From assembly GCA_023662905.1 (NCBI GenBank), contig JAMPIJ010000003.1, positions 1 through 64,000 on the forward strand: a DNA stretch of 64,000 nt. Reading direction: 5' to 3'. The notes beneath the pieces were generated by a model that was given only the letters and a program-made list of their open reading frames with translations, ran no database searches and was not told the origin of the DNA. The DNA is from Fusobacterium sp. Its GTDB lineage: Bacteria; Cyanobacteriota; Vampirovibrionia; Gastranaerophilales; Gastranaerophilaceae. Positions within the stretch are counted from its first letter, which is position 1. Every line of letters begins with the position of its first letter. The translations under genes were made by a program, and so were the position numbers. Positions 1-64,000 of this stretch are shown piece after piece.

Positions 1-935
1 TCTTAGGCGGATTTACTATGGCAGAGATATTACTCTCGCTAACTATTATTGGTGTCGTCGCAGCGATAACGTTGCCGTCGCTGACCGGCAACATTAACGA
101 GCGGACTTGGAACACTCAGCGAAAGGCGCTTTATGCGCGTATGTCGCAGGCTATAGCGTTAATGCCCGCACTAAACGGTTACGGAACCCTTACAGAGGAT
201 GAAAGTGGTAGTGTTACCGCGGATAATGTAGCCGAAACTTTTGTTACGGCTGGTTTATCAAAGGTTTTGAAACTTAATAATATTTGTGATGGTGATCATT
301 TGGAGGATTGTGGGATCGCGTCAAAACTTACCCCAATGGCAGGTGCTGTCATGAGCTTTCCCATTGATTGGCAGACTTTGAACCCACAGATGATTAAAAC
401 TTCCTATAACACTTATACACATTCTATGATTAACTCTAAGGCGGCAGCGTTTGAAACTGCAAACGGGGAAAGCGTCGTTGTTTATTACAATCCGCGTTGT
501 AAGTCGGAAGAGGAACGAGTGACTGCATATTTAGTGCCACCTTTAGTTTGTGCCAATTTTATTTTTGATTTAAACGGAACTAAAGGCCCAAATACCGTTG
601 GTAAAGATATCGGGTTTATGACAGTCCTATATTCGTCTGATTCAAAAGTTGTTGCGCCTTTCCCAACCGTTCAGGCAAGTTCTGGTTCTTATTATGATGA
701 AGCCGCAAAGTTTTGTCGTGAACAAGAAAATTCGCGTATCCCTAATAAAGAAGAGGCGATTTCTCTCTTTGTTAATAGGAGTTTCAGCCCAACACCAAGT
801 CAGTGGGCGATTTATACAAGTTCATCTCCGGGGAAAGCAAACAGAATTATACATATGGGGCTTGATAATGGTATGATGGGGGCTGTTTATAAGACTGAAA
901 ATGCGGCGCTAAGGGCGCAATGTATTAAGCGATAA
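1..935 (+). CDS. Prepilin-like protein with DUF1566/Lcl_C-like C-terminus (5' end outside window)
   Basis: The first complete codon is at position 3 and the start lies before the window. The visible protein begins in a type IV prepilin leader (..LLGG) followed by the FTMAEILLSLTIIG helix with Glu at mature position 5, so it should be cleaved and methylated by a prepilin peptidase and enter a type IV pilus or type II secretion-like fibre. A central block DLNGTKGPNTVGKDIG is shared with the paralogs at 2788-3813, 10799-11788 and, in altered form, 12989-13933. The C-terminal part (RIPNKEE ... CIKR) resembles DUF1566/Lcl_C domains. Positions 1-55 are identical to 10845-10899, so a G tract probably ends 4 bases before the window. 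Calling translation from the ATG at 18 would remove the leader, so I do not use it. Family call firm; tip or adhesin role inferred. Confidence 0.85.
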   Translation, partial: LGGFTMAEILLSLTIIGVVAAITLPSLTGNINERTWNTQRKALYARMSQAIALMPALNGYGTLTEDESGSVTADNVAETFVTAGLSKVLKLNNICDGDHLEDCGIASKLTPMAGAVMSFPIDWQTLNPQMIKTSYNTYTHSMINSKAAAFETANGESVVVYYNPRCKSEEERVTAYLVPPLVCANFIFDLNGTKGPNTVGKDIGFMTVLYSSDSKVVAPFPTVQASSGSYYDEAAKFCREQENSRIPNKEEAISLFVNRSFSPTPSQWAIYTSSSPGKANRIIHMGLDNGMMGAVYKTENAALRAQCIKR

Positions 936-937
936 AA

Positions 938-962
938 AAGAGGGGCTTGCCCCTCTTCTTTT
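938..962 (+). terminator. Intrinsic terminator after first prepilin gene
   Basis: An AAGAGGGG / CCCCTCTT stem (938-945 with 950-957) with a CTTG loop is followed by a T-rich tail. It begins three bases after the prepilin stop codon. Confidence 0.8.
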
Positions 963-1014
963 ATATGTTGTCGTCACCGCAAGCCGCAGGTGAATATATA
1001 GATGAGGCTCAGCC

Positions 1015-2727
1015 TCACATCTTGGTTGGTGCGCTGACACCCAGAATATCTTCCATCGCGTTTCTCAGAACCGTTTTTACGGACCAGACAAGCGCGATTC
1101 TTGATTTCATTAACGCTTTGTCGTCGCAGATTACGCGGTTCGCATTGTAGAATGAGTGGAATTCACTCGCAAGTTCTTGGACGTAGCGGCAAATCGTATA
1201 AACCTGACGGGTTTCTGCAGATGTTTTGATAACATTTTTGTACTCTTCAAGTTTTAACAATAACGCTTTTGCTGTGTCGATTGTTGGTTCTACGATTTCA
1301 GGCTTGAAGTTTGCAATAAGGTCGTCTAATTCTGCTTGTGTCAAAGGTGCAGGAGTTTTTTCGCCTGTTTCGGTGTTGAGCTTTTCTGTTACTAAGTTTC
1401 TCATAATAGAACAAGCACGCGCGTGAGCGTATTGAACGTAGAACACAGGGTTTTCGTCTGATTTCGTTTTCGCAAGTTCGATATCGAAATCGAGAGTTGT
1501 GTCGATGTTTCTCATTGCCATCCAGAAGCGTGTTGCGTCGACTCCGACTTCTTCGATTAAGTCGTCGAGTGTAACCATGTTTTTACGTTTACCCATACGA
1601 ACTTCGTTACCGTTGATAACGAGGTTTACGAGTTGGCCGAGAAGAATTTCGAGTTTGTTCGGGTCGTATCCGAGGGCTTCGATTGAGGCTTTAACGCGGG
1701 CAACGTAACCGTGGTGGTCTGCGCCCCAGATGTTAATCATTCTGTCAAAACCGCGGTTAAGCTTGTCGATGTGATACGCGATATCGGCTGTAAGGTAAGT
1801 GTTTGAACCATCAGCCTTTTTGATTACGCGGTCTTGATCGTCGCCGAAGTCTGATGATTTGAACCAGTCTGCGCCGTCTTTTTGATAGATTTTGCCGCTG
1901 GCTTTGAGCTTATTTACACATTCGTCAACTTTTCCTGATTGGTGTAAGTCGAGTTCTGAGTAGAATTTGTCGAAGTGAACACGGAAGTTTTCAAGAAGTG
2001 CTTTTTGAAGCGATTCCATTTCTTTTTTTGCGTAGTCTGAAAGAACTTTTACGTCGTCTGTTGGCTCGTGTTCAGCGAGGAATTTTTTCGCCACAGGGAT
2101 TAGGTAGTCCCCGGGGTAGAAATTTTTTCTTTCGATTTCGTCGGTCGGGAAGTCAACGTCTTCGCCAAGTTCCTGCTTAATTCTGATTGCAAGCGAATTG
2201 CCGAGTTTTTGAATTTGTGAGCCTGCGTCGTTGATGTAGAATTCTTGATAAACTTCGTGGCCGTAGAATTTTAGCAAGTTTGCAAGAACGCTTCCCATCG
2301 CAGCCCAACGTCCGTGGCCGATGTGAAACGGGCCTGTTGGGTTTGCAGAAACGTATTCGAGAATAATTTTTTCTGTTTTTACGTTTTCAGGTTTACCGAA
2401 AGTTTCTTTTTTCGTGAAAATTTCAGCAACAAGATTTTTTAAAAGATTTTTGCCGCATTTGAAGTTGATGAAACCGCCGATAACAGAATATTCGTTTTCG
2501 GAGTCGTTGAGTTCTGCGACAATTGCCTGTGCGATTTGCGGTGGTGCGATTCTTGCAGAGCGCGCGAGTGATGAAACGTTAACCGCATAGTCGCCGAATT
2601 CTGCATTTTTCGGACGTTCGATAACCAAAGTCCCGCGCTTGTAATCTTCCATTGCGCCAAGTTTTCCAGCCTTAACTGCTGACAAAATTGCGTCTTCTAT
2701 TCTATTTAAAAAATAATCTTTTATCAT
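1015..2727 (-). CDS. argS: Arginyl-tRNA synthetase
   Basis: Class Ia synthetase that charges tRNA-Arg in the cytoplasm. The 570-residue length is normal. The N-terminal additional domain covers about residues 1-100. The ATP-binding HIGH signature is at 135-138 within TGPFHIGHGR. The KMSKS equivalent is the variant MGKRKN, usual for ArgRS, and the C-terminal DALR anticodon-binding helices follow (HARACSIMRN). The ATG at 2727 has a GGAG ribosome site about 8 bases upstream. It is a single gene on the minus strand between two prepilin genes; only a weak hairpin without a T run overlaps its stop, so its terminator is not clear. Confidence 0.97.
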   Translation of the reverse strand: MIKDYFLNRIEDAILSAVKAGKLGAMEDYKRGTLVIERPKNAEFGDYAVNVSSLARSARIAPPQIAQAIVAELNDSENEYSVIGGFINFKCGKNLLKNLVAEIFTKKETFGKPENVKTEKIILEYVSANPTGPFHIGHGRWAAMGSVLANLLKFYGHEVYQEFYINDAGSQIQKLGNSLAIRIKQELGEDVDFPTDEIERKNFYPGDYLIPVAKKFLAEHEPTDDVKVLSDYAKKEMESLQKALLENFRVHFDKFYSELDLHQSGKVDECVNKLKASGKIYQKDGADWFKSSDFGDDQDRVIKKADGSNTYLTADIAYHIDKLNRGFDRMINIWGADHHGYVARVKASIEALGYDPNKLEILLGQLVNLVINGNEVRMGKRKNMVTLDDLIEEVGVDATRFWMAMRNIDTTLDFDIELAKTKSDENPVFYVQYAHARACSIMRNLVTEKLNTETGEKTPAPLTQAELDDLIANFKPEIVEPTIDTAKALLLKLEEYKNVIKTSAETRQVYTICRYVQELASEFHSFYNANRVICDDKALMKSRIALVWSVKTVLRNAMEDILGVSAPTKM

Positions 2728-2787
2728 AAAATTACTCCATAATTCGTATTATGGAGTAATTATACAATAAACATGTAATAATAAAAA

Positions 2788-3813
2788 TTATCTTTTTACG
2801 CAACGTACATAACGAGTTCTGTCTTTTGCTACTGCTCCTCTGATTCCGTTTGACGGATTGATTGCCCAGGCTCTATCAATATTATAAACAGAACCTGACC
2901 AATAGTCGTCAGAAGCATTAAGGCTAACGATATTCTTGTTTATAATCATTGCTGAAAGTTCATCAATATTAGGAATTCTTGTTTCTGCGTCCGCGTTAGT
3001 ACAGACTTTTGCTGCGTTTGGCCAAGCATAAGCTGTGCCTACAGCGGCACTTGTTGATGGCATAGGAGCTACAACATTAGAGTCCGTAGCATTGAAAACT
3101 GTCATAATACCTATATCTTTTCCAACGGTGTTCGGACCTTTATTGCCGTTTAAATCATATATAAAGTTAATGCACATGTTGGCAGTTGGAAATCCAAAAA
3201 CATACCCGTCTGTTGTTGTGGCTTCTTGATTTCGGTATTCTGTTTTACAAGATTTATTGTAGAATGCGATAATGCTTTCACCATTTTGAGTTTCAAATGC
3301 TGCAACATTTGTATTTATTGTTGAGTATGAACTTCCACAGTATGCGACGCTTCTGAATTTATCGCTTAGTTGGTAAAGAGTTTTAGGTGTTGTAATTTGT
3401 GAGCCTGCCATGTTTGTAAGTGACGTTACAACACCACAGTCGGCTAAATGTCCGCTGTCGCAGATGTTGTTAATTTTGAGAACTTTTGATAACCCTGCGG
3501 TTAAGAAAGTTTCGGTTGCATTATCTGTGGCAGAAGCAGAACTTGTCGCCTCAGTTAGAGTTCCAAACCCATTCAACGCAGGCATTAAAGAAATCGCTTG
3601 TGACATACGCGCATAAAGTGCTTTTCGTTGCGTATTCCAAGTCCGCTCGTTAATGTTTCCCGTGAGCGACGGAAGTGTTATCGCGGCAACTACGCCGATA
3701 ATGGTTAATGACAGTAAGATTTCCGCCATGGTAAATGCGGCAGACGCAAGCTTACCCCCCCCCCCTGAGCAGAATGCCCATAAATCAGGGCTTTTGACGT
3801 TTGTGTTTTTCAT
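2788..3813 (-). CDS. Prepilin-like protein with in-frame G11 tract in leader, DUF1566/Lcl_C-like C-terminus
   Basis: 341 residues from the ATG at 3813, chosen because AGAAAGG lies 8 bases upstream; this matches the paralog at 10799, and a further upstream ATG would fall inside the promoter. The leader of about 26 residues contains CSGGGGK, encoded by 11 consecutive G on the coding strand, and ends ..ASAA before FTMAEILLSLTIIG. The -1 residue is Ala rather than Gly, tolerated by some prepilin peptidases. Mature Glu5 is present. The middle has FETQNGESI and DLNGNKGPNTVGKDIG. The C-terminus (RIPNIDELSAM, YWSGSVY, AWAINPSNG, VRCVKR) is the clearest DUF1566/Lcl_C-like match in the family. Its first 45 mature residues match the other copies in protein but use different codons. 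Reading frame depends on the G-tract length. Role as surface ligand binder is inferred. Confidence 0.9.
   Translation of the reverse strand: MKNTNVKSPDLWAFCSGGGGKLASAAFTMAEILLSLTIIGVVAAITLPSLTGNINERTWNTQRKALYARMSQAISLMPALNGFGTLTEATSSASATDNATETFLTAGLSKVLKINNICDSGHLADCGVVTSLTNMAGSQITTPKTLYQLSDKFRSVAYCGSSYSTINTNVAAFETQNGESIIAFYNKSCKTEYRNQEATTTDGYVFGFPTANMCINFIYDLNGNKGPNTVGKDIGIMTVFNATDSNVVAPMPSTSAAVGTAYAWPNAAKVCTNADAETRIPNIDELSAMIINKNIVSLNASDDYWSGSVYNIDRAWAINPSNGIRGAVAKDRTRYVRCVKR
3755..3765 (-). repeat. Homopolymer G11 (C11 on + strand) in prepilin leader codons
   Basis: Eleven C on the + strand read as GGG GGG GGG GGT in the leader. With 12 G the next codon becomes TAA at once; with 10 G the frame reaches TAA about 20 codons later. 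This is a candidate slipped-strand contingency tract. Its true length could be misassembled, because long G tracts are error-prone. Confidence 0.85.
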
Positions 3814-3837
3814 AATACATCCTTTCTTTATGCTTGT

Positions 3838-3866
3838 ATTATGTAACATGTTTTAGATAATGTCAA
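3838..3866 (-). promoter_or_regulatory. Sigma70-type promoter of prepilin gene 2788-3813
   Basis: On the minus strand TTGACA (3861-3866) and CATAAT (3838-3843) are separated by exactly 17 bases. The spacer ends in AACATGTTA. The same layout and nearly the same spacer end (AACATGCTA) occur at 10749-10777 before the other G-tract prepilin. Confidence 0.75.
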
Positions 3867-3870
3867 GCAC

Positions 3871-3903
3871 AAAAAAGCCCACGCTTTTGCGTGGGACTTT
3901 TTT
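3871..3903 (-). terminator. Intrinsic terminator of the GntR-like regulator
   Basis: CCCACGC / GCGTGGG stem (3878-3884 with 3889-3895) with a TTTT loop, flanked by A6 on one side and T6 on the other. It lies just past the regulator stop and insulates it from the prepilin promoter about 10 bases further on. Confidence 0.8.
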
Positions 3904-5050
3904 AGTTTTCGTTTAAAACCTCTGCGTATTTCGGGTTGACCGCGAGCCATTTGAAGTTTTGAACTTCGGTTTCAGGGATGTCCAAAACGTAGGTTCCGCC
4001 GTAACGACCGCGTGATGAGGTCAAATAGCCCTCTTGTGCAAGGTTTGTAAAAGCTTTGCGGATTGTGTTCGGACTGAGGTCTAACTGGCGAGCAAATTCT
4101 GAAATCGGCGGAAGTTTGTCGCCCACTGAATAATTCTGCGCAATAATCTTTTTGATGTGGCTTTGCGTTTTTTCGTAATAATAAACAGCCGCTTCTGCCG
4201 CAGGTGCGAAGATTGATGTTTCTTTTGGCATATTTAATGTTGTTTTTTCGTCAGGCATTTTCATAATAATTGTACCGTATTGACCCCTTCTTGTCATTAA
4301 AATTCCTTCATCGGTGAGGATTTTGAACGCTGTGTGAATTGTACTCATACTTGCTTGCAGGATTTGCGAAAACTCTGCGTGTGAACTTATTCTGTCGCCG
4401 GTTCTGTAGTTTTTTGTTATGTATTGTTTCATATCTTTGACTACTTTTTCGACGAGGGTTTCACGGTTTGGCGTGGATTCTTCGAGTTCAAAGTCGTTTG
4501 AGGCGAGGAACCAGCCGGTTTGTTCGCCGGAGTTTTTGAAATTATGTTTTAAAATTCCCTGTGTGCAAAGGTTTTCGAGTGCAAGGCGAACGGTGTTTAC
4601 AGGGTGGTTAAGCGTTTGGGCGATGTGTTTTGATGACGAAATGCTTTCGCCTACCTGAAATCCGTTTTCTTTAATATAATTTTTAATTTGTGAAATTATG
4701 ATGTCGCGTTTTGAGGTTGATTTTTTGCTGAAAAGTGCAGGTTGATTTTTGTCGCGAAGAATTGTGCCGATGCAAGGTTTTGCCTCGATGTGGCCGTGGT
4801 CTTCAACGTATTTCAACGCATTTTGAACCGTTCCGATGCTGACGCCAAGACGGTATGCAAATTCCGCTTTTGACGGCATTAATTGACCTGTTTGGAAGTT
4901 TCCTGATTGCAAGCCGTTTTCGATTTTGCCGATAAGCCATTTGCCTATCGCGGAAGCTTTTGACTCCGTGATGTTCTTCAGGTCGGGAAGTTCAGTCATA
5001 AATTCGTTTATTGAAATCTGTGTCAGATTGTTTTTCAGTGTAAAATTCAT
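3902..5050 (-). CDS. Regulator made of four tandem GntR-type winged-helix domains
   Basis: 382 residues with four successive GntR-like DNA-binding units and no recognisable effector domain. They lie at about residues 34-100, 113-190, 199-265 and 293-357. Each has the GntR pattern of a short helix, a G-(D/E/Q)-x-(L/I)-(P/S)-S/P start, a helix-turn-helix (for example FARQLDLSPNTIRKAF) and a wing (SSRGRYGGTYV). Ordinary GntR proteins have one such domain followed by a ligand-binding domain. The ATG at 5050 has AAGG 6 bases upstream. The gene stands alone between a promoter and a terminator, upstream of the prepilin gene on the same strand. Its targets are unknown; neighbouring prepilin promoters are an obvious guess only. 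Confidence 0.85.
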   Translation of the reverse strand: MNFTLKNNLTQISINEFMTELPDLKNITESKASAIGKWLIGKIENGLQSGNFQTGQLMPSKAEFAYRLGVSIGTVQNALKYVEDHGHIEAKPCIGTILRDKNQPALFSKKSTSKRDIIISQIKNYIKENGFQVGESISSSKHIAQTLNHPVNTVRLALENLCTQGILKHNFKNSGEQTGWFLASNDFELEESTPNRETLVEKVVKDMKQYITKNYRTGDRISSHAEFSQILQASMSTIHTAFKILTDEGILMTRRGQYGTIIMKMPDEKTTLNMPKETSIFAPAAEAAVYYYEKTQSHIKKIIAQNYSVGDKLPPISEFARQLDLSPNTIRKAFTNLAQEGYLTSSRGRYGGTYVLDIPETEVQNFKWLAVNPKYAEVLNEN

Positions 5051-5090
5051 GTTAACCTTTTAATTTAATAGTACATTACTTTAAAAAAAC

Positions 5091-5118
5091 ATTATAACAT
5101 TTTTTGCTAATTTGTAAA
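5091..5118 (-). promoter_or_regulatory. Promoter of the four-wHTH regulator, with possible auto-operators
   Basis: On the minus strand TTTACA (5113-5118) and TATAAT (5091-5096) are 16 bases apart. Two short palindromes of the form AGTA-n-TACT flank it: 5070-5080 (3-base centre) between the -10 and the start codon, and 5118-5132 (7-base centre) overlapping the -35. Such small dyads are typical for GntR operators, so autoregulation is possible but unproven. Confidence 0.6.
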
Positions 5119-5130
5119 GTAATATGAATA

Positions 5131-5928
5131 CTAATTCAAAACTTTTTCCCTTAACTTTTTCATTCCTGCGCCGTAGAAATACTTCAATTGTTCAGGGAAT
5201 TTTTCTTCGATGTCTGTGAGGTACATGCTGTGTGTAATATATGATTTTATTAAATAAACAACATCAGAATTTTGCGTCCAGATGAGTTCGATGTCGCCGG
5301 ATTTCGGGTTCGGCTTGAGCGCACCGTAAAGCCCCTCGGTGTTGTCGATTACAAGCAGTATTGTTTTTAAATTTGTTTTGTTGTCCAGAACTGACATCGG
5401 AGATTGTGCAAAAATTCTTCCGAATGTCGGGCCAAAGTTGTCGTAGCCGGAAATTTTTATCTCTACGCCACGGTTGTACGCGTCCATGAGGGCTTGTTCA
5501 AAATATTTGTGGTCGCTAGCGCTTATTAATAGAAAAATTTCTTTTTTTGCGGATTGGATGAGTTCAATAATTTTTTCGTGCGCGTTGGAACTCCCTGATA
5601 CCGGAACTATCGGCTCAATTGAGTTTTCTTTTATTTCTGGAAGCTTTTTTTCTAAAAAGTCGATTGTTGAATTGATTTTACGCTTAAAGCGTTTGGTAAG
5701 TTCTTTCGGGCGAATCGGGGTATAGGAAACGGGTTTTGTGTTTGACGGAAGCACTATCTGTTTGGCTTCGAGTGATTTTAGCGCGTCGTAAGCCCTTGCT
5801 TGCTGAATATTTGCAATTTTGCTGATTTCGTAGCCTGTCAGCGGAAATTTTTTCACAAGCGCAATGTAAACTTTTGCTTCGTTTCCGTTAAGCCCGATGT
5901 CCTTTAGCTTTTCAATCAAATCTTCCAT
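5131..5928 (-). CDS. TrmB-family transcriptional regulator
   Basis: 265 residues. The N-terminal winged helix (about 1-80; IGLNGNEAKVYIALV, YEISKIANIQQARAYDALKSL) is the TrmB domain. A linker coiled coil (80-110) is followed by a phospholipase-D-like C-terminal region (AKKEIFLLISASD, YNRGVEIKISGYDN) which in TrmB proteins senses sugars. TrmB members usually control sugar transport or metabolism. It is divergently placed about 100 bases from rfbA, which fits a sugar-linked role but does not prove it. The start codon at 5928 has no strong ribosome site. Confidence 0.85.
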   Translation of the reverse strand: MEDLIEKLKDIGLNGNEAKVYIALVKKFPLTGYEISKIANIQQARAYDALKSLEAKQIVLPSNTKPVSYTPIRPKELTKRFKRKINSTIDFLEKKLPEIKENSIEPIVPVSGSSNAHEKIIELIQSAKKEIFLLISASDHKYFEQALMDAYNRGVEIKISGYDNFGPTFGRIFAQSPMSVLDNKTNLKTILLVIDNTEGLYGALKPNPKSGDIELIWTQNSDVVYLIKSYITHSMYLTDIEEKFPEQLKYFYGAGMKKLREKVLN

Positions 5929-5967
5929 AGAATTATATTAACATTTTTTTGTGTGTGTGGCATTTTC

Positions 5968-5996
5968 TTTACAAAAAACGTAACCCGTGTTAGACT
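5968..5996 (+). promoter_or_regulatory. Possible rfbA promoter
   Basis: TTTACA (5968-5973), 17-base spacer, TAGACT (5991-5996), 35 bases before the rfbA start. The -10 is weak. Confidence 0.4.
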
Positions 5997-6030
5997 TGTT
6001 ATGTTTGAAAGCATTTTAGGAGAGTATGTT

Positions 6031-6903
6031 ATGAAAGGTATTGTTTTAGCGGGTGGTGCAGGAACGCGTTTATATCCGGCGTCTTTGCCGATTTCGAAAA
6101 TTTTATTGCCGATTTTTGACAAACCTATGATTTACTATCCGCTTTCAACGTTAATGCTTGCGGGAATCCGTGAAATTATGATTATTACTAACGAAGCGGA
6201 TTATGATAATTTTAGAAAAGTCCTTGGCGACGGTTCGCAGTTTGGGCTGAAACTAGAGTACAAAATACAATATGTTCAACGTGGAATCGCAGACGCGTTC
6301 ATTCTTGCCGAAGATTTTATTGGAAACGATGATGTTGCTCTTATTCTTGGTGATAATATTTTCCACGGACACGGATTCTCTACGATTATGGAAAACGCGC
6401 TTAACAATAAACGCGGCGCAACCGTTTTTGGCTATACGGTTAAAGACCCTGAGCGTTTTGGGGTTGTTGAGTTTGATGAGAATAAAAAAGTTTTGTCGCT
6501 AGAAGAAAAACCGCAGCATCCAAAATCACATTATGCTGTAACCGGTTTGTATTTCTACGATAATAATGTTTGCCAGTATGCCAAAAATCTCAAGCCATCT
6601 GCGAGAGGTGAACTTGAGATTACTGATTTGAATAAAATTTATCTGGAAAAAGGACTTCTTGATGTTGAAATTCTAGGCCGTGGCTTTGCGTGGCTTGATA
6701 CCGGAACTCATGAATCTATGCTACAGGCTAGTAATTTCGTTCAGTCCATGGAGCTTAATAAAGGCGTTAAAATTGCTTGTCTTGAGGAAATCGCTTATTT
6801 GAAAGGTTTTATTTCCGCAGACGATTTACTTGAGAAGATTGCAAAATATAAAAATAATGATTATTACAATTATATTCGCAGTGTAATTGCTCAAAACGAT
6901 TAA
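6031..6903 (+). CDS. rfbA: Glucose-1-phosphate thymidylyltransferase
   Basis: 290 residues, close to the usual RmlA/RfbA length. It makes dTDP-glucose from dTTP and glucose-1-phosphate, the first step of dTDP-rhamnose and related sugars for surface polysaccharide. The nucleotide-binding signature GGAGTRLYP lies at residues 8-16, followed by KPMIYYPLS, the catalytic region GDNIFHGHG and the EEKP motif. The ATG at 6031 is chosen because AGGAGAG lies 6 bases upstream; an earlier in-frame ATG has no such site. rfbB, C and D are not in the window. The stop overlaps the end of the convergent gene at 6900. Confidence 0.95.
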   Translation: MKGIVLAGGAGTRLYPASLPISKILLPIFDKPMIYYPLSTLMLAGIREIMIITNEADYDNFRKVLGDGSQFGLKLEYKIQYVQRGIADAFILAEDFIGNDDVALILGDNIFHGHGFSTIMENALNNKRGATVFGYTVKDPERFGVVEFDENKKVLSLEEKPQHPKSHYAVTGLYFYDNNVCQYAKNLKPSARGELEITDLNKIYLEKGLLDVEILGRGFAWLDTGTHESMLQASNFVQSMELNKGVKIACLEEIAYLKGFISADDLLEKIAKYKNNDYYNYIRSVIAQND

Positions 6904-7343
6904 ACGTTTAAATCGAGATTTAAGCCTTTCATGTCATGTGCAAATTTTTGGCCTTGGATTAATTCCTTGCCGTTTTGAACTCTTGCAAAAACTGGACAAG
7001 ATTTATTGTTACGGATAGTTGAACCGTCTTTTGTTAAAAATGCAGTCATACTTGTGCTGTATGTAGCGTTCGGACGGAACTCTAACATATAACCTTTGGT
7101 AGCTAATTTTTCTGTGTCAAATCCGATTTCTTTAGCGGTATGTTCAAGTGCTGCTAGAAAGCCATCAATAAGCATATCTCTTTTTCTGACAGTTGAAGTG
7201 TTAAGCATTGCTTCTGCTGATTCTGAAGCATGAGTTAAGAGTTTTGCCGGTATAGCTTCAAAATTTTGTTGAGAATTGTTCTTTTTACAATTTTGAGTAG
7301 CTGAATAATTGTTGAATTTTACTGGGGTAACTGCTAGATTCAT
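6900..7343 (-). CDS. Hypothetical protein with N/Q-rich N-terminus and NFEA motif
   Basis: 147 residues, family not recognised. The N-terminus is Asn/Gln-rich and contains QQNFEAIPAKL at about residues 25-35. This resembles the N-termini of three other unknown proteins here (20349-21353, 25210-26064, 45953-47905), all having an N/Q-rich stretch and then F-x-(G/A). The rest appears to be a small alpha/beta domain. No signal peptide or membrane segment is seen. A strong promoter lies upstream (7419-7447). Confidence 0.7.
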   Translation of the reverse strand: MNLAVTPVKFNNYSATQNCKKNNSQQNFEAIPAKLLTHASESAEAMLNTSTVRKRDMLIDGFLAALEHTAKEIGFDTEKLATKGYMLEFRPNATYSTSMTAFLTKDGSTIRNNKSCPVFARVQNGKELIQGQKFAHDMKGLNLDLNV

Positions 7344-7418
7344 GATTTTCTCCTATTATGTGTATTTGAATACTTTTAAAATTTTCGAGTTTTTTTGAGT
7401 TAATAAATAATTCTGTCT

Positions 7419-7447
7419 ATTTTATTGAAAATCTAAAAGTATGTCAA
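7419..7447 (-). promoter_or_regulatory. Strong promoter of hypothetical gene 6900-7343
   Basis: On the minus strand TTGACA (7442-7447), 17 bases, TAAAAT (7419-7424). Further upstream are two ACATGT-type repeats (about 7464-7485), similar to the AACATG element in the prepilin promoters. The remaining 7448-7546 shows only a small ATTAGCC hairpin without a T run. Confidence 0.7.
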
Positions 7448-7546
7448 GTATAAATATTGCTAACATGTTTTTTACATGTTTACAAAATTTAACAAAGTAT
7501 CATGCAGGGCAATTAGCCATGTGGCTAATATGCTTATAGCGTATGC

Positions 7547-9298
7547 CTAGGAGATACGTCTAATCATCTCTTGAGCAGATTCACAATCAGGGAATAAATC
7601 GGTTATAATGTAAAGTTTGTTTAAGGCGTCATCGATACGACCAAGCTTTTCATAGCATTCAGCCAGATATAGCAATAGGTTCAGGTTATCGCCGTTTTCG
7701 TTAATGATTTTGTTGAAAAGATTTGCCGCAATTTCCCATTTGCCGAGTTCGTAATAGGTTAGGGCAAGCAGGTTTTCGACCTCAAGCGTCGGATTTTTTT
7801 CGTAGGCGCTGATTAAATATCTTTTTGCCTCTTCAAAATCTTTGGCATTGTATTTAACTTTTGCCGCTATATAGAGGTAGAATGCTGAATTCGGTTGTTT
7901 TTCGATTGCTTTTGTAATTCTTTCTGAGGCTGTGTCAAAGTCTTTTAATAAAATTTTATTCAACGCTGAGAACGCTAAGGCCTGATGGTCTTCTGGTTCA
8001 ATGGAAAGCGCTTTTTCATAGATTTTGTCCGCTTCTTCAAAGTTTGTTGTCGCGTGCAGGAAGTTCGCGTATTCAAACAGGATTGAAAAATCGTCCGGTT
8101 TGATTTTTAGTGCGTTTTTGAACTCGATTTCTGCGTAATCAAACTGTTTGCGTGACATGTAAATTATGCCCAAATCCTTGTAGGCAAGTGCATACTGATC
8201 GTCAATTGTGATAACTTTTCTGAGATATTTTTCGGCGTTATCAAGGTCGTTGACGTTGGCGCAAATCTGAGCGTATTCAAAATAAATGTCGGCCGAAATA
8301 TTACCTTGCAGGATAAGTTTTTCATAAACCATTTTGGCATTGCCAAACTGGCAGACGTTAACGTACATTTGACCTAATTTTTGCATAATATTTACTGATT
8401 TCGGGTTCAATACAGCAAGGTGTGCAAGAATTGAGATTGCGTGTTCGTACATTTTTAGTTTTTCAAAACAGCACGCTACGTTGTATTGATAAGTAGTTAC
8501 CCCGGGGTTGTGCGAAATCAATATTTTATAATACTTAATCGCGCGTTCGTATTCTTCAAGTTTTACCATTGAAAGCGCAAGTGCCACAAGGTAATTGTCT
8601 TTAGGCTCAATTGTGTAAGCTTTTTCAAGGAATTGTGCGGCTTCTTCGTGGCGGTTTTCGCTCTGAAGCAAGGACGCAAGGTTGTAGTATGAAATTGATT
8701 CGTTCGGATCGATTTCAACAGCTTTTTCAAAATAATCAAGCGCGTGTTCAAAGTCGCCGAGTGCCGTATAGCAGGTTCCGATGTTGTTGTAAAGCTGTGA
8801 GTGTTCAGGGTTGAGTTCAATCGCTTTTTTGAAGTATTCAATACTTTCTTCGTAGCGTTTGAGTGCCATTGTTGAGGTTCCGAGAATGTAGAAAACCGAG
8901 TAATCCGCATCTTCAAAATCAACAGTTTTCTTCATTAATTCAACGGCTTCTTCTTCCTTTTTGTTTTTGATGTATAAAACGGCGAGGTTTTTGTATGCGT
9001 CAAGGTATGTTTCGCGAAGTTTTATGACTTCAAGGTACGCGTTTTTCGCGCTGATAAAATCGTCTAAATTATCATAGCAGTTTGCAAGATAAAACCAGCT
9101 TGTCGCGTCGTCCTGTTTGTATTTTATAACAGTTTCAAACGCTTTTCGGCCGTCTTCGTATTCGCCGAGGTTAACGTGACAAAGCCCGAGAAGTTTAAGG
9201 TTTTCGGTGTCTTGTTCGTCGTTTTTTATAATATTTAAAAGCTCTTCTTTTGCAGTTTCAAAATCTTCACTTGCTATTAATTCGTTTATCTTATCCAT
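7547..9298 (-). CDS. Large TPR-repeat protein
   Basis: 583 residues made almost wholly of tetratricopeptide repeats (about 16), for example LLGLCHVNLGEYEDGRKAFE and YNNIGTCYTALGDFEHALDY. There is no signal peptide, membrane segment or catalytic domain, so it is probably a cytoplasmic protein-protein scaffold. The partner is unknown. It lies 31 bases downstream of the MFS gene on the same strand, so co-transcription is possible. Another all-TPR protein is at 28400-29458. Confidence 0.9.
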   Translation of the reverse strand: MDKINELIASEDFETAKEELLNIIKNDEQDTENLKLLGLCHVNLGEYEDGRKAFETVIKYKQDDATSWFYLANCYDNLDDFISAKNAYLEVIKLRETYLDAYKNLAVLYIKNKKEEEAVELMKKTVDFEDADYSVFYILGTSTMALKRYEESIEYFKKAIELNPEHSQLYNNIGTCYTALGDFEHALDYFEKAVEIDPNESISYYNLASLLQSENRHEEAAQFLEKAYTIEPKDNYLVALALSMVKLEEYERAIKYYKILISHNPGVTTYQYNVACCFEKLKMYEHAISILAHLAVLNPKSVNIMQKLGQMYVNVCQFGNAKMVYEKLILQGNISADIYFEYAQICANVNDLDNAEKYLRKVITIDDQYALAYKDLGIIYMSRKQFDYAEIEFKNALKIKPDDFSILFEYANFLHATTNFEEADKIYEKALSIEPEDHQALAFSALNKILLKDFDTASERITKAIEKQPNSAFYLYIAAKVKYNAKDFEEAKRYLISAYEKNPTLEVENLLALTYYELGKWEIAANLFNKIINENGDNLNLLLYLAECYEKLGRIDDALNKLYIITDLFPDCESAQEMIRRIS

Positions 9299-9329
9299 AC
9301 CTAAATTATATCCTAAAATTGGTTACTGT

Positions 9330-10721
9330 CTATACTTTTTCATTTTTATACGCGAGGAACGCCAACGTAAAGCACACTATAGCGAAAAATACGCCTACGC
9401 TCATCGTGTAGTGGAATGATTTCAGAAACGCTTCGTTGTAAATTAAATTTTGGTGCAAGAACAGAGATTTGAAGCTTGCAAAAAGCGTTATCGTAATCGC
9501 AACGCCCAGAATGTTTCCGACATTCCTTGATAGCGCCAGAATTCCGCTTGCAATGCCGAGTTCCGGTTTCGGTACATTTGAAAGAATCGCATTGTTTGAC
9601 GGTGATTGGAATAAACCGTTTCCGATACCCATAAACCCTGAAACAAGGATAATTGCAAGCATAGAGGTGCTTTCGTTAAATGTTATAAACATCAAGAGCG
9701 ACAGAACATAAATCGCCGCGCCGCAAAGTGTTATGTATTTACTTCCGTGTTTTCCGGCGTAACGACCCGCAAACGGCGCTGTTATTGATAGAACCAGTGC
9801 GTATGAAAGAACAATTAAACCTGTCTTCATAGGGCTGTAAAGTAGAATTTCCTGTAAATAGAACGGCAAAAGCACACTGTTTGTGAACATTGCCATGTAT
9901 GACGTCATTATTGCGAGGTTTCCGAACGTAAACTCTCTGATTTCAAAAAGTTTGAAGTTTATCATCGGGTAGTCAATGTTGTGGTCGCGCAGGTAGAATA
10001 AAGTTCCAAATACGAGCGTGATGAACCCTAAGAAAATGATTTTTAATGATGTCCAACCCCACACGTGACCCTCGGAAATCGCAAGAAGCAACGCGAAAAT
10101 TCCAACAGAAAAATACGCGAACCCGAGGTAGTCGAATTTGAAATTATCTTTGTGCAAAACATGTGATGGGAGTAGTTTGTAAGCAAAAAATGCTCCCAGT
10201 AATGCAATAGGAATACTTGGCAGGAATATTGAGTGCCAGCCGAAAAAGTTTATTAAGATACCGCTCATTGCAGGGCCGCTCAAACCGCCAATTGCGACGA
10301 CGCAGCCGTTTAAGCCGAGCGCCTTGCCGCGTTTTTCGCTCTTGAAAATTGACGCGATAATCGCAGGCGCGTTGGAAATCATTATCGACGCCCCGACAGC
10401 CTCGATACATCTATATAAAACTAACAAATAAAAATTATTTGCCGTAAAGTTCAGGAACGAACCCAGTGCGAAAAGCGAAAAACCTGTTGCGTATAATTTG
10501 TTTCTCGGAAGAATATCGCCCAGTTTGCCAAAGAATGGCAATAAAACTGTCAAAATTAGCATATAAGCGATTACGACCCACTGAATTTGTTCAAGGCTTA
10601 CGCCCAAATCGGTCGACATGGCGTATAAAGCAAGGTTAACGGTCGTCGAATCGAACATCCCGAGGAAGTTTCCGACAACGGTTATTAGAAATATTGTCCA
10701 TTTTATGTTCTTAGTGTTCAT
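9330..10721 (-). CDS. MFS drug-type exporter, DHA2 (EmrB/QacA-like)
   Basis: 463 residues with about 14 hydrophobic segments. The N-terminal half has the DHA2 pattern: FDSTTVNLAL in helix 1, IQWVVIAYML in helix 2, FGKLGDILPRNKLY (motif A) and RCIEAVGASIM. Members export drugs or metabolites with proton import. The start codon at 10721 has little ribosome site; it is divergent from the prepilin promoter only about 30 bases away, so transcription of the two could interfere. Substrate cannot be told from sequence. Confidence 0.9.
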   Translation of the reverse strand: MNTKNIKWTIFLITVVGNFLGMFDSTTVNLALYAMSTDLGVSLEQIQWVVIAYMLILTVLLPFFGKLGDILPRNKLYATGFSLFALGSFLNFTANNFYLLVLYRCIEAVGASIMISNAPAIIASIFKSEKRGKALGLNGCVVAIGGLSGPAMSGILINFFGWHSIFLPSIPIALLGAFFAYKLLPSHVLHKDNFKFDYLGFAYFSVGIFALLLAISEGHVWGWTSLKIIFLGFITLVFGTLFYLRDHNIDYPMINFKLFEIREFTFGNLAIMTSYMAMFTNSVLLPFYLQEILLYSPMKTGLIVLSYALVLSITAPFAGRYAGKHGSKYITLCGAAIYVLSLLMFITFNESTSMLAIILVSGFMGIGNGLFQSPSNNAILSNVPKPELGIASGILALSRNVGNILGVAITITLFASFKSLFLHQNLIYNEAFLKSFHYTMSVGVFFAIVCFTLAFLAYKNEKV

Positions 10722-10748
10722 ACGAAAATAATTTTATCACAAACAGTG

Positions 10749-10777
10749 TTGACATGTTGCAAAACATGCTACATAAT
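10749..10777 (+). promoter_or_regulatory. Sigma70-type promoter of prepilin gene 10799-11788
   Basis: TTGACA (10749-10754), 17-base spacer, CATAAT (10772-10777). The spacer contains a CATGTT-GCAA-AACATG dyad (10753-10768), a possible operator, and ends AACATGCTA as in the promoter at 3838-3866. Confidence 0.75.
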
Positions 10778-10798
10778 GATTACAGAAAGGATGAACTT

Positions 10799-11788
10799 AT
10801 GAACAAAAGAAATGTATTGATTTGCGCAGGGGGGGGGGGGCCTCTCTTAGGCGGATTTACTATGGCAGAGATATTACTCTCGCTAACTATTATTGGTGTA
10901 GTTGCGGCAATAACGCTTCCGTCTTTGACAGGCAACATTAACGAGCGCACATGGAACACTCAGCGAAAAGCGATTTTTGCGCGGTTTTCGCAGGCAATTG
11001 CTCTAATGCCCGCACTTAACGGCTTTGGAACGATTTCGGAAGACGCCTCAGGCAGCGTTACCGAAGATAATGTCGCCGAAACATTTGTTACAGCCGGTTT
11101 AGCCAAGGTTTTGAAAATTAACAATATTTGTTCCGCAGGGCATATCGAGGATTGCGGTATTCCCGCGCAACTGAGTACTCTTAACGGCAGTAAAATAGAT
11201 TTCCCTCAAACGTTGGGAGATTTAAACAGTGCAAATGTTTCTTACGACACAACTGAAGGTGCTACGGGTACACCGGTGTCTTATTCTATTATCAATCCCC
11301 GTGCCGCTGCGTTTGAAACAGCGAATGGAGAAAGTGTAGCCGTTTATTATAACCCGAATTGTCAGGCTTATATGGCGGAATCTTTTTATATTTATATGCA
11401 AAAGAAAGTTTGCGCGAATTTCATTTATGACTTAAACGGTTCCAAAGGGCCTAATACAGTTGGTAAAGATATCGGGATAATGTCAGTGTTTTATCCGACG
11501 GATAGCGTTGTAGTCGCGCCGTTCCCGAATTTGAATGATGCGCCTTATGAGAGTTTAAGTAAGGTAACGTCGGCTTGTACAACGCAGGATCCGGAATATC
11601 GTTTGCCGTCGTTGGAAGAAATTGCGTCTGTTGGGATAAACCGTGTAATATTTGGAGCTTTACCGTCTGAAAGATATTGGACGACAACTTATGATACATC
11701 TGGAAAACGTCTGTATTTCCATTATACTTATATGCGAACCGCCGCATGGCAAAACGAATCCGCACAGGTAAGATGTGTGAAACGATAA
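10799..11788 (+). CDS. Prepilin-like protein with in-frame G12 tract in leader, DUF1566/Lcl_C-like C-terminus
   Basis: 329 residues from the ATG at 10799, with AAGG 8 bases upstream. The 19-residue leader reads ..LICAGGGGPLLGG and is cut before FTMAEILLSLTIIG; -1 is Gly and mature residue 5 is Glu, the normal prepilin peptidase context. Four leader glycines are encoded by 12 G in a row. The middle has FETANGESVAVYYNPNC and DLNGSKGPNTVGKDIG. The C-terminus (YRLPSLEEIAS, YWTTTY, VRCVKR) fits DUF1566/Lcl_C. With 11 or 13 G the frame hits a stop (TAG at once, or TAA about 35 codons on), so expression should switch with tract length. As read, the gene is ON. It is monocistronic, with its own promoter and terminator. 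Confidence 0.92.
   Translation: MNKRNVLICAGGGGPLLGGFTMAEILLSLTIIGVVAAITLPSLTGNINERTWNTQRKAIFARFSQAIALMPALNGFGTISEDASGSVTEDNVAETFVTAGLAKVLKINNICSAGHIEDCGIPAQLSTLNGSKIDFPQTLGDLNSANVSYDTTEGATGTPVSYSIINPRAAAFETANGESVAVYYNPNCQAYMAESFYIYMQKKVCANFIYDLNGSKGPNTVGKDIGIMSVFYPTDSVVVAPFPNLNDAPYESLSKVTSACTTQDPEYRLPSLEEIASVGINRVIFGALPSERYWTTTYDTSGKRLYFHYTYMRTAAWQNESAQVRCVKR
10829..10840 (+). repeat. Homopolymer G12 in prepilin leader codons
   Basis: Twelve G encode Gly-Gly-Gly-Gly in the leader. Loss of one G creates GGC CTC TCT TAG directly after the tract; gain of one gives a stop further on. Only lengths of 3n keep the gene open, the hallmark of a translational contingency locus. Confidence 0.9.
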
Positions 11789-11792
11789 CCGC

Positions 11793-11815
11793 AAGCGGGC
11801 GTAACGCCCGCTTTT
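11793..11815 (+). terminator. Intrinsic terminator after prepilin gene
   Basis: AAGCGGGCG / CGCCCGCTT stem (11793-11801 with 11805-11813) with a 3-base loop, then TT. It lies 4 bases after the stop codon and 17 bases before the hemW start. Confidence 0.8.
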
Positions 11816-11831
11816 GTGTTATTATTTTCTT

Positions 11832-12920
11832 ATGGTAAAAAGTGCTTATATTCATATCCCGTTTTGCAGGAGTAAATGTCATTATTGTTCGTTTGTTTCG
11901 TTCCCGATTTTGGAGCGAAAAGGGCAGTATTTGAACGCATTGAAACAGCAGGTTTCAAATGAATACAAAGGCGAAGCGCTTGAAACGGTATATTTCGGTG
12001 GCGGAACTCCGTCACTTTTGACTGTCACGCAGGTTGATGAGATTTTGAAGCTTTTGAACATTGCCGATGGAGCGGAAGTAACGCTTGAGGTTAATCCAGA
12101 AACCGTTGACGCTGCATATTTTCAAGGTCTTCGCGCTACCCGTGTAAATCGTTTGAGTATAGGCTCGCAGAGTTTTGATGATAGAATTTTGAAGAAAATC
12201 GGGCGCAGGCATAAAGCTGCTGATGTCTTCCGCGTGGTGCAAGAAGCCCGTGCCACGGGATTTGAGAATATAAGCCTTGATTTTATTTACGGGTTGCCTG
12301 AACAGTCGTTGGAAAGTTTTATTTCTGATTTGAAAACAGCGGTTAATCTTGGCGTGGAACACATTTCACTTTACGGGTTGAAGATTGAGGAGGGCTGTTT
12401 TTTTGCACGTCAGCGGCCGCAAAATCTTGCTGACGATGAACTTCAATCGCAAATGTACTTGGCTGCGATTGAAACTTTAACCCAAAGTGGTTTTGTACAT
12501 TATGAAATAAGCAATTTTTCGCGCTGCGGCAAATTCTCACGACATAACGTAACTTACTGGAAAAATCAAGAATATTACGGGTTTGGGCTTGCCGCTCACG
12601 GTTATGTCGACGGGGTTCGTTACTCAAACAAGACGAATTTTGAGGATTATTGCTCCGGTTGGGCGCAAAAAGATTTTTCACAAAAACTTTCCTGCCAAGA
12701 AATTCTGGAAGAAGAAATTTTCCTCGGGTTGCGCCTCGTTGAGGGCATAAATCCTGAGAAAATTAACCAAAAATTTAATATTGATTTTGAAAAAAAATAT
12801 GAAAATGTTTTACGTAAATATTTATTAACGGGGCATCTTTTGTTCGAAAACGGGGCATATAAGTTTTCTAAAAGCGGGTTTCTGGTTAGTAATTATATTC
12901 TCGCCGAGTTTCTAGAATAA
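11832..12920 (+). CDS. hemW: Radical SAM protein HemW (heme chaperone, HemN-like)
   Basis: 362 residues. The start MVKSAYIHIPFC at 11832 is set by homology; the ribosome site is weak because the preceding terminator occupies the leader. The radical SAM [4Fe-4S] motif CRSKCHYC has its cysteines at residues 12, 16 and 19. GGGTPS, the glutamate-rich EVNPE and IGSQSFD are further family motifs. The lack of a longer N-terminal extension and of the HemN-specific cysteine arrangement favours HemW, which binds heme, over oxygen-independent coproporphyrinogen oxidase. Many genomes name this gene hemN. No heme genes lie nearby. Confidence 0.9.
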   Translation: MVKSAYIHIPFCRSKCHYCSFVSFPILERKGQYLNALKQQVSNEYKGEALETVYFGGGTPSLLTVTQVDEILKLLNIADGAEVTLEVNPETVDAAYFQGLRATRVNRLSIGSQSFDDRILKKIGRRHKAADVFRVVQEARATGFENISLDFIYGLPEQSLESFISDLKTAVNLGVEHISLYGLKIEEGCFFARQRPQNLADDELQSQMYLAAIETLTQSGFVHYEISNFSRCGKFSRHNVTYWKNQEYYGFGLAAHGYVDGVRYSNKTNFEDYCSGWAQKDFSQKLSCQEILEEEIFLGLRLVEGINPEKINQKFNIDFEKKYENVLRKYLLTGHLLFENGAYKFSKSGFLVSNYILAEFLE

Positions 12921-12925
12921 AGGCT

Positions 12926-12954
12926 TTGCAAAATTTTTTTAAATATGTTATTAT
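12926..12954 (+). promoter_or_regulatory. Promoter of prepilin gene 12989-13933
   Basis: TTGCAA (12926-12931), 17-base spacer, TATTAT (12949-12954), 35 bases before the ATG. Confidence 0.55.
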
Positions 12955-12988
12955 AAATACAGTATATTAATTTTAATAAGAAAGTTTC

Positions 12989-13933
12989 ATGAATATAAGA
13001 GTTGGTTTACTGGATAGAGCGAAAAAAAGGGCGTTTACCCTCGTTGAAGTCGTAATTGCGCTGACAGTTGTCGGGGTGGTTACGGTATTAACTCTTCCTG
13101 CATTGCAGGCGAATATTCAAGATATGATCTTTAGAGTCAGGAAGAAAGTCTTGCATACACGTGTGGCGCAGGCTATTCCGCTTCTTGATACATTGAAAGA
13201 TTTTCAATCCGGTGAAGATTTTGTTGATAAATACCGTGACCTTGTTAAAGTTCACATGGTTTGTGATGACGACAAATTCTTTGGCTGTGGGCTTCCACAG
13301 GTATATGAAGATACTGCCGGCATGATGCACCGTATGCCGCGCTCTTGGGGTGAGTTGAATTCCAAACTCGTTGATATGTTCTATGAAGATGCGGAAACTG
13401 GCAAAATCTACTCATACCATCAGGAAGATTTTGACAGCGTTGCGTTTGTTACTGATAACCAGGAAAGTATTAACCTGTTCTTTAACCCTGTTTGTAAGGT
13501 TTTTGACCAGAAAGAAAACCCTAATTACTTCTCCGCGTCTTCAGTATGTATAAATATGATTTATGACCTTAACGGTAATAAACCGCCGAATAAGGTTGGT
13601 AAAGATATAGGTTTTATTACAATTTTTAAACCGGTGGATAGTGTAATTGTTGCACCTGTGCCGCATGATCAAGATGTTGACTCAAAAACTCAATCCGAAG
13701 CTTCCGGTAAAGCCTGCCATCAACAAAAAGGTTCGCTCAGAGCGCCTACCGATTATGAATTGGCCGCGATGTTTGTAAATACTCAACTTTTAAGCATGCA
13801 CGAGGGCTATTATTGGTCGTCTTCACTCTATTCACCTAACTTCGCTTGGTATCTGTGGGGAACAACAGGCTTAATCCTGCGCGAACCGTTGACCAGAGAT
13901 ACTGAAATGGATTTACGGTGTGTAGGCCGTTAG
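12989..13933 (+). CDS. Divergent prepilin-like protein, DUF1566/Lcl_C-like C-terminus, no G tract
   Basis: 314 residues. The leader MNIRVGLLDRAKKRA is followed by FTLVEVVIALTVVGVV with Glu5, a standard prepilin start with Ala at -1. The middle keeps DLNGNKPPNKVGKDIG and NLFFNPVCK, and the end keeps RAPTDYELAAMF, YYWSSSLY, FAWYLW and LRCVGR, so it belongs to the same family as the three other long prepilins. It differs in having a Lys/Arg-rich leader, no homopolymer and a different promoter, and so looks constitutively readable. pepA follows after 24 bases and may be co-transcribed. Confidence 0.9.
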   Translation: MNIRVGLLDRAKKRAFTLVEVVIALTVVGVVTVLTLPALQANIQDMIFRVRKKVLHTRVAQAIPLLDTLKDFQSGEDFVDKYRDLVKVHMVCDDDKFFGCGLPQVYEDTAGMMHRMPRSWGELNSKLVDMFYEDAETGKIYSYHQEDFDSVAFVTDNQESINLFFNPVCKVFDQKENPNYFSASSVCINMIYDLNGNKPPNKVGKDIGFITIFKPVDSVIVAPVPHDQDVDSKTQSEASGKACHQQKGSLRAPTDYELAAMFVNTQLLSMHEGYYWSSSLYSPNFAWYLWGTTGLILREPLTRDTEMDLRCVGR

Positions 13934-13957
13934 TATATTAAGTAAGAGGGACTTTAT

Positions 13958-15355
13958 ATGTTAGTAAAATCAATTGAATCATTTACACAGGTTAATCCTG
14001 ATGTACTTGTTGTAAGCCTTTTTGAAAATTCTTATACTCACATTGATTTCGTGAATAAGCATGTCGTTGATACAAAAGACTTTGATGGAAAATATAACAC
14101 AACTTATCTTTTGCCGACTTTAGGACAGTTTGATGTCGCTAAAATCCTTGTTTTGGGATGCGGTAAGAGAGAAGATTTCAATGAAAATAAAGCTAGAGTT
14201 GTTATTGCAAAAGCTATTAAAACTCTTGCGGCATTGAAAATTAAAAAAGTTGCGTTTGATTTAGATTTCGGATTTGATTATGGAAAATTCGGAACAATCG
14301 GCGCTTATATCGGAAACTATTCTTTCGATAAATACAAAAATAAGAAAAATGAACGTGTGGAAGAAGTTTATTTCACAAAAGTTTGTCCTTGCCAGATTGA
14401 AGAGGGTGAGTTGATAGCTCAAGCTATGAACTTTGCAAGAGATTTGGCAAACGAACCTGCGCAATACGCAACTCCGCAAAAACTTGCAGACATTGCGCTT
14501 TCACTTGATGGCGTTGAAACAAAGGTTTATGACCTTGAAGAAATCAAGGCTATGAAAATGGGTGCATATCTTGCTGTTGGTCAAGGAAGCGCTAACCCGC
14601 CTAAATTCATCCACATGAAATACGCAGCACCAAACGCGAAAAAACGTATTGCGATTATCGGTAAAGGTATTTGTTTTGATAGCGGCGGACTTGATATTAA
14701 ACCTGCGGCGTCAATGCTTACGATGAAAGACGATATGGCCGGTGCGGCTTGCGTTCTTGGTATTATGAGCGTTATCAAAAAACTTAATCCTGAAGTTGAG
14801 GTTCACGGTATTATCGCGGCTTGCGAAAACATGCCAAGCGGAACCGCTTATAAACCGGGGGATATTTTGACCGCGAAAAATGGTAAAACAATTGAGGTTG
14901 ATAACACTGACGCAGAGGGGCGTTTGACACTTGCTGACGCGCTTTGCTACGCATCTGAACTCGGCGTTGATGAAATTATCGATATCGCAACGCTTACCGG
15001 TGCTTGCTCTGTTGCGTTCGGTGCTGTTTGCGCCGGAATTTTGGGCAACTGCGATGAGTTGGTTAGAAACGTTAAAGATGCGGCGTTTGAAATCGGTGAA
15101 AAATACTGGGAACTTCCGACATACGAAGAGTACAAAAATGGCTTGAAATCAGAAGTTGCTGATATGAGAAACACCGGCGGACGTTCTGGCGGCGCTTCAT
15201 CTGCGGGCTTGTTCCTGAGAGAGTTCGTAAGCAACGCAAAATGGGCACATATTGATATCGCAGGCGTTGCGTTCTTAGACGCTCCGTTGAACGAATTTAT
15301 TAAAGGTTCAACCGGCTCAGGTGTCAGAGCGTTAATAAATTATATTTGTAAGTAG
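13958..15355 (+). CDS. pepA: Leucyl aminopeptidase (M17)
   Basis: 465 residues. Cytosolic hexameric di-metal exopeptidase that removes N-terminal residues from peptides. The metal and catalytic motifs are present: GKGICFDSGGLDIKP (residues 235-249), MKDDMAG (256-262) and NTDAEGRL (316-323). The variable N-terminal domain is about 1-150. The AAGAGGGAC ribosome site is 7 bases before the ATG. No terminator of quality follows; only an imperfect GC hairpin is seen at about 15357-15393. Confidence 0.95.
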   Translation: MLVKSIESFTQVNPDVLVVSLFENSYTHIDFVNKHVVDTKDFDGKYNTTYLLPTLGQFDVAKILVLGCGKREDFNENKARVVIAKAIKTLAALKIKKVAFDLDFGFDYGKFGTIGAYIGNYSFDKYKNKKNERVEEVYFTKVCPCQIEEGELIAQAMNFARDLANEPAQYATPQKLADIALSLDGVETKVYDLEEIKAMKMGAYLAVGQGSANPPKFIHMKYAAPNAKKRIAIIGKGICFDSGGLDIKPAASMLTMKDDMAGAACVLGIMSVIKKLNPEVEVHGIIAACENMPSGTAYKPGDILTAKNGKTIEVDNTDAEGRLTLADALCYASELGVDEIIDIATLTGACSVAFGAVCAGILGNCDELVRNVKDAAFEIGEKYWELPTYEEYKNGLKSEVADMRNTGGRSGGASSAGLFLREFVSNAKWAHIDIAGVAFLDAPLNEFIKGSTGSGVRALINYICK

Positions 15356-15478
15356 GTAGAATGGGCGGGGGCTCCCCTGTCTATTTATTGTATTATATTA
15401 ATATAACGTTACAAATTCGCAAAAAATATGCTTGTTTATTTTTATTATTTATAATCTATTATTATATAGGAGTCGTGT

Positions 15479-15649
15479 ATGGAATTAAAAGATATAAATT
15501 TGACAAAATTTACGCCTGAAGAATCTGAAAAACTTCATGCAATATGGATTAGTACAAATTGGAAGACTCCTACAGAAAGAAGAAATCGTGAGCCATTAAG
15601 ACATCAGGTTGATAGTTTTGTGCAGAAATTTGCAGGTAGGGGGCGTTAG
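15479..15649 (+). CDS. Small hypothetical protein (56 aa)
   Basis: ATG at 15479 with AGGAG at 15468-15472, a very good ribosome site. The product is MELKDINLTKFTPEESEKLH.. to ..FVQKFAGRGR, 56 residues, basic at the C-terminus and probably helical; no family recognised. The next gene starts 5 bases after its stop, and its own ribosome site (GGTAGGGGG) lies within this reading frame. The two therefore look translationally linked. The AT-rich codon choice matches the partner gene and differs from pepA. Confidence 0.7.
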   Translation: MELKDINLTKFTPEESEKLHAIWISTNWKTPTERRNREPLRHQVDSFVQKFAGRGR

Positions 15650-15654
15650 TAATA

Positions 15655-17277
15655 ATGGAATATGGAGGGCCTGATGATTTAAAACATATTTCTGAAAAAG
15701 TTGAGTGTTTATTTAAGAACAAGGACTATTTGTCTTTAATAAATTATTCCAAGCAAAAAGAATTTCAAGAATTATGGGAATATTTAACCGATTTCGAATT
15801 TTTATTTTCGTTGACCTGTAATAACTGTATTATCGAACTTTTGGAATGTCTTATTCGTACGGGTATCGCTTATTTTGAACTTGGTAAGTTTAAAAATTCT
15901 ATTTATTATTTTGAATTTGCTTCTGAAGTTTATAGTGTGTTCAAATATTTAATTGAATGTATAGAAAATACTGATACCACTGACGATGAAGATTTACAAA
16001 CAATCTATAAAATTCTAACTGAAAATTTTATTAATAAAAATAATATACTAGAACCTACTTTATATAAATATATAGGAAAAGTATACTTTTATCTTAAAGA
16101 TTATAATGCGGCTGTAAATACTTATGATAAGGCTTTAAAGTTGAAACTAAGTGATAATTTACTAAAAATGTCATTGCTTATGTGTAAGGCAGAAGCCTGT
16201 TATGAACTGACAAAACGTGGGATTACATTAGGTAAAATTATATTTTTCGTACTGATTACTGCTTGGGTTATATTTATTAATTGGAATTTCGTTTTTAGTT
16301 TTTATTATAATATATTTACTCTATTTCACAATGTTCTGTGGTATATTCTTGTATTATTGATAACATCAGTTTTGCCAGCGTTGGCTTATAATTTGTTTTA
16401 TTTTATGCTGCGGAAAATTAGAAAATTTTTAGTAAAATATTTGCTTGCATATTTCCCTGATGAGTTCAAAGAATGGCTTATTCATATAAGAAATAAGGTG
16501 ACTTTGAAAGATGTTGTTTCCTTTGAACCACATTGGAAGTCACCTTTTGTTTTATATCGTGAATTTATAAAATGTGTTGAAGAAATAGGCCATAAGGATT
16601 TTGATACTTTTTTTGCAATCGCACGGCTATATTATTATCTTGGAGAATATAAGAATGCAACTTTATATGTTCAACAGGCGATTGCTAAAGCGAAAGATGA
16701 AAACGGAAATACCTGTTCTATTTTTGGTGCTATTGCATATCATTATCTCGCAAGAATTGCATACAAAACGGGGAATAATTCTACAGCAATAAACTTTTAT
16801 GATAAAGTTATTGAGTTTTTGATGGATCATACAGCTGAGGATAAAGATAGTGATGTACATCCTCGCCCAGTTGCATCAGATATGGTAAAATATGTGCAGG
16901 AGAATAGAACTCTTATGGAGAATGCTCTTTTTTGTCGGACTTATTTACCTTTGATTATTACTATGATTTTGACTATTATTGTAGGATTAGCACAAATTTA
17001 TTATAGTATAGAAGCAAATCAATGGCATGCACAAACATTGTTTAATCGTTATGGTGAAAGATGTCAGCATTTAGTTTCTAACAAGCAGAAAAAAGTACAA
17101 AATGTTAGAGAGCAAGCCAAAGATGTTCCTGCTGTTTTGCAGATTAATTCAAACAAGGAAAATCTAGTGAAAACTGAAACTATTTGTCCACCGAGTATAC
17201 AACAAGAAGTTCCTCAAAAATATAAGGCTGGTGAAATTAACAAAAATTTTCAAGTGATTATAAATAACTATAATTAA
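15655..17277 (+). CDS. Membrane-anchored TPR protein
   Basis: 540 residues. TPR-like helices occur at about 60-185 (TLYKYIGKVYFYLKDYNAAV) and again at about 315-395 (FFAIARLYYYLGEYKNATLY). Between them are two hydrophobic segments at about 193-212 and 226-252. A third lies at about 430-451, followed by a Lys/Gln-rich tail. It is thus an inner-membrane protein with two helical-repeat parts. Function unknown. Codons are markedly AT-rich (many ATA, AAT, TTA) compared with flanking pepA, suggesting a different origin. It forms a unit with the 56-residue gene upstream and ends at a terminator. Confidence 0.8.
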   Translation: MEYGGPDDLKHISEKVECLFKNKDYLSLINYSKQKEFQELWEYLTDFEFLFSLTCNNCIIELLECLIRTGIAYFELGKFKNSIYYFEFASEVYSVFKYLIECIENTDTTDDEDLQTIYKILTENFINKNNILEPTLYKYIGKVYFYLKDYNAAVNTYDKALKLKLSDNLLKMSLLMCKAEACYELTKRGITLGKIIFFVLITAWVIFINWNFVFSFYYNIFTLFHNVLWYILVLLITSVLPALAYNLFYFMLRKIRKFLVKYLLAYFPDEFKEWLIHIRNKVTLKDVVSFEPHWKSPFVLYREFIKCVEEIGHKDFDTFFAIARLYYYLGEYKNATLYVQQAIAKAKDENGNTCSIFGAIAYHYLARIAYKTGNNSTAINFYDKVIEFLMDHTAEDKDSDVHPRPVASDMVKYVQENRTLMENALFCRTYLPLIITMILTIIVGLAQIYYSIEANQWHAQTLFNRYGERCQHLVSNKQKKVQNVREQAKDVPAVLQINSNKENLVKTETICPPSIQQEVPQKYKAGEINKNFQVIINNYN

Positions 17278-18040
17278 TTAACGGTAACGGAATTATATTT
17301 TTCATATATTTGTATTGAAGAATGAAAATTCCGTTATCGTTTTTTATTTGTGCATTTGAAACTTTTAACGGATAAACCATCGGCGCGGTTACGTTTGGCG
17401 GGATTTTTAACTCGTTGACTGCGCCGAATTGTTCGTGAAGCCGCCAGAAGTTTTCTGTACGCTCACCCTTTTCTTTTTCAAGGTCGATTTGTGAAAGTTT
17501 CAACCGCGACTTATCGGAAATCAATTTTATTTCATCAGAATTGTTGAATTTCAGTTCGTTTCTAAGAAAGTTTTCGTAATCAAAATCCAGCGGATCGGTT
17601 GAAAAATCTTCCTCATCGTATTCTTTGGGAAATTCTTGCGGAACCTTTAAATCAGTAACGAGTATGCCGCCATCTGCTACATGAAAGAATTTTCTTGCCG
17701 AATAAATTGTTGCAATTCCGAGCGGTTCTGCGAAAAAACTCTGCGTCGCGTCGTAGATTAAATTTGGGTATTTCTGCGCCAACTCCTGTGCGTTTTCGTC
17801 GCAGATTCCAAAATAATTCGGGTAAAGTATGAACGTGTTCTGTGGAAATTCTGTCACCGGCATGAAATTTTCGTCGATATGGTAGAATTTCAGCCTTACG
17901 TTTTCGGCTCGTGCGGCTTTGAAAACGACCGAACAAAGTTCAAAGGGAACGAACATTTCATGCACTCCGGCGGAGCGAAGAAATATTCTAAGACAGTTGC
18001 GCGCGTTGTTGAAAAAGAATTTATTATTTTGGTTGTACAT
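17258..18040 (-). CDS. Short DegT/DnrJ/EryC1-like PLP aminotransferase homologue
   Basis: 260 residues against about 370 in typical members. Seen: FVPFELCSVVFKAA, an ILYPNYFG segment, YDATQSFFAEP with the Asp/Gln that contact PLP, and SARKFFHVADGG with the Lys that would form the Schiff base. These place it in the sugar aminotransferase fold family. The C-terminal small domain is much shortened, and its final residues are encoded by the terminator hairpin of the convergent gene (20-base overlap of stop regions). It may still be active in nucleotide-sugar or cofactor chemistry, or be a structural relic; no sugar-pathway genes adjoin it. Confidence 0.7.
   Translation of the reverse strand: MYNQNNKFFFNNARNCLRIFLRSAGVHEMFVPFELCSVVFKAARAENVRLKFYHIDENFMPVTEFPQNTFILYPNYFGICDENAQELAQKYPNLIYDATQSFFAEPLGIATIYSARKFFHVADGGILVTDLKVPQEFPKEYDEEDFSTDPLDFDYENFLRNELKFNNSDEIKLISDKSRLKLSQIDLEKEKGERTENFWRLHEQFGAVNELKIPPNVTAPMVYPLKVSNAQIKNDNGIFILQYKYMKNIIPLPLINYSYL
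17282..17355 (+). terminator. Long-loop hairpin terminator, lying inside the end of the convergent gene
   Basis: CGGTAACGGAATT (17282-17294) pairs with AATTCCGTTATCG (17337-17349), with further TTCAT/ATGAA pairing in the loop, and is followed by T6 (17350-17355). It serves the membrane TPR gene. The same bases encode the last roughly 25 residues of the convergent DegT-like protein. Confidence 0.65.
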
Positions 18041-18074
18041 ATTTATATTTTATAATAAAATAAAAATTGTTAAT

Positions 18075-18147
18075 GCCGTTGTGGCTCAGGTGGTAGAGCA
18101 GCTGATTCGTAATCAGCAGGTCACGGGTTCGAGTCCCGTCAACGGCT
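18075..18147 (+). tRNA. tRNA-Thr (anticodon CGU)
   Basis: Cloverleaf: acceptor GCCGTTG pairs with CAACGGC, D-arm GCTCAGGTGGTAGAGC, anticodon arm CTGAT-TCGTA-ATCAG giving CGU at the anticodon, T-arm CGGGTTCGAGTCCCG. No CCA is encoded. Reads ACG codons. Confidence 0.95.
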
Positions 18148-18159
18148 GTTAAATAAAAT

Positions 18160-18837
18160 ATGGAAGATTTTAAAATTACATCTATAAATGCGGTTAATAT
18201 TCAGAAGATTCTTTCATCTTCAAAACTTACTGATGCGCAGAAAGCTCAATTTATTCATAACAATGCGGTTGAAATTAAGCAGGTTATGAAAACAAAAATT
18301 TCGAAAGAAGAATTTGCGTATATTATGAAAAACAGGCCGCTGATTCGTTTTCGGCCGCTCAAAAATTCCTTTACCAAAAAGGGCGACAAAATTTTACTCG
18401 CTAAGGCGCTTGGTATTAATGAATCAGATGTTGATGATTATATTCAGAATATGAGTTTTGACGATGCGCCGGCGGATTCTATTGATAAGGTGAAGACTTA
18501 TGTCTATCGTCACGGTAAAAAGGATGATGTTGTTAGATTTTTAGATTATGAATTGTCGAATGTGAAAACAACGCTGGCAAAACTATACAAAACTCTTGAA
18601 GTTGATTCTGGCGGGCTTGCGGATTATTTTTCAAGACCTATTCACAGGATGGATAATAAGACGCTCGGCAAGCTTTATAATGTGATTGATAAACGACTTC
18701 GTTTGTGTTGTGAGGCCGGTGAAATGCCGCGTGAGAAATGTACTTCTACATCGGAGTGGGCATTAGTGAAAATTTATCAAATTCAAAATAATTCTAAACT
18801 AATACGTGCTTATAATCTTTATAAAGATTTGGTTTAG
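18160..18837 (+). CDS. Hypothetical protein (225 aa)
   Basis: Starts 12 bases after tRNA-Thr with no good ribosome site (AAATAAAAT before the ATG). The protein is soluble, mixed charge and mostly helical, with a central ALGINESDVDDYIQNM segment and a C-terminal pair of cysteines (RLCCEAG..REKC). No signal peptide or membrane segment. I recognise no family. Its own codon pattern is normal for the window, and the reading frame is long and uninterrupted, so it is likely real. Confidence 0.65.
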   Translation: MEDFKITSINAVNIQKILSSSKLTDAQKAQFIHNNAVEIKQVMKTKISKEEFAYIMKNRPLIRFRPLKNSFTKKGDKILLAKALGINESDVDDYIQNMSFDDAPADSIDKVKTYVYRHGKKDDVVRFLDYELSNVKTTLAKLYKTLEVDSGGLADYFSRPIHRMDNKTLGKLYNVIDKRLRLCCEAGEMPREKCTSTSEWALVKIYQIQNNSKLIRAYNLYKDLV

Positions 18838-18904
18838 CAATGTTTCTTAATATAAAAGCAATTTTGTATTTTTAGTGTCTTTTATGCAATCGAATGGTGA
18901 AAAT

Positions 18905-19693
18905 ATGCGTGTAGAAAATATACAATTTAATAATATCCCGCAGATGAAAGCATTGCCGCAGGCCGGTGCGAGTCAACTCGAAACACGTTCTGTGGAAACT
19001 TCTATTTATGGCAAAAAAGGGCTTGCGTTGCCATTCGGTTGTTGGGCAAAAGGTGCTAATGCGGCAGAAGATGCGTGTATTGTCGCGTTTCGTAAAGTTC
19101 GCACAGGCCGTTGCCGCAAGTTTACCGAGCCGGAAATCGTCGGGTTTATGAACGAATTGCGCGCAAATCCACGTGAAAAGAATATGAAAGCTGTTGTGGA
19201 TGAACTTTTTATGACTCATAAGATTTGTTATGAGGAGTTTGGTGCGCCATTAGAAAGTCCTACACCGGACGCTCATCTTATTCGTAATTACTTAAAAGTT
19301 GCAAAAAATTGTGATGAATATGAGCGTTTGGGCCTTATCGGTTTTACCCAGCACGAATTGTGTTTTGGCGCGACAAAACCTCTTGAAGCACTGGCGAATT
19401 CTACACCTGAACAACAGGTGCGGTTTATAAAGATTATGAATGATATTCCTATTGATATAGATGGCACAGAAAAAGCTGAGTGGTTGTACGAAGATTTACG
19501 CCACGTGATTTATGCGACAGAAGATTTACCAAAATTGAATGAACGTGGAAAACTTCAATATCTTACAGATGTTTACTCTGATTATAAAAGATTAAAAGCC
19601 GATGAGTCTTATGAAAATGAATCCGTAAAAGAGAGTGTTGTTAGAATTTCAAGAGATATCGTTGACACAATGATGGATGTGCTGAAAATCTGA
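18905..19693 (+). CDS. Hypothetical protein (262 aa)
   Basis: I place the start at MRVENIQFNN (18905); an in-frame ATG at 18875 is possible, and neither has a strong ribosome site. The first 15 residues (VENIQFNNIPQ) have the short polar style of other lineage-type unknown proteins in the window. The body is helical, with LPFGCWAKGANAAEDACIV and a charged C-terminal helix. No catalytic motif or domain recognised. The stop is 20 bases before the phosphatase start, so the two are probably co-transcribed. Confidence 0.65.
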   Translation: MRVENIQFNNIPQMKALPQAGASQLETRSVETSIYGKKGLALPFGCWAKGANAAEDACIVAFRKVRTGRCRKFTEPEIVGFMNELRANPREKNMKAVVDELFMTHKICYEEFGAPLESPTPDAHLIRNYLKVAKNCDEYERLGLIGFTQHELCFGATKPLEALANSTPEQQVRFIKIMNDIPIDIDGTEKAEWLYEDLRHVIYATEDLPKLNERGKLQYLTDVYSDYKRLKADESYENESVKESVVRISRDIVDTMMDVLKI

Positions 19694-19713
19694 TTTTGGG
19701 TTATAATTTTATT

Positions 19714-20343
19714 ATGACACAGGGAAGAATTATAGCAGTAACAGATATTCACGGCGAATTGGGAAAGTTAAATTCGCTTATTGATAAACTCGACGTAAAA
19801 CACGATGATACTATTGTTTTTATGGGCGATTATATTGACCGCGGGCCAGATTCAAAGGGCGTGATTGATAAAGTTATTGCGATGAGTGATGTTTGTAAAT
19901 GCGTTTATCTCAGAGGTTCGCACGAATACGCCTATATGAAAGCGCGTGAGGGGGAAAGATATTACACACATCTTTTCTGGACTTATGGCGGCGTTCAGAC
20001 GGCTGAAAGCTACGGGAATTTTGAGGAGATTTATAAAGTTCACGGTGAATTTTTGGATAATCTGAAACCATATTATATGACGGACGATTACCTTTTTGTC
20101 CACGCCGGAATTAGGCCAGATGTTCCGTTTGAGGCGCAGGATGAACGTGATTTCTATTATATTCGCGGAGAATTTATCTATAAAAAACACAATCTGCCGC
20201 AAAAAATAATTTTTGGACACACAGATTTTAAAGAACCTCAGGTTCAACCGGACAAAATTTGTATAGATACAGGCTGCGGCAAATATCCGAACGCTGTGTT
20301 GACAGCGGTTATTTTACCGGATGAACAGTTTGTTCATTCGTAA
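19714..20343 (+). CDS. PPP-family metallophosphatase with variant GSHE motif
   Basis: 209 residues from the ATG at 19714. Dimetal phosphoesterase of the bacterial/lambda-type PPP group. Motifs in order: TDIHGELG (DxHG), GDYIDRGPDSKG (GDxxDRG), LRGSHE, VHAG and FGHT. The third motif is GNHE in almost all members; here the metal-bridging Asn is Ser (codon TCG at 19918-19920). The remaining ligands are present. It may act on phosphoproteins or on a nucleotide. It ends 5 bases before the convergent gene at 20349. Confidence 0.88.
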   Translation: MTQGRIIAVTDIHGELGKLNSLIDKLDVKHDDTIVFMGDYIDRGPDSKGVIDKVIAMSDVCKCVYLRGSHEYAYMKAREGERYYTHLFWTYGGVQTAESYGNFEEIYKVHGEFLDNLKPYYMTDDYLFVHAGIRPDVPFEAQDERDFYYIRGEFIYKKHNLPQKIIFGHTDFKEPQVQPDKICIDTGCGKYPNAVLTAVILPDEQFVHS

Positions 20344-20348
20344 AAGTA

Positions 20349-21353
20349 TTAACGCAGGATTTTTTTGATTCCGTCAATGTTTCTGTCTGCAATATATTGT
20401 TTCAGTTTCAGAATTTGTTTTTCAATGCCCGAAAGCTGACAGGTTTCTTCAAATTCGGCTTCTTCGCGGAATGAAGAGGCGAGTGGAAGATCATTTTTTA
20501 CTGAGGCAATTGAACTCTTTTTGAAAATTTTTCTGCGAAGTGGAACCAGTTCTTCTGAAAATACAGCCTTTTCGTCCGTAGAAGTGTTGTTAATAAGCGG
20601 ACGTAACATTGTTGTTAAGGTGTTTGGTTCGTCTAATTTAATAGGATCCATATCATCTACAATTCGGATTTGGTCGTTAAAAATTAGGAAATTGTTCGGA
20701 TTAAGCGTGTCAGGTTCATAGTGGAAGTCACCTGATGTTATGCCGTTTAAGGTTTTGAGGTTCTTAGCCAGTCTGTCGAAAGTATCTTGCGGAAGTTCAG
20801 CGCAGGTCGGAAGATAGGTTTGTGAATAGTATTCAAACCCGCCATCGTCAAGTGCCATTTCAAACGGTCTGCCAACTCTCACGTAGTTCCCTGGAGCGGT
20901 CGCATTTTTCATAATCGCGATATCGCCAAATGTCATAACGTGGTGGCCGTAATAGTCTTGAATTGCTTCAAATTTGTTTTTGTGAACTTTTCCTTGTGCG
21001 CAGTGGCGTTGAATGCCTTCAGGTGTTGCCTTTTTGAACCAGTGAGGCGCCTTGAGTACAAATTGGTCATCCAGTCTTGATACAAAACCTCTCATGCCGC
21101 TTTCGTTATTGTGCAGGCCGGCATTGATTCTAGGCATAATTTGCGCGAGAGTGTCGCCTATGATTTGTCTATGGCGTTCTATAAATGTCGGGTCATCAAG
21201 ACAGCATTTTACCAGTTCTGTGAAAAAATTGATTCTTTTCTGTTGCGTTATTTCTTGTAAATGTCCTGAAAATGGTATTGACTTGTTATTTGTTTTATTT
21301 TGCGGTGTGCTAAATGCTCTATTTTCAATACGTGGTGAAATCGCTGTAATCAT
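20349..21353 (-). CDS. Hypothetical protein with kinase-like fold motifs and N-terminal FSG motif
   Basis: 334 residues. The N-terminus is N/Q-rich with NKTNNKSIPFSGHL, the F-x-G pattern also seen in three other unknown proteins here. The centre has RLDDQFVLKAPHW (possible ATP-binding Lys) and, near residue 225, LNPNNFLIFNDQIRIVDDMDP. This last resembles the catalytic loop plus metal-binding Asp of aminoglycoside-phosphotransferase or atypical kinase folds. A similar arrangement occurs at 25210-26064. ATG with AGGGGAG 9 bases upstream and a strong promoter (21387-21415). Kinase activity is only inferred. Confidence 0.7.
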   Translation of the reverse strand: MITAISPRIENRAFSTPQNKTNNKSIPFSGHLQEITQQKRINFFTELVKCCLDDPTFIERHRQIIGDTLAQIMPRINAGLHNNESGMRGFVSRLDDQFVLKAPHWFKKATPEGIQRHCAQGKVHKNKFEAIQDYYGHHVMTFGDIAIMKNATAPGNYVRVGRPFEMALDDGGFEYYSQTYLPTCAELPQDTFDRLAKNLKTLNGITSGDFHYEPDTLNPNNFLIFNDQIRIVDDMDPIKLDEPNTLTTMLRPLINNTSTDEKAVFSEELVPLRRKIFKKSSIASVKNDLPLASSFREEAEFEETCQLSGIEKQILKLKQYIADRNIDGIKKILR

Positions 21354-21386
21354 AGTATATTCTCCCCTAATCGGTTAAGTGCTACA

Positions 21387-21415
21387 AATATAACACTGTG
21401 GGGAAATGTTGTCAA
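21387..21415 (-). promoter_or_regulatory. Strong promoter of gene 20349-21353
   Basis: On the minus strand TTGACA (21410-21415), 17-base spacer, TATATT (21387-21392), about 30 bases before the start codon. Confidence 0.75.
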
Positions 21416-21443
21416 TAATACACTAATTTTTTGTTACAAAAAA

Positions 21444-21525
21444 TGTCCGGGAAGGGGTTTGAACCCTCAAGGATCTCTCCACACGAACCTGAATCGTGCG
21501 CGTCTACCAATTCCGCCACCCAGAC
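21444..21525 (-). tRNA. tRNA-Leu (anticodon CAG)
   Basis: Minus strand: acceptor GTCTGGG with CCCGGAC, D-arm GGCGGAATTGGTAGACGC, anticodon arm CACGA-TTCAGGT-TCGTG giving CAG, a short variable arm and T-arm GGGTTCAAACCC. Discriminator A, no encoded CCA. Reads CUG codons. Confidence 0.95.
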
Positions 21526-21556
21526 ATGCCTTTATTCTATAACGCTGAAAACTATT

Positions 21557-24500
21557 TTACAATACCAGTTTGCACAGCTGGCGGAATTCACAGGTCGCAC
21601 AGGTTTTGTCGTCCTGCTCTGATGGCTCGAAGTTCAGCGCGTGAATATTCTTGTATGTGTCGAGGATTTTTTCTTTTATTACGCGGTTGTCCTCGTACGT
21701 AAGCGTTGTGTAGAAGTTCTCTGACGGTTCTTCGACAAAAATCAGTCCGACTTGCGTAACTTTTGCGCCCTCATTTTGCGTTTCAAACGCAAATTTGTAA
21801 AAACGAAGCTGGTTCAGATAGTTTTCATAGTCGCCGCCGTCAACGATTTGCGTTTTGCGTTTTGCCGAACCCGTTTTGTAATCGTAGAGCGCGAAAGTTC
21901 CATCCGTGTTCTTTTCTATCCTGTCGATGAAGCCTTTAATGAAATAATCTTCCACAGGAACGTATTTCAAATAGTGTTCGGTCGCGACAACTCTTTCGGC
22001 CGGAACAGCCGCAAAATGCGGGTAGAATTCGGTGAGTTTTTTCATACCACGTTCTTCAAACTGTCGGCGTGTGTCGGCGTTGGAGAATTTTTGCATTGAA
22101 AGGTTTTTCAAGAAAATTTCGCAAAATTCTTCTTTTGTAGGATAGGCATTTTTTATCGCGATTTCGAGTGTTTTGTGAACCGCGCTTCCGTAGTTCGCAC
22201 TGTCCCATTCTTCGCTGTACACCGGAATTTGCAGGATATATGTGTATAAGAAATTGCGCGGGCAAGCCTGATAGCAATTTAGCGCGCTCGGGCTTAGGAT
22301 GAAATCTTTTATACGGGCTTCGAGTTCGTCTTTGAATGCCGTTTTGTAGTCAAAGCCTGTAAGTGTAAGGCTTTTGGCAATTTCAAATGTATAGTCATCG
22401 CGTGAGAGTTCGTGGGTGAACTCCTCTACAATTGGTGCGTTTTGGATTACTCGCGAAAGATATGTCGTGAATTCTTGCGGTTTGCCCTCGATTGTGTTTG
22501 AAAACGAAAGCGTAAGGGTGTGTTTTGCGCGTGTGATACCGACAAAAAGCAGGCGGAGTTGTTCGGATTTGCGTCGTGCGTTCTCGTCGATTTCTTCTTT
22601 TGCAATCGGAAGTGAAATCGAGTTGGAAATTCTTTTACCCTCCCATTTTTTTGCGATTAAGTTTGGCATAAAGACGTATTCAAACTCGCGGCCTTTTGCC
22701 CCGTGAAGCGTTACAAGCTGAACCGCGTTTTGCGTGTATTCGTCGCGGTCAATGTTAATCGGGATTCCGCTGTCGAACGCCATATCAAGATGCGCGATAA
22801 AATCCGCAAGCGAGGCGTCTTCGTGAAGTTTCATAAACGCTTCTGCCTCATCAACTATGCGTTTTATTGCGAAAATGTTTTCAATCCTGTTCGTTTCTGT
22901 TTGGACAAAATACTGCAAAATACCTGTCTGATTAATTATCCCAACAATTAGATTTTTCAAGGATTCTGTTGCCTTGAGGTCTTTTAAATTTTCAAAAACA
23001 GCAAGGAAATTTTTAACCTTATCTTTGTCAGCCCATTCGTGATCAATATTTGTACGCAGGTTTGCGATAAAATCCTTGTGGTTCAGACGGTTTTGTGACA
23101 GTAGAAAATTGTAGTCCGCAAGTTCAAAGTCAAACGGTTTTGATACCAGAAGCCCGAAGAGTTTATCGGCGTAAAGTTCGTGATTCTCTAACGTTTTCAG
23201 GTAGAAATAAATCAAAATCGATGGTTTTAGCGCGAAAATACTCTTGCTGGATTTGATTTGGAATTGAATGTTTTTGGCACTCAGAAGTTCTACAAAATTC
23301 ATAAGTTCGCTGTTTTCGCGTGTAAGAATTGCTATTTGCGATAAGTCGTCCGGCATGGTTTTTGCTAACTTTTCGATTTCTTCGACAATAAAATTGTTTT
23401 CCTGTTTGATGTCCGCAAAGCTGTGGAGTTGAATTTTATTGTTTTGAAGCGATGTGTTTTTAGCGATAAGTTTTTTGTTTATTCGACCAGCAAATTGCGG
23501 GTTGAATTCAAGACGGGTTTCGTCCTGCGCTATTATGTTGTAGCTTAAATCAAGAATATTTTGGCAAGAACGGTTGTTTTCTGTAAGACAAATGATTTTC
23601 GTGGCAGGATAAAGGGTAAGAAATTTCGCGAGGGTATCAGTTTTTGCACCCTGAAACTCGTAGATTATCTGGTCGTCGTCGCCGACTACAAAAATATTTT
23701 GCGTGCCTGCGCCCTCTGCAAGTTTGAAAACAATTTTGTTTTGCGCATAGTTTGTGTCCTGATACTCATCGACAAGAAAATATTTGAATTTTGCACTCAC
23801 ACGTTTTAGAAACTCCTCGTTTGTGTCGAAGTTTTCCAGAACCATATTAATCATATCGTTGAAGTCGATGAAATTCTTTTGTTTTAGTTTTGTGTCGTAT
23901 TTTTCAAAAATGGCCCACGCTTCTACTGCTTTGCCGATTTTCTTCTTGTGCGCATCAAGTGAGGCAAGGAATGTTTTTACAAGTTTGCCTTTGGCTTCGC
24001 GCTCTTTGTACTCTTCTTCGAGTTCTTTTGTCTTGCCGCCCCACTGTGGTGAGTTTTCCAGCGTGTTGAAATAATCTTCTTTTGTAACCTGATTTTTCTT
24101 TATTTCGTCGACAACGCTCAGAAGTTCAGGTATAAAATATTTGCTGTCGCCCCATTTTGTTTTGTAGTGTTGCGGCTTAATTTCGTCGATTGTCTCGGCC
24201 ATAAGTGTGCGTTTTGTAATATCATCAACAAGCCCGACTCCGTCAAGAAGTTCAAATTCCATAGGGTTCTGACGGATGATTTCGTTGCAGAATGCATGAT
24301 ATGTATGAATTGTGACCGAGGAAGCGATTGTTCCGATTTCTTTTACAAGCCGTGCTTTCATCTCGTTTGCCGCTGCTTCGGAGTATGTAAGGCAAAGGAT
24401 TGAATCCGGCATGATACCGGTTTCAAGCATATATTTAATACGTTGGATTATGGTAAAAGTTTTGCCGGTTCCGGGGCCTGCCAGAACCATAACAGGCCCG

Positions 24501-24559
24501 TCTAAAGTTTTTATGCATTCCATTTGCCCCGCGTTCGGGCATATTTTATTTTCTGCCAT
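21557..24559 (-). CDS. UvrD/Rep-like helicase fused to a PD-(D/E)XK nuclease with Fe-S cysteines
   Basis: 1000 residues from the ATG at 24559, which has AAGGAG 6 bases upstream. Superfamily 1A helicase: Walker A AGPGTGKTFTI (residues about 27-37), motif II VDEYQDTN, VVGDDDQIIYEFQGA (motif III), VTLHGAKGREFEYV and LLFVGITRAKHTL. The C-terminal about 260 residues carry a nuclease: LSPSALNCYQACPRNF, ALYDYKTGSAK (catalytic Asp-x-Lys) and CATCEFRQLC. The cysteine spacing (one early, three at the end) matches AddB/Cas4-like iron-sulfur nucleases. Such proteins process double-strand breaks. Start overlaps the end of the upstream GDSL gene by 14 bases, suggesting coupled translation. Confidence 0.93.
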   Translation of the reverse strand: MAENKICPNAGQMECIKTLDGPVMVLAGPGTGKTFTIIQRIKYMLETGIMPDSILCLTYSEAAANEMKARLVKEIGTIASSVTIHTYHAFCNEIIRQNPMEFELLDGVGLVDDITKRTLMAETIDEIKPQHYKTKWGDSKYFIPELLSVVDEIKKNQVTKEDYFNTLENSPQWGGKTKELEEEYKEREAKGKLVKTFLASLDAHKKKIGKAVEAWAIFEKYDTKLKQKNFIDFNDMINMVLENFDTNEEFLKRVSAKFKYFLVDEYQDTNYAQNKIVFKLAEGAGTQNIFVVGDDDQIIYEFQGAKTDTLAKFLTLYPATKIICLTENNRSCQNILDLSYNIIAQDETRLEFNPQFAGRINKKLIAKNTSLQNNKIQLHSFADIKQENNFIVEEIEKLAKTMPDDLSQIAILTRENSELMNFVELLSAKNIQFQIKSSKSIFALKPSILIYFYLKTLENHELYADKLFGLLVSKPFDFELADYNFLLSQNRLNHKDFIANLRTNIDHEWADKDKVKNFLAVFENLKDLKATESLKNLIVGIINQTGILQYFVQTETNRIENIFAIKRIVDEAEAFMKLHEDASLADFIAHLDMAFDSGIPINIDRDEYTQNAVQLVTLHGAKGREFEYVFMPNLIAKKWEGKRISNSISLPIAKEEIDENARRKSEQLRLLFVGITRAKHTLTLSFSNTIEGKPQEFTTYLSRVIQNAPIVEEFTHELSRDDYTFEIAKSLTLTGFDYKTAFKDELEARIKDFILSPSALNCYQACPRNFLYTYILQIPVYSEEWDSANYGSAVHKTLEIAIKNAYPTKEEFCEIFLKNLSMQKFSNADTRRQFEERGMKKLTEFYPHFAAVPAERVVATEHYLKYVPVEDYFIKGFIDRIEKNTDGTFALYDYKTGSAKRKTQIVDGGDYENYLNQLRFYKFAFETQNEGAKVTQVGLIFVEEPSENFYTTLTYEDNRVIKEKILDTYKNIHALNFEPSEQDDKTCATCEFRQLCKLVL

Positions 24560-25148
24560 CAATAACTCCTTTAAATCCTTTAGCCGTTAAGGCGTGGCCT
24601 TTTGGTTCTAAATGTAAACCGTCAAGCGGCGAAACTTCTACTATTTCGTTTAAATCAATAAATTCACAACCTTGTTCACGCGCTATGCGTTCATAAATTT
24701 TGCCTAAAAGAAGCGATTTGTCGATTGAAGTTTGGTCGAAAAGGCAGGCAAAATATCCGTTGAAAATATCTTTTGTCAGAACTGGCGGCGCAGCTAGAAT
24801 CACTCTTTTCCCTTTTGCAAGTTTTACTAAATCCGTTATTCCCGTATAAATTTCCTCTTCTGTCGGGTCGTATGCAAATTGCAGGTCGTTTGTTCCTATA
24901 AAAAGAATAACAGTGTCAATGTCTTCGCTCAAAAATTGTGGCAGAATTTTATATCCTGTTTGCATTATTCCTGCCGGATTGTCGCAAAAAGCTGTTCTAT
25001 TATTGCAGCCGGCTTCGATTATTTCGTACTCCGCACCGCAAAGACTCTGTAAAACGCCTGTCCAGCGTGTGTTTTTGTCATAACGTTTGCCGCTGTTCGG
25101 AATAAATCCGTATGTGTTGCTATCACCGAAACATAAAATCTTTTTCAT
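24546..25148 (-). CDS. SGNH/GDSL-type hydrolase
   Basis: 200 residues. Catalytic blocks: FGDSNTYG (Ser of the GDS motif, residues 7-14), GCNNRT (block II Gly/Asn), IGTNDL (block III) and DGLHLEPKGH (Asp and His of block V). Members are esterases or lipases of the arylesterase/TesA type. No signal peptide, so cytoplasmic. The helicase-nuclease gene begins within its last codons; the pairing is unusual and may only reflect operon packing. Confidence 0.9.
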   Translation of the reverse strand: MKKILCFGDSNTYGFIPNSGKRYDKNTRWTGVLQSLCGAEYEIIEAGCNNRTAFCDNPAGIMQTGYKILPQFLSEDIDTVILFIGTNDLQFAYDPTEEEIYTGITDLVKLAKGKRVILAAPPVLTKDIFNGYFACLFDQTSIDKSLLLGKIYERIAREQGCEFIDLNEIVEVSPLDGLHLEPKGHALTAKGFKGVIDGRK

Positions 25149-25209
25149 AAACTATGTATAGCATAAATAATTGTCTTTTACTAACAAAAAATTTTTTTAG
25201 CAGTTTTTT

Positions 25210-26064
25210 ATGTTTATGCGGGTTAATAATTATAATTCTTTTTCATTCGGCGGGGCGCGTTTAGCGCATCAGTCGTTTGAGAATTTTCGAGATTACGCGG
25301 TTAAAAATAATTTTTTAGAGAATTTCCCGCAGTTAATTAATCCTGATAATTTTGTGAATGAAGGCAGATTCAATACTGTCTATAGAATTCCAGATAATCC
25401 TGATTTTCTTTTACGCGTGAAGAAAATTCCTCAACCTAAAAACAATGCTGGCTTTGGGCCGGTGGTTGATGTTTTTCCGAACCTTAATGTTGGTCAGGAG
25501 ATTGCAAGGCTTAATGATGATGTCACAGTCGTAATTTTTCAGGCAGGCAAACCCTGTGGTATCAGGCACCATGTTGGCGATATGCTGTTTCCAGTCAATC
25601 AGAATGATATAAAACAATTTTTGAATTATATAGAAACTATTTCTAGCTTCCCGCAGAGAGCGTATGATGATTTTGTTGAAGAGGCAAAAATTGTATCTAA
25701 ACCGAAAAGAATTGATTGGTTTAATCCGCAAAATGTTTTATACGACGAGGCGAACAAGTGTTTTAATATCGTAGATATTAGCGATAAAGGTAGGCTTGGT
25801 TCGGTAATGTCGCCTATGCTTTTGAAAGCGCAGCTGTGCGATAATGTAAACTTGTTTGATATTTTGAAAATGTCAAATGAACAAGAAAAACAAAGGATTA
25901 TAAAAGCGGCAAGGACAGTTATTCAAAAAATAGACATTGCCTCAAAAGAAAAATGTCTTGATGCTTCAATCAAACCATATATTCAGAAAATGTATTCTTT
26001 AATATGCAATCGTAATCCTGATGTTTTAAAATTCCTGCGCTTTAATTTATTTACTGTTTTTTGA
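25210..26064 (+). CDS. Hypothetical protein with atypical kinase-like fold and N-terminal FGG motif
   Basis: 284 residues; ATG at 25210 or 25216, neither with a clear ribosome site. The N-terminus has NNYNSFSFGGARL, the Asn-rich plus F-x-G pattern. Then GRFNTVYRIPDNPDFLLRVKK looks like a nucleotide loop and ATP-binding Lys, and DWFNPQNVLYDEANKCFNIVDI resembles the catalytic loop and metal-binding Asp of phosphotransferase folds. Related in layout to 20349-21353. Function is not known; the stop overlaps the convergent membrane gene by 18 bases. Confidence 0.68.
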   Translation: MFMRVNNYNSFSFGGARLAHQSFENFRDYAVKNNFLENFPQLINPDNFVNEGRFNTVYRIPDNPDFLLRVKKIPQPKNNAGFGPVVDVFPNLNVGQEIARLNDDVTVVIFQAGKPCGIRHHVGDMLFPVNQNDIKQFLNYIETISSFPQRAYDDFVEEAKIVSKPKRIDWFNPQNVLYDEANKCFNIVDISDKGRLGSVMSPMLLKAQLCDNVNLFDILKMSNEQEKQRIIKAARTVIQKIDIASKEKCLDASIKPYIQKMYSLICNRNPDVLKFLRFNLFTVF

Positions 26065-26391
26065 TTTATTTTTATAACGGCTTTTTATAAATATGGCTAA
26101 GTATGATAGAGGAATGTATGCTAATAAATATTCATCGGCACTGTTGTTAAATGTGATTCTAACAGATAATATAAATAAAATGGCATTAAAAATAGGTATA
26201 AAGTTTATTGCTATAGGCTTTGCATTAATGCTTAACGGCGAAAGAATAAAATATATTGGTAGTATGGCCATAAATAACATGATAGATATGCCAAGACCTG
26301 TAATAGAAGTTGCGCAACTTATTGTTATATAAGGTAAAATTACTATTATAAAAAAACTTGCCAATATATATTTTACTAATGATTTATTCAT
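26047..26391 (-). CDS. Small membrane protein (114 aa)
   Basis: Starting at MNKSLVKYIL (26391), the protein has about four hydrophobic helices (for example YILASFFIIVILPYITIS and FIPIFNAILFILSVRI) and a Lys-rich C-terminal tail, so it should lie in the inner membrane with the tail inside. An upstream in-frame ATG would add 22 residues. No ribosome site is visible and the sequence is very AT-rich. Family not recognised. Moderately likely to be real. Confidence 0.5.
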   Translation of the reverse strand: MNKSLVKYILASFFIIVILPYITISCATSITGLGISIMLFMAILPIYFILSPLSINAKPIAINFIPIFNAILFILSVRITFNNSADEYLLAYIPLSYLAIFIKSRYKNKSKNSK

Positions 26392-26482
26392 TGTTTTATT
26401 ATAACAAAAGATAAAATTATTTAAAATTTTTATTGTGCCTTTTATTATTGCAAACAACCTGTTCGCATCTAAACCCCAAATA

Positions 26483-26514
26483 AAAACCGGTCAGACATAA
26501 ATCTAACCGGTTTT
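26483..26514 (-). terminator. Terminator after tRNA-Ser
   Basis: AAAACCGGT / ACCGGTTTT stem (26483-26491 with 26506-26514) with T5 on the minus-strand side, directly after the tRNA 3' end. Confidence 0.7.
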
Positions 26515-26518
26515 CATT

Positions 26519-26608
26519 CGGAGACGGTGGGATTCGAACCCACGATACAGATTGCTCCATATAACACCTTAGCAGGGTGCCGCCTTCAGCCTACTCGGCC
26601 ACGTCTCC
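26519..26608 (-). tRNA. tRNA-Ser (anticodon GCU)
   Basis: Minus strand: acceptor GGAGACG with CGTCTCC, D-arm GGCCGAGTAGGCTGAAGGC, anticodon arm GCACC-CTGCTAA-GGTGT giving GCU, a long class II variable arm, T-arm GTGGGTTCGAATCCCAC, discriminator G as usual for Ser. Reads AGC/AGU codons. Confidence 0.95.
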
Positions 26609-26644
26609 TTCTGTATATTTTTATACTAACATAAAAATCTTTTT

Positions 26645-26672
26645 TTGCAAACTACTTTCTTTATTGTATAAT
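26645..26672 (+). promoter_or_regulatory. Promoter of the bifunctional-nuclease-like gene
   Basis: TTGCAA (26645-26650), 16-base spacer, TATAAT (26667-26672), 20 bases before the start codon. Confidence 0.65.
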
Positions 26673-26692
26673 TTTTATAGAGGTTATTTACT

Positions 26693-27208
26693 ATGATTGA
26701 AATGAAAGTTATGGGCATTGCCCTTGATACACGCACTGGTTCTCCTATCGTCGTGCTTCACGACAAGCAAAACCGCCGCGCTCTCCCAATTTGGATTGGG
26801 TCAGCGGAAGCCAGCGCCATAATCAGAAAAATCGAAAATCTTAATGTCGTTCGTCCGATGACTCACGATTTAATCCCTGATATTATTAAAAAAACAGGGT
26901 TTGAACTAGACCGTATCGAAATTAATGACGTAGAACAAGAAACTTATTATGCAACGCTTTTCCTTAAAAAAGGCGATGAAGTTATTGAAATCGATTCCCG
27001 TCCGTCGGACGCTATTGCCGTTGCAATCCGTGTTGACGCGCCGATTTTTGTAACAGCTAATGTTCTTTCTAACGGCTCTGTTTCTACGGATTCAGCCAAA
27101 GACGAGGAAGAAGCGCAAGAGTTTAAACAATTTGTTCAAAGTATTAAACCGTCTGATTTCGCGAAAATGATGAAAGACAGCGGACAACATTTTGAAAATG
27201 AACAGTAA
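26693..27208 (+). CDS. Bifunctional nuclease (BFN/DUF151) family protein
   Basis: 171 residues. The DUF151 core occupies residues 1-125: KVMGIALDTRTGSPIVVL, LPIWIGSAEASAI, RPMTHDLI and IDSRPSDAIAVAIRV. A charged C-terminal tail (DEEEAQEF) follows. Plant homologues have DNase/RNase activity; bacterial ones are widespread, including in cyanobacteria, and their role is unclear. GAGG ribosome site 9 bases upstream. Monocistronic, with promoter and terminator. Confidence 0.9.
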   Translation: MIEMKVMGIALDTRTGSPIVVLHDKQNRRALPIWIGSAEASAIIRKIENLNVVRPMTHDLIPDIIKKTGFELDRIEINDVEQETYYATLFLKKGDEVIEIDSRPSDAIAVAIRVDAPIFVTANVLSNGSVSTDSAKDEEEAQEFKQFVQSIKPSDFAKMMKDSGQHFENEQ

Positions 27209-27209
27209 T

Positions 27210-27237
27210 AAAAAGGGGCTTTTTAAAGCCCCTTTTT
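27210..27237 (+). terminator. Bidirectional terminator between BFN gene and dapB
   Basis: AAAAAGGGGCTTT / AAAGCCCCTTTTT perfect stem (27210-27222 with 27225-27237), with T runs usable in both directions between convergent genes. Confidence 0.9.
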
Positions 27238-27239
27238 AT

Positions 27240-27989
27240 TTATAAAATGTTTTCTAATCCATAAGTAAAGTCGTTTTTCTCTACTACGTGGCGTGTTGCT
27301 AGTAAAACTCCCTGCATATAGCATTTTCTGTCCATTGAATCGTGGCGGATTTTTAGAATTTGACCGCTTGAGCCAAAAATTACTTCCTGTGACGCGATAT
27401 ATCCCGGCATGCGAACTGAGTGGATTTTTATGTCGGAATATGATGTTCCGCCGCGCGCGCCTGAAATTGTTTCTACTTCCGCGCAGTTGCCGCACATAAA
27501 ACTTGCTTTTTCTTCTGCCATTAATTGGGCGGTCTTAATCGCGGTACCTGATGGCGCATCTTTTTTCTGATTATGGTGAAGTTCGATTATTTCTGCGTTA
27601 TCAAAGTATTTTGCCGCTTGTTTGGCAAACATCATCATTAAAACCGCGCCGGTTGAAAAATTTGGTGCAATCAGGCAGCCTGTATTTTTCGCCCCGCTTA
27701 GTGCGCGAAGTTCTTCAATTTGTTCGTCTTTTAAGCCTGTTGTTCCGATTACGATTTTTATTCCGTTATTCAGGCAGAATTTTGCGTTTTCATAGATTGA
27801 ATTTGGTTGCGTGAAGTCGATTACAACATCAAAATCAACAGCTTTTTTAGCTTCTTTTATATTTTTAAAAGTGTCAGCGCCCATTAGATCGATTTGCGCT
27901 GTGAGTTCCATATCGGTTGAATTATTAACGGCCTCGACAACTTCTTTTCCCATCTTGCCGAGTGAGCCGCATACTGCTACTTTTATCAT
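27240..27989 (-). CDS. dapB: 4-hydroxy-tetrahydrodipicolinate reductase
   Basis: 249 residues. NAD(P)H-dependent reductase of the lysine/diaminopimelate pathway, needed for peptidoglycan. The Rossmann start VAVCGSLGKMGKEV (residues 4-17) has the GxxGxMG form. The catalytic and substrate loop ELHHNQKKDAPSGTA (about 136-150) holds the His and Lys. The C-terminal dimer motif is IKIHSVRMPG. The ATG directly follows the stop of the upstream membrane gene, so it is in an operon with 27990-28403 and the TPR gene. Confidence 0.96.
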   Translation of the reverse strand: MIKVAVCGSLGKMGKEVVEAVNNSTDMELTAQIDLMGADTFKNIKEAKKAVDFDVVIDFTQPNSIYENAKFCLNNGIKIVIGTTGLKDEQIEELRALSGAKNTGCLIAPNFSTGAVLMMMFAKQAAKYFDNAEIIELHHNQKKDAPSGTAIKTAQLMAEEKASFMCGNCAEVETISGARGGTSYSDIKIHSVRMPGYIASQEVIFGSSGQILKIRHDSMDRKCYMQGVLLATRHVVEKNDFTYGLENIL

Positions 27990-28403
27990 TTATTTTCTCC
28001 CTACGTTTTGTGAAATTATATCCGAAACAAACGGAACGTATGTGTAAATTCCTAGTGCTGAAGTTATCATCAAGTACGCCATAAACAGATAGAATACTGT
28101 TTGAATTATTGAGTAATTCAGGAATACCGGTGCGTTGAAAATATAGTAAATGTGTTGCACAAGTACTTTTACGAATGGGATTACAGATAGCACATCGTTA
28201 ATTATTCCAAACAATACGTTCAGTATAAAGAGTAATATTGAGATGAAAATTGATTGGAAAATGTGATATCTTGTGAAGTCGCTTGGCTGAGATTTTGTGA
28301 ATGCACCAAGGACAAGCCAGATGAAGCCGATAAAGCCCATTGTTAAGTAACTTAGTGAAACAACGAGGCGTTCAATGACGTAAGGGTTTTTAGCGAATCT
28401 CAC
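27990..28403 (-). CDS. Small membrane protein, Tic20/DUF4870-like
   Basis: 137 residues with three or four hydrophobic helices (LSYLTMGFIGFIWLVLGAF, SIFISILLFILNVLFGII, YSIIQTVFYLFMAYLMITS). The RYHIFQSIF segment before the second helix resembles the RFNAxQA/FHxxQS pattern of Tic20-like and DUF4870 proteins, so I give a tentative membrane-protein family call only. Start overlaps the stop of the TPR gene by 4 bases (ATGA), and dapB follows at once: a tight three-gene operon. Confidence 0.7.
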   Translation of the reverse strand: MRFAKNPYVIERLVVSLSYLTMGFIGFIWLVLGAFTKSQPSDFTRYHIFQSIFISILLFILNVLFGIINDVLSVIPFVKVLVQHIYYIFNAPVFLNYSIIQTVFYLFMAYLMITSALGIYTYVPFVSDIISQNVGRK

Positions 28404-29458
28404 GCGGCATCTCCCTGATTTTTGTGGTCAACGTATTCGTCAAGCGCTTGGACGTAAACGAGTTTGTACTCGTCGTTTTCCGGCGCGATTGTAATCGCTG
28501 ATTTGTAAGCGCCAAGTGCAAGTTCCATTTCTGCTTTCAGGTAGTGAGCGTTGCCTAGCAGCATATAAACTTCTGAATCGTTTGGCTTGATTGATAGGAC
28601 TTTTTTGTAAAGTGCCATAGCTTCATCAAGGTGGTTGAAGTTTGTGTAAAGGTTCGCGAGTAATACATATGCTGTTGTTTCTTGTGGTGCTAGGTCAATT
28701 GCTTTTTGATACATTCCGACAGCAACGTCGTATTCTTCAAATTCTGAAAGTGCGATTGCGTAGCAAATGTAGGCTTTGTAGTTATCGCCTTCCATTTTAA
28801 GGGCTTTTTCAAACCACGCGTAAGCTTCTTCGCGGTTTTTCATTAAAGTTAGAGTGTTTGCGACGCAAATTGCAACAATTTTGTTGTCAGAATTGAGAAC
28901 AAAAACTTTTTTGTAGAGTTCTAATGCTGTTTCGTAGTCATAAAGCTTGAAGCAAACATTACCCATATCGATTAGGGCTGTTAGGTTTGTCGGGTCAAGT
29001 GAAAGTGCTTTTTCATAGTAAGCTTTAGACTCGATGTATTCTTCAAAATCTTGATATAACAGGGCGATTGCGTTGTAAATTTCAGGGTTTTCTGAGTTTA
29101 AGTCAATCGCGCGGTTGTAGTAGAAGAGTGCCTTTTGGAAGTTTTTCCATTCTGCAAAAACGTTACCCATATTGAAATAGGTTAAGTAGTTTTTCGGGTT
29201 TAATTCAAGAGCTTTGTTGAAATAGATTAGGGATTTGCGGAAGTCTTTTTCGTAGAACCACATTGTACCCATACCGATTAACGCTCTTTCGTCGTTAGGG
29301 TAGATTGTTAATAAGCTTTCAAGAACCGACATAACCTTGTCATAATCCTGTTGCGCAAGATAAAGTTCTGATAATCTATGATAGCCCTCAGCGTCTTTCG
29401 GGTTTTTAGCCATCTCAAGAATCGCTTCTTCGATTTGTTTGTTTAAGTCTTTTTCCAT
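28400..29458 (-). CDS. TPR-repeat protein
   Basis: 352 residues from MEKDLNKQ at 29458, chosen for GGTGA 6 bases upstream. About nine to ten TPR units, for example LIGMGTMWFYEKDFRKSLIY and AYVLLANLYTNFNHLDEAMA, with no signal peptide or other domain. A cytoplasmic scaffold similar in design to 7547-9298. First gene of the operon with a membrane protein and dapB; the link to lysine synthesis is probably only transcriptional. Confidence 0.88.
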   Translation of the reverse strand: MEKDLNKQIEEAILEMAKNPKDAEGYHRLSELYLAQQDYDKVMSVLESLLTIYPNDERALIGMGTMWFYEKDFRKSLIYFNKALELNPKNYLTYFNMGNVFAEWKNFQKALFYYNRAIDLNSENPEIYNAIALLYQDFEEYIESKAYYEKALSLDPTNLTALIDMGNVCFKLYDYETALELYKKVFVLNSDNKIVAICVANTLTLMKNREEAYAWFEKALKMEGDNYKAYICYAIALSEFEEYDVAVGMYQKAIDLAPQETTAYVLLANLYTNFNHLDEAMALYKKVLSIKPNDSEVYMLLGNAHYLKAEMELALGAYKSAITIAPENDEYKLVYVQALDEYVDHKNQGDAA

Positions 29459-29527
29459 TTTTTCACCAAAATACAATTATAACTCTTCTTAGGAGTTATA
29501 GTAACATATTTCGGTAAATTTTGCAAA

Positions 29528-30145
29528 CTATTTGCTTAAAACGTAGTTGACAGCGTTAGACCCAGGGTAGATGTGGTTGTTTTTGAATACAACAGGGAAA
29601 ATATCGTTTGATGAGTTTTCAGAAACGGTGCAAGGTGCAGTAATGTCTTCGTCGGTATCATCTTTGTCTAAGCATTGGATAATCAAATTCGGGCCTTTTT
29701 TGCCATTGACGTCAATGTAAGCTTCGCAAGGGTGGGAGTTTGAACAGCCATAGGTCTTCATTGTGTTGATAGAATCTTTATTGAAAATTAATTGTGCGCC
29801 GCTTTTTAGGCTGTATGCTGCGTATGCTTCATCATCAACAAGTGCGTCTTTAGTTATTGAGCGGGTAACTTTGGTTAGATTGAAGTTTTGTTGTAAATAT
29901 TTTGAAAGTTGATCAACAGTTTTGTCAAGGTTAGTAGCATTTTCACCAATTTTTACAAAATCGCGTTTTTTTATATTGGCTGCGGCAGTTATACCTTGCT
30001 GAATTTGAGCGAAAGTCGTTTTAAAAACAATGGAGTTAGCTTTGGACTGTGAGCCTTTGAATGTGCTTGGAACAACTAATGCGGCAACAATTCCAATGAC
30101 GGTCATCGCGATAAGAACTTCTGACATTGTAAACGCTTTTTTCAT
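29528..30145 (-). CDS. Short prepilin-like protein
   Basis: 205 residues. Very short leader MKKA, then FTMSEVLIAMTVIGIVAAL with Glu5: a type IV prepilin/pseudopilin. The rest (AYIDVNGKKGPNLI with two Cys-containing loops) keeps a shortened version of the DLNGxKGPN block of the larger prepilins. It lacks the DUF1566/Lcl_C-like tail and has no G tract. A TTGGAG ribosome site and a good promoter (30175-30203) precede it. Could be a minor pilin or T2SS-like pseudopilin. Confidence 0.88.
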   Translation of the reverse strand: MKKAFTMSEVLIAMTVIGIVAALVVPSTFKGSQSKANSIVFKTTFAQIQQGITAAANIKKRDFVKIGENATNLDKTVDQLSKYLQQNFNLTKVTRSITKDALVDDEAYAAYSLKSGAQLIFNKDSINTMKTYGCSNSHPCEAYIDVNGKKGPNLIIQCLDKDDTDEDITAPCTVSENSSNDIFPVVFKNNHIYPGSNAVNYVLSK

Positions 30146-30174
30146 ATTAAAACTCCAAATCTACTCTTAATTTT

Positions 30175-30203
30175 ATTATTCATTATTTAGGGGATAATGT
30201 CAA
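30175..30203 (-). promoter_or_regulatory. Promoter of short prepilin gene
   Basis: On the minus strand TTGACA (30198-30203), 17-base spacer, AATAAT (30175-30180). The TTGACATTAT start is also found in the promoter at 3838-3866. Confidence 0.65.
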
Positions 30204-30274
30204 CCGTTAACAAAAGTTTACTAAAAAGGCAATTTTTTCGAGGATATAAACTTTATATAAAAGAGAGGATAACT

Positions 30275-30700
30275 ATGAGTACAGCAGTTCAACAAATTCA
30301 GGCTATATTGAGTAACCTAACCCCTGCACAGCGCGCGGCGGTGAATAAACATGTTGATTTGGCAAGTGTTAATATTATGACGTTGTCAGAAAAAGACGCT
30401 GTAGTCTTGTTAACCCGTTTGAAAGCGGCAGTTGGAACAACTACAAATCCGATAAAGGATAGTATGGACGAGCGTCAGGCTAAGCTTGACGCGGAAAAAG
30501 CAACCAGAACTTCGGTATGGGAAGACGCAAGAAAAGCTTATTATGCACAATTGCAAGCTGTGCATTCTGACGATAGTGTTGAAAATAAAGAAAAAGCTGA
30601 TGATTTATATTTTGCAATGAAGCTAGCAGGCGAACACATGGTGGACGCTACTAAACGTGCGAATAATTCCGCAATACAGGGGATTTTGTTCAATGCGTAA
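30275..30700 (+). CDS. Hypothetical helical protein (141 aa)
   Basis: Start ATG 30275 with AGAGAGGA 5 bases upstream; an earlier in-frame ATG at 30197 lies in the promoter of the divergent prepilin. The product (MSTAVQQIQAILSNLTPAQR ..) is soluble and rich in Ala, Lys, Glu and Asp, with a likely coiled coil at about 65-125. No domain recognised. No signal peptide. Confidence 0.7.
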   Translation: MSTAVQQIQAILSNLTPAQRAAVNKHVDLASVNIMTLSEKDAVVLLTRLKAAVGTTTNPIKDSMDERQAKLDAEKATRTSVWEDARKAYYAQLQAVHSDDSVENKEKADDLYFAMKLAGEHMVDATKRANNSAIQGILFNA

Positions 30701-30709
30701 TGCAAAACA

Positions 30710-30737
30710 TTGACAAATATTACAAAAATAGTATAAT
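30710..30737 (+). promoter_or_regulatory. Consensus promoter with no full-length gene behind it
   Basis: TTGACA (30710-30715), 16-base spacer, TATAAT (30732-30737): both hexamers perfect, the best promoter in the window. It is followed by AGGAGGA (30777-30783) and an ATG at 30790 that opens only six codons. Confidence 0.8.
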
Positions 30738-30789
30738 AGAATAACTTGTTTTATTAATTTTGTCCACCTAATATATAGGAGGACTTTTT

Positions 30790-30810
30790 ATGCCGTCTAA
30801 ATATTTTTAA
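30790..30810 (+). pseudogene. Six-codon ORF (MPSKYF) after a perfect promoter and ribosome site; probable gene remnant
   Basis: ATG 30790 stands 6 bases after AGGAGGA and reads Met-Pro-Ser-Lys-Tyr-Phe-stop. It is either the 5' stub of a gene whose body was lost or replaced by the AT-rich segment to the right, or a tiny leader ORF. It overlaps the 3' end of the minus-strand gene 30797-31165. Confidence 0.45.
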
Positions 30811-31165
30811 TAGAATCTATTAAAATTGGGGTTGTCATTAAAATGAATAATGCTAAACAAATTAACCCGACAAAATACCCGAGAGAAAAAATGAAATAAT
30901 GAATATTTCTGCAATATTTACATTCGCAACGTTTTACTTTTGGTAATAAATTAGGCTTGCGTCTACGAATTAACCACTCTATAAAATGTAAAATTAATAC
31001 TGGTATTAATAATGAAGTAATCAATATTCCCAAAGCAATAACATCATAAATATCAAATTGCGGAATATTGAGTATGTTGAAAGAAAAGATGTATATTGCT
31101 AGAAAAAGTAAAATATAACCAATAAAAGAAAAAATATGCGCAGAAAAATATTTAATTAGATTCAT
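30797..31165 (-). CDS. Small membrane protein with CECKYC motif (122 aa)
   Basis: Three hydrophobic helices (about residues 10-32, 43-63 and 91-113). Between helices 2 and 3 is a basic loop with CECKYCRN, which could bind a metal. Very AT-rich; no ribosome site before the ATG at 31165. Divergent, only 28 bases from the toxin-like gene at 31194. An immunity role toward that gene is a thought only, since immunity genes usually lie downstream on the same strand. Confidence 0.55.
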   Translation of the reverse strand: MNLIKYFSAHIFSFIGYILLFLAIYIFSFNILNIPQFDIYDVIALGILITSLLIPVLILHFIEWLIRRRKPNLLPKVKRCECKYCRNIHYFIFSLGYFVGLICLALFILMTTPILIDSIKNI

Positions 31166-31193
31166 AAGTTAATTATAAACTAAAGGAAGAATT

Positions 31194-32024
31194 ATGACAA
31201 ATAATAAACAAAATAACATTATTAAAGAGATAGAAGAATGGTATTCTGGTAAAATGGTGGCTGATACACTTAAATATCAGCAACAATACGAATTTGATGC
31301 AGGGAAAAATAATAAAACGACTTGGAATAACGAAGCAGATGCATTTAAGCATACATACATGCAGGCATTTATGTCTTTGTTAGGGGGACCCTTAGTTGGT
31401 AAAATGGCTGGTGATATGCATGAGAGTCAAGGAACATCAAAAGGACAACCTACGGGTGAGTCAAATATGGACTTATGGAATAACCGTGAGGGACGTGAAA
31501 TCGCTGCGGAAATAATAAATGAGTATGGTATCGTGTATCCATTTGATAGCAAAGTGAAAGACATAATTGCTCAAAAAGTTATGGAACGAATGAAAGCAGG
31601 GAAACTTATTACCAATCCGAATGACAAACGCAAATTTCAAGAAACCGGTTACGCTGCACCTGTACAAGGCATCGAACAGATTTTCACGCCAGAAGAAATC
31701 GCTCAAATGTCCAACGAGGAATTCACGAAAAACGAAACTGCGATTATGGAACAATTACAAAATGGACAGATAAAAAAGGATAAACCGGATTATTCAAAAT
31801 TCACAAACCCACTAAGCGGGCGCAAAAAGGTTTATACAAAAGAAGAAGTAAACAAAATGTCTCCAGAAGAATTTACTGGAAATGAAAAGGAAATTATGGC
31901 GCAGGCAAATTCAATCGGATTACCTGAACATAAAGACGTTTATAAACAAAGTTCTAGTGCAGCAGCCTCAAACGGAGGGAAATGGGTTACTATCAATGGC
32001 AACCATGTTCTTATTGATAAATAA
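31194..32024 (+). CDS. Protein with DUF6973-like (polymorphic-toxin-type) domain
   Basis: 276 residues, AAGGAAG ribosome site. Residues about 45-110 carry NNEADAFKHTYMQAFMSL, AGDMHES and MDLWNNREGREIA. This His/Asp pattern resembles a domain that I know from the C-termini of secreted Rhs/polymorphic proteins (DUF6973-like). Two imperfect repeats follow: FTPEEIAQMSNEEFTKNE (about 163-180) and YTKEEVNKMSPEEFTGNE (about 214-231). It ends GGKWVTINGNHVLIDK, similar to tails of phage-head-associated proteins. No signal peptide. Enzymatic or toxic activity is inferred from the domain resemblance only. Confidence 0.7.
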   Translation: MTNNKQNNIIKEIEEWYSGKMVADTLKYQQQYEFDAGKNNKTTWNNEADAFKHTYMQAFMSLLGGPLVGKMAGDMHESQGTSKGQPTGESNMDLWNNREGREIAAEIINEYGIVYPFDSKVKDIIAQKVMERMKAGKLITNPNDKRKFQETGYAAPVQGIEQIFTPEEIAQMSNEEFTKNETAIMEQLQNGQIKKDKPDYSKFTNPLSGRKKVYTKEEVNKMSPEEFTGNEKEIMAQANSIGLPEHKDVYKQSSSAAASNGGKWVTINGNHVLIDK

Positions 32025-32028
32025 AAAC

Positions 32029-32064
32029 AAAGAGGGGTAGAAGTAAACTTCTATCCCTCTTTTG
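32029..32064 (+). terminator. Bidirectional terminator
   Basis: AAAGAGGGGTAGAAG (32029-32043) pairs with CTTCTATCCCTCTTT (32048-32062), with one wobble and a TAAA loop. It separates the convergent genes 31194-32024 and 32098-34176. Confidence 0.85.
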
Positions 32065-32097
32065 GCAACGAACTATTTAACTTATACTTTCAAATGC

Positions 32098-34176
32098 CTA
32101 CTCGGTACATCCGAAAGCAATAGTAACGTGTTCTCTTGGATTAACTGCGGAGATTTTGTAACCGCGTGGGTCAACAAGGTAAGCAATTTCGTCGCCGGTG
32201 GTTTGGAATAAGCCCATTGTACCTGATAACGCTGTTCTTGTTACGTCAATAGGTGCCTTAACTGTTTCCCAGATACCATCACCAAGGTTTCTAGCTGCAG
32301 CGCCGAATTGGCCTTGGAATACGTGACCTAACATATAACCTGCATCGTTACCGATGTTTTCAGCTGCGTTACCAACGTTAGTTAAGATACCGCCTGCTGT
32401 ACGGCCAACAATACCTACCATTGAACTTGCTAATGTCAACGGTGCTTCTACAAGTCTTGCTACTGGGTTAACTTGTTTTGATTTGTTAACTTGAGCTGTT
32501 AGGATTTGTTTTGGCAAGTTTGCTGTGCATTTGCCGTTTTTGATGCTGGTGAATGATAATTTTAACGCACCCTTATCGCAGCCTGATGGTCTTACGATTT
32601 CAACAACCTGACCGGTTACGACTGAACCGCAAGGGAAGCTTTGACCGTTAATTGTCAAGTCTTCAAGAGTTTTTGCTCTGAAGTATTGGCCTACGTGTGA
32701 AGATTTTGCTGTGATTTGGTCAATCATCTTAACTTTCAATGTAGGGATTTTAACGATTTCTTCTTCTTCAACAAATGCCTTTTTGTCTGGACAAATTGGG
32801 CAAATGTCGTTTGCAGTTTTAGGGTTTGTGTCATAGCCTAATGCTACGCGAACTGTTTGCATCATTGATGCAACGTCAGCACGGGAAGCGTCTTTGTTAG
32901 GCATAATCATGTTTGGATTTGGTGAATCCTTTAATGCGCCGTTTGATAAAGACTTAGCAACAGGGATTCTTGCCCAGCTTGGAACTGAAGCGCCATCCGC
33001 ATATTTGCTTAAGATTTCATCAGCTTTGCATTGGTCGATATCACAAGTCATACCTTTCGCAATTGTAGTTAAAGCTTCTGCTCTTGTTACGTTTTTGCTA
33101 GGTTCGAATGTTCCGTTAGGGTAGCCTTTCATCAAGTTTTCATCAACTGCTTTCGCAATTGCAGGGTTAGCCCAGTTTGATGTAGGTACGTCTTTGAACA
33201 TAGTCGTTCTAGGCATATCGCAGTCAAGGTTGAAGCCTTTAACTAACATAGTTGCAAATTCAGCACGAGAAATGTTCTTGTTAGGCTTGAATAAGCCATC
33301 AGGATAGCCGACAACAACGTCGTTCATTGCAAGCTTGTCGATATCGCAAGCAGCCCAGTATCCGTTTGGAACGTCAGGGAATGCGCATCCGCCTGCATAG
33401 CCTAAGTTTGCAGCCGCACCTGTCACATTATTCATATTCATGCCTGAGAATGCAGCTTTCATGTCGAAAGGGACGAAGTTCTTTTTGATTGCCTCCATTG
33501 AGTTAGAAGTTTGTAAATCAATAGCGCAGTTGTTTCCGTCCATAATTCTTTCGTTTCTAAGAACAGGAATACCGTTGTATCTGTCTGGCGCTTCATTCAA
33601 ACACGGAATTTGTGCAGCCGCGCCTGTAATCATACCGTCAGAAGATACAGTTACACCGTTAACGCCTGAAGAAAGACGGTTAACTGGAGTACCTAATGCT
33701 GTTTCTGTAGAAAGGATTGAGTTTGCCGGTTGACCCACGTAGTTGTTTGCTCCGTAAATAGCGTTGGGATAACCGTAGACTTGTTTCATATCTTGTCTAG
33801 ATGGTTTGCCGGTTTGAGCGCAAGCAGCGCAGGCAGGGCCTGCAGTTGGCGTGCAGCTTAAATCAGCGTCTCCACCACATCCACAATCCTTGTCGTGCTT
33901 TTTTGGATGGCAAGGATCCTCACATGGTGTTGCGCAAGGTGCTGGTGTGTCCTTGCAGTTGCATTCGTCAAAAGATTTTTGGCATTTGTTGCAATTAGTT
34001 CTTGGAACTTCGTTGCAAGGGCAAGCGCCGCCGGTAACAACCGGTAATGGTTCAGCACATGGCGCAATCGGTTGAACGCTCTGTGTGCATGGGCAAGCAG
34101 CCATTGCTTGATTCAAGGAACCCGTTACTATTCCAACGGCAATTGCAGCTGCCACAGTAAGTTTTTTAATAGTCAT
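32098..34176 (-). CDS. Secreted SLH-domain protein with cysteine-rich N-terminus
   Basis: 692 residues. Signal peptide 1-27 (AIAVGIVTGSLNQAMA). Residues 28-120 hold about 17 cysteines in CPC, CNxC and CxCG patterns. Three SLH repeats follow at about 265-310 (FPDVPNGYWAACDIDKLA), 326-372 and 389-440. After that comes a beta-rich part (495-555) and a Gly/Ala-rich amphipathic stretch (575-650). SLH domains bind secondary cell-wall polymers or, in cyanobacteria-like envelopes, peptidoglycan. The gene has a very strong AAGGAGG site and a leader of over 70 bases, so it is probably abundant. Unlike cyanobacterial SLH-OprB porins it lacks an obvious beta-barrel. Role: envelope tether or S-layer-like protein. 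Confidence 0.9.
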   Translation of the reverse strand: MTIKKLTVAAAIAVGIVTGSLNQAMAACPCTQSVQPIAPCAEPLPVVTGGACPCNEVPRTNCNKCQKSFDECNCKDTPAPCATPCEDPCHPKKHDKDCGCGGDADLSCTPTAGPACAACAQTGKPSRQDMKQVYGYPNAIYGANNYVGQPANSILSTETALGTPVNRLSSGVNGVTVSSDGMITGAAAQIPCLNEAPDRYNGIPVLRNERIMDGNNCAIDLQTSNSMEAIKKNFVPFDMKAAFSGMNMNNVTGAAANLGYAGGCAFPDVPNGYWAACDIDKLAMNDVVVGYPDGLFKPNKNISRAEFATMLVKGFNLDCDMPRTTMFKDVPTSNWANPAIAKAVDENLMKGYPNGTFEPSKNVTRAEALTTIAKGMTCDIDQCKADEILSKYADGASVPSWARIPVAKSLSNGALKDSPNPNMIMPNKDASRADVASMMQTVRVALGYDTNPKTANDICPICPDKKAFVEEEEIVKIPTLKVKMIDQITAKSSHVGQYFRAKTLEDLTINGQSFPCGSVVTGQVVEIVRPSGCDKGALKLSFTSIKNGKCTANLPKQILTAQVNKSKQVNPVARLVEAPLTLASSMVGIVGRTAGGILTNVGNAAENIGNDAGYMLGHVFQGQFGAAARNLGDGIWETVKAPIDVTRTALSGTMGLFQTTGDEIAYLVDPRGYKISAVNPREHVTIAFGCTE

Positions 34177-34334
34177 TTTTACCTCCTTGTGTAAGTGTTT
34201 GAACTTTCGGTAAATGGTTAAAAGTTCAAGTCCTTAAAAAACCGATACTAGATTATGTATCGTCATGCACGGGTTTAACATTGCCGAAACTTACTATTCG
34301 GTCGGGCAGTTCGTTTTTTGTGATAGAAATAAAA

Positions 34335-34360
34335 AACGCCTCCCGAATTCGGAAGGCGTT
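34335..34360 (-). terminator. Terminator of the NhaD/ArsB-like gene
   Basis: AACGCCTTCCGAATTCGG type near-palindrome with one mismatch, followed on the minus strand by T6. The rest of 34177-34380 is the leader and promoter region of the SLH gene; a TACATAAT -10-like box lies near 34255-34262 but I see no good -35. Confidence 0.8.
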
Positions 34361-34380
34361 AAAAGGTTTGTTGTTATTGA

Positions 34381-35724
34381 TTAGTGGAGGTATCTTACAA
34401 ATAAGTATATTGAAGATAGCGCCAATGATATGAATGTTACGAGCGCGCCGTATTTCATAAATCTCATAAATGAAATCGGATGGCCTTTTGATGTTGCGGT
34501 TTCAGAAACGATTACGTTAGCCGCAGCACCGATAATTGTAAGGTTTCCGCCGAGGCACGCACCGAGTGACAAAGCCCACCAGAGTGGTGAGTGGCCGCCT
34601 TCATAAATCAAAGCACCAGGGTTTGCAGGGTTGATAAGTTCTGAAATCAACGGTGCCATTGTTGCTGTGTAAGGAATGTTGTCGATGATACCAGATAAAA
34701 TTCCTGAACCCCAGAGGATTAACATTGTTGCGAGGTTAAGGCTGCCGTTTGTAACTTCAATGAGTTTGTTAGCGAGGAAGCTGATTCCGCCGTTAGCCTC
34801 AAAACCGCCGATGATGATGAACAATCCGATAAAGAAGAAAATTGTTAACCATTCAACGTCTTGATAAATTTCTTTTGGTTTTTCAAATAATAATAGGAAT
34901 GAAGCGCCTGCTACTGCGAATACATACGCAGGGATTCCAGTCAAATCGTGAGTTACGAAGCCCAGGATTACGAGTAACAATGTTGTTACTGAACGAATCA
35001 TGCACCATTTGTCACAGATTGTTTTTGAGTTGTCGATGTTTGCAACGTGTTCCATTTTTTCAGGAGTTGCTTTGAGTTGTTTTCTGAACATAAAAGTAAG
35101 AACAGAAATACATACGATGAAAATAATTGCAACGATAGGTGTAAGCTCGTTTACAAAGTCCATGAAGCTTAAACCAGCTTTAGCGCCGATAATGATGTTT
35201 GGCGGGTCACCGATTAATGTTGCTGTACCGCCGATGTTTGACGCTAAAACTTCAGTAATTAAGAACGGAATCGGATCGATATCGAATTCTTTTGCGATAA
35301 CAAAAGTAATAGGCATCATCAAAACAACGGTTGTTACGTTATCCAAAAATGCAGATGCAACTGCTGTGAAAGCTGCAAGTGTGAATAAAACTAATTTCGG
35401 GTGGCCTTTAGTCATTTTCAAAAGTTCCAACGCCATCCATTTGAAGACACCGCTTCTGCTAGCGATGTGAACGAGAATCATCATACCGATGAGCAAGAAA
35501 ATAACTTCAAACTCAATGTAATCAAAAACTCCGTGAACGTATTGACCGATTTCGTGGTCGAAGTGACCGTGGAAAGGCAATAGTCCGAGTAATAAAGTCA
35601 GGGAAGCGCCGACGAGAGCGACAACGGATTTTTGAATTTTTTCAGATGCGATGAAAACATACGCGATAATCAAAATTAATCCGGAGATAACCATTCCGTG
35701 ACTAGAAATAAATTCTTGTAACAT
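34381..35724 (-). CDS. NhaD/ArsB-type ion transporter
   Basis: 447 residues from MLQEFISSHG (35724), chosen for GGAGAG 7 bases upstream. About 11-12 membrane helices. Signatures of the ion transporter superfamily: FLDNVTTVVLMMPITF, IGGTATLIGDPPNIIIG and the matching second-half GIIDNIPYTATM and GACLGGNLTIIGAAANV. These are the two inverted halves of NhaD sodium/proton antiporters and ArsB. NhaD-like sodium export is more likely, as no ars genes are present. Not linked in operon with neighbours. Confidence 0.9.
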   Translation of the reverse strand: MLQEFISSHGMVISGLILIIAYVFIASEKIQKSVVALVGASLTLLLGLLPFHGHFDHEIGQYVHGVFDYIEFEVIFLLIGMMILVHIASRSGVFKWMALELLKMTKGHPKLVLFTLAAFTAVASAFLDNVTTVVLMMPITFVIAKEFDIDPIPFLITEVLASNIGGTATLIGDPPNIIIGAKAGLSFMDFVNELTPIVAIIFIVCISVLTFMFRKQLKATPEKMEHVANIDNSKTICDKWCMIRSVTTLLLVILGFVTHDLTGIPAYVFAVAGASFLLLFEKPKEIYQDVEWLTIFFFIGLFIIIGGFEANGGISFLANKLIEVTNGSLNLATMLILWGSGILSGIIDNIPYTATMAPLISELINPANPGALIYEGGHSPLWWALSLGACLGGNLTIIGAAANVIVSETATSKGHPISFMRFMKYGALVTFISLALSSIYLFVRYLH

Positions 35725-35907
35725 AAAATCTCTCCATTTTTTACATTTCATTTTTATTTATAACACAAACAAAACTTTGGAATAAATTAAGTTATGTTAA
35801 TTTTTCGCTATTTTAGGGTTGCGGGGGTATGAAAAAAGTTTTATACTACAAATGTAGTGAGTAAAAGGGTGTAAGTATAAAGGACTGCGTTCCATTCATA
35901 TAGAGTA

Positions 35908-35935
35908 TTGAATTGTGTGATTATTTTTATACAAT
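35908..35935 (+). promoter_or_regulatory. Possible promoter of the GGDEF/HD-GYP gene
   Basis: TTGAAT (35908-35913), 16-base spacer, TACAAT (35930-35935). It lies in a 296-base gap (35725-36020) where I see nothing else beyond short A/T-rich dyads near 35955-35985. Confidence 0.5.
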
Positions 35936-36020
35936 AGTTTTAAGGAATGTTAATTTCTTGTAAGATTTTAGCAAGAAAATTTCTTGAACTGTTTTAAAGG
36001 TAAAGTGTGGCAGGTGGAAT

Positions 36021-37949
36021 TTGACTAAAGAAATAGTGGAAACTACTAAAAAACTGGATAAGGCCAAGAAACCTGTTGAAAAACAGGCTACAAATCCGAT
36101 TTCAGGAACTTCTCGTAAGGCTCCGGCTGTAAGAGTTTCTGCTAAGTCTAAGGCTGTTGAAAAAGCTGCGGCAAAAGATTCGTCAAATCTTGTTGCAACG
36201 ATTAATAATTTTAACGCTAATAAGTCACACAATAGACTTTATAGTGGTTATGCAAACAATCCAATTACGTCACACGGGGTTATACACGGTAATGAAATCG
36301 CGAATGCGGTTTGTCAGGCATTGAAAAATAGAAGCGAAGCGTCTGAGTTGTTTGTGGCTATTCACAACGCGCTTTCTGAAAAGTTGAACTGCGTTTATAC
36401 TGGTTTCGGGCTTTTCCACGAAACCTCAAAATGTATTGATTTTAAACTGTTTTCGAAAGTTGGCGGAACTTATTCGTCTAAAATTTTCCAGTCTGATTCG
36501 GAAAATCCAGTTATGGAATGTTTTACCACACAAAAACCTGTTATTTTAAAAGATAACAAATTCCTCAATATTCCATATCTCAAAAATTCCGAAACCATAA
36601 TTCTTCCGCTTATGTCGATCGACAAGTGCCTTGGCATAATGCTTTTAGGCAGAAGTGATTTAGAACAGAATTTGGAACTGATAAGCTTTATCGCGAACTA
36701 TTGCGGCCTGTTTATTCATAACTTTGAACTTCTTGAACAGGCGAATAAGTATGCAAACACTGATACTTTAACGGGGCTTTATACGCACCGTGGATTTCAG
36801 GAAATTCTTTCTGCCGAACTTGATAAGGCGAAAACGGCAAAAACTCCACTTTCGATTATCATGTTTGACGTTAATAATATTTCTAAGATTAACCGTGAAC
36901 TCGGACACGCGAAAGGCGATGAGGTTATCAAACTTCTTGCTGAAAAAATTAAACAAAGCGCGAGAAATTCCGATATTGCAGGCCGTTACGGCGGCGACGA
37001 GATCGCGTTGATTTTGCCGAATACCAATACTTCTGAAGCAAAATATCTGGCTGAGTATATTACTTATTGCCTTTCTTGCTGTTTTATCGACGATGTTGGG
37101 CCGGTTAAGGTTTCTGTCGGGGTTTCAAGCTACCCTGAATGCTCTGAAAATCAGGAAAAACTCTTGATTCTGGCTGAACAAGCGATGATTATTTCGCAGG
37201 CTAAGGGTTATAAAGAAGGTATGTCAGCGATTATCAGTTCTTCAGATTTCAATTTCTGGGACGATGAGGCGCTAAACTCATTTGCACAGGTTCTTTCAAA
37301 ACGTCACTCTCAACTTGGTATTAATTACGAAGAAGAACTTGTTCAGAAATTCAATACTTCTGAAGTTAAATCGCAAAATCACTTAATCGAAATGGTTACA
37401 TCATTGACCGGCGCGATTGATGCAAAAGACCCTTACACAAAAGGTCACTCAACTTCTGTTTCAAGATATTCAGAAGCGCTTGCGCGTGCGATAAATCTTC
37501 CGGAAGATGAAGTTCAAAGAATAGCGCTTGGCGCACAGCTTCACGATGTTGGTAAAATCGGTATTCCGGAAAATGTTTTGAGAAAAACCGATAAACTTTC
37601 AGATGAAGAATGGGAAATCATGAAACAACACCCGACTATTGGTGCTGAAAAAGTTCTTGCGCCAAACCCCGGGTTAAGAGATTTGATTCCGATGGTTAAA
37701 TATCACCACGAAAAATATGACGGAACGGGTTATCCGATGGGCTTGAAAGGTAACGAAATTCCGTTGGAAGCAAGAATTATATCAGTAGCGGATGCGTATC
37801 ACGCATTAGTCAGCGACAGACCGTATCGTAAAGGTATGCCGCTTGAAAAAGCCTGCGCAATTTTGAAAGACGGCGCCGGCAAACATTGGGATGCGGATTT
37901 AGTTCGTCATTTTATCGCAATCGCTCCATCTCTTTCTACCAGCGTGTAG
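36021..37949 (+). CDS. GAF-GGDEF-HD-GYP cyclic-di-GMP protein
   Basis: 642 residues with a TTG start (36021) supported by AGGTGG 3-8 bases upstream; no ATG lies nearby in frame. Residues 1-60 are Lys/Ala-rich. A GAF-like sensor lies at about 100-235. GGDEF domain: DTLTGLYTHRGF (248-259), motif RYGGDEIALI (GGDEI at 324-328), so the catalytic Gly-Gly-Asp-Glu is kept. HD-GYP domain: HSTSVSRYSEALA, HDVGKIGIP (508-516), HHEKYDGTGYP (562-572), all metal ligands present. It could both make and break cyclic-di-GMP. No membrane segment. Monocistronic. Confidence 0.94.
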   Translation: MTKEIVETTKKLDKAKKPVEKQATNPISGTSRKAPAVRVSAKSKAVEKAAAKDSSNLVATINNFNANKSHNRLYSGYANNPITSHGVIHGNEIANAVCQALKNRSEASELFVAIHNALSEKLNCVYTGFGLFHETSKCIDFKLFSKVGGTYSSKIFQSDSENPVMECFTTQKPVILKDNKFLNIPYLKNSETIILPLMSIDKCLGIMLLGRSDLEQNLELISFIANYCGLFIHNFELLEQANKYANTDTLTGLYTHRGFQEILSAELDKAKTAKTPLSIIMFDVNNISKINRELGHAKGDEVIKLLAEKIKQSARNSDIAGRYGGDEIALILPNTNTSEAKYLAEYITYCLSCCFIDDVGPVKVSVGVSSYPECSENQEKLLILAEQAMIISQAKGYKEGMSAIISSSDFNFWDDEALNSFAQVLSKRHSQLGINYEEELVQKFNTSEVKSQNHLIEMVTSLTGAIDAKDPYTKGHSTSVSRYSEALARAINLPEDEVQRIALGAQLHDVGKIGIPENVLRKTDKLSDEEWEIMKQHPTIGAEKVLAPNPGLRDLIPMVKYHHEKYDGTGYPMGLKGNEIPLEARIISVADAYHALVSDRPYRKGMPLEKACAILKDGAGKHWDADLVRHFIAIAPSLSTSV

Positions 37950-38025
37950 TTTTACTATGTAAATTAGGTTTGTAAACTTTTGTAAAGATGGGTTGTAAAA
38001 TGCCTGAAACCCTGTCATAATCCCT

Positions 38026-38050
38026 GATAGGATAGGATAGGATAGGATAG
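38026..38050 (+). repeat. Five tandem copies of GATAG
   Basis: Perfect pentanucleotide array, followed by one more G, 77 bases before the start of the next gene and about 40 bases before an AT-rich TATATAAAA box (38091-38099). Such arrays can change length by slippage and alter promoter spacing. Confidence 0.85.
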
Positions 38051-38127
38051 GCGGGGCAGTGTGCAAAAAACTTTTTCACTATGTTTTCATGTATATAAAA
38101 GGCATGAATCCATAGAAAGGAAAAGGT

Positions 38128-39138
38128 ATGTGTGCGAGATTAGATGTGTTATCAACTGCAAGAGCATTTGCAACTGATTATGTTAGACAGAATCCTAAGG
38201 CGACAGAAGATCAAGTTGTCGTTGCAACCAGTGAACATATTGATGATTTAAGAAAAAATGGCGATAAATTTAGTGCAAGAGGCAGGTCGAAAGTCCAGTC
38301 GACAGTACGCGAAGTTTATACCGCGGAACAGGCAAGGGCAAATTTTGCCCCCGTGGCTCCTGAGGCCGCTCAGCGTGCGGCCAAGAAATTTAATGCTAAC
38401 GCAGCGGTTAATCACTATGAACAAATTTTAGGTATGGGGGATGGTGCGCGTAAAAAATGGCATAATAAAAATATGACCGACGCAAAAGCAGCATTTGCAT
38501 CAGAAGATTATTTGGAAGTTTTAAAACGTAATAATCCGGCAGAGTATGAAAAAGAAGTTGCGCGCTTGAAAGCCGAAAATGAAACAGTGTCCAATAATGC
38601 GGGCAAAAAAGAAGCCAACGCTGAATATCAAAGTTCTAAGAAGAAAAAAGCTGCAAAGAAAGCGGGCGAAGCTGCTTCACAAGCTGAACATAGAAAAGAG
38701 CGTGTACGTAATTCAAAACCTGCGCGCGAAGCGCGTTATATGACAGAAAACGGTTTGATGAAAACCGAAGGACGAAAACTTTATCGTGCGCTTGCTAATC
38801 ATGAAATTGTAGCCGACGCGCCTTTTGAGTGGAACAATGCGGAAGCTTCTGCCCGTGTGTTTGAAGAACATGGACTAACAGATTTGGAAAAGAAACTATT
38901 GAAAGAGGAAAAAACAGCAGCATCAGCCAGTGCTAAAAAAGCGGTTGAAACCGCCGCAGAAACCGCAAGTAATGCTGCAAAACCCGTAGAAAAAGCTGTA
39001 GAACAAGCGACAAAATCTTCAAAGGGTAAGTGGGGCTGGATTGCTGGCGGTGTTGGGCTTGTAGCGGCCGCAATTGGCGGAAAAAGTTATATGGATAATA
39101 AAAAGGCTCAAGAACAACAATTAAATCTTTCTGCATAA
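38128..39138 (+). CDS. Charged coiled-coil protein with C-terminal membrane segment
   Basis: 336 residues; AGGAAAAGG ribosome site. Dominated by Ala, Lys, Glu and Arg. Long helical or disordered stretches (for example 150-195, AKKKAAKKAG-like) and a KKAVETAAETASNAAKPVEK low-complexity region precede a C-terminal hydrophobic helix GWIAGGVGLVAAAIGG (about 308-323). The tail is short and polar. This looks like a tail-anchored inner-membrane protein. No family recognised. A pentanucleotide repeat lies upstream and a strong terminator downstream. Confidence 0.75.
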   Translation: MCARLDVLSTARAFATDYVRQNPKATEDQVVVATSEHIDDLRKNGDKFSARGRSKVQSTVREVYTAEQARANFAPVAPEAAQRAAKKFNANAAVNHYEQILGMGDGARKKWHNKNMTDAKAAFASEDYLEVLKRNNPAEYEKEVARLKAENETVSNNAGKKEANAEYQSSKKKKAAKKAGEAASQAEHRKERVRNSKPAREARYMTENGLMKTEGRKLYRALANHEIVADAPFEWNNAEASARVFEEHGLTDLEKKLLKEEKTAASASAKKAVETAAETASNAAKPVEKAVEQATKSSKGKWGWIAGGVGLVAAAIGGKSYMDNKKAQEQQLNLSA

Positions 39139-39144
39139 GTAAAA

Positions 39145-39176
39145 TGGCGGCGAGTGAAACTCGCCGCCTTCTTTTA
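39145..39176 (+). terminator. Terminator shared by convergent genes
   Basis: GGCGGCGAGT / ACTCGCCGCC stem (39146-39155 with 39159-39168) with a GAA loop, then TTCTTTT. Confidence 0.9.
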
Positions 39177-42100
39177 GTTTAATACTCTATTAAGACATGC
39201 GTCTTTTGAATACTGCCATTCGCGGTAGGTTATGCGTTTTACCGTGAACCCACAGCGTTCCAAAATCGCCTGTTTTTTCATATTGCTGATTCTGGATTTA
39301 ACGTTATCCTCAACGCCGTCAACTTCTATGATTAATTTATTATCCACGACTAAGTCAGCGCTTAAGCTTGCGATTTCAACGCCGGCTTGGACGTTGTGGT
39401 CAAGTTTGCGAATTTCTGCCGCAATCTCTTTTTCAAGCGCGTTTTTGTAGATGTTTTCGTCGAAATCTTCAGAGTTCGCAAGTTTTAACCTGTCTTGATA
39501 CTGCTGCATAAATGAAATGTAGCTTCTGAAATGTCCGTCAGGAAGCCCCGCTGGGTCGCGCGAAACAAAGTTGATAACCTTATTTTTCCCTCTCGTAATC
39601 GCAACGTTAAAGAGGTTTGCTTTTTGTAAGAAAATCAAACTTTGAGGAAAACTGTTATCCGCAAATGCCCACGAAATAAGCATTATGTCGCGCTCATCCC
39701 CTTGGAATGTGTGTGCGGTACCGATTTCAATCTGGTGTTTTGCTATCATGTGGTCGGAAAGCACCTTGGAAACCGCAACTTTTAACGCTTCTACCTGCGC
39801 GCGGAACGGCGAAATTAAGCCGATGGTGACAGGTTTGTCAGGGTTATTGCGTTCGTCTTCTACAACGATATCGTAAAGTCGTTTTATAACTGCTTCGACT
39901 TCCGGCAGGTTGCGTGTCGCGTCCATATCAACTTTTCCGTCCGGAACCTGAACGAGTTCAAGAACAGGCATTTTGTCAAAATCTTTGCGCATAATGCGGA
40001 TTTTGCTGTTGTAAAATTCGCGGTTTGAAAAATCGATAATCGGCGGCAGGCATCGGAAATGTTCGTCGAGCATTACGGAATTCATTGAGTAGTAATCCGC
40101 AAGGTCGAACATTGAATTTGTTCTGAAACGCCAGATAAGCTGGTATTTTTCCGGGATTCCGTACTGGCTGAGGAACGATTGTTCTTTTGCTTTTTCAAGG
40201 AACGAAAGATGTGGAAGCTGTTTGTCGTCACCCACGATTACGGCGCGTTTTGCGCGGAAAAGTATAGGGAAACAGCTTGCGATGTCGCATTGAGAAGCCT
40301 CATCAATGATTGCAACATCAAACATCCCCGGTTTTAGCGGCAATGAATCTGAAACCGCGTAAGTCGTAACGCACCAGCAAGGGAACGCGTCCATTAGCGG
40401 TCTGAAATCTTCTTCCGCCAGAATTGTGTCTTGAATTCGTTTTCTGTTTGCGGTAAGCGCTTTTGCGTGAATTTTCAAACGACGTTTTTTGTTTTCGTCA
40501 AAAAGAAGCGATTTCAAAGATTCTCGGCGCGCGTTTTTCAAGATATTTATCGCAAGCGTTTTCTGTTCCGCTTTTTTCTTCTTGATGTGTGCGGTCAACT
40601 GGTGAAGATTTCCGGTCTTTTGGATTTCTGACTCGATTTTTCGGAGTTGGTTAAGCAGGGTTTCAAAATCCAATTCTTCATTAAGTCGCGCTAAGTTCTC
40701 AAGCGTAACGTCGAAATTTCTCATCTTTAATGTCTTTTTAAGCTTCATTTCGCTGAAAAAGTTTAGAATTTTAGCGATAATGCCCATTTTCTCAAGGTTT
40801 TTCTCTAAAGTTTTGGAGATGAGTTTGAGGGTTTCTATGTCGAGTTTTTTGAGCGAACTTTTGATAAATTGCATTTCCCCGACAATTTCTTCCTGTTCTT
40901 CAACGACTAGATTTTGGTCGTGCCATTCGCGCTCTAACTTGATGATTTTTTCGCATTTGCCTTCGATTTCTTTGATGTAATCGAGGTGATCTTTCATATC
41001 ATCTACGGTCGCAAAAATGCTGTCCTCCAAATCCTCATCAAGGATTGAGTCGTCAGAAAGCAGGTTGTTCAACTCATCGCTTAACTGGCGTTGATAGTTT
41101 AGACGGCCTGCGCGAAGCGCCATATATTTTGCGCCAAGTCCGTTCAGACGGTCTGCCACAACGTCAACGGCTTTGTCCATACGGGAAGCCACAAGGACAG
41201 TCTTGCCGTTTGCAACAAGGTGCGAAACAAGGTTTACGATTGTCTGCGATTTACCTGTCCCAGGAGGGCCTTGAACCGCAACAAACTTGCTGTTGTCTAT
41301 GCTTTTTATAACCATTTCTTGCGAATCGCTCAAAGACAAAGGTGTTACAGGATAGAAGTCCGTGATGTTTTTGATATCTTGAAGCGGAACGGATTTTTCT
41401 TTTGACTGCGCGTATTCCTCGTTGATAATACTCAGGGCTGTTTCGCGGTAAATGCCGCTCGGTTTTTCAGCGATTTGTGTTAATTCGTGCAAAACCCCTG
41501 CGGTTACTGACGGACGTTTTGTCAAAATTATTGCGCTTTGATACGTCACAGAAACTTTATCAACTTTCACCGCTGCTTTTTGATTATTTTCTTCCTCTTC
41601 AACGACGGCTTCAACGTTTTCGGCGGTGATTTTTTCATCCGCGTAAAATTCTTTTGCGGCTTTTGTGATGTTATCTTCTTCCACATAATCCGCTTTGTTA
41701 GAAGTGATTTCGATATCAGGAATAAGTGATTTTAATGTTGTTAGGAAGATGTCGAGTTTTTCCTGTGTGATAGGAAGATCTGGAACCTCATTCAAAATCC
41801 CCTCTAAAAGGATATCGACTTCATCCTCATCGTCGTTTTTGCGCATTAACGCGGCCAGCGCGCCGGTGTTGAGTGAAAGAACTTCGTCCATCGGAAAACA
41901 GTTAATGTTCACACCGTTGCGCTCTAAGCGGCAAGGCATATAAAGAAGCGGAGTCAGAAACTCGTTTTTCTTGCCAGATTTAGCGTTTCTTCCGACTAGA
42001 AACAGGTAGCCGTAGATAAGATATTTGTCGCGCGAACCGTGTTCTGATTGAAGCATAAGTTCAGTAAGCTTCGGGTCAGCGCCATCGAGCGGGATGTATT

Positions 42101-42290
42101 CCTGAAAATTAGTAAAAAGTTGTTCTTCACCTTTAAGGAAAATCCATTTGTTATCCTTATCGCCCTTGAGGTTTCGGAACGTCGAACTTTTAACCTCTTC
42201 GCGTACGCAGTCGTGAAGATACTGGCTTAATTTTTTTATAAAACTATTATTGAATGCAGAGTTAATTGCTTTCGTTGCTTCTTGTAACAT
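39174..42290 (-). CDS. Upf1-like SF1 helicase fused to a C-terminal PD-(D/E)XK (Vsr/DUF559-like) nuclease
   Basis: 1038 residues. N-terminal about 310 residues are a helicase-associated region of unknown fold. Walker A GPPGTGKSQT lies at 341-350. Motif II is IIDEASQCD, motif III VGDDKQLPHLSF, then TAHTFQGDERDIM and VAITRGKN, typical of DNA2/NAM7 (Upf1-like) helicases. A coiled coil sits between Ia and II (about 425-560). The last 100 residues (LSADLVVDNKLIIEVDG, then RCGFTVKRITYREW) form a Vsr/DUF559-type nuclease with Asp-(x)n-Glu-Val-Asp. Such helicase-nuclease fusions are frequent in defence islands, though none of the neighbours is a recognised defence gene. The ATG has GGGAGAG upstream. 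Confidence 0.9.
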   Translation of the reverse strand: MLQEATKAINSAFNNSFIKKLSQYLHDCVREEVKSSTFRNLKGDKDNKWIFLKGEEQLFTNFQEYIPLDGADPKLTELMLQSEHGSRDKYLIYGYLFLVGRNAKSGKKNEFLTPLLYMPCRLERNGVNINCFPMDEVLSLNTGALAALMRKNDDEDEVDILLEGILNEVPDLPITQEKLDIFLTTLKSLIPDIEITSNKADYVEEDNITKAAKEFYADEKITAENVEAVVEEEENNQKAAVKVDKVSVTYQSAIILTKRPSVTAGVLHELTQIAEKPSGIYRETALSIINEEYAQSKEKSVPLQDIKNITDFYPVTPLSLSDSQEMVIKSIDNSKFVAVQGPPGTGKSQTIVNLVSHLVANGKTVLVASRMDKAVDVVADRLNGLGAKYMALRAGRLNYQRQLSDELNNLLSDDSILDEDLEDSIFATVDDMKDHLDYIKEIEGKCEKIIKLEREWHDQNLVVEEQEEIVGEMQFIKSSLKKLDIETLKLISKTLEKNLEKMGIIAKILNFFSEMKLKKTLKMRNFDVTLENLARLNEELDFETLLNQLRKIESEIQKTGNLHQLTAHIKKKKAEQKTLAINILKNARRESLKSLLFDENKKRRLKIHAKALTANRKRIQDTILAEEDFRPLMDAFPCWCVTTYAVSDSLPLKPGMFDVAIIDEASQCDIASCFPILFRAKRAVIVGDDKQLPHLSFLEKAKEQSFLSQYGIPEKYQLIWRFRTNSMFDLADYYSMNSVMLDEHFRCLPPIIDFSNREFYNSKIRIMRKDFDKMPVLELVQVPDGKVDMDATRNLPEVEAVIKRLYDIVVEDERNNPDKPVTIGLISPFRAQVEALKVAVSKVLSDHMIAKHQIEIGTAHTFQGDERDIMLISWAFADNSFPQSLIFLQKANLFNVAITRGKNKVINFVSRDPAGLPDGHFRSYISFMQQYQDRLKLANSEDFDENIYKNALEKEIAAEIRKLDHNVQAGVEIASLSADLVVDNKLIIEVDGVEDNVKSRISNMKKQAILERCGFTVKRITYREWQYSKDACLNRVLN

Positions 42291-42434
42291 TATCTTTTTC
42301 TCTCCCGTAAATTAGACAGCGTAGCCACGGGTTGGCAAACCGCGTTTGACAAGCAGGTGGCGGAGAACTGCTTTTAGAATGATTATATCAGAAATAGCCT
42401 AGCGTTGCAAGAATCTTTGTGATATGATTCGTTT

Positions 42435-43397
42435 ATGAATAACAAAGTTTTGTGGGTTTTAATTATTATTTTGTCTATAATTATTGTTGAACGTACTATG
42501 TCATTACTGTCTGAGTCTATAAAAAAAGAAATCCCGCTGCCAGCTGTTGAGTCGCTTGAGCCGGAGCCGTTTAAAAATGTTTATTCCGAGCCGCAAACGG
42601 TCAGTGATAGTATATCTTTTGCAGTTAATTCGCCGGAAAATTTTAATGATAAAACTAAGCAAGATATTTATGATTTGCGTAAGCGTTATGTCGCAAATTC
42701 GCCTTTATATCCTGAAAATTATGAGCCAAGTGATGAGGTTTTCGGGCAAATTGTTAGCAGCAAGCCATGGTATGGAAAGTACGAAAGACCTTGTCAGTCG
42801 CTAGATAAAAATGATACTTCGCGTGGGGAATCATTGTTAAGCTCGACGCTTAATAACCCGAATGCATTAATCGCGCCTTTTATGCCGTTGTCTTATAGAA
42901 ATCGTATTTTAACCTCGGATTTTTGTATGGCTCATGACGCAATGCTTTTTATGCCGAGCAAAATTATTTATAAACCAGAACGCAAATTATTAGAAATTAC
43001 TTATCCTTTGGATAAGGCTGTTATTGGTAAAAACCATTACAATGAAAAAATGTGGCTTTTGCTCATTGCGCTTAATGCACGTGATGCCGGGTATAATTAT
43101 ATAACTTCAACACGTTTTGTTAACGGTGCTTTTTATGACAGTATTTGGAATAATTATACTAAACAGTACCAAGATAACGAAAATATTTCTAATATTGTTT
43201 TCAAGTTTAATGATTACATTCATTTAGGTACAAGTTGTGGCCTTGCGGGTGGCTGTAATAATATTTCGCCGCGCCAGATGGCTATGGAATTTGATATCTG
43301 GGAACTGCCTGCCCGTTTAGAGCTTAAGCTTTGGAAAAAACAGCCATCTTCCCGTAACGCCGCACCGGATTTGTATTGTAATTTGATTTTTGAATGA
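42435..43397 (+). CDS. Hypothetical membrane-anchored protein (320 aa)
   Basis: N-terminal hydrophobic anchor (VLWVLIIILSIIIVERTM, residues 6-23), then a Pro/Glu-rich linker and a globular domain of about 220 residues. Cysteine pairs (FCMAHDA; TSCGLAGGCNN) suggest folding outside the cytoplasm. The region YPLDKAVIGKNHYNEKMWLL is the most conserved-looking part but I know no family. It is the first gene of a likely operon with kdsA (21 bases on), an MBL hydrolase and pheS, so an envelope role is plausible by context only. Confidence 0.72.
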   Translation: MNNKVLWVLIIILSIIIVERTMSLLSESIKKEIPLPAVESLEPEPFKNVYSEPQTVSDSISFAVNSPENFNDKTKQDIYDLRKRYVANSPLYPENYEPSDEVFGQIVSSKPWYGKYERPCQSLDKNDTSRGESLLSSTLNNPNALIAPFMPLSYRNRILTSDFCMAHDAMLFMPSKIIYKPERKLLEITYPLDKAVIGKNHYNEKMWLLLIALNARDAGYNYITSTRFVNGAFYDSIWNNYTKQYQDNENISNIVFKFNDYIHLGTSCGLAGGCNNISPRQMAMEFDIWELPARLELKLWKKQPSSRNAAPDLYCNLIFE

Positions 43398-43418
43398 TTT
43401 TATTATACAATTTTTTCT

Positions 43419-44240
43419 ATGGATATGAAGAGAATTAAATTAGGAAATTTTGAAATCGGCGGGGATAAGCTTACAATTTTGGCCGGCCCTTGCGCGTTAG
43501 AATCTAAATCAATGGCACAAGATGTTGCCGCTGGATTAAAAGAGGTTTGTCAGAAACTTGATATTAACTATGTTTTTAAATCATCTTTTGACAAAGCAAA
43601 CCGTTCCTCAATTACCTCCTACAGAGGCCCGGGGATGGAAGATGGTTTGGCTGCACTCGCTGAAATTAAAGAAAAATACAATTTGCCAATCGTGACCGAT
43701 ATTCACGAGGCCGCTCAAGCAGAACCCGTTGCGAAAGTCGCTGATATTTTGCAGATTCCGGCGTTCCTTTGCCGTCAGACTGATTTGCTTGTTGCAGCTG
43801 CGAAAACAGGCAAAATCGTTAATATTAAAAAAGGTCAGTTTCTTGCTCCTGAACAGATGAAACCGTTAATCAAAAAAGTTGAGGACGCTGGGAATACTAA
43901 TATCCTTGTGACGGATCGTGGTACAAGTTTTGGCTACAACAACCTCGTTGTTGATTTTCGAGGAATCCCGATTATGCAATCGTTCGGATATCCTGTAGTT
44001 TTTGACGCTACTCACAGCGTTCAGCTTCCGGGGGCAAACGGGCTTTCATCAGGCGGCGACAGAAGATTTGTTCCTGTCCTTGCGAAAGCCGCTATGGCGG
44101 TTGGCGCGAATGTTTTATTCTTTGAGGTTCATCCGGATCCTGACAAAGCGCTTTGCGATGGGCCGAATATGGTTGCGCTTAAAGATGCGGAAGCATTATT
44201 CAAAAAATGCAAAGATATTTTTGAACTGGTTAAAGGGTAA
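43419..44240 (+). CDS. kdsA: 3-deoxy-D-manno-octulosonate 8-phosphate synthase
   Basis: 273 residues (start 43419 or 43425). Condenses phosphoenolpyruvate and arabinose-5-phosphate to Kdo-8-phosphate for lipopolysaccharide. TIM-barrel motifs of the DAHP/KDO8P family: LAGPCALES, FKSSFDKANRSS (KDO8P-specific KANRS), GPGMEDGL, VTDIHE, FLCRQTDL, GTSFGYNNLVVD, DATHSVQLPG and FEVHPDP. It shows that a Gram-negative outer membrane with Kdo is made. Five bases separate it from the next gene. Confidence 0.97.
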   Translation: MDMKRIKLGNFEIGGDKLTILAGPCALESKSMAQDVAAGLKEVCQKLDINYVFKSSFDKANRSSITSYRGPGMEDGLAALAEIKEKYNLPIVTDIHEAAQAEPVAKVADILQIPAFLCRQTDLLVAAAKTGKIVNIKKGQFLAPEQMKPLIKKVEDAGNTNILVTDRGTSFGYNNLVVDFRGIPIMQSFGYPVVFDATHSVQLPGANGLSSGGDRRFVPVLAKAAMAVGANVLFFEVHPDPDKALCDGPNMVALKDAEALFKKCKDIFELVKG

Positions 44241-44245
44241 CGCAG

Positions 44246-44875
44246 ATGATTATTAAAACTTACGTTGCAGGGCCGGTTCAGGCGAATAATTATCTTGTTA
44301 TTGATGAGGCTTCGAAAGAAGCTATTCTCATCGATTGTTCTGATTATGTGCCGGAAATAGTTGATTATGTAAAAGAGAACGGATTAAAAGTAAAATATAT
44401 TCTTATGACCCACGGGCATTTTGACCACGTTCTTGGTATCAACAAAATGAAAAAAGCTTTAGGTGCTAAAGCTTATGTTCACGAGTGCGACAGAGAACAG
44501 GTTGTTAACACGCGTGACGTAATGATGATGTTCGGGCTTCCGACAGATGGCGTTGAAAATCCTGTAATCGACGGAACCTTAGCGGATGCCGGCATGATGA
44601 CTTTAGGCGCACAGGAGATTAAAGTTATTGAAACTCCGGGGCATACTCCTGGGGGCGTTTGTTATCTTATTGGAGAAGATTTGTTCTCCGGCGACACGCT
44701 TTTCCGCGGAACAATCGGAAGAACCGATTTGCCGCAGGGAAGTTTTCAGCAGATTAAGCACAGTGTGAAAGATATTCTTTTTGCGCTTGATGAGAACATA
44801 AAAGTTTATCCAGGACACTCTGATTCGTCTACAATCGGGTTTGAAAAAAAGTTTAATGATATTGTAAATTATTAA
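44246..44875 (+). CDS. MBL-fold metallohydrolase, glyoxalase II-like
   Basis: 209 residues. The di-zinc signature THGHFDH is at residues 55-61. Later ligands are in ETPGHTPGG, FSGDTLF and YPGHSDSS. It is a compact hydroxyacylglutathione hydrolase-like member without the C-terminal helical domain of true GloB, so the substrate is open. Lies between kdsA and pheS in one operon with spacings of 5 and 11 bases. Confidence 0.92.
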   Translation: MIIKTYVAGPVQANNYLVIDEASKEAILIDCSDYVPEIVDYVKENGLKVKYILMTHGHFDHVLGINKMKKALGAKAYVHECDREQVVNTRDVMMMFGLPTDGVENPVIDGTLADAGMMTLGAQEIKVIETPGHTPGGVCYLIGEDLFSGDTLFRGTIGRTDLPQGSFQQIKHSVKDILFALDENIKVYPGHSDSSTIGFEKKFNDIVNY

Positions 44876-44886
44876 TCGAGGTTAAA

Positions 44887-45921
44887 ATGAAAGAACAGTT
44901 AGAAAAAATATATGAAAGTGCTGTTGCAGAACTTGAAAAAGCCGCATCAATTAACGATGTAGCACAAATTCGCGACACTTATCTTAGCCGTAAAGGCCAG
45001 TTGAACGAGATTAAAAAAGGTTTGAAAGACCTTTCTGACGAAGATAAAAAAGTGGTTGGTTCGCTTGCAAACCAAATTTCGCAAAAGCTTGAAGAAGCAT
45101 TGCGTGCTAAACACGACCTGTTCTACAAAAAAGAATTGGATGAAAAACTCGCGAAAGAAAGAATTGACGTAACTTTAACGGGAAAATATGTTCCGCAAGG
45201 AAGAATTCACCCGATTACCTCAACTATCAATGAAATTTCAGCAATCTTCCAAACACTTGGATTCTCTGTTATTCCGAGTGATTTATCTCCGGAAGTTGAA
45301 ACAGAATACTACAACTTTGATATGTTGAATGTTCCGAAAGACCACCCTGCGCGTGATGTTCAGGATACTTTCTACACATCATTAGCAAAAAATGTAGTTC
45401 TTAGAAGCCAAACTTCAGGCGCGCAAATTCACGCTATGGAATGTCAAAATCCGCCAATTCGCGTAATCGCTCCAGGAAGAGTTTACAGAAACGAAAATAT
45501 TAACGCACGTAAAAACAACTTCTTCCACCAAATTGAAGGACTTTATGTAGATAAAGACATCACTTTCGGTGACTTGAAGGGCGTTTTGAACGAATTTATT
45601 AGAATTTATTTTGGCGAAAGCAGACCAACACGTTTTAGAAATAGCTTTTTCCCATTTACGGAACCATCTGCGGAAGTTGATGTTCAGTGCATTATGTGTC
45701 AGGGCAAAGGCTGCCGTATTTGTTCTGGAACAGGCTGGTTGGAAATTTTGGGTTCCGGAATGGTTGACCCGAATGTTCTTCGCGGTGTTGGAATTGATCC
45801 TGATGTTTATTCAGGTTTTGCGTTCGGTATGGGGGTTGAAAGACTTGCGATGCTGAAATATGCAATCGATGATATTCGACTTTTCTTCAACAATGATGAA
45901 AGATTCCTGAAACAATTTTAA
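44887..45921 (+). CDS. pheS: Phenylalanyl-tRNA synthetase alpha subunit
   Basis: 344 residues. N-terminal coiled coil (1-90) that contacts tRNA, then class II motifs: GRIHPIT, motif 2 RNENINARKNNFFHQIEG, FFPFTEPSAEVDVQC and motif 3 GFAFGMGVERLAMLKY. It needs PheT to form the active alpha2beta2 enzyme; pheT is not downstream, where a terminator follows instead. Separate pheS and pheT loci are also usual in cyanobacteria. AATCGAGG ribosome region. Confidence 0.97.
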   Translation: MKEQLEKIYESAVAELEKAASINDVAQIRDTYLSRKGQLNEIKKGLKDLSDEDKKVVGSLANQISQKLEEALRAKHDLFYKKELDEKLAKERIDVTLTGKYVPQGRIHPITSTINEISAIFQTLGFSVIPSDLSPEVETEYYNFDMLNVPKDHPARDVQDTFYTSLAKNVVLRSQTSGAQIHAMECQNPPIRVIAPGRVYRNENINARKNNFFHQIEGLYVDKDITFGDLKGVLNEFIRIYFGESRPTRFRNSFFPFTEPSAEVDVQCIMCQGKGCRICSGTGWLEILGSGMVDPNVLRGVGIDPDVYSGFAFGMGVERLAMLKYAIDDIRLFFNNDERFLKQF

Positions 45922-45941
45922 CCGGTTGAGCCGGATGTTAC

Positions 45942-45970
45942 AAAACGGTCGCCTAGCAGGCGGCCGTTTT
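45942..45970 (+). terminator. Bidirectional terminator after pheS
   Basis: AAAACGGTCGCCT / AGGCGGCCGTTTT stem (45942-45954 with 45958-45970), one wobble, T4 on both sides. It overlaps the last codons of the convergent gene. Confidence 0.85.
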
Positions 45971-47905
45971 AGTAGTTTGTTTTTGTAATGCGGCTTGTTG
46001 TTTGAGTTTAAGCTGTTCAAGTCTGTCTTTTTCCAGAATTTGAGCAATTTGTTTGATATCGTAAATACGTTCACCTTTTTCATTACGTGCTTTAAGTAAA
46101 GTTCTGGCGAGTTTTTTGTTTTTGCCGTTAATAAGTTTATATGTTTCTAAAACATCAAAATTTGAAACTTTTGGACGTTTAATCCCTTGTGCGCGTTGTT
46201 GCGCTCTGGTTTCGGCAACTGAGTTGAACATTTCGTTAAGGAACTGGTTTCTCATTTTTGTTGCTTTTTTAGAGTAATCGCCTATTTGTTCTTGAATTTG
46301 TTTGGCTGATTTCATTCTTGATTTAATGATTTGCTGCGCGTCCTGTTGGATTTGAAGCTTTCTAGCTTTATAATCGCGTTTAATTTTTATTTTTGCCGGC
46401 GGAAGTAATAGTTGTGGTTTTGGCGCCTCAAGTTTAAACAGAGGTTCTGGCTCTTTTTGTCCCTCAAGAATTGTTTTTATAGATGGCAACTCTGGTGTTT
46501 GTTTTGGTACATGTACAGGTAATGGCCATGTTTTTCTATAAGTGGCGTTCGGGTTTATTTCTGCAGGTTTTCCGTTGCCAAAGATTTTTGGCATTAAAGT
46601 GTATTTGATTTTACGTTTAGCCTTGGAGATATTCGCTTTTGTGTTTCCGAAGCTATGATAGTTACGCAAATCGTTTTCTTTATAAAGTTCGCGGTTATGT
46701 TGTCTTCTTGATAGATAGAACGGGTTTTTTAAGTTTTTACTTATTAATTGAACAGTTTCTTCCGGAGTTCTGTCGGCGGAAATATGTTCTTCGGTTAAAT
46801 CCAAGAAACGGCGGAGGTTTTTATTAACAGTGTCTGAGCCGAAAGAATCAATGTAGTACATGATTTTATCGAGAGGTTCGTTGGATATTTTGAAGTGTTG
46901 AAGGTCTGCGATATTTGTAAATATATTGCCATAGTGTTTTTCAGTGTTGAATTTATTGATGAGGCGTAATATATCTTCTTTTTCCTCAAAGTTTTCAACA
47001 CGATTTAATAATTTAGATATTGGTTCAATAGTTTCAGGTGTTGCTGTTTTGATAACCTCTTTGAGTACGCTTTTTTCATCTTGTGAGAACTCAGTTGTAT
47101 GTTTTTTGAGGAAGCCTGTCACGTATAAGTTTTCGTCAAGTTTGTCGAATGCTGTTGGATTATAGCATTCTAGCAGGTCTTCTCGTGAAAACTTATCGAA
47201 GAAATATGAAGTCGCTCTTGTCTGTTCTACTTTCACAGCTTTGTTAAGCTGTTCTACGTCGAACGATGGTTTTTCAGCCGCTAGTTCTTTAAGCAACTCT
47301 TGTGTGAAGTTTTCGTTTTTATTGTTCAATTTAATGAATGCTGAATAAGTATCCATATTTTCGTTTAATTTCGCGGCATGTTCAGATGAGAGAATCTCAA
47401 TAACAGTTTGTGCCGGAAGATGTGTTTTATTGTGGTGGATACCTTCAAGATTGCGTAATTTTGTGTAAAGTTCGGTATTAGTTTTACTGTTGCCCATTAA
47501 TTTAAGGATTTGTGCAGATTCTGTGAATGTGTAATCCGGATTTTGTATAGCTGCAAAGTGAATGCCTTTAGGCTTTTTAACTGTATTGTAGATTCCATCC
47601 AGAACTTCTAGTTGATTCTCAGGGGCTGGAATTTTTTTGGTATATATATCATTTCTTAGTTTTCTTGTTAATTCGTAGAAGAAAGAAGTTCTATCTTTAT
47701 TGTAAAATGTTGCGTATTTTGCGACATTAGGATTTTGTTCACCTAAAAAGTATCCTATTTCTTCAACAAAGCCGACAACATAGTCTTTTTGACGCGGTGG
47801 AGTAACTAAATTTTTTAATTTATTTAATCTTACGCCCTGGAAATTTTGTTCTTGTGCGTTTCTTTGGGGTTGGTAATTTGTATACGAAATTCTATTTACT
47901 TGCAT
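45953..47905 (-). CDS. Large hypothetical helical protein with N-terminal NFQG motif
   Basis: 650 residues; AGAGGA ribosome site 5 bases before the ATG. The first 35 residues are Gln/Asn-rich and include AQEQNFQGVRLNKL, the F-x-G pattern shared with three other unknown proteins. Residues 40-440 look helical with no named repeats. A Pro-rich segment (about 470-530) and a Lys/Gln-rich coiled-coil end (530-650) follow. No signal peptide, membrane segment or catalytic motif. Its stop lies inside the terminator stem shared with pheS. Function unknown. Confidence 0.75.
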   Translation of the reverse strand: MQVNRISYTNYQPQRNAQEQNFQGVRLNKLKNLVTPPRQKDYVVGFVEEIGYFLGEQNPNVAKYATFYNKDRTSFFYELTRKLRNDIYTKKIPAPENQLEVLDGIYNTVKKPKGIHFAAIQNPDYTFTESAQILKLMGNSKTNTELYTKLRNLEGIHHNKTHLPAQTVIEILSSEHAAKLNENMDTYSAFIKLNNKNENFTQELLKELAAEKPSFDVEQLNKAVKVEQTRATSYFFDKFSREDLLECYNPTAFDKLDENLYVTGFLKKHTTEFSQDEKSVLKEVIKTATPETIEPISKLLNRVENFEEKEDILRLINKFNTEKHYGNIFTNIADLQHFKISNEPLDKIMYYIDSFGSDTVNKNLRRFLDLTEEHISADRTPEETVQLISKNLKNPFYLSRRQHNRELYKENDLRNYHSFGNTKANISKAKRKIKYTLMPKIFGNGKPAEINPNATYRKTWPLPVHVPKQTPELPSIKTILEGQKEPEPLFKLEAPKPQLLLPPAKIKIKRDYKARKLQIQQDAQQIIKSRMKSAKQIQEQIGDYSKKATKMRNQFLNEMFNSVAETRAQQRAQGIKRPKVSNFDVLETYKLINGKNKKLARTLLKARNEKGERIYDIKQIAQILEKDRLEQLKLKQQAALQKQTTKTAAC

Positions 47906-47963
47906 ATCATCCTCTTTTTATCTCTTAAGTCATGATATACAAAACCTGTAAAAAAAATTTTTG

Positions 47964-48194
47964 CTAGGGTTCTGGAATTTCGTCGCCATATTCAAGCATA
48001 ACTTGCAGCATTACGCGAAGCTGTTTTTTGTAGTTTTCGCGTGCTTTTTCTATGGTTGGGGCGCAGAATGTGAAACTCGGGATTTCTTCTATTTCGATAT
48101 AATGATAAAGTTTACCCTCAAAATCAAGATCAGTTCCCTCTATCAGCGTCCAGTTTAAGTTAAGGTAATAGTCTAAATCTTTTTCGCTATTCAT
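47964..48194 (-). CDS. HicB-like small protein (orphan)
   Basis: 76 residues. YHYIEIEEIPSFTFCAPTIEKARENYKKQL and the ending GDEIPEP fit the partial RNase-H fold of HicB/UPF0150 proteins, usually antitoxins. There is no C-terminal DNA-binding domain and no hicA-like toxin on either side. The start codon directly follows the stop of the GerMN gene with TTGGAGG upstream, so it is the last gene of the prfA-infB operon. Could be a domesticated regulator. Confidence 0.7.
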   Translation of the reverse strand: MNSEKDLDYYLNLNWTLIEGTDLDFEGKLYHYIEIEEIPSFTFCAPTIEKARENYKKQLRVMLQVMLEYGDEIPEP

Positions 48195-48779
48195 CTAGCC
48201 TCCAAGAGAGTTTTCGGTCAATGGCTGTGTAATCATTATTCCGTCACCGCCTAGAACTTCGACTTTTTCGTTTTCGATTAAAAGGTAAACAGGTTTGTTT
48301 GTGTTGTATTTGGTTGTTTTTATTAACTGAAAAATTCGTTTATAAATGCTGTCAGTGCCACCGCCGGTTTCAAAGTGTTTGGAAAGGTTTATGTAGACGC
48401 CATCTGATGCATCGACAACGTTTAATAATCTGGTTCCAACCGGAATTTCAGAATATACACCCAGTTTTGACTCTTCTGGTTTTGGCCCGTCAAAAAGTGC
48501 TGTTATTGCAAATTTTACAGGCGTTCCGTCGACAGCAGGGTCGTATTTGCGCTTTACTGCCTTGTAAACTTCTTCACCGTTTTTGTTTTGACCGATGAAA
48601 AACACGTTTACAAATTGAGATTCCTGATTTTCATCATCAGGTGGTGTTTCTTCATTGTTAGGGTTTATAACGTCTGGCGGAAGCGGTGCAGGGCGCATGC
48701 TTTTTACTGAAAAACCAAAAGCTGTTGCGACTAAAATTGTTAGAATTATTAATGCAATATTCAAACTTTTTTTGTCCAT
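48195..48779 (-). CDS. Membrane-anchored GerMN-domain protein
   Basis: 194 residues. One N-terminal membrane helix (IALIILTILVATAFGF), a Pro/Glu-rich linker (30-55), then a GerMN domain (about 56-180; VNVFFIGQN, FAITALFDGP, LLNVVDASDGVYINLS). GerMN domains occur in sporulation lipoprotein GerM and in envelope proteins, often near amidases; a role in peptidoglycan interaction is assumed. No lipobox. In operon with the LmeA-like gene, 7 bases apart. Confidence 0.85.
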   Translation of the reverse strand: MDKKSLNIALIILTILVATAFGFSVKSMRPAPLPPDVINPNNEETPPDDENQESQFVNVFFIGQNKNGEEVYKAVKRKYDPAVDGTPVKFAITALFDGPKPEESKLGVYSEIPVGTRLLNVVDASDGVYINLSKHFETGGGTDSIYKRIFQLIKTTKYNTNKPVYLLIENEKVEVLGGDGIMITQPLTENSLGG

Positions 48780-48786
48780 AAAGTCC

Positions 48787-49611
48787 TCACTTCCTGATGT
48801 TTATAAACGCTTTCAGGATTATTCTATCCTCGTTAATCGAAACTTCTTTAACGTCAGCATTTATTCTACTATTCTCTAAGATTTTAACAGAAAAATCAAG
48901 CGGGTTAACATAATTTAACGCATCGCTCATACTCAAAATTTTTAAAATCGCGGATTTGCCGCTGGTTTCGAGGTTTTCGACACTAATGTCGTTGTTTTTT
49001 AGGCTTAATCCTGTTCCTACTTTTACTGATTGTTTTTTCGGTGAAAATGGCGTGCTGAAAGTCAGATTGTACCAGAGTTTGTTGTTTTTTATATCAAAAG
49101 TTATTCCGTCGATTTTCAGAAAACCCATGAGTGAGCCATTAATTTCGCGCAGCATTTTTTTGTAATCTGTTGTCTGCGTGATTTTATTGAGATCAGCGGC
49201 TGTAAGTTCTACGGTTAAATCTGCCGGAAAATCTGTCACAAAACGGTACTGGTGGTTTTCGGCTTTTTCAATCTGGTTGAAAGTGCAAATTGAGTTAATC
49301 GTTGCTTTCGATACCGAAACCTTGTCAATAACGATGTTTTCGCCGGTGGCTTTTACGCTTCTGAATTTACCCTCTTTTAAGTCAGGCGTGCTGAAAGAGT
49401 CGATTTTTATATCGAATTTGCCGCCTAAATGTTCAGAAATCTGTTTTTCAAGATAGTGTTCAAGAATCGTTGTGTGGATGAAATTGCTTCCAGAGGCGCG
49501 GCTTGCAAATTTTTGCCAACCTGATGTGAGTTCGTATGTTGTTGGACAAAGTTCTGTTGTAAATGCGGTTTGGGCGCAAAAAATTAACAATAATGTTAGA
49601 AACTTTTTCAT
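48787..49611 (-). CDS. Secreted LmeA/DUF2993-like protein
   Basis: 274 residues. Signal peptide MKKFLTLLLIFCAQTAFT. The rest is beta-rich, with LEHYLEKQISEHLGGKFDIKIDSFSTPDLKEGKF and LTAADLNKI, and fits DUF2993 (LmeA-type) phospholipid-binding proteins of cyanobacteria and actinobacteria. It should act in the periplasm, perhaps in lipid transfer. Start overlaps the truB stop by 4 bases (ATGA), so translation is coupled. Confidence 0.75.
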   Translation of the reverse strand: MKKFLTLLLIFCAQTAFTTELCPTTYELTSGWQKFASRASGSNFIHTTILEHYLEKQISEHLGGKFDIKIDSFSTPDLKEGKFRSVKATGENIVIDKVSVSKATINSICTFNQIEKAENHQYRFVTDFPADLTVELTAADLNKITQTTDYKKMLREINGSLMGFLKIDGITFDIKNNKLWYNLTFSTPFSPKKQSVKVGTGLSLKNNDISVENLETSGKSAILKILSMSDALNYVNPLDFSVKILENSRINADVKEVSINEDRIILKAFINIRK

Positions 49612-50462
49612 AAAAACACTTTCTTTTGACTAATAACATTATCCTCGCTAAAACCTATTGCGCAAATGTTATTTTCTTTTGTCAAAAGTAAGAATTTTCC
49701 GTTTTCAACGTTGTAGTTTCTGAGTGCCACGCCGTTTTGAATTTTTGCGATATCTTCTTCTTTTACCTCGATTTTTTCGTACGGAATAACGTCAATCGGG
49801 TTGATTAAGTGGCTTTTTACGTCGCCAAACACAAGTTTTTGTAATGGAATTGAATCTTCTAGTGTGAAACGGCCGGCTTTAGTTCTTACAAGCGCTGTTA
49901 AATGTCCACCGCAGCCGTGGAGTTTGCCTAAATCGTAAGCGATTGAGCGGATGTAGGTACCTTTGGAACATTTTACCGCAAGCACTGCCGTTTGCGCGGC
50001 TTCGTCAAATTCCACTAAATCAAGTTGCTCTATTGTTACTCTGCGCGGCTGAATTTCAACCTCTTCACCGTTGCGGGCATATTCGTAAAGCTTTTTACCG
50101 TTAACCTTTATCGCAGAATAAATCGGCGGCATTTGTTCGATTTCGCCACGGAAGTTTTCAAGCGCCTTTTCCACTTCGTCGCGTGTAACCTTTTTATCGA
50201 AAGTTTCTGTAACCTGTCCGTCGATGTCGTAAGAATCTGTGTTTGAGCCGAATTGAACTGTTGCAAGATAAGCTTTGTCATCTTCCAAAAATTCAATTAA
50301 TCTTGTTGCTCTGCCGATACAAACAGGCAAAACACCCTCGGCAAACGGATCTAAGGTTCCGGTGTGGCCGATTTGGCGGATGTTTGTAAGTCTGCGTAAT
50401 GTCGCAACAACATCGTGTGATGTCATTCCTTTGGGTTTGTTGATGTTGATGAACCCGAACAA
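49608..50462 (-). CDS. truB: tRNA pseudouridine-55 synthase
   Basis: 284 residues. Makes pseudouridine 55 in the T-loop of tRNAs. The catalytic Asp is in GHTGTLDPFAEGVLP (Asp38). Further motifs: KPKGMTSHDVV, YLATVQFGSNTDSYD, CSKGTYIRSIAYDLG and HLTALVRTKAGRF. The C-terminal PUA-like region is short. Directly follows rbfA (3-base gap) as in most bacteria. Confidence 0.97.
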   Translation of the reverse strand: MFGFININKPKGMTSHDVVATLRRLTNIRQIGHTGTLDPFAEGVLPVCIGRATRLIEFLEDDKAYLATVQFGSNTDSYDIDGQVTETFDKKVTRDEVEKALENFRGEIEQMPPIYSAIKVNGKKLYEYARNGEEVEIQPRRVTIEQLDLVEFDEAAQTAVLAVKCSKGTYIRSIAYDLGKLHGCGGHLTALVRTKAGRFTLEDSIPLQKLVFGDVKSHLINPIDVIPYEKIEVKEEDIAKIQNGVALRNYNVENGKFLLLTKENNICAIGFSEDNVISQKKVFL

Positions 50463-50465
50463 AGC

Positions 50466-50810
50466 TTACAGTTCCCCTCTTGAAATTTTATTGATAAGGT
50501 CTGTTACACGTGAACCTTTTTCAAAAGAATCGGTATAAACAAATCTAAGTTCCGGTGTAAGTCTGAGGCGAATACGTTTGCCGACTTCGTAGCGGATTTT
50601 AGGTGTGCTTTTTTCGATAATTTCTTTTGTTTTTTCAACCTGTTCTTCTGAACCAAGTACGCTGTAGATAACTTTTGCAAAAGAGTTATCGTGTGCAACT
50701 TCGATGTCAACAATTGACACAACACCTGCTAAACCTCTGATTTCGCGTTGTAAAATTTCAGAGATATCACGCATTAATTCTTTTCTTACACGTTCATTTC
50801 TTAGAGTCAT
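50466..50810 (-). CDS. rbfA: Ribosome-binding factor A
   Basis: 114 residues. KH-fold factor for 30S maturation and cold adaptation. Typical pieces: RVRKELMRDISEILQREI, VSIVDIEVAHDNSFAKVIYSV and the end RLRLTPELRFVYTDS. GAGGG ribosome site. 12 bases after infB. Confidence 0.95.
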   Translation of the reverse strand: MTLRNERVRKELMRDISEILQREIRGLAGVVSIVDIEVAHDNSFAKVIYSVLGSEEQVEKTKEIIEKSTPKIRYEVGKRIRLRLTPELRFVYTDSFEKGSRVTDLINKISRGEL

Positions 50811-50822
50811 TTTTATTCCCTC

Positions 50823-53378
50823 TTATAAACTAGTTCTTTCAACTTCTTCGGTAGTTGAAACCTGAATGATGTCGCCGATTTGAAGATCGTTGAATTTCGC
50901 GAATGAAATACCGCATTCAAAACCTTGCGCAACTTCTTTCACATCATCCTTGAAACGTTTAAGCTGGTCAATTACCCCTGTGAATATTTCTTTTCCGTCA
51001 CGGATAAGAACTGCGTTTTTACTTCTGATAATTTTACCCTCAGTAACGTAGCAGCCAGCGATTTTTGTGGTCTTACCGATTGTGAAGATTTGACGAATTT
51101 CAGCTTTACCGAGTTGAACCTCTTTTGTTTCAGGTTGAAGAAGTGAAAGCATTGTTTTTTCGATATCTTCAAGGATTTGGTAGATAATATCGTATTTCTT
51201 GATTGTAACGCCTTCTTTTTCAGCTGCTGCAAGAGCATTTGAATCCTCTTTAACGGTGAAACCAAGGATTAACGCGCCTGACGCTGATGCGAGCATAACG
51301 TCCGCTTCAGAGATGTCACCGACACCAACGTGAATAATTTTTGTTTTAATCAATTGAGATTCAAGCTGTGCGATTGCTTGTGAAACCGCTTCTGCAGAAC
51401 CGTGAGTGTTTGCTTTGATGATTAAGTTCAATTGCGGAATAGCGTCATCGCCTGCAACTGCTTCACGACGAATGTGTGCAGGAAGCGTTGCTTCAATACG
51501 TTTGTCGCGTTCGCGTTCTTTACGTTTGTCGATAATCGCTTTCATTTCTTTTTCGTTTTGGACAACTTCAAAGTAATCGCCCGCTTGTGGAACTTCTGTC
51601 AAACCTAAGATTTCGACAGGAGTTGACGGTTCAGCTTTTTGAATACGTTCGCCGCTGTCTGAAAGTAATGCACGAACGCGGCCGCAAGCTGTTCCTACAA
51701 CGATACAGTTACCAACTCGAAGTGTTCCGTTTTGGACTAACAATGTTGCAACAGGACCTTTACCTTTGTCAAGGTTCGCTTCGATTACAACACCTGAAGC
51801 TTCTGCTTTAGGGTTCGCTTTGAGTTCTTCCATATCAGCAACGAGCAGAATGTATTCGAGAAGTTCGTCTATACCTGTTCCTTGAAGCGCTGAAACCTTA
51901 ACTGTGATTGTATCTCCGCCCCATTCTTCCGGAACAAGTCCGTGTTCTGTCAATTGCTGTAAAATTTTGTCAGGGTTTGCCCCAGGTTTGTCGATTTTGT
52001 TAACCGCAACGATAATCGGAATCTCAGCGGCTTTCGCGTGGTTAATCGCTTCGATTGTTTGAGGCATTATGCCGTCGTCTGCTGCAACAACAAGAATCGC
52101 GATATCAGTTGCTTTTGCACCGCGCGCACGCATTTCGGTAAACGCTTCGTGACCAGGGGTGTCGAGGAATACGACTTTTTTCTCGTCAACAAATACTGTG
52201 TATGCACCGATTGATTGTGTGATACCACCGACTTCGGTTGCAACGATTTTGTGTTTTGAAGCGCGGATGCTGTCGAGAAGTGTTGTTTTACCGTGGTCAA
52301 CGTGACCCATAATTGATACAACAGGTGCGCGTTTTTTGAGTAATTTTTTGTCGACTTCTTCGAGAGCTTTTGATTTTTGTTCTTTTTGAAGTTCTTCTTC
52401 AATGAATGCTTCTAAGTCTTCTTCAAGAACTTCGATTTCAAACTCAGCACAGATTTTTTTGATAACTTCAACGTCAATAAGCTGGTTCAATGTTGCCATA
52501 ATTCCGTTAAGCATTAGGAATTTAACGATTTCAGCCGGTGTGCGTTGGATTTTATCAGAAAGTTCGCTGATAGTCATCGCTTGAGTTACAACGAGTTGTG
52601 TTACGGCTTCGACGCTTTCTTCTCTTTGAGAACGTTTTTTGTGGTGCTGTGCAGCCGCTTTTTCTAGCGAAATTCTTTCTTGTTCTTCTTTTTTGTTGTT
52701 GAAATCTTTAGTTTTCTTTTTGTTTCCTGCCGGTTCAGGGCGTTTTCTAGCGCCTGATTTGTTGTCGTACATATCTTGCGGGATTATACGTCTTTCGATA
52801 GGCTTTTTGTCGCCTTGTTCACGGTTTTCCGGACGTTGTTCTCTGCCTTGTGTTGGACGCTTGTCGAACGGACGTGCCGGTCTGTCCCCTCTTTCTCCTC
52901 TTGGTGGGAACTGACGACCATCTCTGTTTCCGTCACGTGGCGGGAATTTTCTTTCTCCCTGCGGACGTTGCGGACGGCGGTCAGGACGCGCACTATCTTG
53001 TCCTTCCGGACGTGGAACTGCGCGGCGAACGATTTCAAGTCTGTTGACTACCGGACGTGGTTTTACAACTTCTACACGCGGCATTTCTTTTACAGGTTCT
53101 TTTTTCTCTTCAACCTTTTCAACTTTTTCTTCTACTTTTGGCGCTTCAACCTCAACTGGTTTTGCTTTTTTTACGACAAAAGCTTTAGGTTTTTTAACGA
53201 CGATTTGTGAACCGTGGCTGATAAACTCTTTCAGGCGTTTAATCTGGTCTGGAGTGACCGTGCTTGAATGAGTTTTGCCTGTGATTGACATCTGGGCAAG
53301 CTTTTCGATGATTTCTTTGCTTGTCATTCCCATTTCTTTGGCTAATTCATTAATTCTTATAGGTGATTCAAAACTCAT
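50823..53378 (-). CDS. infB: Translation initiation factor IF-2
   Basis: 851 residues. Residues 1-55 form the IF2N helical domain (INELAKEMGMTSKEIIEKL). Residues 60-250 are a disordered Lys/Glu/Pro and Arg/Gly/Asp-rich region, then a second IF2N-like domain (VTQAMTISELSDKIQ). The GTPase domain has GHVDHGKTTLL (G1, about 357-367), DTPGHEAF (G3), NKIDKPGAN (G4) and SALQGTG (G5). Domains II-IV follow to the C-terminal fMet-tRNA-binding barrel (CGISFAKFNDLQIGDIIQ). Overlaps ylxR by 11 bases. Confidence 0.97.
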   Translation of the reverse strand: MSFESPIRINELAKEMGMTSKEIIEKLAQMSITGKTHSSTVTPDQIKRLKEFISHGSQIVVKKPKAFVVKKAKPVEVEAPKVEEKVEKVEEKKEPVKEMPRVEVVKPRPVVNRLEIVRRAVPRPEGQDSARPDRRPQRPQGERKFPPRDGNRDGRQFPPRGERGDRPARPFDKRPTQGREQRPENREQGDKKPIERRIIPQDMYDNKSGARKRPEPAGNKKKTKDFNNKKEEQERISLEKAAAQHHKKRSQREESVEAVTQLVVTQAMTISELSDKIQRTPAEIVKFLMLNGIMATLNQLIDVEVIKKICAEFEIEVLEEDLEAFIEEELQKEQKSKALEEVDKKLLKKRAPVVSIMGHVDHGKTTLLDSIRASKHKIVATEVGGITQSIGAYTVFVDEKKVVFLDTPGHEAFTEMRARGAKATDIAILVVAADDGIMPQTIEAINHAKAAEIPIIVAVNKIDKPGANPDKILQQLTEHGLVPEEWGGDTITVKVSALQGTGIDELLEYILLVADMEELKANPKAEASGVVIEANLDKGKGPVATLLVQNGTLRVGNCIVVGTACGRVRALLSDSGERIQKAEPSTPVEILGLTEVPQAGDYFEVVQNEKEMKAIIDKRKERERDKRIEATLPAHIRREAVAGDDAIPQLNLIIKANTHGSAEAVSQAIAQLESQLIKTKIIHVGVGDISEADVMLASASGALILGFTVKEDSNALAAAEKEGVTIKKYDIIYQILEDIEKTMLSLLQPETKEVQLGKAEIRQIFTIGKTTKIAGCYVTEGKIIRSKNAVLIRDGKEIFTGVIDQLKRFKDDVKEVAQGFECGISFAKFNDLQIGDIIQVSTTEEVERTSL

Positions 53379-53613
53379 TAATTATCTTTCCTTTCAAATC
53401 CTCAGGGAGTGCGGTGCGCAATGCCTTTTGGAGTTTATTTTTTTTAAATGCGGTTTCAATACAAGAAATATTATAGCAAAGATATGCAGATCTGCCAAAT
53501 ATTTTTGTATCGTGATTGATAATGACGCTGCCGGTTGAGGATTGCTTTGTGATTTTTATCAAATCTTTAGAGTCTTTAATTTCCCCGCAGGCAACGCATT
53601 TTCTTTCTGTCAT
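53368..53613 (-). CDS. ylxR: YlxR/RnpM-family RNA-binding protein
   Basis: 81 residues. Conserved RKCVACGE with the Cys pair, the GRSAYLC loop and a basic C-terminal helix. In Bacillus the homologue (RnpM) modulates RNase P; it is nearly always next to infB. Here it sits between prfA and infB, whereas nusA and rimP would normally precede it. Confidence 0.92.
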   Translation of the reverse strand: MTERKCVACGEIKDSKDLIKITKQSSTGSVIINHDTKIFGRSAYLCYNISCIETAFKKNKLQKALRTALPEDLKGKIINEF

Positions 53614-53626
53614 TAGTATTTCCTCA

Positions 53627-54709
53627 TTAATTTACTTCTGCCAGTTTTTCCAATTTTAATTTTTGGTCATACTCAATGAGGAGTTTCAACAGGTCTTCCA
53701 AATCCCCGTCAATAACAGTCCAGACGTTAAGGTTCTGGTTAACGCGGTGGTCTGTAAGACGTCCTTGCGGGAAGTTATATGTACGGATACGTTCGCTTCT
53801 GTCGCCGGAACCTACTTGAGAGCGGCGAAGGTCAGTGATTTCTTTCATCTGTTTTTGAACTTCCATATCATAAAGTTTTGCTTTAAGGATTTGAAGTGCG
53901 CGTTCTTTGTTTTGAAGTTGTGAGCGTTCTTCTGTACAGAAAATCATAATTCCTGTAGGTTTGTGGAAGACGCGCGCTGCGGTTTCAACTTTGTTAACGT
54001 TTTGACCGCCTGCACCGCCTGAACGTGCTGTTGTAATTTCAATATCATTCATATTAAGTTCGACTTCAACGTCATCGACTTCCGGCATAACCGCAACTGT
54101 CGCGGTTGAGGTGTGAACTCTGCCTTGAGATTCTGTTGCTGGAACCCTTTGAACACGGTGAACGCCTGATTCGTATTTAAGTTTAGAATAAACGCTGTCG
54201 CCCTTGATTGAAACGATAACTTCTGAGAATCCGCCTGCTTCGCATTCTGTTTTAGAGAGAATTTGTGTTTGCCAGCCTTGTTTATCGGCAAATCTAAGGT
54301 ACATTCTCAATAGGTCGCCTGCAAAAATGTTTGCTTCGTCGCCGCCTGCTGAACCACGGATTTCTAACATAATATCTTTATCATCCATCGGGTCGCGTGG
54401 CAATAAAAGAACTTTCATTCTTTCTTCGTATTCAGGAATTTTTGCTTCGTTTTCTTCTAACTCTGATTTAAGAAACGCTTTCATTTCTTCATCAGATTCT
54501 CCGTGTAATAATTCTTTTGTTTCGGCTATAGTGTCATTGGCTTTTTTCCAAGCGTAATAGGTTTCAACGGTTTCTTCCATCGCTTTTCTTTGTTTTGAAA
54601 GGTCGCGGAAACGGTTGTAATCCTGAATTACAGCAGGATCGGAAAGAGTTTCTCCCAGCTCAATGTATTTCTTTTCTATTTGTTCAATTTTTTCTAACAT
54701 ATCTTTCAT
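53627..54709 (-). CDS. prfA: Peptide chain release factor 1
   Basis: 360 residues. Recognises UAA/UAG. The stop-codon loop is [14 protein letters not shown] (PxT type, as in RF1 and not the SPF of RF2). The peptidyl-tRNA hydrolysis motif [10 protein letters not shown] is present, as is the RNAs-binding end [18 protein letters not shown] keep the ATG at 54709; MLEKIEQ at 54700 is an alternative. First gene of a run of eight closely spaced minus-strand genes. With the -10 box at 54717-54722, the 5' leader would be almost absent. Confidence 0.96.
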
Positions 54710-54716
54710 AACATTG

Positions 54717-54743
54717 ATTATAGCACAAAAAAATTTTTATCAA
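54717..54743 (-). promoter_or_regulatory. Promoter of the prfA operon
   Basis: On the minus strand TTGATA (54738-54743), 15-base spacer, TATAAT (54717-54722). Predicted transcription start is about 54710, one base from the prfA ATG, so the message may be leaderless. Confidence 0.55.
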
Positions 54744-54744
54744 T

Positions 54745-54770
54745 AAAAAAGCGGGTTTTAAACCCGCTTG
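54745..54770 (-). terminator. Minus-strand terminator between the inverted-repeat element and prfA
   Basis: AAGCGGGTTT / AAACCCGCTT perfect stem (about 54750-54769) followed by T6 on the minus strand only. No gene lies upstream of it on that strand; it would stop transcripts leaving the 54791-54957 element toward prfA. Confidence 0.8.
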
Positions 54771-54790
54771 ACATGAAAAAGGAGAAAACA

Positions 54791-54957
54791 TACAACACAA
54801 CAGACATTGTGTTGTCTTTTGTATTATAAATATCGGCGTCATTTCGGGAAAACTTTAACTTTAGGCTCGCATTGTTACAATTTCGTTACAAATCATTTTG
54901 TTGTTATCAGTAAATTTCTGCGACTCACGCGTACAACACAATGTCTGTTGTGTTGTA
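54791..54957. repeat. Candidate invertible promoter element bounded by perfect 25-bp inverted repeats
   Basis: Left repeat 54791-54815, right repeat 54933-54957, exact reverse complements over 25 bases. Each has 8-base inverted arms (ACAACACA and TGTGTTGT) around an asymmetric 8-base core, ACAGACAT on the left and ATGTCTGT on the right. The inner 117 bases hold promoter-like sequences in both directions: a + strand TTTAAC-N16-TACAAT and a minus-strand TATAAT at 54823-54828. Arms-plus-asymmetric-core is the layout of tyrosine-recombinase sites, and opposite core orientation predicts inversion. No recombinase gene is in the window. Confidence 0.7.
54854..54881 (+). promoter_or_regulatory. Possible promoter inside the inverted-repeat element
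   Basis: TTTAAC (54854-54859), 16-base spacer, TACAAT (54876-54881), directed at gene 54980-56305 in the present orientation. Hexamers are imperfect. Confidence 0.4.
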
Positions 54958-54979
54958 CGAAATAGTGAAAGGAGTACGA

Positions 54980-56305
54980 ATGGTAGGGATTTCAGACGGT
55001 AACAACGATGGTAAATTTAAAATTCAACGCGGGCAGGGGATATCTCAAGCAATAGCCTCAGAACTAGGGCTTAACTCGCAGCAATGCCGAAAACTCGGCT
55101 CGGTTTGGAACGAAATCTTCAAAGAAGTCGACAAACAAAATCAGCAAACACAAATTTACGCAGGCGGCAACAATTTACACGGCCAGACAAACAAAAACTA
55201 TGTCGTTCATACCAATCAGGTTATAGAGTTTTCTAAAGAAATTTGGGCTAAGATTGTCCAGCTTGTTAACGAGAAACTCGGCACAGATATTCAAACAGGT
55301 GAAACGACAGCGCCACCGGCAGCAACTAACCCGCCGGCAGCCGATGAAACGCAACAACCACAACAGCCTGCAACACCACCACGAAATAATCCGCCGTCCA
55401 ACGAGGCTCCTCCGGCGCCGGTAAAAGTTTCCATCGCCGGAATCGCGCCGAAAATCCCTACAACGCCGTACCTTGCAGAAGCGCCGGATGTTTCAGCCGC
55501 GGTAAAACAACTCAAAGGCGAAACCCAATCAAACTGGGCCGTAAGTTCAAAAATGAAGTCAGCCCTGAATACCGTCAACAAAAACAATGTCGCGTATTTT
55601 ATTGAAGAATACAACGAAGACGGTTCTGACATCGTAACCGACATCGACGATTGCACCGGCTGGAACAAAAAAGATATTTACGAAAACTTAACCAAACCGC
55701 TTATGGCAAGGGCAAAAGAACTTGGTATTGATATTTCAGGCTACGATGTCGCGCCAAAAACAGTGAAATCTACACGTGCAGTCGGTTCTGCCGGCGCAAT
55801 CACGCAGGTTTCAACAACCGAATACCCGTCTCTTAATGCGCAACGTCAGTTCTTGAAAGAAGTGTCTAGCCAGATTATTTCAGATGAATATTGGGCAGGC
55901 CCACAAGTCGGCTTTTTGAAAAAATACAAACCGCAGATAGACAAAGCAAATGCCACAATTAAAAAATTCGCTGACGCGTCGGTCGAAAATATTTCCATCA
56001 CACCTTATAAGAATAATGATGCCTATACGATGACTCTTGAAGATGGCAGTCAATTACAAATTACAATCAAGGATAATACCATTTCCGATATTCACGTTAA
56101 AAATAAAACTTCCCCAGATAATATTAATGATCTATCTTACGATTTTGGCGATTGTCGGATATTCCTTGACCCTGACGAAAAGACTGACGGGACAGGCAAC
56201 TACAAAGTCGGTAGCAATTATCTTTACGATGCCTACATCCCATTCGACAAGCTCAAAGAAGTTGCGACGAACCTGCTCAAAAAAATGGGCGTTGAGGTTA
56301 AATAA
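54980..56305 (+). CDS. Hypothetical Pro-rich protein behind the invertible element
   Basis: 441 residues from MVGISDGNNDGKF at 54980, chosen for AAAGGAG with a 5-base spacer; the earlier ATG at 54941 lies inside the right inverted repeat. Residues 1-100 are a helical domain (GISQAIASELGLNSQQCRKL, WNEIFKEVDKQNQ). Residues about 105-150 are a Pro/Ala/Thr/Gln linker. The remainder is a mixed domain with two parts, the last being beta-rich (TMTLEDGSQLQITIKDNTI). No signal peptide or anchor is visible. Composition differs from neighbours (many C-ending codons and Pro-rich). Family not recognised; a secreted or structural role is a guess. Confidence 0.8.
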   Translation: MVGISDGNNDGKFKIQRGQGISQAIASELGLNSQQCRKLGSVWNEIFKEVDKQNQQTQIYAGGNNLHGQTNKNYVVHTNQVIEFSKEIWAKIVQLVNEKLGTDIQTGETTAPPAATNPPAADETQQPQQPATPPRNNPPSNEAPPAPVKVSIAGIAPKIPTTPYLAEAPDVSAAVKQLKGETQSNWAVSSKMKSALNTVNKNNVAYFIEEYNEDGSDIVTDIDDCTGWNKKDIYENLTKPLMARAKELGIDISGYDVAPKTVKSTRAVGSAGAITQVSTTEYPSLNAQRQFLKEVSSQIISDEYWAGPQVGFLKKYKPQIDKANATIKKFADASVENISITPYKNNDAYTMTLEDGSQLQITIKDNTISDIHVKNKTSPDNINDLSYDFGDCRIFLDPDEKTDGTGNYKVGSNYLYDAYIPFDKLKEVATNLLKKMGVEVK

Positions 56306-56311
56306 AAGAAA

Positions 56312-56340
56312 GGGGCGAAGCCAGCGGCTTCGCCCCCTCT
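56312..56340 (+). terminator. Terminator between convergent genes
   Basis: GGGGCGAAGCC / GGCTTCGCCCC perfect stem (56312-56322 with 56326-56336), AGC loop, pyrimidine-rich flanks on both sides. Confidence 0.85.
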
Positions 56341-56360
56341 TATATATTGTTGACTGTCGA

Positions 56361-57239
56361 CTATTCACCGAGGTTCAATTGTGAGAACTGAACAATTTTA
56401 TTTTTACCGCGTTTTTTCGCGTTGTAAAGCGCGTGTTCCGCGTAGCGAATGATTGTGTTTGCGTCTTCTTCAACGTTTTCCATACAAGGGTATGTCGCGA
56501 TACCGCCGGAAATCGTAATCGGGTGACGTTCTTCTTCGCCCGCAGGGATGAATTCCATACGTTCGATGTCGCGTCTGAAACGTTCTGCAAATAAGAATGC
56601 CTGTTCTTCTGATGTGTTTGGAAGAAGTACCAAAAATTCTTCGTCGCCGTAGCGGGTCAAAATATCTTCTTTTCTGATTAATTGTTTTAATTTTTCAGCG
56701 ATAGATTTAAGAAGAACATCGCCCCAGCTGTAGCCGTAGATGTCGTTTACAACTTTGAAAAAGTCGATATCAAACAGGAGGCAAGAAAGTTTCAAGCCAT
56801 AACGTTTTGTGTAAGAAATTTCTTGATCCAAACGTTCCTGCATATATTTTCTGTTGTGAAGCCCTGTCAATTCGTCTGTTGTTGAAACCTGACGGATTTT
56901 AGACATAAGTTCGCGGATTCTGAGCATTGATTTAACTCTTATCAAAAGCTCGTTTGTATCAACCGGAGTTCTGATAAAGTCGTAGGCGAACGCTCTTACT
57001 ACAGATGCTTTCTTAAACTCTTCACCGATGAATAAAATTGGAGTTTTGAATTTAACAAGAGCGAGTGTATCTGCCAAACCGTTGACGTTTTCGGCAATGA
57101 TAAGGCTCGGGTTTAAAGTTTCATATTCTTTTAATGTATTATCTTCTTCGACTCTAACGTTAGCGTCGTCGAGTTCTTTAGCAAGAAATTCAGCGAGTTG
57201 TGATTCTTTTCTTTGCGCATAAATGACGATATTTTTCAT
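56361..57239 (-). CDS. Degenerate receiver plus GGDEF-like (GDEEF) protein
   Basis: 292 residues from MKNIVIYAQ (57239) with AGAGAGG upstream. Residues 1-108 look like a CheY-type receiver fold (TPILFIGEE, DFIRTPVDTNELLIRV), but the phosphoacceptor position reads IIAEN with no Asp. A short helix leads to a GGDEF domain (TTDELTGLHNRKYM, FDIDFFKVVND). The signature is RYGDEEFLVL, so GGDEF has become GDEEF (198-202); the second Gly needed at the active half-site is Asp. It may be an inactive diguanylate cyclase that binds nucleotide, or a weak one. Monocistronic. Confidence 0.88.
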   Translation of the reverse strand: MKNIVIYAQRKESQLAEFLAKELDDANVRVEEDNTLKEYETLNPSLIIAENVNGLADTLALVKFKTPILFIGEEFKKASVVRAFAYDFIRTPVDTNELLIRVKSMLRIRELMSKIRQVSTTDELTGLHNRKYMQERLDQEISYTKRYGLKLSCLLFDIDFFKVVNDIYGYSWGDVLLKSIAEKLKQLIRKEDILTRYGDEEFLVLLPNTSEEQAFLFAERFRRDIERMEFIPAGEEERHPITISGGIATYPCMENVEEDANTIIRYAEHALYNAKKRGKNKIVQFSQLNLGE

Positions 57240-57315
57240 AAAAAACCTCTCTTTGAACACATATTAGCATATTTTTCAAATGAAATCAATCATATGAATG
57301 AACGGTAGAATACAA

Positions 57316-57340
57316 AACGCGGGACTTATAGTCCCGCGTT
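57316..57340 (-). terminator. Terminator downstream of the RHH/small-protein pair
   Basis: AACGCGGGAC / GTCCCGCGTT perfect stem with a TTATA loop, followed by T4 on the minus strand. Confidence 0.8.
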
Positions 57341-57391
57341 ACATACTTTTTACCATTTTCCTTTTGCGCAATTGTGCGCTTTCCCCTAAAT

Positions 57392-57562
57392 TTACACCTT
57401 AGCTGTTTTTTTCAAAGCTTCGTATTTTGAATTTTCTTTACTTGCTTTCAAGTATTTTACCAATGATTTAGCGATGATTTGTGAGTTCTTTTCTGTTTGT
57501 TTGTCTAAAATATCAAAATATTCTTCAATACTAGACATCATATATTTGCTGTTGTTTTCCAT
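57392..57562 (-). CDS. Small hypothetical protein (56 aa)
   Basis: ATG at 57562 with GGGGGAAA just upstream; stop TAA at 57392-57394. The product starts MENNSKYMMSSIEEYFDILD and ends ALKKTAKV; it is charged and likely two helices. Lies 68 bases downstream of the ribbon-helix-helix gene on the same strand and before a terminator, so the two may form one transcript. Not recognised; it is too small and not toxin-like enough to call a toxin. Confidence 0.6.
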   Translation of the reverse strand: MENNSKYMMSSIEEYFDILDKQTEKNSQIIAKSLVKYLKASKENSKYEALKKTAKV

Positions 57563-57630
57563 ATTTCCCCCGATGGTTTTCCCTTATTTTCATTTCCCGA
57601 TTTGATTATACTACTAAATCTTTATTTTGT

Positions 57631-57819
57631 CTATTCAAGAAGCCCTTCAAGGATTGCCGCATTGCTTAGAGCTTTTTGAGTATTGCGCACTCTGTTGCGG
57701 TTCATATAAGTTCTGAGTGCTTCTCTGATTAATTCTGATCTTGTTCTGTTCTCGTTTTCTGCTACTTCATCAATTTCGTCTAAAAATCTTTCGGGCATTG
57801 AAATCAATACTCTTGCCAT
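57631..57819 (-). CDS. Ribbon-helix-helix (CopG-type) DNA-binding protein
   Basis: 62 residues. MARVLISMPERFLDEIDEVA gives the beta strand and first helix, and NRTRSELIREALRTYM the second helix of an RHH/CopG fold; these bind operators as dimers and are often antitoxins. AAAGGAG ribosome site 7 bases upstream. No classical ParE/RelE toxin follows, only the 56-residue gene. The upstream gap 57820-58103 (284 bases) holds AT-rich sequence with a possible minus-strand TATATAAAT box and no other clear feature. Confidence 0.88.
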   Translation of the reverse strand: MARVLISMPERFLDEIDEVAENENRTRSELIREALRTYMNRNRVRNTQKALSNAAILEGLLE

Positions 57820-58103
57820 AACTTATCTCCTTTATATTTTCCCTGTTATCTTATGCTTTCATATTTCCCATTGTTTCCTCTGTATTTATATAAAGTATTT
57901 TGCAGTTAAAAAATTGCTAAAAAAAGATGCTATTTTTATAAAATTTTTAATTATTTAGTATATAAAAATGATACAAACTTGATGTGGCGTGGTTTTGAGG
58001 TGAATGTTACAGATTGTAACGAAAAATGCACTTGCTGAAATCGAGAACTTTAATTTGTTTTTATATATGTAAGAGAGCAATTTACAAAAACAGGAGAGCA
58101 GAT

Positions 58104-58427
58104 ATGTCATTCTTAGCTATGGCGTCACAAAAAAGTTTATTTACGCTGCAACAGAGCCAATTACAGTATGAATATACAATTTTAATGAGCAGAACCAATT
58201 GTATTACAAGCCAGATGGCGGATTACGCTGATTCAATGGGCGAAGATGCGGATTTGGATGAAGATCCGTTTTATATTCAGTTAGAAAAGACTAGCGAATA
58301 TCTTCAAACTCAGGCTGATTCTGTTAAAAACCAGATTGATGTTATTAAAGATGAGATTGCTTCATTAAAGACCATGGTTCAAAACGGGATCAAAGATACC
58401 TGCGCACTCAACCTTATTGGCGGTTAG
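58104..58427 (+). CDS. Hypothetical coiled-coil protein (107 aa)
   Basis: Start ATG 58104 with AGGAGAG 5 bases upstream; an earlier in-frame ATG at 58026 lacks a ribosome site. The product begins MSFLAMASQKSLFTLQQSQL and is helical: a short helix pair, an acidic loop (DSMGEDADLDEDPF), then a coiled coil (YIQLEKTSEYLQTQADSVKN). No signal peptide or membrane segment. Family not recognised; the style resembles small structural or chaperone-like proteins. Its last 14 bases overlap the convergent folD. Confidence 0.72.
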   Translation: MSFLAMASQKSLFTLQQSQLQYEYTILMSRTNCITSQMADYADSMGEDADLDEDPFYIQLEKTSEYLQTQADSVKNQIDVIKDEIASLKTMVQNGIKDTCALNLIGG

Positions 58428-59265
58428 AATTCTGTGCCAGATACAGGTCAAAAAGATTATACATAAGCGCTATGACGGTCATCGGGCCTACTCCACCCGG
58501 AACTGGCGAAATAAACGATGCAACTTCAGACGCGCTTTCAAATTCCACATCCCCGCTTATTTTTCCGTCGGGCTTGCGGAAGATTCCAACATCTACTACT
58601 ACACAATTATTTTTTAATATTTTCCCATTTACAATTTTTTCCCCTACGGCTGAAATCACAATATCAGCCGTTTTTATTATGCTTTCAAGGTCACGGGTTT
58701 TTGAATGGCATACAGTGACCGTTGCGTTTCTTGCTAGAAACGCCTGAGCCGTCGGCTTGCCAACAAGATTTGAGCGACCGATAACAACAACGTGTTTTCC
58801 CTCAATCTCGATTTCATATCTATCTAGAAGCATAAGGATTCCGCGGGTTGTACACGGAACAGCGTATGGGGTTTGGCCGGTGTAAAAAAGACCGGAATTG
58901 TATGTTGTTAAACCATCAACATCTTTTTCTGGTTTGATGGTGTTTAAAATTTTGTTTTTATCAAGGTGTTTTGGAAGCGGAAGCTGTACAAGGATTCCGT
59001 TAATATCAGGATTTTCGTTCCAGTTGTGGATTTGTTTGATAACTTCTTCTTCGCAAGCGTCCTGCGGCAGAAGTTTGAAATCCGTGTCAAAGCCGATTCC
59101 AAGAGCCTTTTTAAGTTTTGCGTTTACATAAATTTGGCTCGCAGGGTTGTCGCCGACAAGAAGCACCGCAAGAACAGGCTTTTTGCTGTAGCGCATCGTT
59201 CTAAACTGTAATGCTTCATACAGTTCTTGACTTGTTTGTTTACCATCTAAAATAGCGGCTGTCAC
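58414..59265 (-). CDS. folD: Methylenetetrahydrofolate dehydrogenase/cyclohydrolase
   Basis: 283 residues from a GTG start at 59265, preferred because AAGGAG lies 6 bases upstream and the protein then begins MTAAILDGK as usual; an upstream ATG at 59295 would place that site inside the frame. Bifunctional C1-folate enzyme. Catalytic YVNAKLKKA (Tyr/Lys), VQLPLPKHL, DVDGLT, the NADP-binding VVVIGRSNLVGKP and PGGVGPMTVIALM. It follows the CooC-like gene by 37 bases. Confidence 0.95.
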   Translation of the reverse strand: MTAAILDGKQTSQELYEALQFRTMRYSKKPVLAVLLVGDNPASQIYVNAKLKKALGIGFDTDFKLLPQDACEEEVIKQIHNWNENPDINGILVQLPLPKHLDKNKILNTIKPEKDVDGLTTYNSGLFYTGQTPYAVPCTTRGILMLLDRYEIEIEGKHVVVIGRSNLVGKPTAQAFLARNATVTVCHSKTRDLESIIKTADIVISAVGEKIVNGKILKNNCVVVDVGIFRKPDGKISGDVEFESASEVASFISPVPGGVGPMTVIALMYNLFDLYLAQNSNRQ

Positions 59266-59302
59266 ATTCGGCTCCTTTTTTAGATTATTATACATGGTAA
59301 TT

Positions 59303-60040
59303 TTACTGTGGCAAATTTAACCGTACAAAAAACTGTTCCACTGCATCCTCTACGAGTTGGGAATTTCTTGTAAGCTGTTCGATGTTTTCGTCGTTTGGAA
59401 TACAGCCCAGAATATCAAGGTCGTATTTCTTCAGTAATGTATATAATCCTTCTAAATCGTGGTTTGCTACTTTATTAATCACAACGCCCATTTGGCCGCC
59501 GATTGCGTATTTCGCGCTGAATTCTTCAATGCGTTTGGCTAAATACGCGGATTCTTCTGTAGGGTTTGCGACGATTAGGGTCTGATCGATGTCTGTGTCG
59601 ACAAGTTGGTTGAAATATTTTAAATCAAATTCGCAGTCAATAATCACAAAATCGTAGCGGGATATAAGTTTTTTTAACGCTTCGTTTAACTGGCCTGTAA
59701 TAGGACAGCGGCAATCTTTTGAACCAACGAACCAAGTGACAATTATGTCAATATTGTCGTTAATCGGGTGTAAAATGTCTTCCAGCGCCCATTCAATGTA
59801 TTCTTGTTTGGTCATGTGGTCTGGAATACCGGTTTTATATTCGTGTTTGCCGCTTCTGATTCCGTAAACGGTGTTTCTGATATCAAGCCCGAACGAATGA
59901 CCGAGTTCGCCGGTCAGGTCGTTATCAATAAGTAAAAAAGTTTTATCTGGGAACTTTTTTGTTAAAATATTTAAAAATGCTTTCGAAACGGTTGTTTTTC
60001 CGCTTCCGCTTTTACCTGTGATTGCAATTTTTGTAGTCAA
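59303..60040 (-). CDS. CooC/MinD-like P-loop ATPase
   Basis: 245 residues. SIMIBI-class ATPase: deviant Walker A GKSGSGKTT with the signature Lys (residues 8-16), LLIDNDLTGELGHSFG (Walker A' Asp) and VVINKV. The segment KDCRCPI contains a CxC pair like the nickel site of CooC, the maturation ATPase of carbon monoxide dehydrogenase. The order cooC-like then folD recalls Wood-Ljungdahl gene clusters, but no CODH or other C1 gene is present. Could serve another metalloenzyme. It lies between atpG and folD on the same strand. Confidence 0.8.
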   Translation of the reverse strand: MTTKIAITGKSGSGKTTVSKAFLNILTKKFPDKTFLLIDNDLTGELGHSFGLDIRNTVYGIRSGKHEYKTGIPDHMTKQEYIEWALEDILHPINDNIDIIVTWFVGSKDCRCPITGQLNEALKKLISRYDFVIIDCEFDLKYFNQLVDTDIDQTLIVANPTEESAYLAKRIEEFSAKYAIGGQMGVVINKVANHDLEGLYTLLKKYDLDILGCIPNDENIEQLTRNSQLVEDAVEQFFVRLNLPQ

Positions 60041-60095
60041 TGTCCCTCTCCCATTTGTATATATAATAACATAGATATGCTGGATGGGGCAAGAC

Positions 60096-61025
60096 TTAAC
60101 CTAATTGTGCGTTCGCGCCGGAAGCTACTTCGATGATTTCCTGTGTAATCGCGGCTTGACGTGATTTGTTGTATTCAATCGAGAGCGTATGAAGCATTTT
60201 TTCTGCGTTGGTTGTTGCCGCTGACATCGCTGTCATTCGGGATGCAAGTTCGCTCGCCTGTGCTTCTAAAAGCGCTTGATATACAATGTTTGTCAAATAC
60301 ATCGGAACGATTTCCTGTAAAATTCTATGGCGATCAGGCTCAAATTCCATCAGAGATTCGATTACACCGTCGAATTTATTGTTTGTATTGACATTTTGCA
60401 TTGGCAATACCGTCCAGTTTTCAACAAAATACGTCATCATATTTTTGAAACGCGTTGTGATAAGTTCGATTTTGTCGATTTCTCCGCTGACGTATAGCGT
60501 TGACATATCTTCGATGACGATGTAGGAATTCGTCGCATTCGGGTTGTCGATTGCGTTAAGGTAAGTGTTTTCGATTTCGACTCCAAGTTCTTTCGCTTTT
60601 TTCTTCAAGCCCGAAATCCCTTTTTGACCGATAACAAAAAGTCTTACGCCGATGCCATTTTTCTGGTATTCACGGATTGTCTGCAATGTGCGTTTCACAA
60701 GGTTTGCGTTGTAAGCGCCGGCAAGCCCTTTGTTTGAGGTTATGACAAGCAGACCGACATTCTTAACTTCGCGGCGTTCAAGAAGTTTCGGGTAATTGTC
60801 GATTGCGTGATCGACTTTTAGCGTAAAAGTGCTGTAGTAACCGCTAACGCTTGAGAGCATTTTTTCGAACATATTGTTCAACTCCAGCGTGAACGGACGT
60901 GACGCTTTCACGGTGTTTTCGGCTTTTTTAACTTTCGCCGCCGCAACCATTTTCATCGCACGCGTAATTTTTTTCGTGCTTTGAACGCTTTGTATTCTGT
61001 TTTTAATATCTTTTAAGTTTGGCAT
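60096..61025 (-). CDS. atpG: ATP synthase F1 gamma subunit
   Basis: 309 residues. Central rotor shaft. N-terminal KDIKNRIQSVQSTKKITRAMKMVAAAKV and the C-terminal helix (ASRMTAMSAATTNAEKMLHTL, NKSRQAAITQEIIEVASGA) form the coiled coil inside the alpha3beta3 ring. The length lacks the 30-40 residue regulatory insertion of photosynthetic cyanobacterial and chloroplast gamma. It is the last atp gene here; atpD and atpC do not follow, as in cyanobacteria. Confidence 0.96.
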   Translation of the reverse strand: MPNLKDIKNRIQSVQSTKKITRAMKMVAAAKVKKAENTVKASRPFTLELNNMFEKMLSSVSGYYSTFTLKVDHAIDNYPKLLERREVKNVGLLVITSNKGLAGAYNANLVKRTLQTIREYQKNGIGVRLFVIGQKGISGLKKKAKELGVEIENTYLNAIDNPNATNSYIVIEDMSTLYVSGEIDKIELITTRFKNMMTYFVENWTVLPMQNVNTNNKFDGVIESLMEFEPDRHRILQEIVPMYLTNIVYQALLEAQASELASRMTAMSAATTNAEKMLHTLSIEYNKSRQAAITQEIIEVASGANAQLG

Positions 61026-61034
61026 TGTTCAATC

Positions 61035-62546
61035 CTACATAGATTTTTTGAATGTTTCGAGGTTGCTTCTCAACGCCTTTTTGTCGTCATCAGAAAGAGC
61101 CGCGCCGTCGTTGAGGCGCGCAACGAGTTCTTTCATATTAGCGTTGAAGAATTTGAACCATTCGTTTTTGAAGTTTTGAATATTTTTGTTTTCAACGTCG
61201 TCAAGAAGCCCTTCGTTAGCGGCAAAAAGTATGCTGATTTGTTCAGCAACGCTAAGAGGGTTGTATTGAGGCTGTTTAAGAACTTCTGTAAGCTTTTGAC
61301 CTCTCAACAATTGGTTTTTAGTCGCTTGGTCAAGGTCTGACGCGAATTGTGCGAAAGATTCAAGTTCTCTAAACTGTGCAAGGTCAAGTCTTAATTTACC
61401 TGCAACCTGTTTGATACCTTTAGTTTGCGCCGCGCCGCCTACACGAGAAACTGAAATCCCTGCGTTAATTGCCGGACGAACGCCACTGTTGAAGAGGTTA
61501 CTTTCTAAGAAGATTTGACCGTCAGTGATTGAAATAACGTTTGTCGGAATGTACGCTGATACGTCGCCCGCTTGCGTTTCGATGATTGGAAGCGCAGTAA
61601 TACTTCCGCCGCCGAGGCTGTCGTTAAGTTTTACCGCACGTTCAAGAAGTCTTGAGTGGAGGTAAAAAACGTCCCCAGGGTAAGCTTCACGTCCCGGTGG
61701 TCTTTTAAGAAGCAAACTCATTGCACGGTAAGCCTGAGCGTGTTTTGACAAATCATCATAGATAATCAAGACGTCTTTGCCCTGTTCCATAAACTCTTCA
61801 CCGATTGTGACACCTGCGAACGGTGCAATATATTGAAGTGGAGCCGGTTCGTTTGCGGCTGCTGATACGATAATTGAGTATTCCATTGCGCCTTTTTCTT
61901 CCAAAGTTTTGGCTAATTGCGCAACGGTTGAAGTTTTTTGACCGATTGCAACGTAAATACAGATTACGTTTTTGCCTTTCTGGTTGATGATTGTGTCGAT
62001 TGCAATCGCGGTTTTACCTGTTTGGCGGTCGCCGATGATAAGTTCACGTTGTCCGCGGCCGATTGGGGTCAGCGCGTCGATTGCGGTCAAACCTGTTTGA
62101 AGCGGTTGGTGAACGGATTTTCTTGCAACAATCCCAGGGGCAACACGTTCGATTGGACGAACTTTTGAGTATTCATAATCGCCTTTGCCATCGATTGCTT
62201 TACCTGTCGGGTTGATAATTCTTCCGATTAAAGCGTCGCCAACGGGAACTGAAGCGATTTCGCCGGTTGTTTTAACCGTCATACCCTCTTTGATGTGGGT
62301 GTATTCGCCCAGAATTACGACCCCGACGTTATCTTCTTCAAGGTTCATCGTAATGCCTAAAGTTCCTTTGCCGTCTTCAAAACGTACAAGTTCACTTGAC
62401 ATAACGTTGCGAAGTCCGTAGATACGCGCGATACCGTCGCCGACTTCGATAACCGAACCCGTGTTGGAAACTTCTGTTTTGAGTTCGTAATTTTCTATTT
62501 TGCTCCTGATAATAGAGCTGATTTCATCAGGTTTAATCGTTGTCAT
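61035..62546 (-). CDS. atpA: ATP synthase F1 alpha subunit
   Basis: 503 residues. Non-catalytic nucleotide-binding subunit. Walker [11 protein letters not shown] (about 171-180), [11 protein letters not shown], the signature [14 protein letters not shown], and the N-terminal crown ([13 protein letters not shown]). The AAGGTAAAAG region precedes the ATG. It lies 9 bases before atpG. Confidence 0.98.
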
Positions 62547-62552
62547 AATCTT

Positions 62553-63074
62553 TTACCTTATATTTTTTCCTATACTTTCTACTTTGTTTTTCAGGCTGGT
62601 GTCGATAATATCGTCGCCGATTTTGAACACAAGGCCTGAGATGATTTCAGGGTTGATTGACCACTCTGGAACAATCGTTTTGTTAAGCTTTTCTGCCAAT
62701 TTGTTTGTAATTCTGTTTTTTAAATCGTCATTGAGTTCGATAGCACTTGTGATTTCAACGAGTTTGATGTTATTTGCCTCGTTTACTTTTTCCAGATAAC
62801 TGTCACGAATTTCTTCAAACTCCCAAAGACGATTTTTTTCTGTGAGAATTTTCAGGAACTGCAAAACTTTATTGTCGATTTTGCCTTGGAAGATTTCGTC
62901 AAGAATGCTGTATTTGACCTTCAAATCTATTGCCGGATTAGATATTATATTCACGAAATCGGCAGAGGTTTTGATGACCTCAAGAACGGTGTTCAAGTCT
63001 GCGGCGAATTCTTTGCCGGTTTCAAAAAGTGCTTCTGCGTAATTTTGTGATGAGTATGTGATTATTTTGTCCAT
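62553..63074 (-). CDS. atpH: ATP synthase F1 delta subunit
   Basis: 173 residues. Peripheral stalk protein joining b/b' to alpha. N-terminal six-helix domain (YAEALFETGKEFAADL, NPAIDLKVKYSILDEIF, FLKILTEKNRLWEFEEI) and C-terminal beta part (VEITSAIELNDDLKNRITNKL, GLVFKIGDDIIDTSLKNKV). The start overlaps the end of the b subunit gene by 13 bases. Confidence 0.95.
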   Translation of the reverse strand: MDKIITYSSQNYAEALFETGKEFAADLNTVLEVIKTSADFVNIISNPAIDLKVKYSILDEIFQGKIDNKVLQFLKILTEKNRLWEFEEIRDSYLEKVNEANNIKLVEITSAIELNDDLKNRITNKLAEKLNKTIVPEWSINPEIISGLVFKIGDDIIDTSLKNKVESIGKNIR

Positions 63075-63568
63075 GTTATTCTATCCAGAGTTTCAATGCT
63101 TTGATTAATATATTGGGTGTGAAGTTCGGGATTTTGCGCGAACATTTCGTGAAGTTTTGTTGTCGCAAGGCTTATGGCGTTGTCAGCGGTTGAGTGTGAA
63201 AGTTTTGTGTTAACTTTCCGCGTTTCGTTGCTGATAATTGTATCAACGTTTGCTTCGATTTTTTTTATACTTTTGTTTGCCATATCCTGAATTTCATCAA
63301 AAACATTTTGTGCCATAAGCTTTGATTTATCAAGCTTTTCGTTGATTTCGTTATCGAGGTTTGCGACGGATTTTTCTGCATCTTGAAGATGTTGGGCCGC
63401 AAGTTCTTTTTCGCGTTTTGATTTTTCGATAAATTCGGCGATTTCCAACTTCATCGCTTCGATTTTTGAAGTTATGTCGAATTTTTGCCATAACATTGCA
63501 AAAATAACGAGCATTATTATAAAGTTAAAAGTGTTACTTTGAACGATTAAATTCCAAAAGTTAGCCAT
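63062..63568 (-). CDS. atpF: ATP synthase F0 b subunit
   Basis: 168 residues. One N-terminal membrane helix (FNFIIMLVIFAMLWQKF), then a long charged coiled coil that forms half of the peripheral stalk. Differs clearly from the other b-type subunit upstream, so the stalk is a b/b' heterodimer. Overlaps it by 8 bases and delta by 13. Confidence 0.92.
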   Translation of the reverse strand: MANFWNLIVQSNTFNFIIMLVIFAMLWQKFDITSKIEAMKLEIAEFIEKSKREKELAAQHLQDAEKSVANLDNEINEKLDKSKLMAQNVFDEIQDMANKSIKKIEANVDTIISNETRKVNTKLSHSTADNAISLATTKLHEMFAQNPELHTQYINQSIETLDRITWTK

Positions 63569-63989
63569 TTATTCCTCCTTGTAACACTTTATTCACAATA
63601 GTTTGCGCCAAATTTTCAACGTGAGAGTTCAGAACCTCTTTGGCTTCGTTTTCGGAGCGTGAAAGTTCTGCTTTCAGCTCTTCGACTTTTTCGTTAGATT
63701 TTGCTTTTGCAGAATCAACTTTGGCTTTGTAGTCGGAATTCGCTTCATTAGTTTTGTCAACCATAATTTGACGTGACTGTTTAGCCGTTTCGGTTAAACG
63801 GTTTTCTTTGTCTTGCAATAGTTTTTCGGCCTTGTGACGTGATTGGCGGGAATGTTCGTAGTTGTCGTGAACAATTCCGTCGCGCTCGTCAATGACTTTT
63901 GTCAATGGCTCGTAGAAAATTGCGTTCATAATGTACATGAACACCAGAAAGCTTATGATTGATACTAAAAATGTAGCGTTAAATTCCAT
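63561..63989 (-). CDS. atpF2: ATP synthase F0 b' subunit
   Basis: 142 residues. N-terminal membrane helix (FLVSIISFLVFMYIMNAIF) with the following EPLTKVIDERDGIV typical of b'-type subunits, then a coiled coil to the end. Gene order b'-b-delta-alpha-gamma is that of cyanobacteria and plastids. A GAGGAAAAA ribosome site precedes the ATG at the window edge; genes for c and a subunits are expected just outside. Confidence 0.9.
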   Translation of the reverse strand: MEFNATFLVSIISFLVFMYIMNAIFYEPLTKVIDERDGIVHDNYEHSRQSRHKAEKLLQDKENRLTETAKQSRQIMVDKTNEANSDYKAKVDSAKAKSNEKVEELKAELSRSENEAKEVLNSHVENLAQTIVNKVLQGGING

Positions 63990-64000
63990 TTTTTCCTCAC

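Follow-up and report, generated by a model that had tools for sequence, protein, structure and literature searches.

The window, a 64-kb stretch of DNA that begins at the first base of its contig, comes from a member of the Gastranaerophilales (Melainabacteria); of the named relatives found, Candidatus Gastranaerophilus phascolarctosicola is the closest. It contains a complete prepilin gene with a run of twelve G residues inside its leader, together with other members of the same family (Table 1). After the tract come CCTCTCTTAGGCGGA and then the F-T-M-A-E motif at position 10856, and the gene reads MNKRNVLICAGGGGPLLGG^FTMAEILLSLTIIGVVAA... (also written MNKRNVLICAGGGGPLLGG^FTMAEILL, with ^ at the predicted cleavage site), remaining open for 329 codons. 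Shortening the tract by one G brings in a stop after 16 codons (CTC TCT TAG), and lengthening it by one brings in a stop after 47 (CAT TAA). An earlier note, made from the letters of the window, had placed the G12 tract in the leader of a prepilin, read its frame as open, and named the TAG and TAA stops for a shortened or lengthened tract. All of this is borne out, the stops lying about 3 and 34 codons beyond the tract, while the 18 bases that the note counted between the tract and the mature N-terminus must be corrected to 15 (10841-10855). Dinucleotide shuffling of the window gives an expectation of 0.25 eight-G words, whereas nine were seen, all within two tracts.

Table 1. Prepilin genes, leader tracts and associated features in the window
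Feature	Position	Strand	Remarks
Candidate sigma-70-like promoter, TTGACA-17-CATAAT, of the prepilin gene	10749-10777	+	consensus match, 11/12 positions
Ribosome-binding site AGAAAGGA	10784-10791	+	from sequence; common to most family members, before the ATG in nearly all copies
Prepilin gene, 329 aa	10799-11788	+	complete; ON in the assembly; ATG at 10799
Prepilin leader, 19 codons, MNKRNVLICAGGGGPLLGG	10799-10855	+	prepilin peptidase cleavage predicted from G^FTxxE motif
G12 tract GGGGGGGGGGGG, proposed ON/OFF switch	10829-10840	+	ON as assembled
Terminator-like hairpin 3' of the prepilin gene	11793-11813	+	
Second prepilin of the family, 341 aa	2788-3813	-	ON in the assembly
Leader tract of the second prepilin, G11	3765-3755	-	absent from the earlier note
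Third family member, mature part	12-935	+	contig begins inside the leader, just past the expected tract site
Prepilin of another subfamily (FTLVEVVIALTVVGVV), no G tract	12989-13933	+	2 kb downstream of the G12 gene
382-aa protein, apparently several tandem GntR-like winged-helix repeats	3902-5050	-	directly upstream of the minus-strand prepilin

The tract-less prepilin of the other subfamily offers a natural non-switching contrast to the G12 gene. The GntR-like protein is, by its position, a possible regulator of the minus-strand prepilin.

Pilin architecture and the lectin-like C-terminal domain

The family carries an invariant class III prepilin signal, with G or A at position -1 (G/A^FTMAE), a hydrophobic helix following, and Glu at +5. 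The window protein scores below the cut-off of the Pfam N_methyl model and just above that of TIGR02532, and its AF2 model (pLDDT 87) shows a long pilin helix at the N-terminus. A profile comparison matches the C-terminal third to the C-terminal domain of Legionella Lcl (PDB 8Q4E; E 1.2e-4). The corresponding Pfam family, Lcl_C (PF07603), was matched by 46 of 63 relatives at E<=0.01, the best at 1e-8; the window protein itself reaches 0.036, below the curated cut-off. The same Lcl domain is the top Foldseek match, a statistically weak one (E 0.015), with C-type-lectin-like proteins among the next matches. Judged by sequence and predicted fold, the mature protein is a pilin of modular build that ends in an Lcl/C-type-lectin-like domain. 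The Lcl domain binds sulphated glycosaminoglycans and resembles C-type-lectin-like domains (PMC11162425), and the family may act as adhesins or lectins. T2SSF/PilC-type pilus platform genes are present in this genome and are the only pilus machinery genes confirmed; the prepilin products would be assembled on a pilus and bind ligands.

Tracts and reading frames across the genome

The earlier note had suggested that this one locus is phase-variable, and proposed looking for the same tract in homologues, whose lack of one at this place would count as a refutation. That reading is supported and reaches far beyond one gene. Most homologues in this genome and in five related genomes do carry a tract there. 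A pattern search of the whole 1.74-Mb genome gave 112 runs of at least nine G, and we examined the surroundings of about 100 of them, plus stretches around prepilin motifs. Typically an ATG preceded by a good ribosome-binding site lies about 30 or 48-50 nt before the tract, and the prepilin motif follows the tract closely. Prepilins with the FTMAEILLS motif number about 107, and nearly all have their own ribosome-binding site and ATG. The 18 in-frame members compared are identical from FTMAEILL to TQRKA and divergent afterwards, with 49-58% overall identity to the window protein.

In 59 genes of this genome the start, tract and motif could all be read; 22 were in frame (ON) and 37 out of frame (OFF), with tract lengths from 9 to 16. 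When tract lengths were permuted among these genes, 23.5 +/- 2.9 were ON (p = 0.75 against the 22 seen). Tract length is thus independent of the frame that each gene needs, as continuing slippage predicts and as a constrained run of glycines in the leader does not. In silico, a change of one unit toggles every complete copy between a full-length and a truncated product. Expression of a single copy at a time, as with vlhA, finds no support in this genome given the number of genes in frame. The idea that the leader needs a tract to function was ruled out by paralogues in the family that have short leaders and no tract.

The genome has an intact MutS1 and thus shows no sign of a mutator; an apparent internal stop that might have suggested loss of MutS is the natural end of mutS. 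We counted this against switching by slippage, although in Neisseria phase switching occurs with MutS as well.

The OFF copies are not decaying genes. Of the complete ones, 33 of 34 become reading frames of at least 300 aa at another tract length, and the exception is due to masked sequence. The first 40 mature residues are the same in all 34 OFF genes examined, while the DNA that encodes them comes in 34 different sequences. Nucleotide diversity in OFF genes is 0.486 at third codon positions vs 0.008 at second positions, the same as in ON genes. For the closest paralogue pairs in which it could be computed, dN/dS is about 0.05-0.2, with dS near saturation. Conservation of the OFF copies rules out a family of pseudogenes. 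Initiation at the Met of FTM in OFF copies was also considered; it would lose the processing site, and most 3' leader modules have no ribosome-binding site there.

The conservation of OFF copies alongside ON copies could instead reflect constitutive recoding, in which slippage of RNA polymerase or of the ribosome on the tract lets every copy yield some full-length protein in whichever frame it lies, and the tract is a device for low-level expression, not a DNA switch. Most copies in a related genus (G041, below) also rest at the same off-by-one length, G10. However, lengths of 9-16 with random frames in this genome show no fixed programmed offset, and the tract-less paralogues are presumably expressed without such a device. 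We consider recoding an improbable account of the family, although recoding and slippage of the DNA are not mutually exclusive.

The main weakness of the analysis is that tract lengths are those of the assembly consensus, and poly-G is error-prone. By our own count, at least 30 of the 108 contig ends in this assembly lie less than 100 bases from a G tract, and several tracts of the Zag_221 assembly contain Ns (loci L121, L128, L141, and L160). If homopolymer error or two-colour poly-G calls had produced the tracts or their lengths, all of the genes might really be in frame. Against this, the tracts are internal, occupy the same codon position between conserved flanking sequences, and recur in the assemblies of several projects. 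In 22 genes the leader stays in frame across the tract. If all genes were really in frame, ordinary homopolymer error would not split them into thirds. A two-colour artefact was rejected because the tracts are internal and conserved in position in independent assemblies, and we hold sequencing or assembly error in general to be very improbable. There is a practical side to this, as assemblies break at the tracts and automatic annotation will label most tract genes as frameshifted. Metagenomic bins that break there will undercount and mis-annotate them.

G tracts of 11-14 were also noted in non-pilin reading frames (L064:2810(-), L074:501, L033:1998(-), L067:2017(-), L055:1957(-), and L222:2045(-)), including a family-2 glycosyltransferase split by its tract, an HTH-repeat protein, a DUF2963 protein, and others. 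These are possible further phase-variable genes.

Relatives in the genus and family

The number of tracts and the size of the family vary together among the seven species compared in the genus. The counts of tracts and family members are 112/106, 105/102, 87/90, 95/96, 115/114, 132/91, and 0/1; six species thus have 90-114 copies with a similar number of tracts, and the seventh has one copy and no tract. In the six species pooled, 33 genes are ON and 74 OFF, and 107 of 109 leaders are free of stops in the sole frame that joins the ATG, the tract, and the mature part. Orthologues in other species differ in tract length and state, often with quite different leaders. For example, the orthologue at L091, 77% identical to the window protein, has G14 and is OFF, while the window gene has G12 and is ON. 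Leaders of 80-117 aa with palindromic repeats were seen at L096, L102, and L105 (BRZ_KI_bin23, BRZ_PT_bin50), and these too are stop-free in the sole joining frame.

Within this genome, leader halves recur in different combinations that do not track the mature domain, a weak test given that the diverged mature domains carry little signal. Together with the differing leaders of orthologues, this suggests that leader recombination probably accompanies slippage. That the tract is mainly a recombination joint for exchanging leaders or promoters among pilin genes, with frame changes as a by-product, would fit the mixed leader halves and the different leaders on orthologous mature parts, but recombination alone accounts neither for single-base length variation nor for a tract kept at 9-16 inside a coding leader, and each gene has its own start and ribosome-binding site, which leaves this the least probable of the alternatives.

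Other genera have other arrangements. Genus g7 (G041) has different prepilins (FTLAEV) with tracts at about the equivalent place, and about 90 C-preceded G tracts (loci L201-L212). Among 18 tract genes sampled there, 3 are in frame and 15 are not, nearly all of the latter at G10, one G short of ON. This is unlike the random thirds of the genome studied here, and we counted it against switching by slippage, our preferred explanation. In genus g3 (G030; L241-L249), a G11 or G12 tract lies in an upstream ORF of 16-18 aa, followed by CCGACTTAGACCTCCG, a terminator-like hairpin (AAGCCGTGCC...GACACGGTGATTTTT), and the prepilin with its own ribosome-binding site and ATG. The arrangement looks like an attenuator that carries a poly-G tract, and it falls outside the ON/OFF scoring because, with an upstream ORF, the start rule gives no long ORF in any frame. 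Genera g2 and g10 have a few tract-bearing genes. At L250, L259, and L260 (G014, genus g2), the tract on the opposite strand is poly-C following ATGAAAAAGATTAAGAAGCTGAGAATTG, and some G014 leaders seem to use C10 in place of G.

The design of the window gene, with its short 3' leader, was found only in genera g1 and g10 in a pattern search of 383 genomes of the order. With the differing arrangements of g2, g3, and g7, the trait is patchy and diverse within the family. A search of viral contigs for relatives found none.

The proposed switch and known systems

We think it very likely that the G12 tract switches one member of a set of about 75-100 phase-variable prepilins that extends over the genome, which the sequences suggest is a poly-G phase-variation system for adhesin-like pilins. 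Each gene has a ribosome-binding site and a start of its own, a short leader containing a poly-G run of 9-16, a 3' leader module, a near-identical pilin N-terminus, and a variable lectin-like ectodomain. Slipped-strand mispairing during replication would alter the tract by one G, and tract lengths would change in this way in living populations. Two of every three tract lengths put the start codon out of frame, with truncation after roughly 15-70 codons, so that OFF genes would be without product; the third class would give prepilin. As the motif places the tract in the part that prepilin peptidase would remove, ON lengths such as 9, 12, and 15 should not differ in the mature pilin that they yield. 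Within a clone, cells would then show differing random subsets of the adhesin-like pilins, borne on a type IV pilus or pseudopilus.

For a more ambitious picture we see about even chances. Gastranaerophilaceae would have several leader designs for a pilus with exposed lectin-like subunits from about 100 independently flipping genes, at random thirds in one genus, OFF by default in another (almost every gene one G short), and under an attenuator-like upstream ORF in a third. A near-unique set in each cell would amount to a combinatorial code on the surface of a gut commensal that is related to the cyanobacteria. If switching by slippage is correct, about 6% of a small commensal genome (an estimate, from 107 genes of about 1 kb) is given to a single family of adhesins switched by slippage, and the G tracts of the genome outnumber those of Neisseria several-fold. 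It also yields a concrete hypothesis, that uncultured gut Melainabacteria vary their surface against the host, phage, or competitors, which can be tested with existing metagenome reads.

Switching by poly-G tracts is a known mechanism in Neisseria and Campylobacter, and the tract of Neisseria pilC lies in the signal-peptide region. In silent-copy systems such as pilE/pilS, gene conversion feeds one expression locus from copies that lack a start and promoter, whereas nearly all copies here have their own ribosome-binding site and ATG. At the same threshold of at least nine G, pathogenic Neisseria have 15-18 tracts per genome (PMC5953494) vs 112 here. A close likeness is to pilC1/pilC2, where a homopolymeric G/C tract (9-20) in the reading frame of a pilus-associated adhesion gene switches it by a change of one base (PMC5953494). 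These are one or two genes per genome and not pilins, while here there are about 100 paralogous prepilins. The vlhA genes of Mycoplasma gallisepticum are likewise a large surface-protein family with a short repeat in each member, whose number varies between orthologues; however, the vlhA repeats are GAA in promoters, active at 12 repeats (PMC6258824), and here the repeat is G, lies downstream of the start in a coding leader, and leaves about a third of the copies in frame. In the number of loci, the phasome of Neisseria meningitidis is comparable, with 115 read-validated phase-variable genes in one study and homopolymer slippage, but it covers many gene families with mixed repeats and 59 variable G/C clusters over the pan-genome (PMC5084427), as opposed to mostly one family and one repeat type here.

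Modular pilins bearing adhesins are widespread (PMC8179133). PilB and PilC of Streptococcus sanguinis similarly present a grafted binding domain on a filament by way of a pilin module, in few copies and with no phase-variation tract described there (PMC8179133), whereas here Lcl_C-like modules occur in a large set of paralogues. Legionella Lcl (PDB 8Q4E, PMC11162425) shares a homologous C-terminal domain by profile and is the top fold match, but it is a trimeric collagen-like protein, not a pilin, and its glycan specificity cannot be assumed here. A report on a termite-gut Gastranaerophilus notes type IV pilus genes, with no mention of switching in those passages (PMC5877343). No paper joining phase variation with Melainabacteria or Gastranaerophilales was found in open-access text. 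While the mechanism has clear precedents in Neisseria and Campylobacter, the scale, gene family, and lineage of the poly-G system described here appear to be new to the open-access literature.
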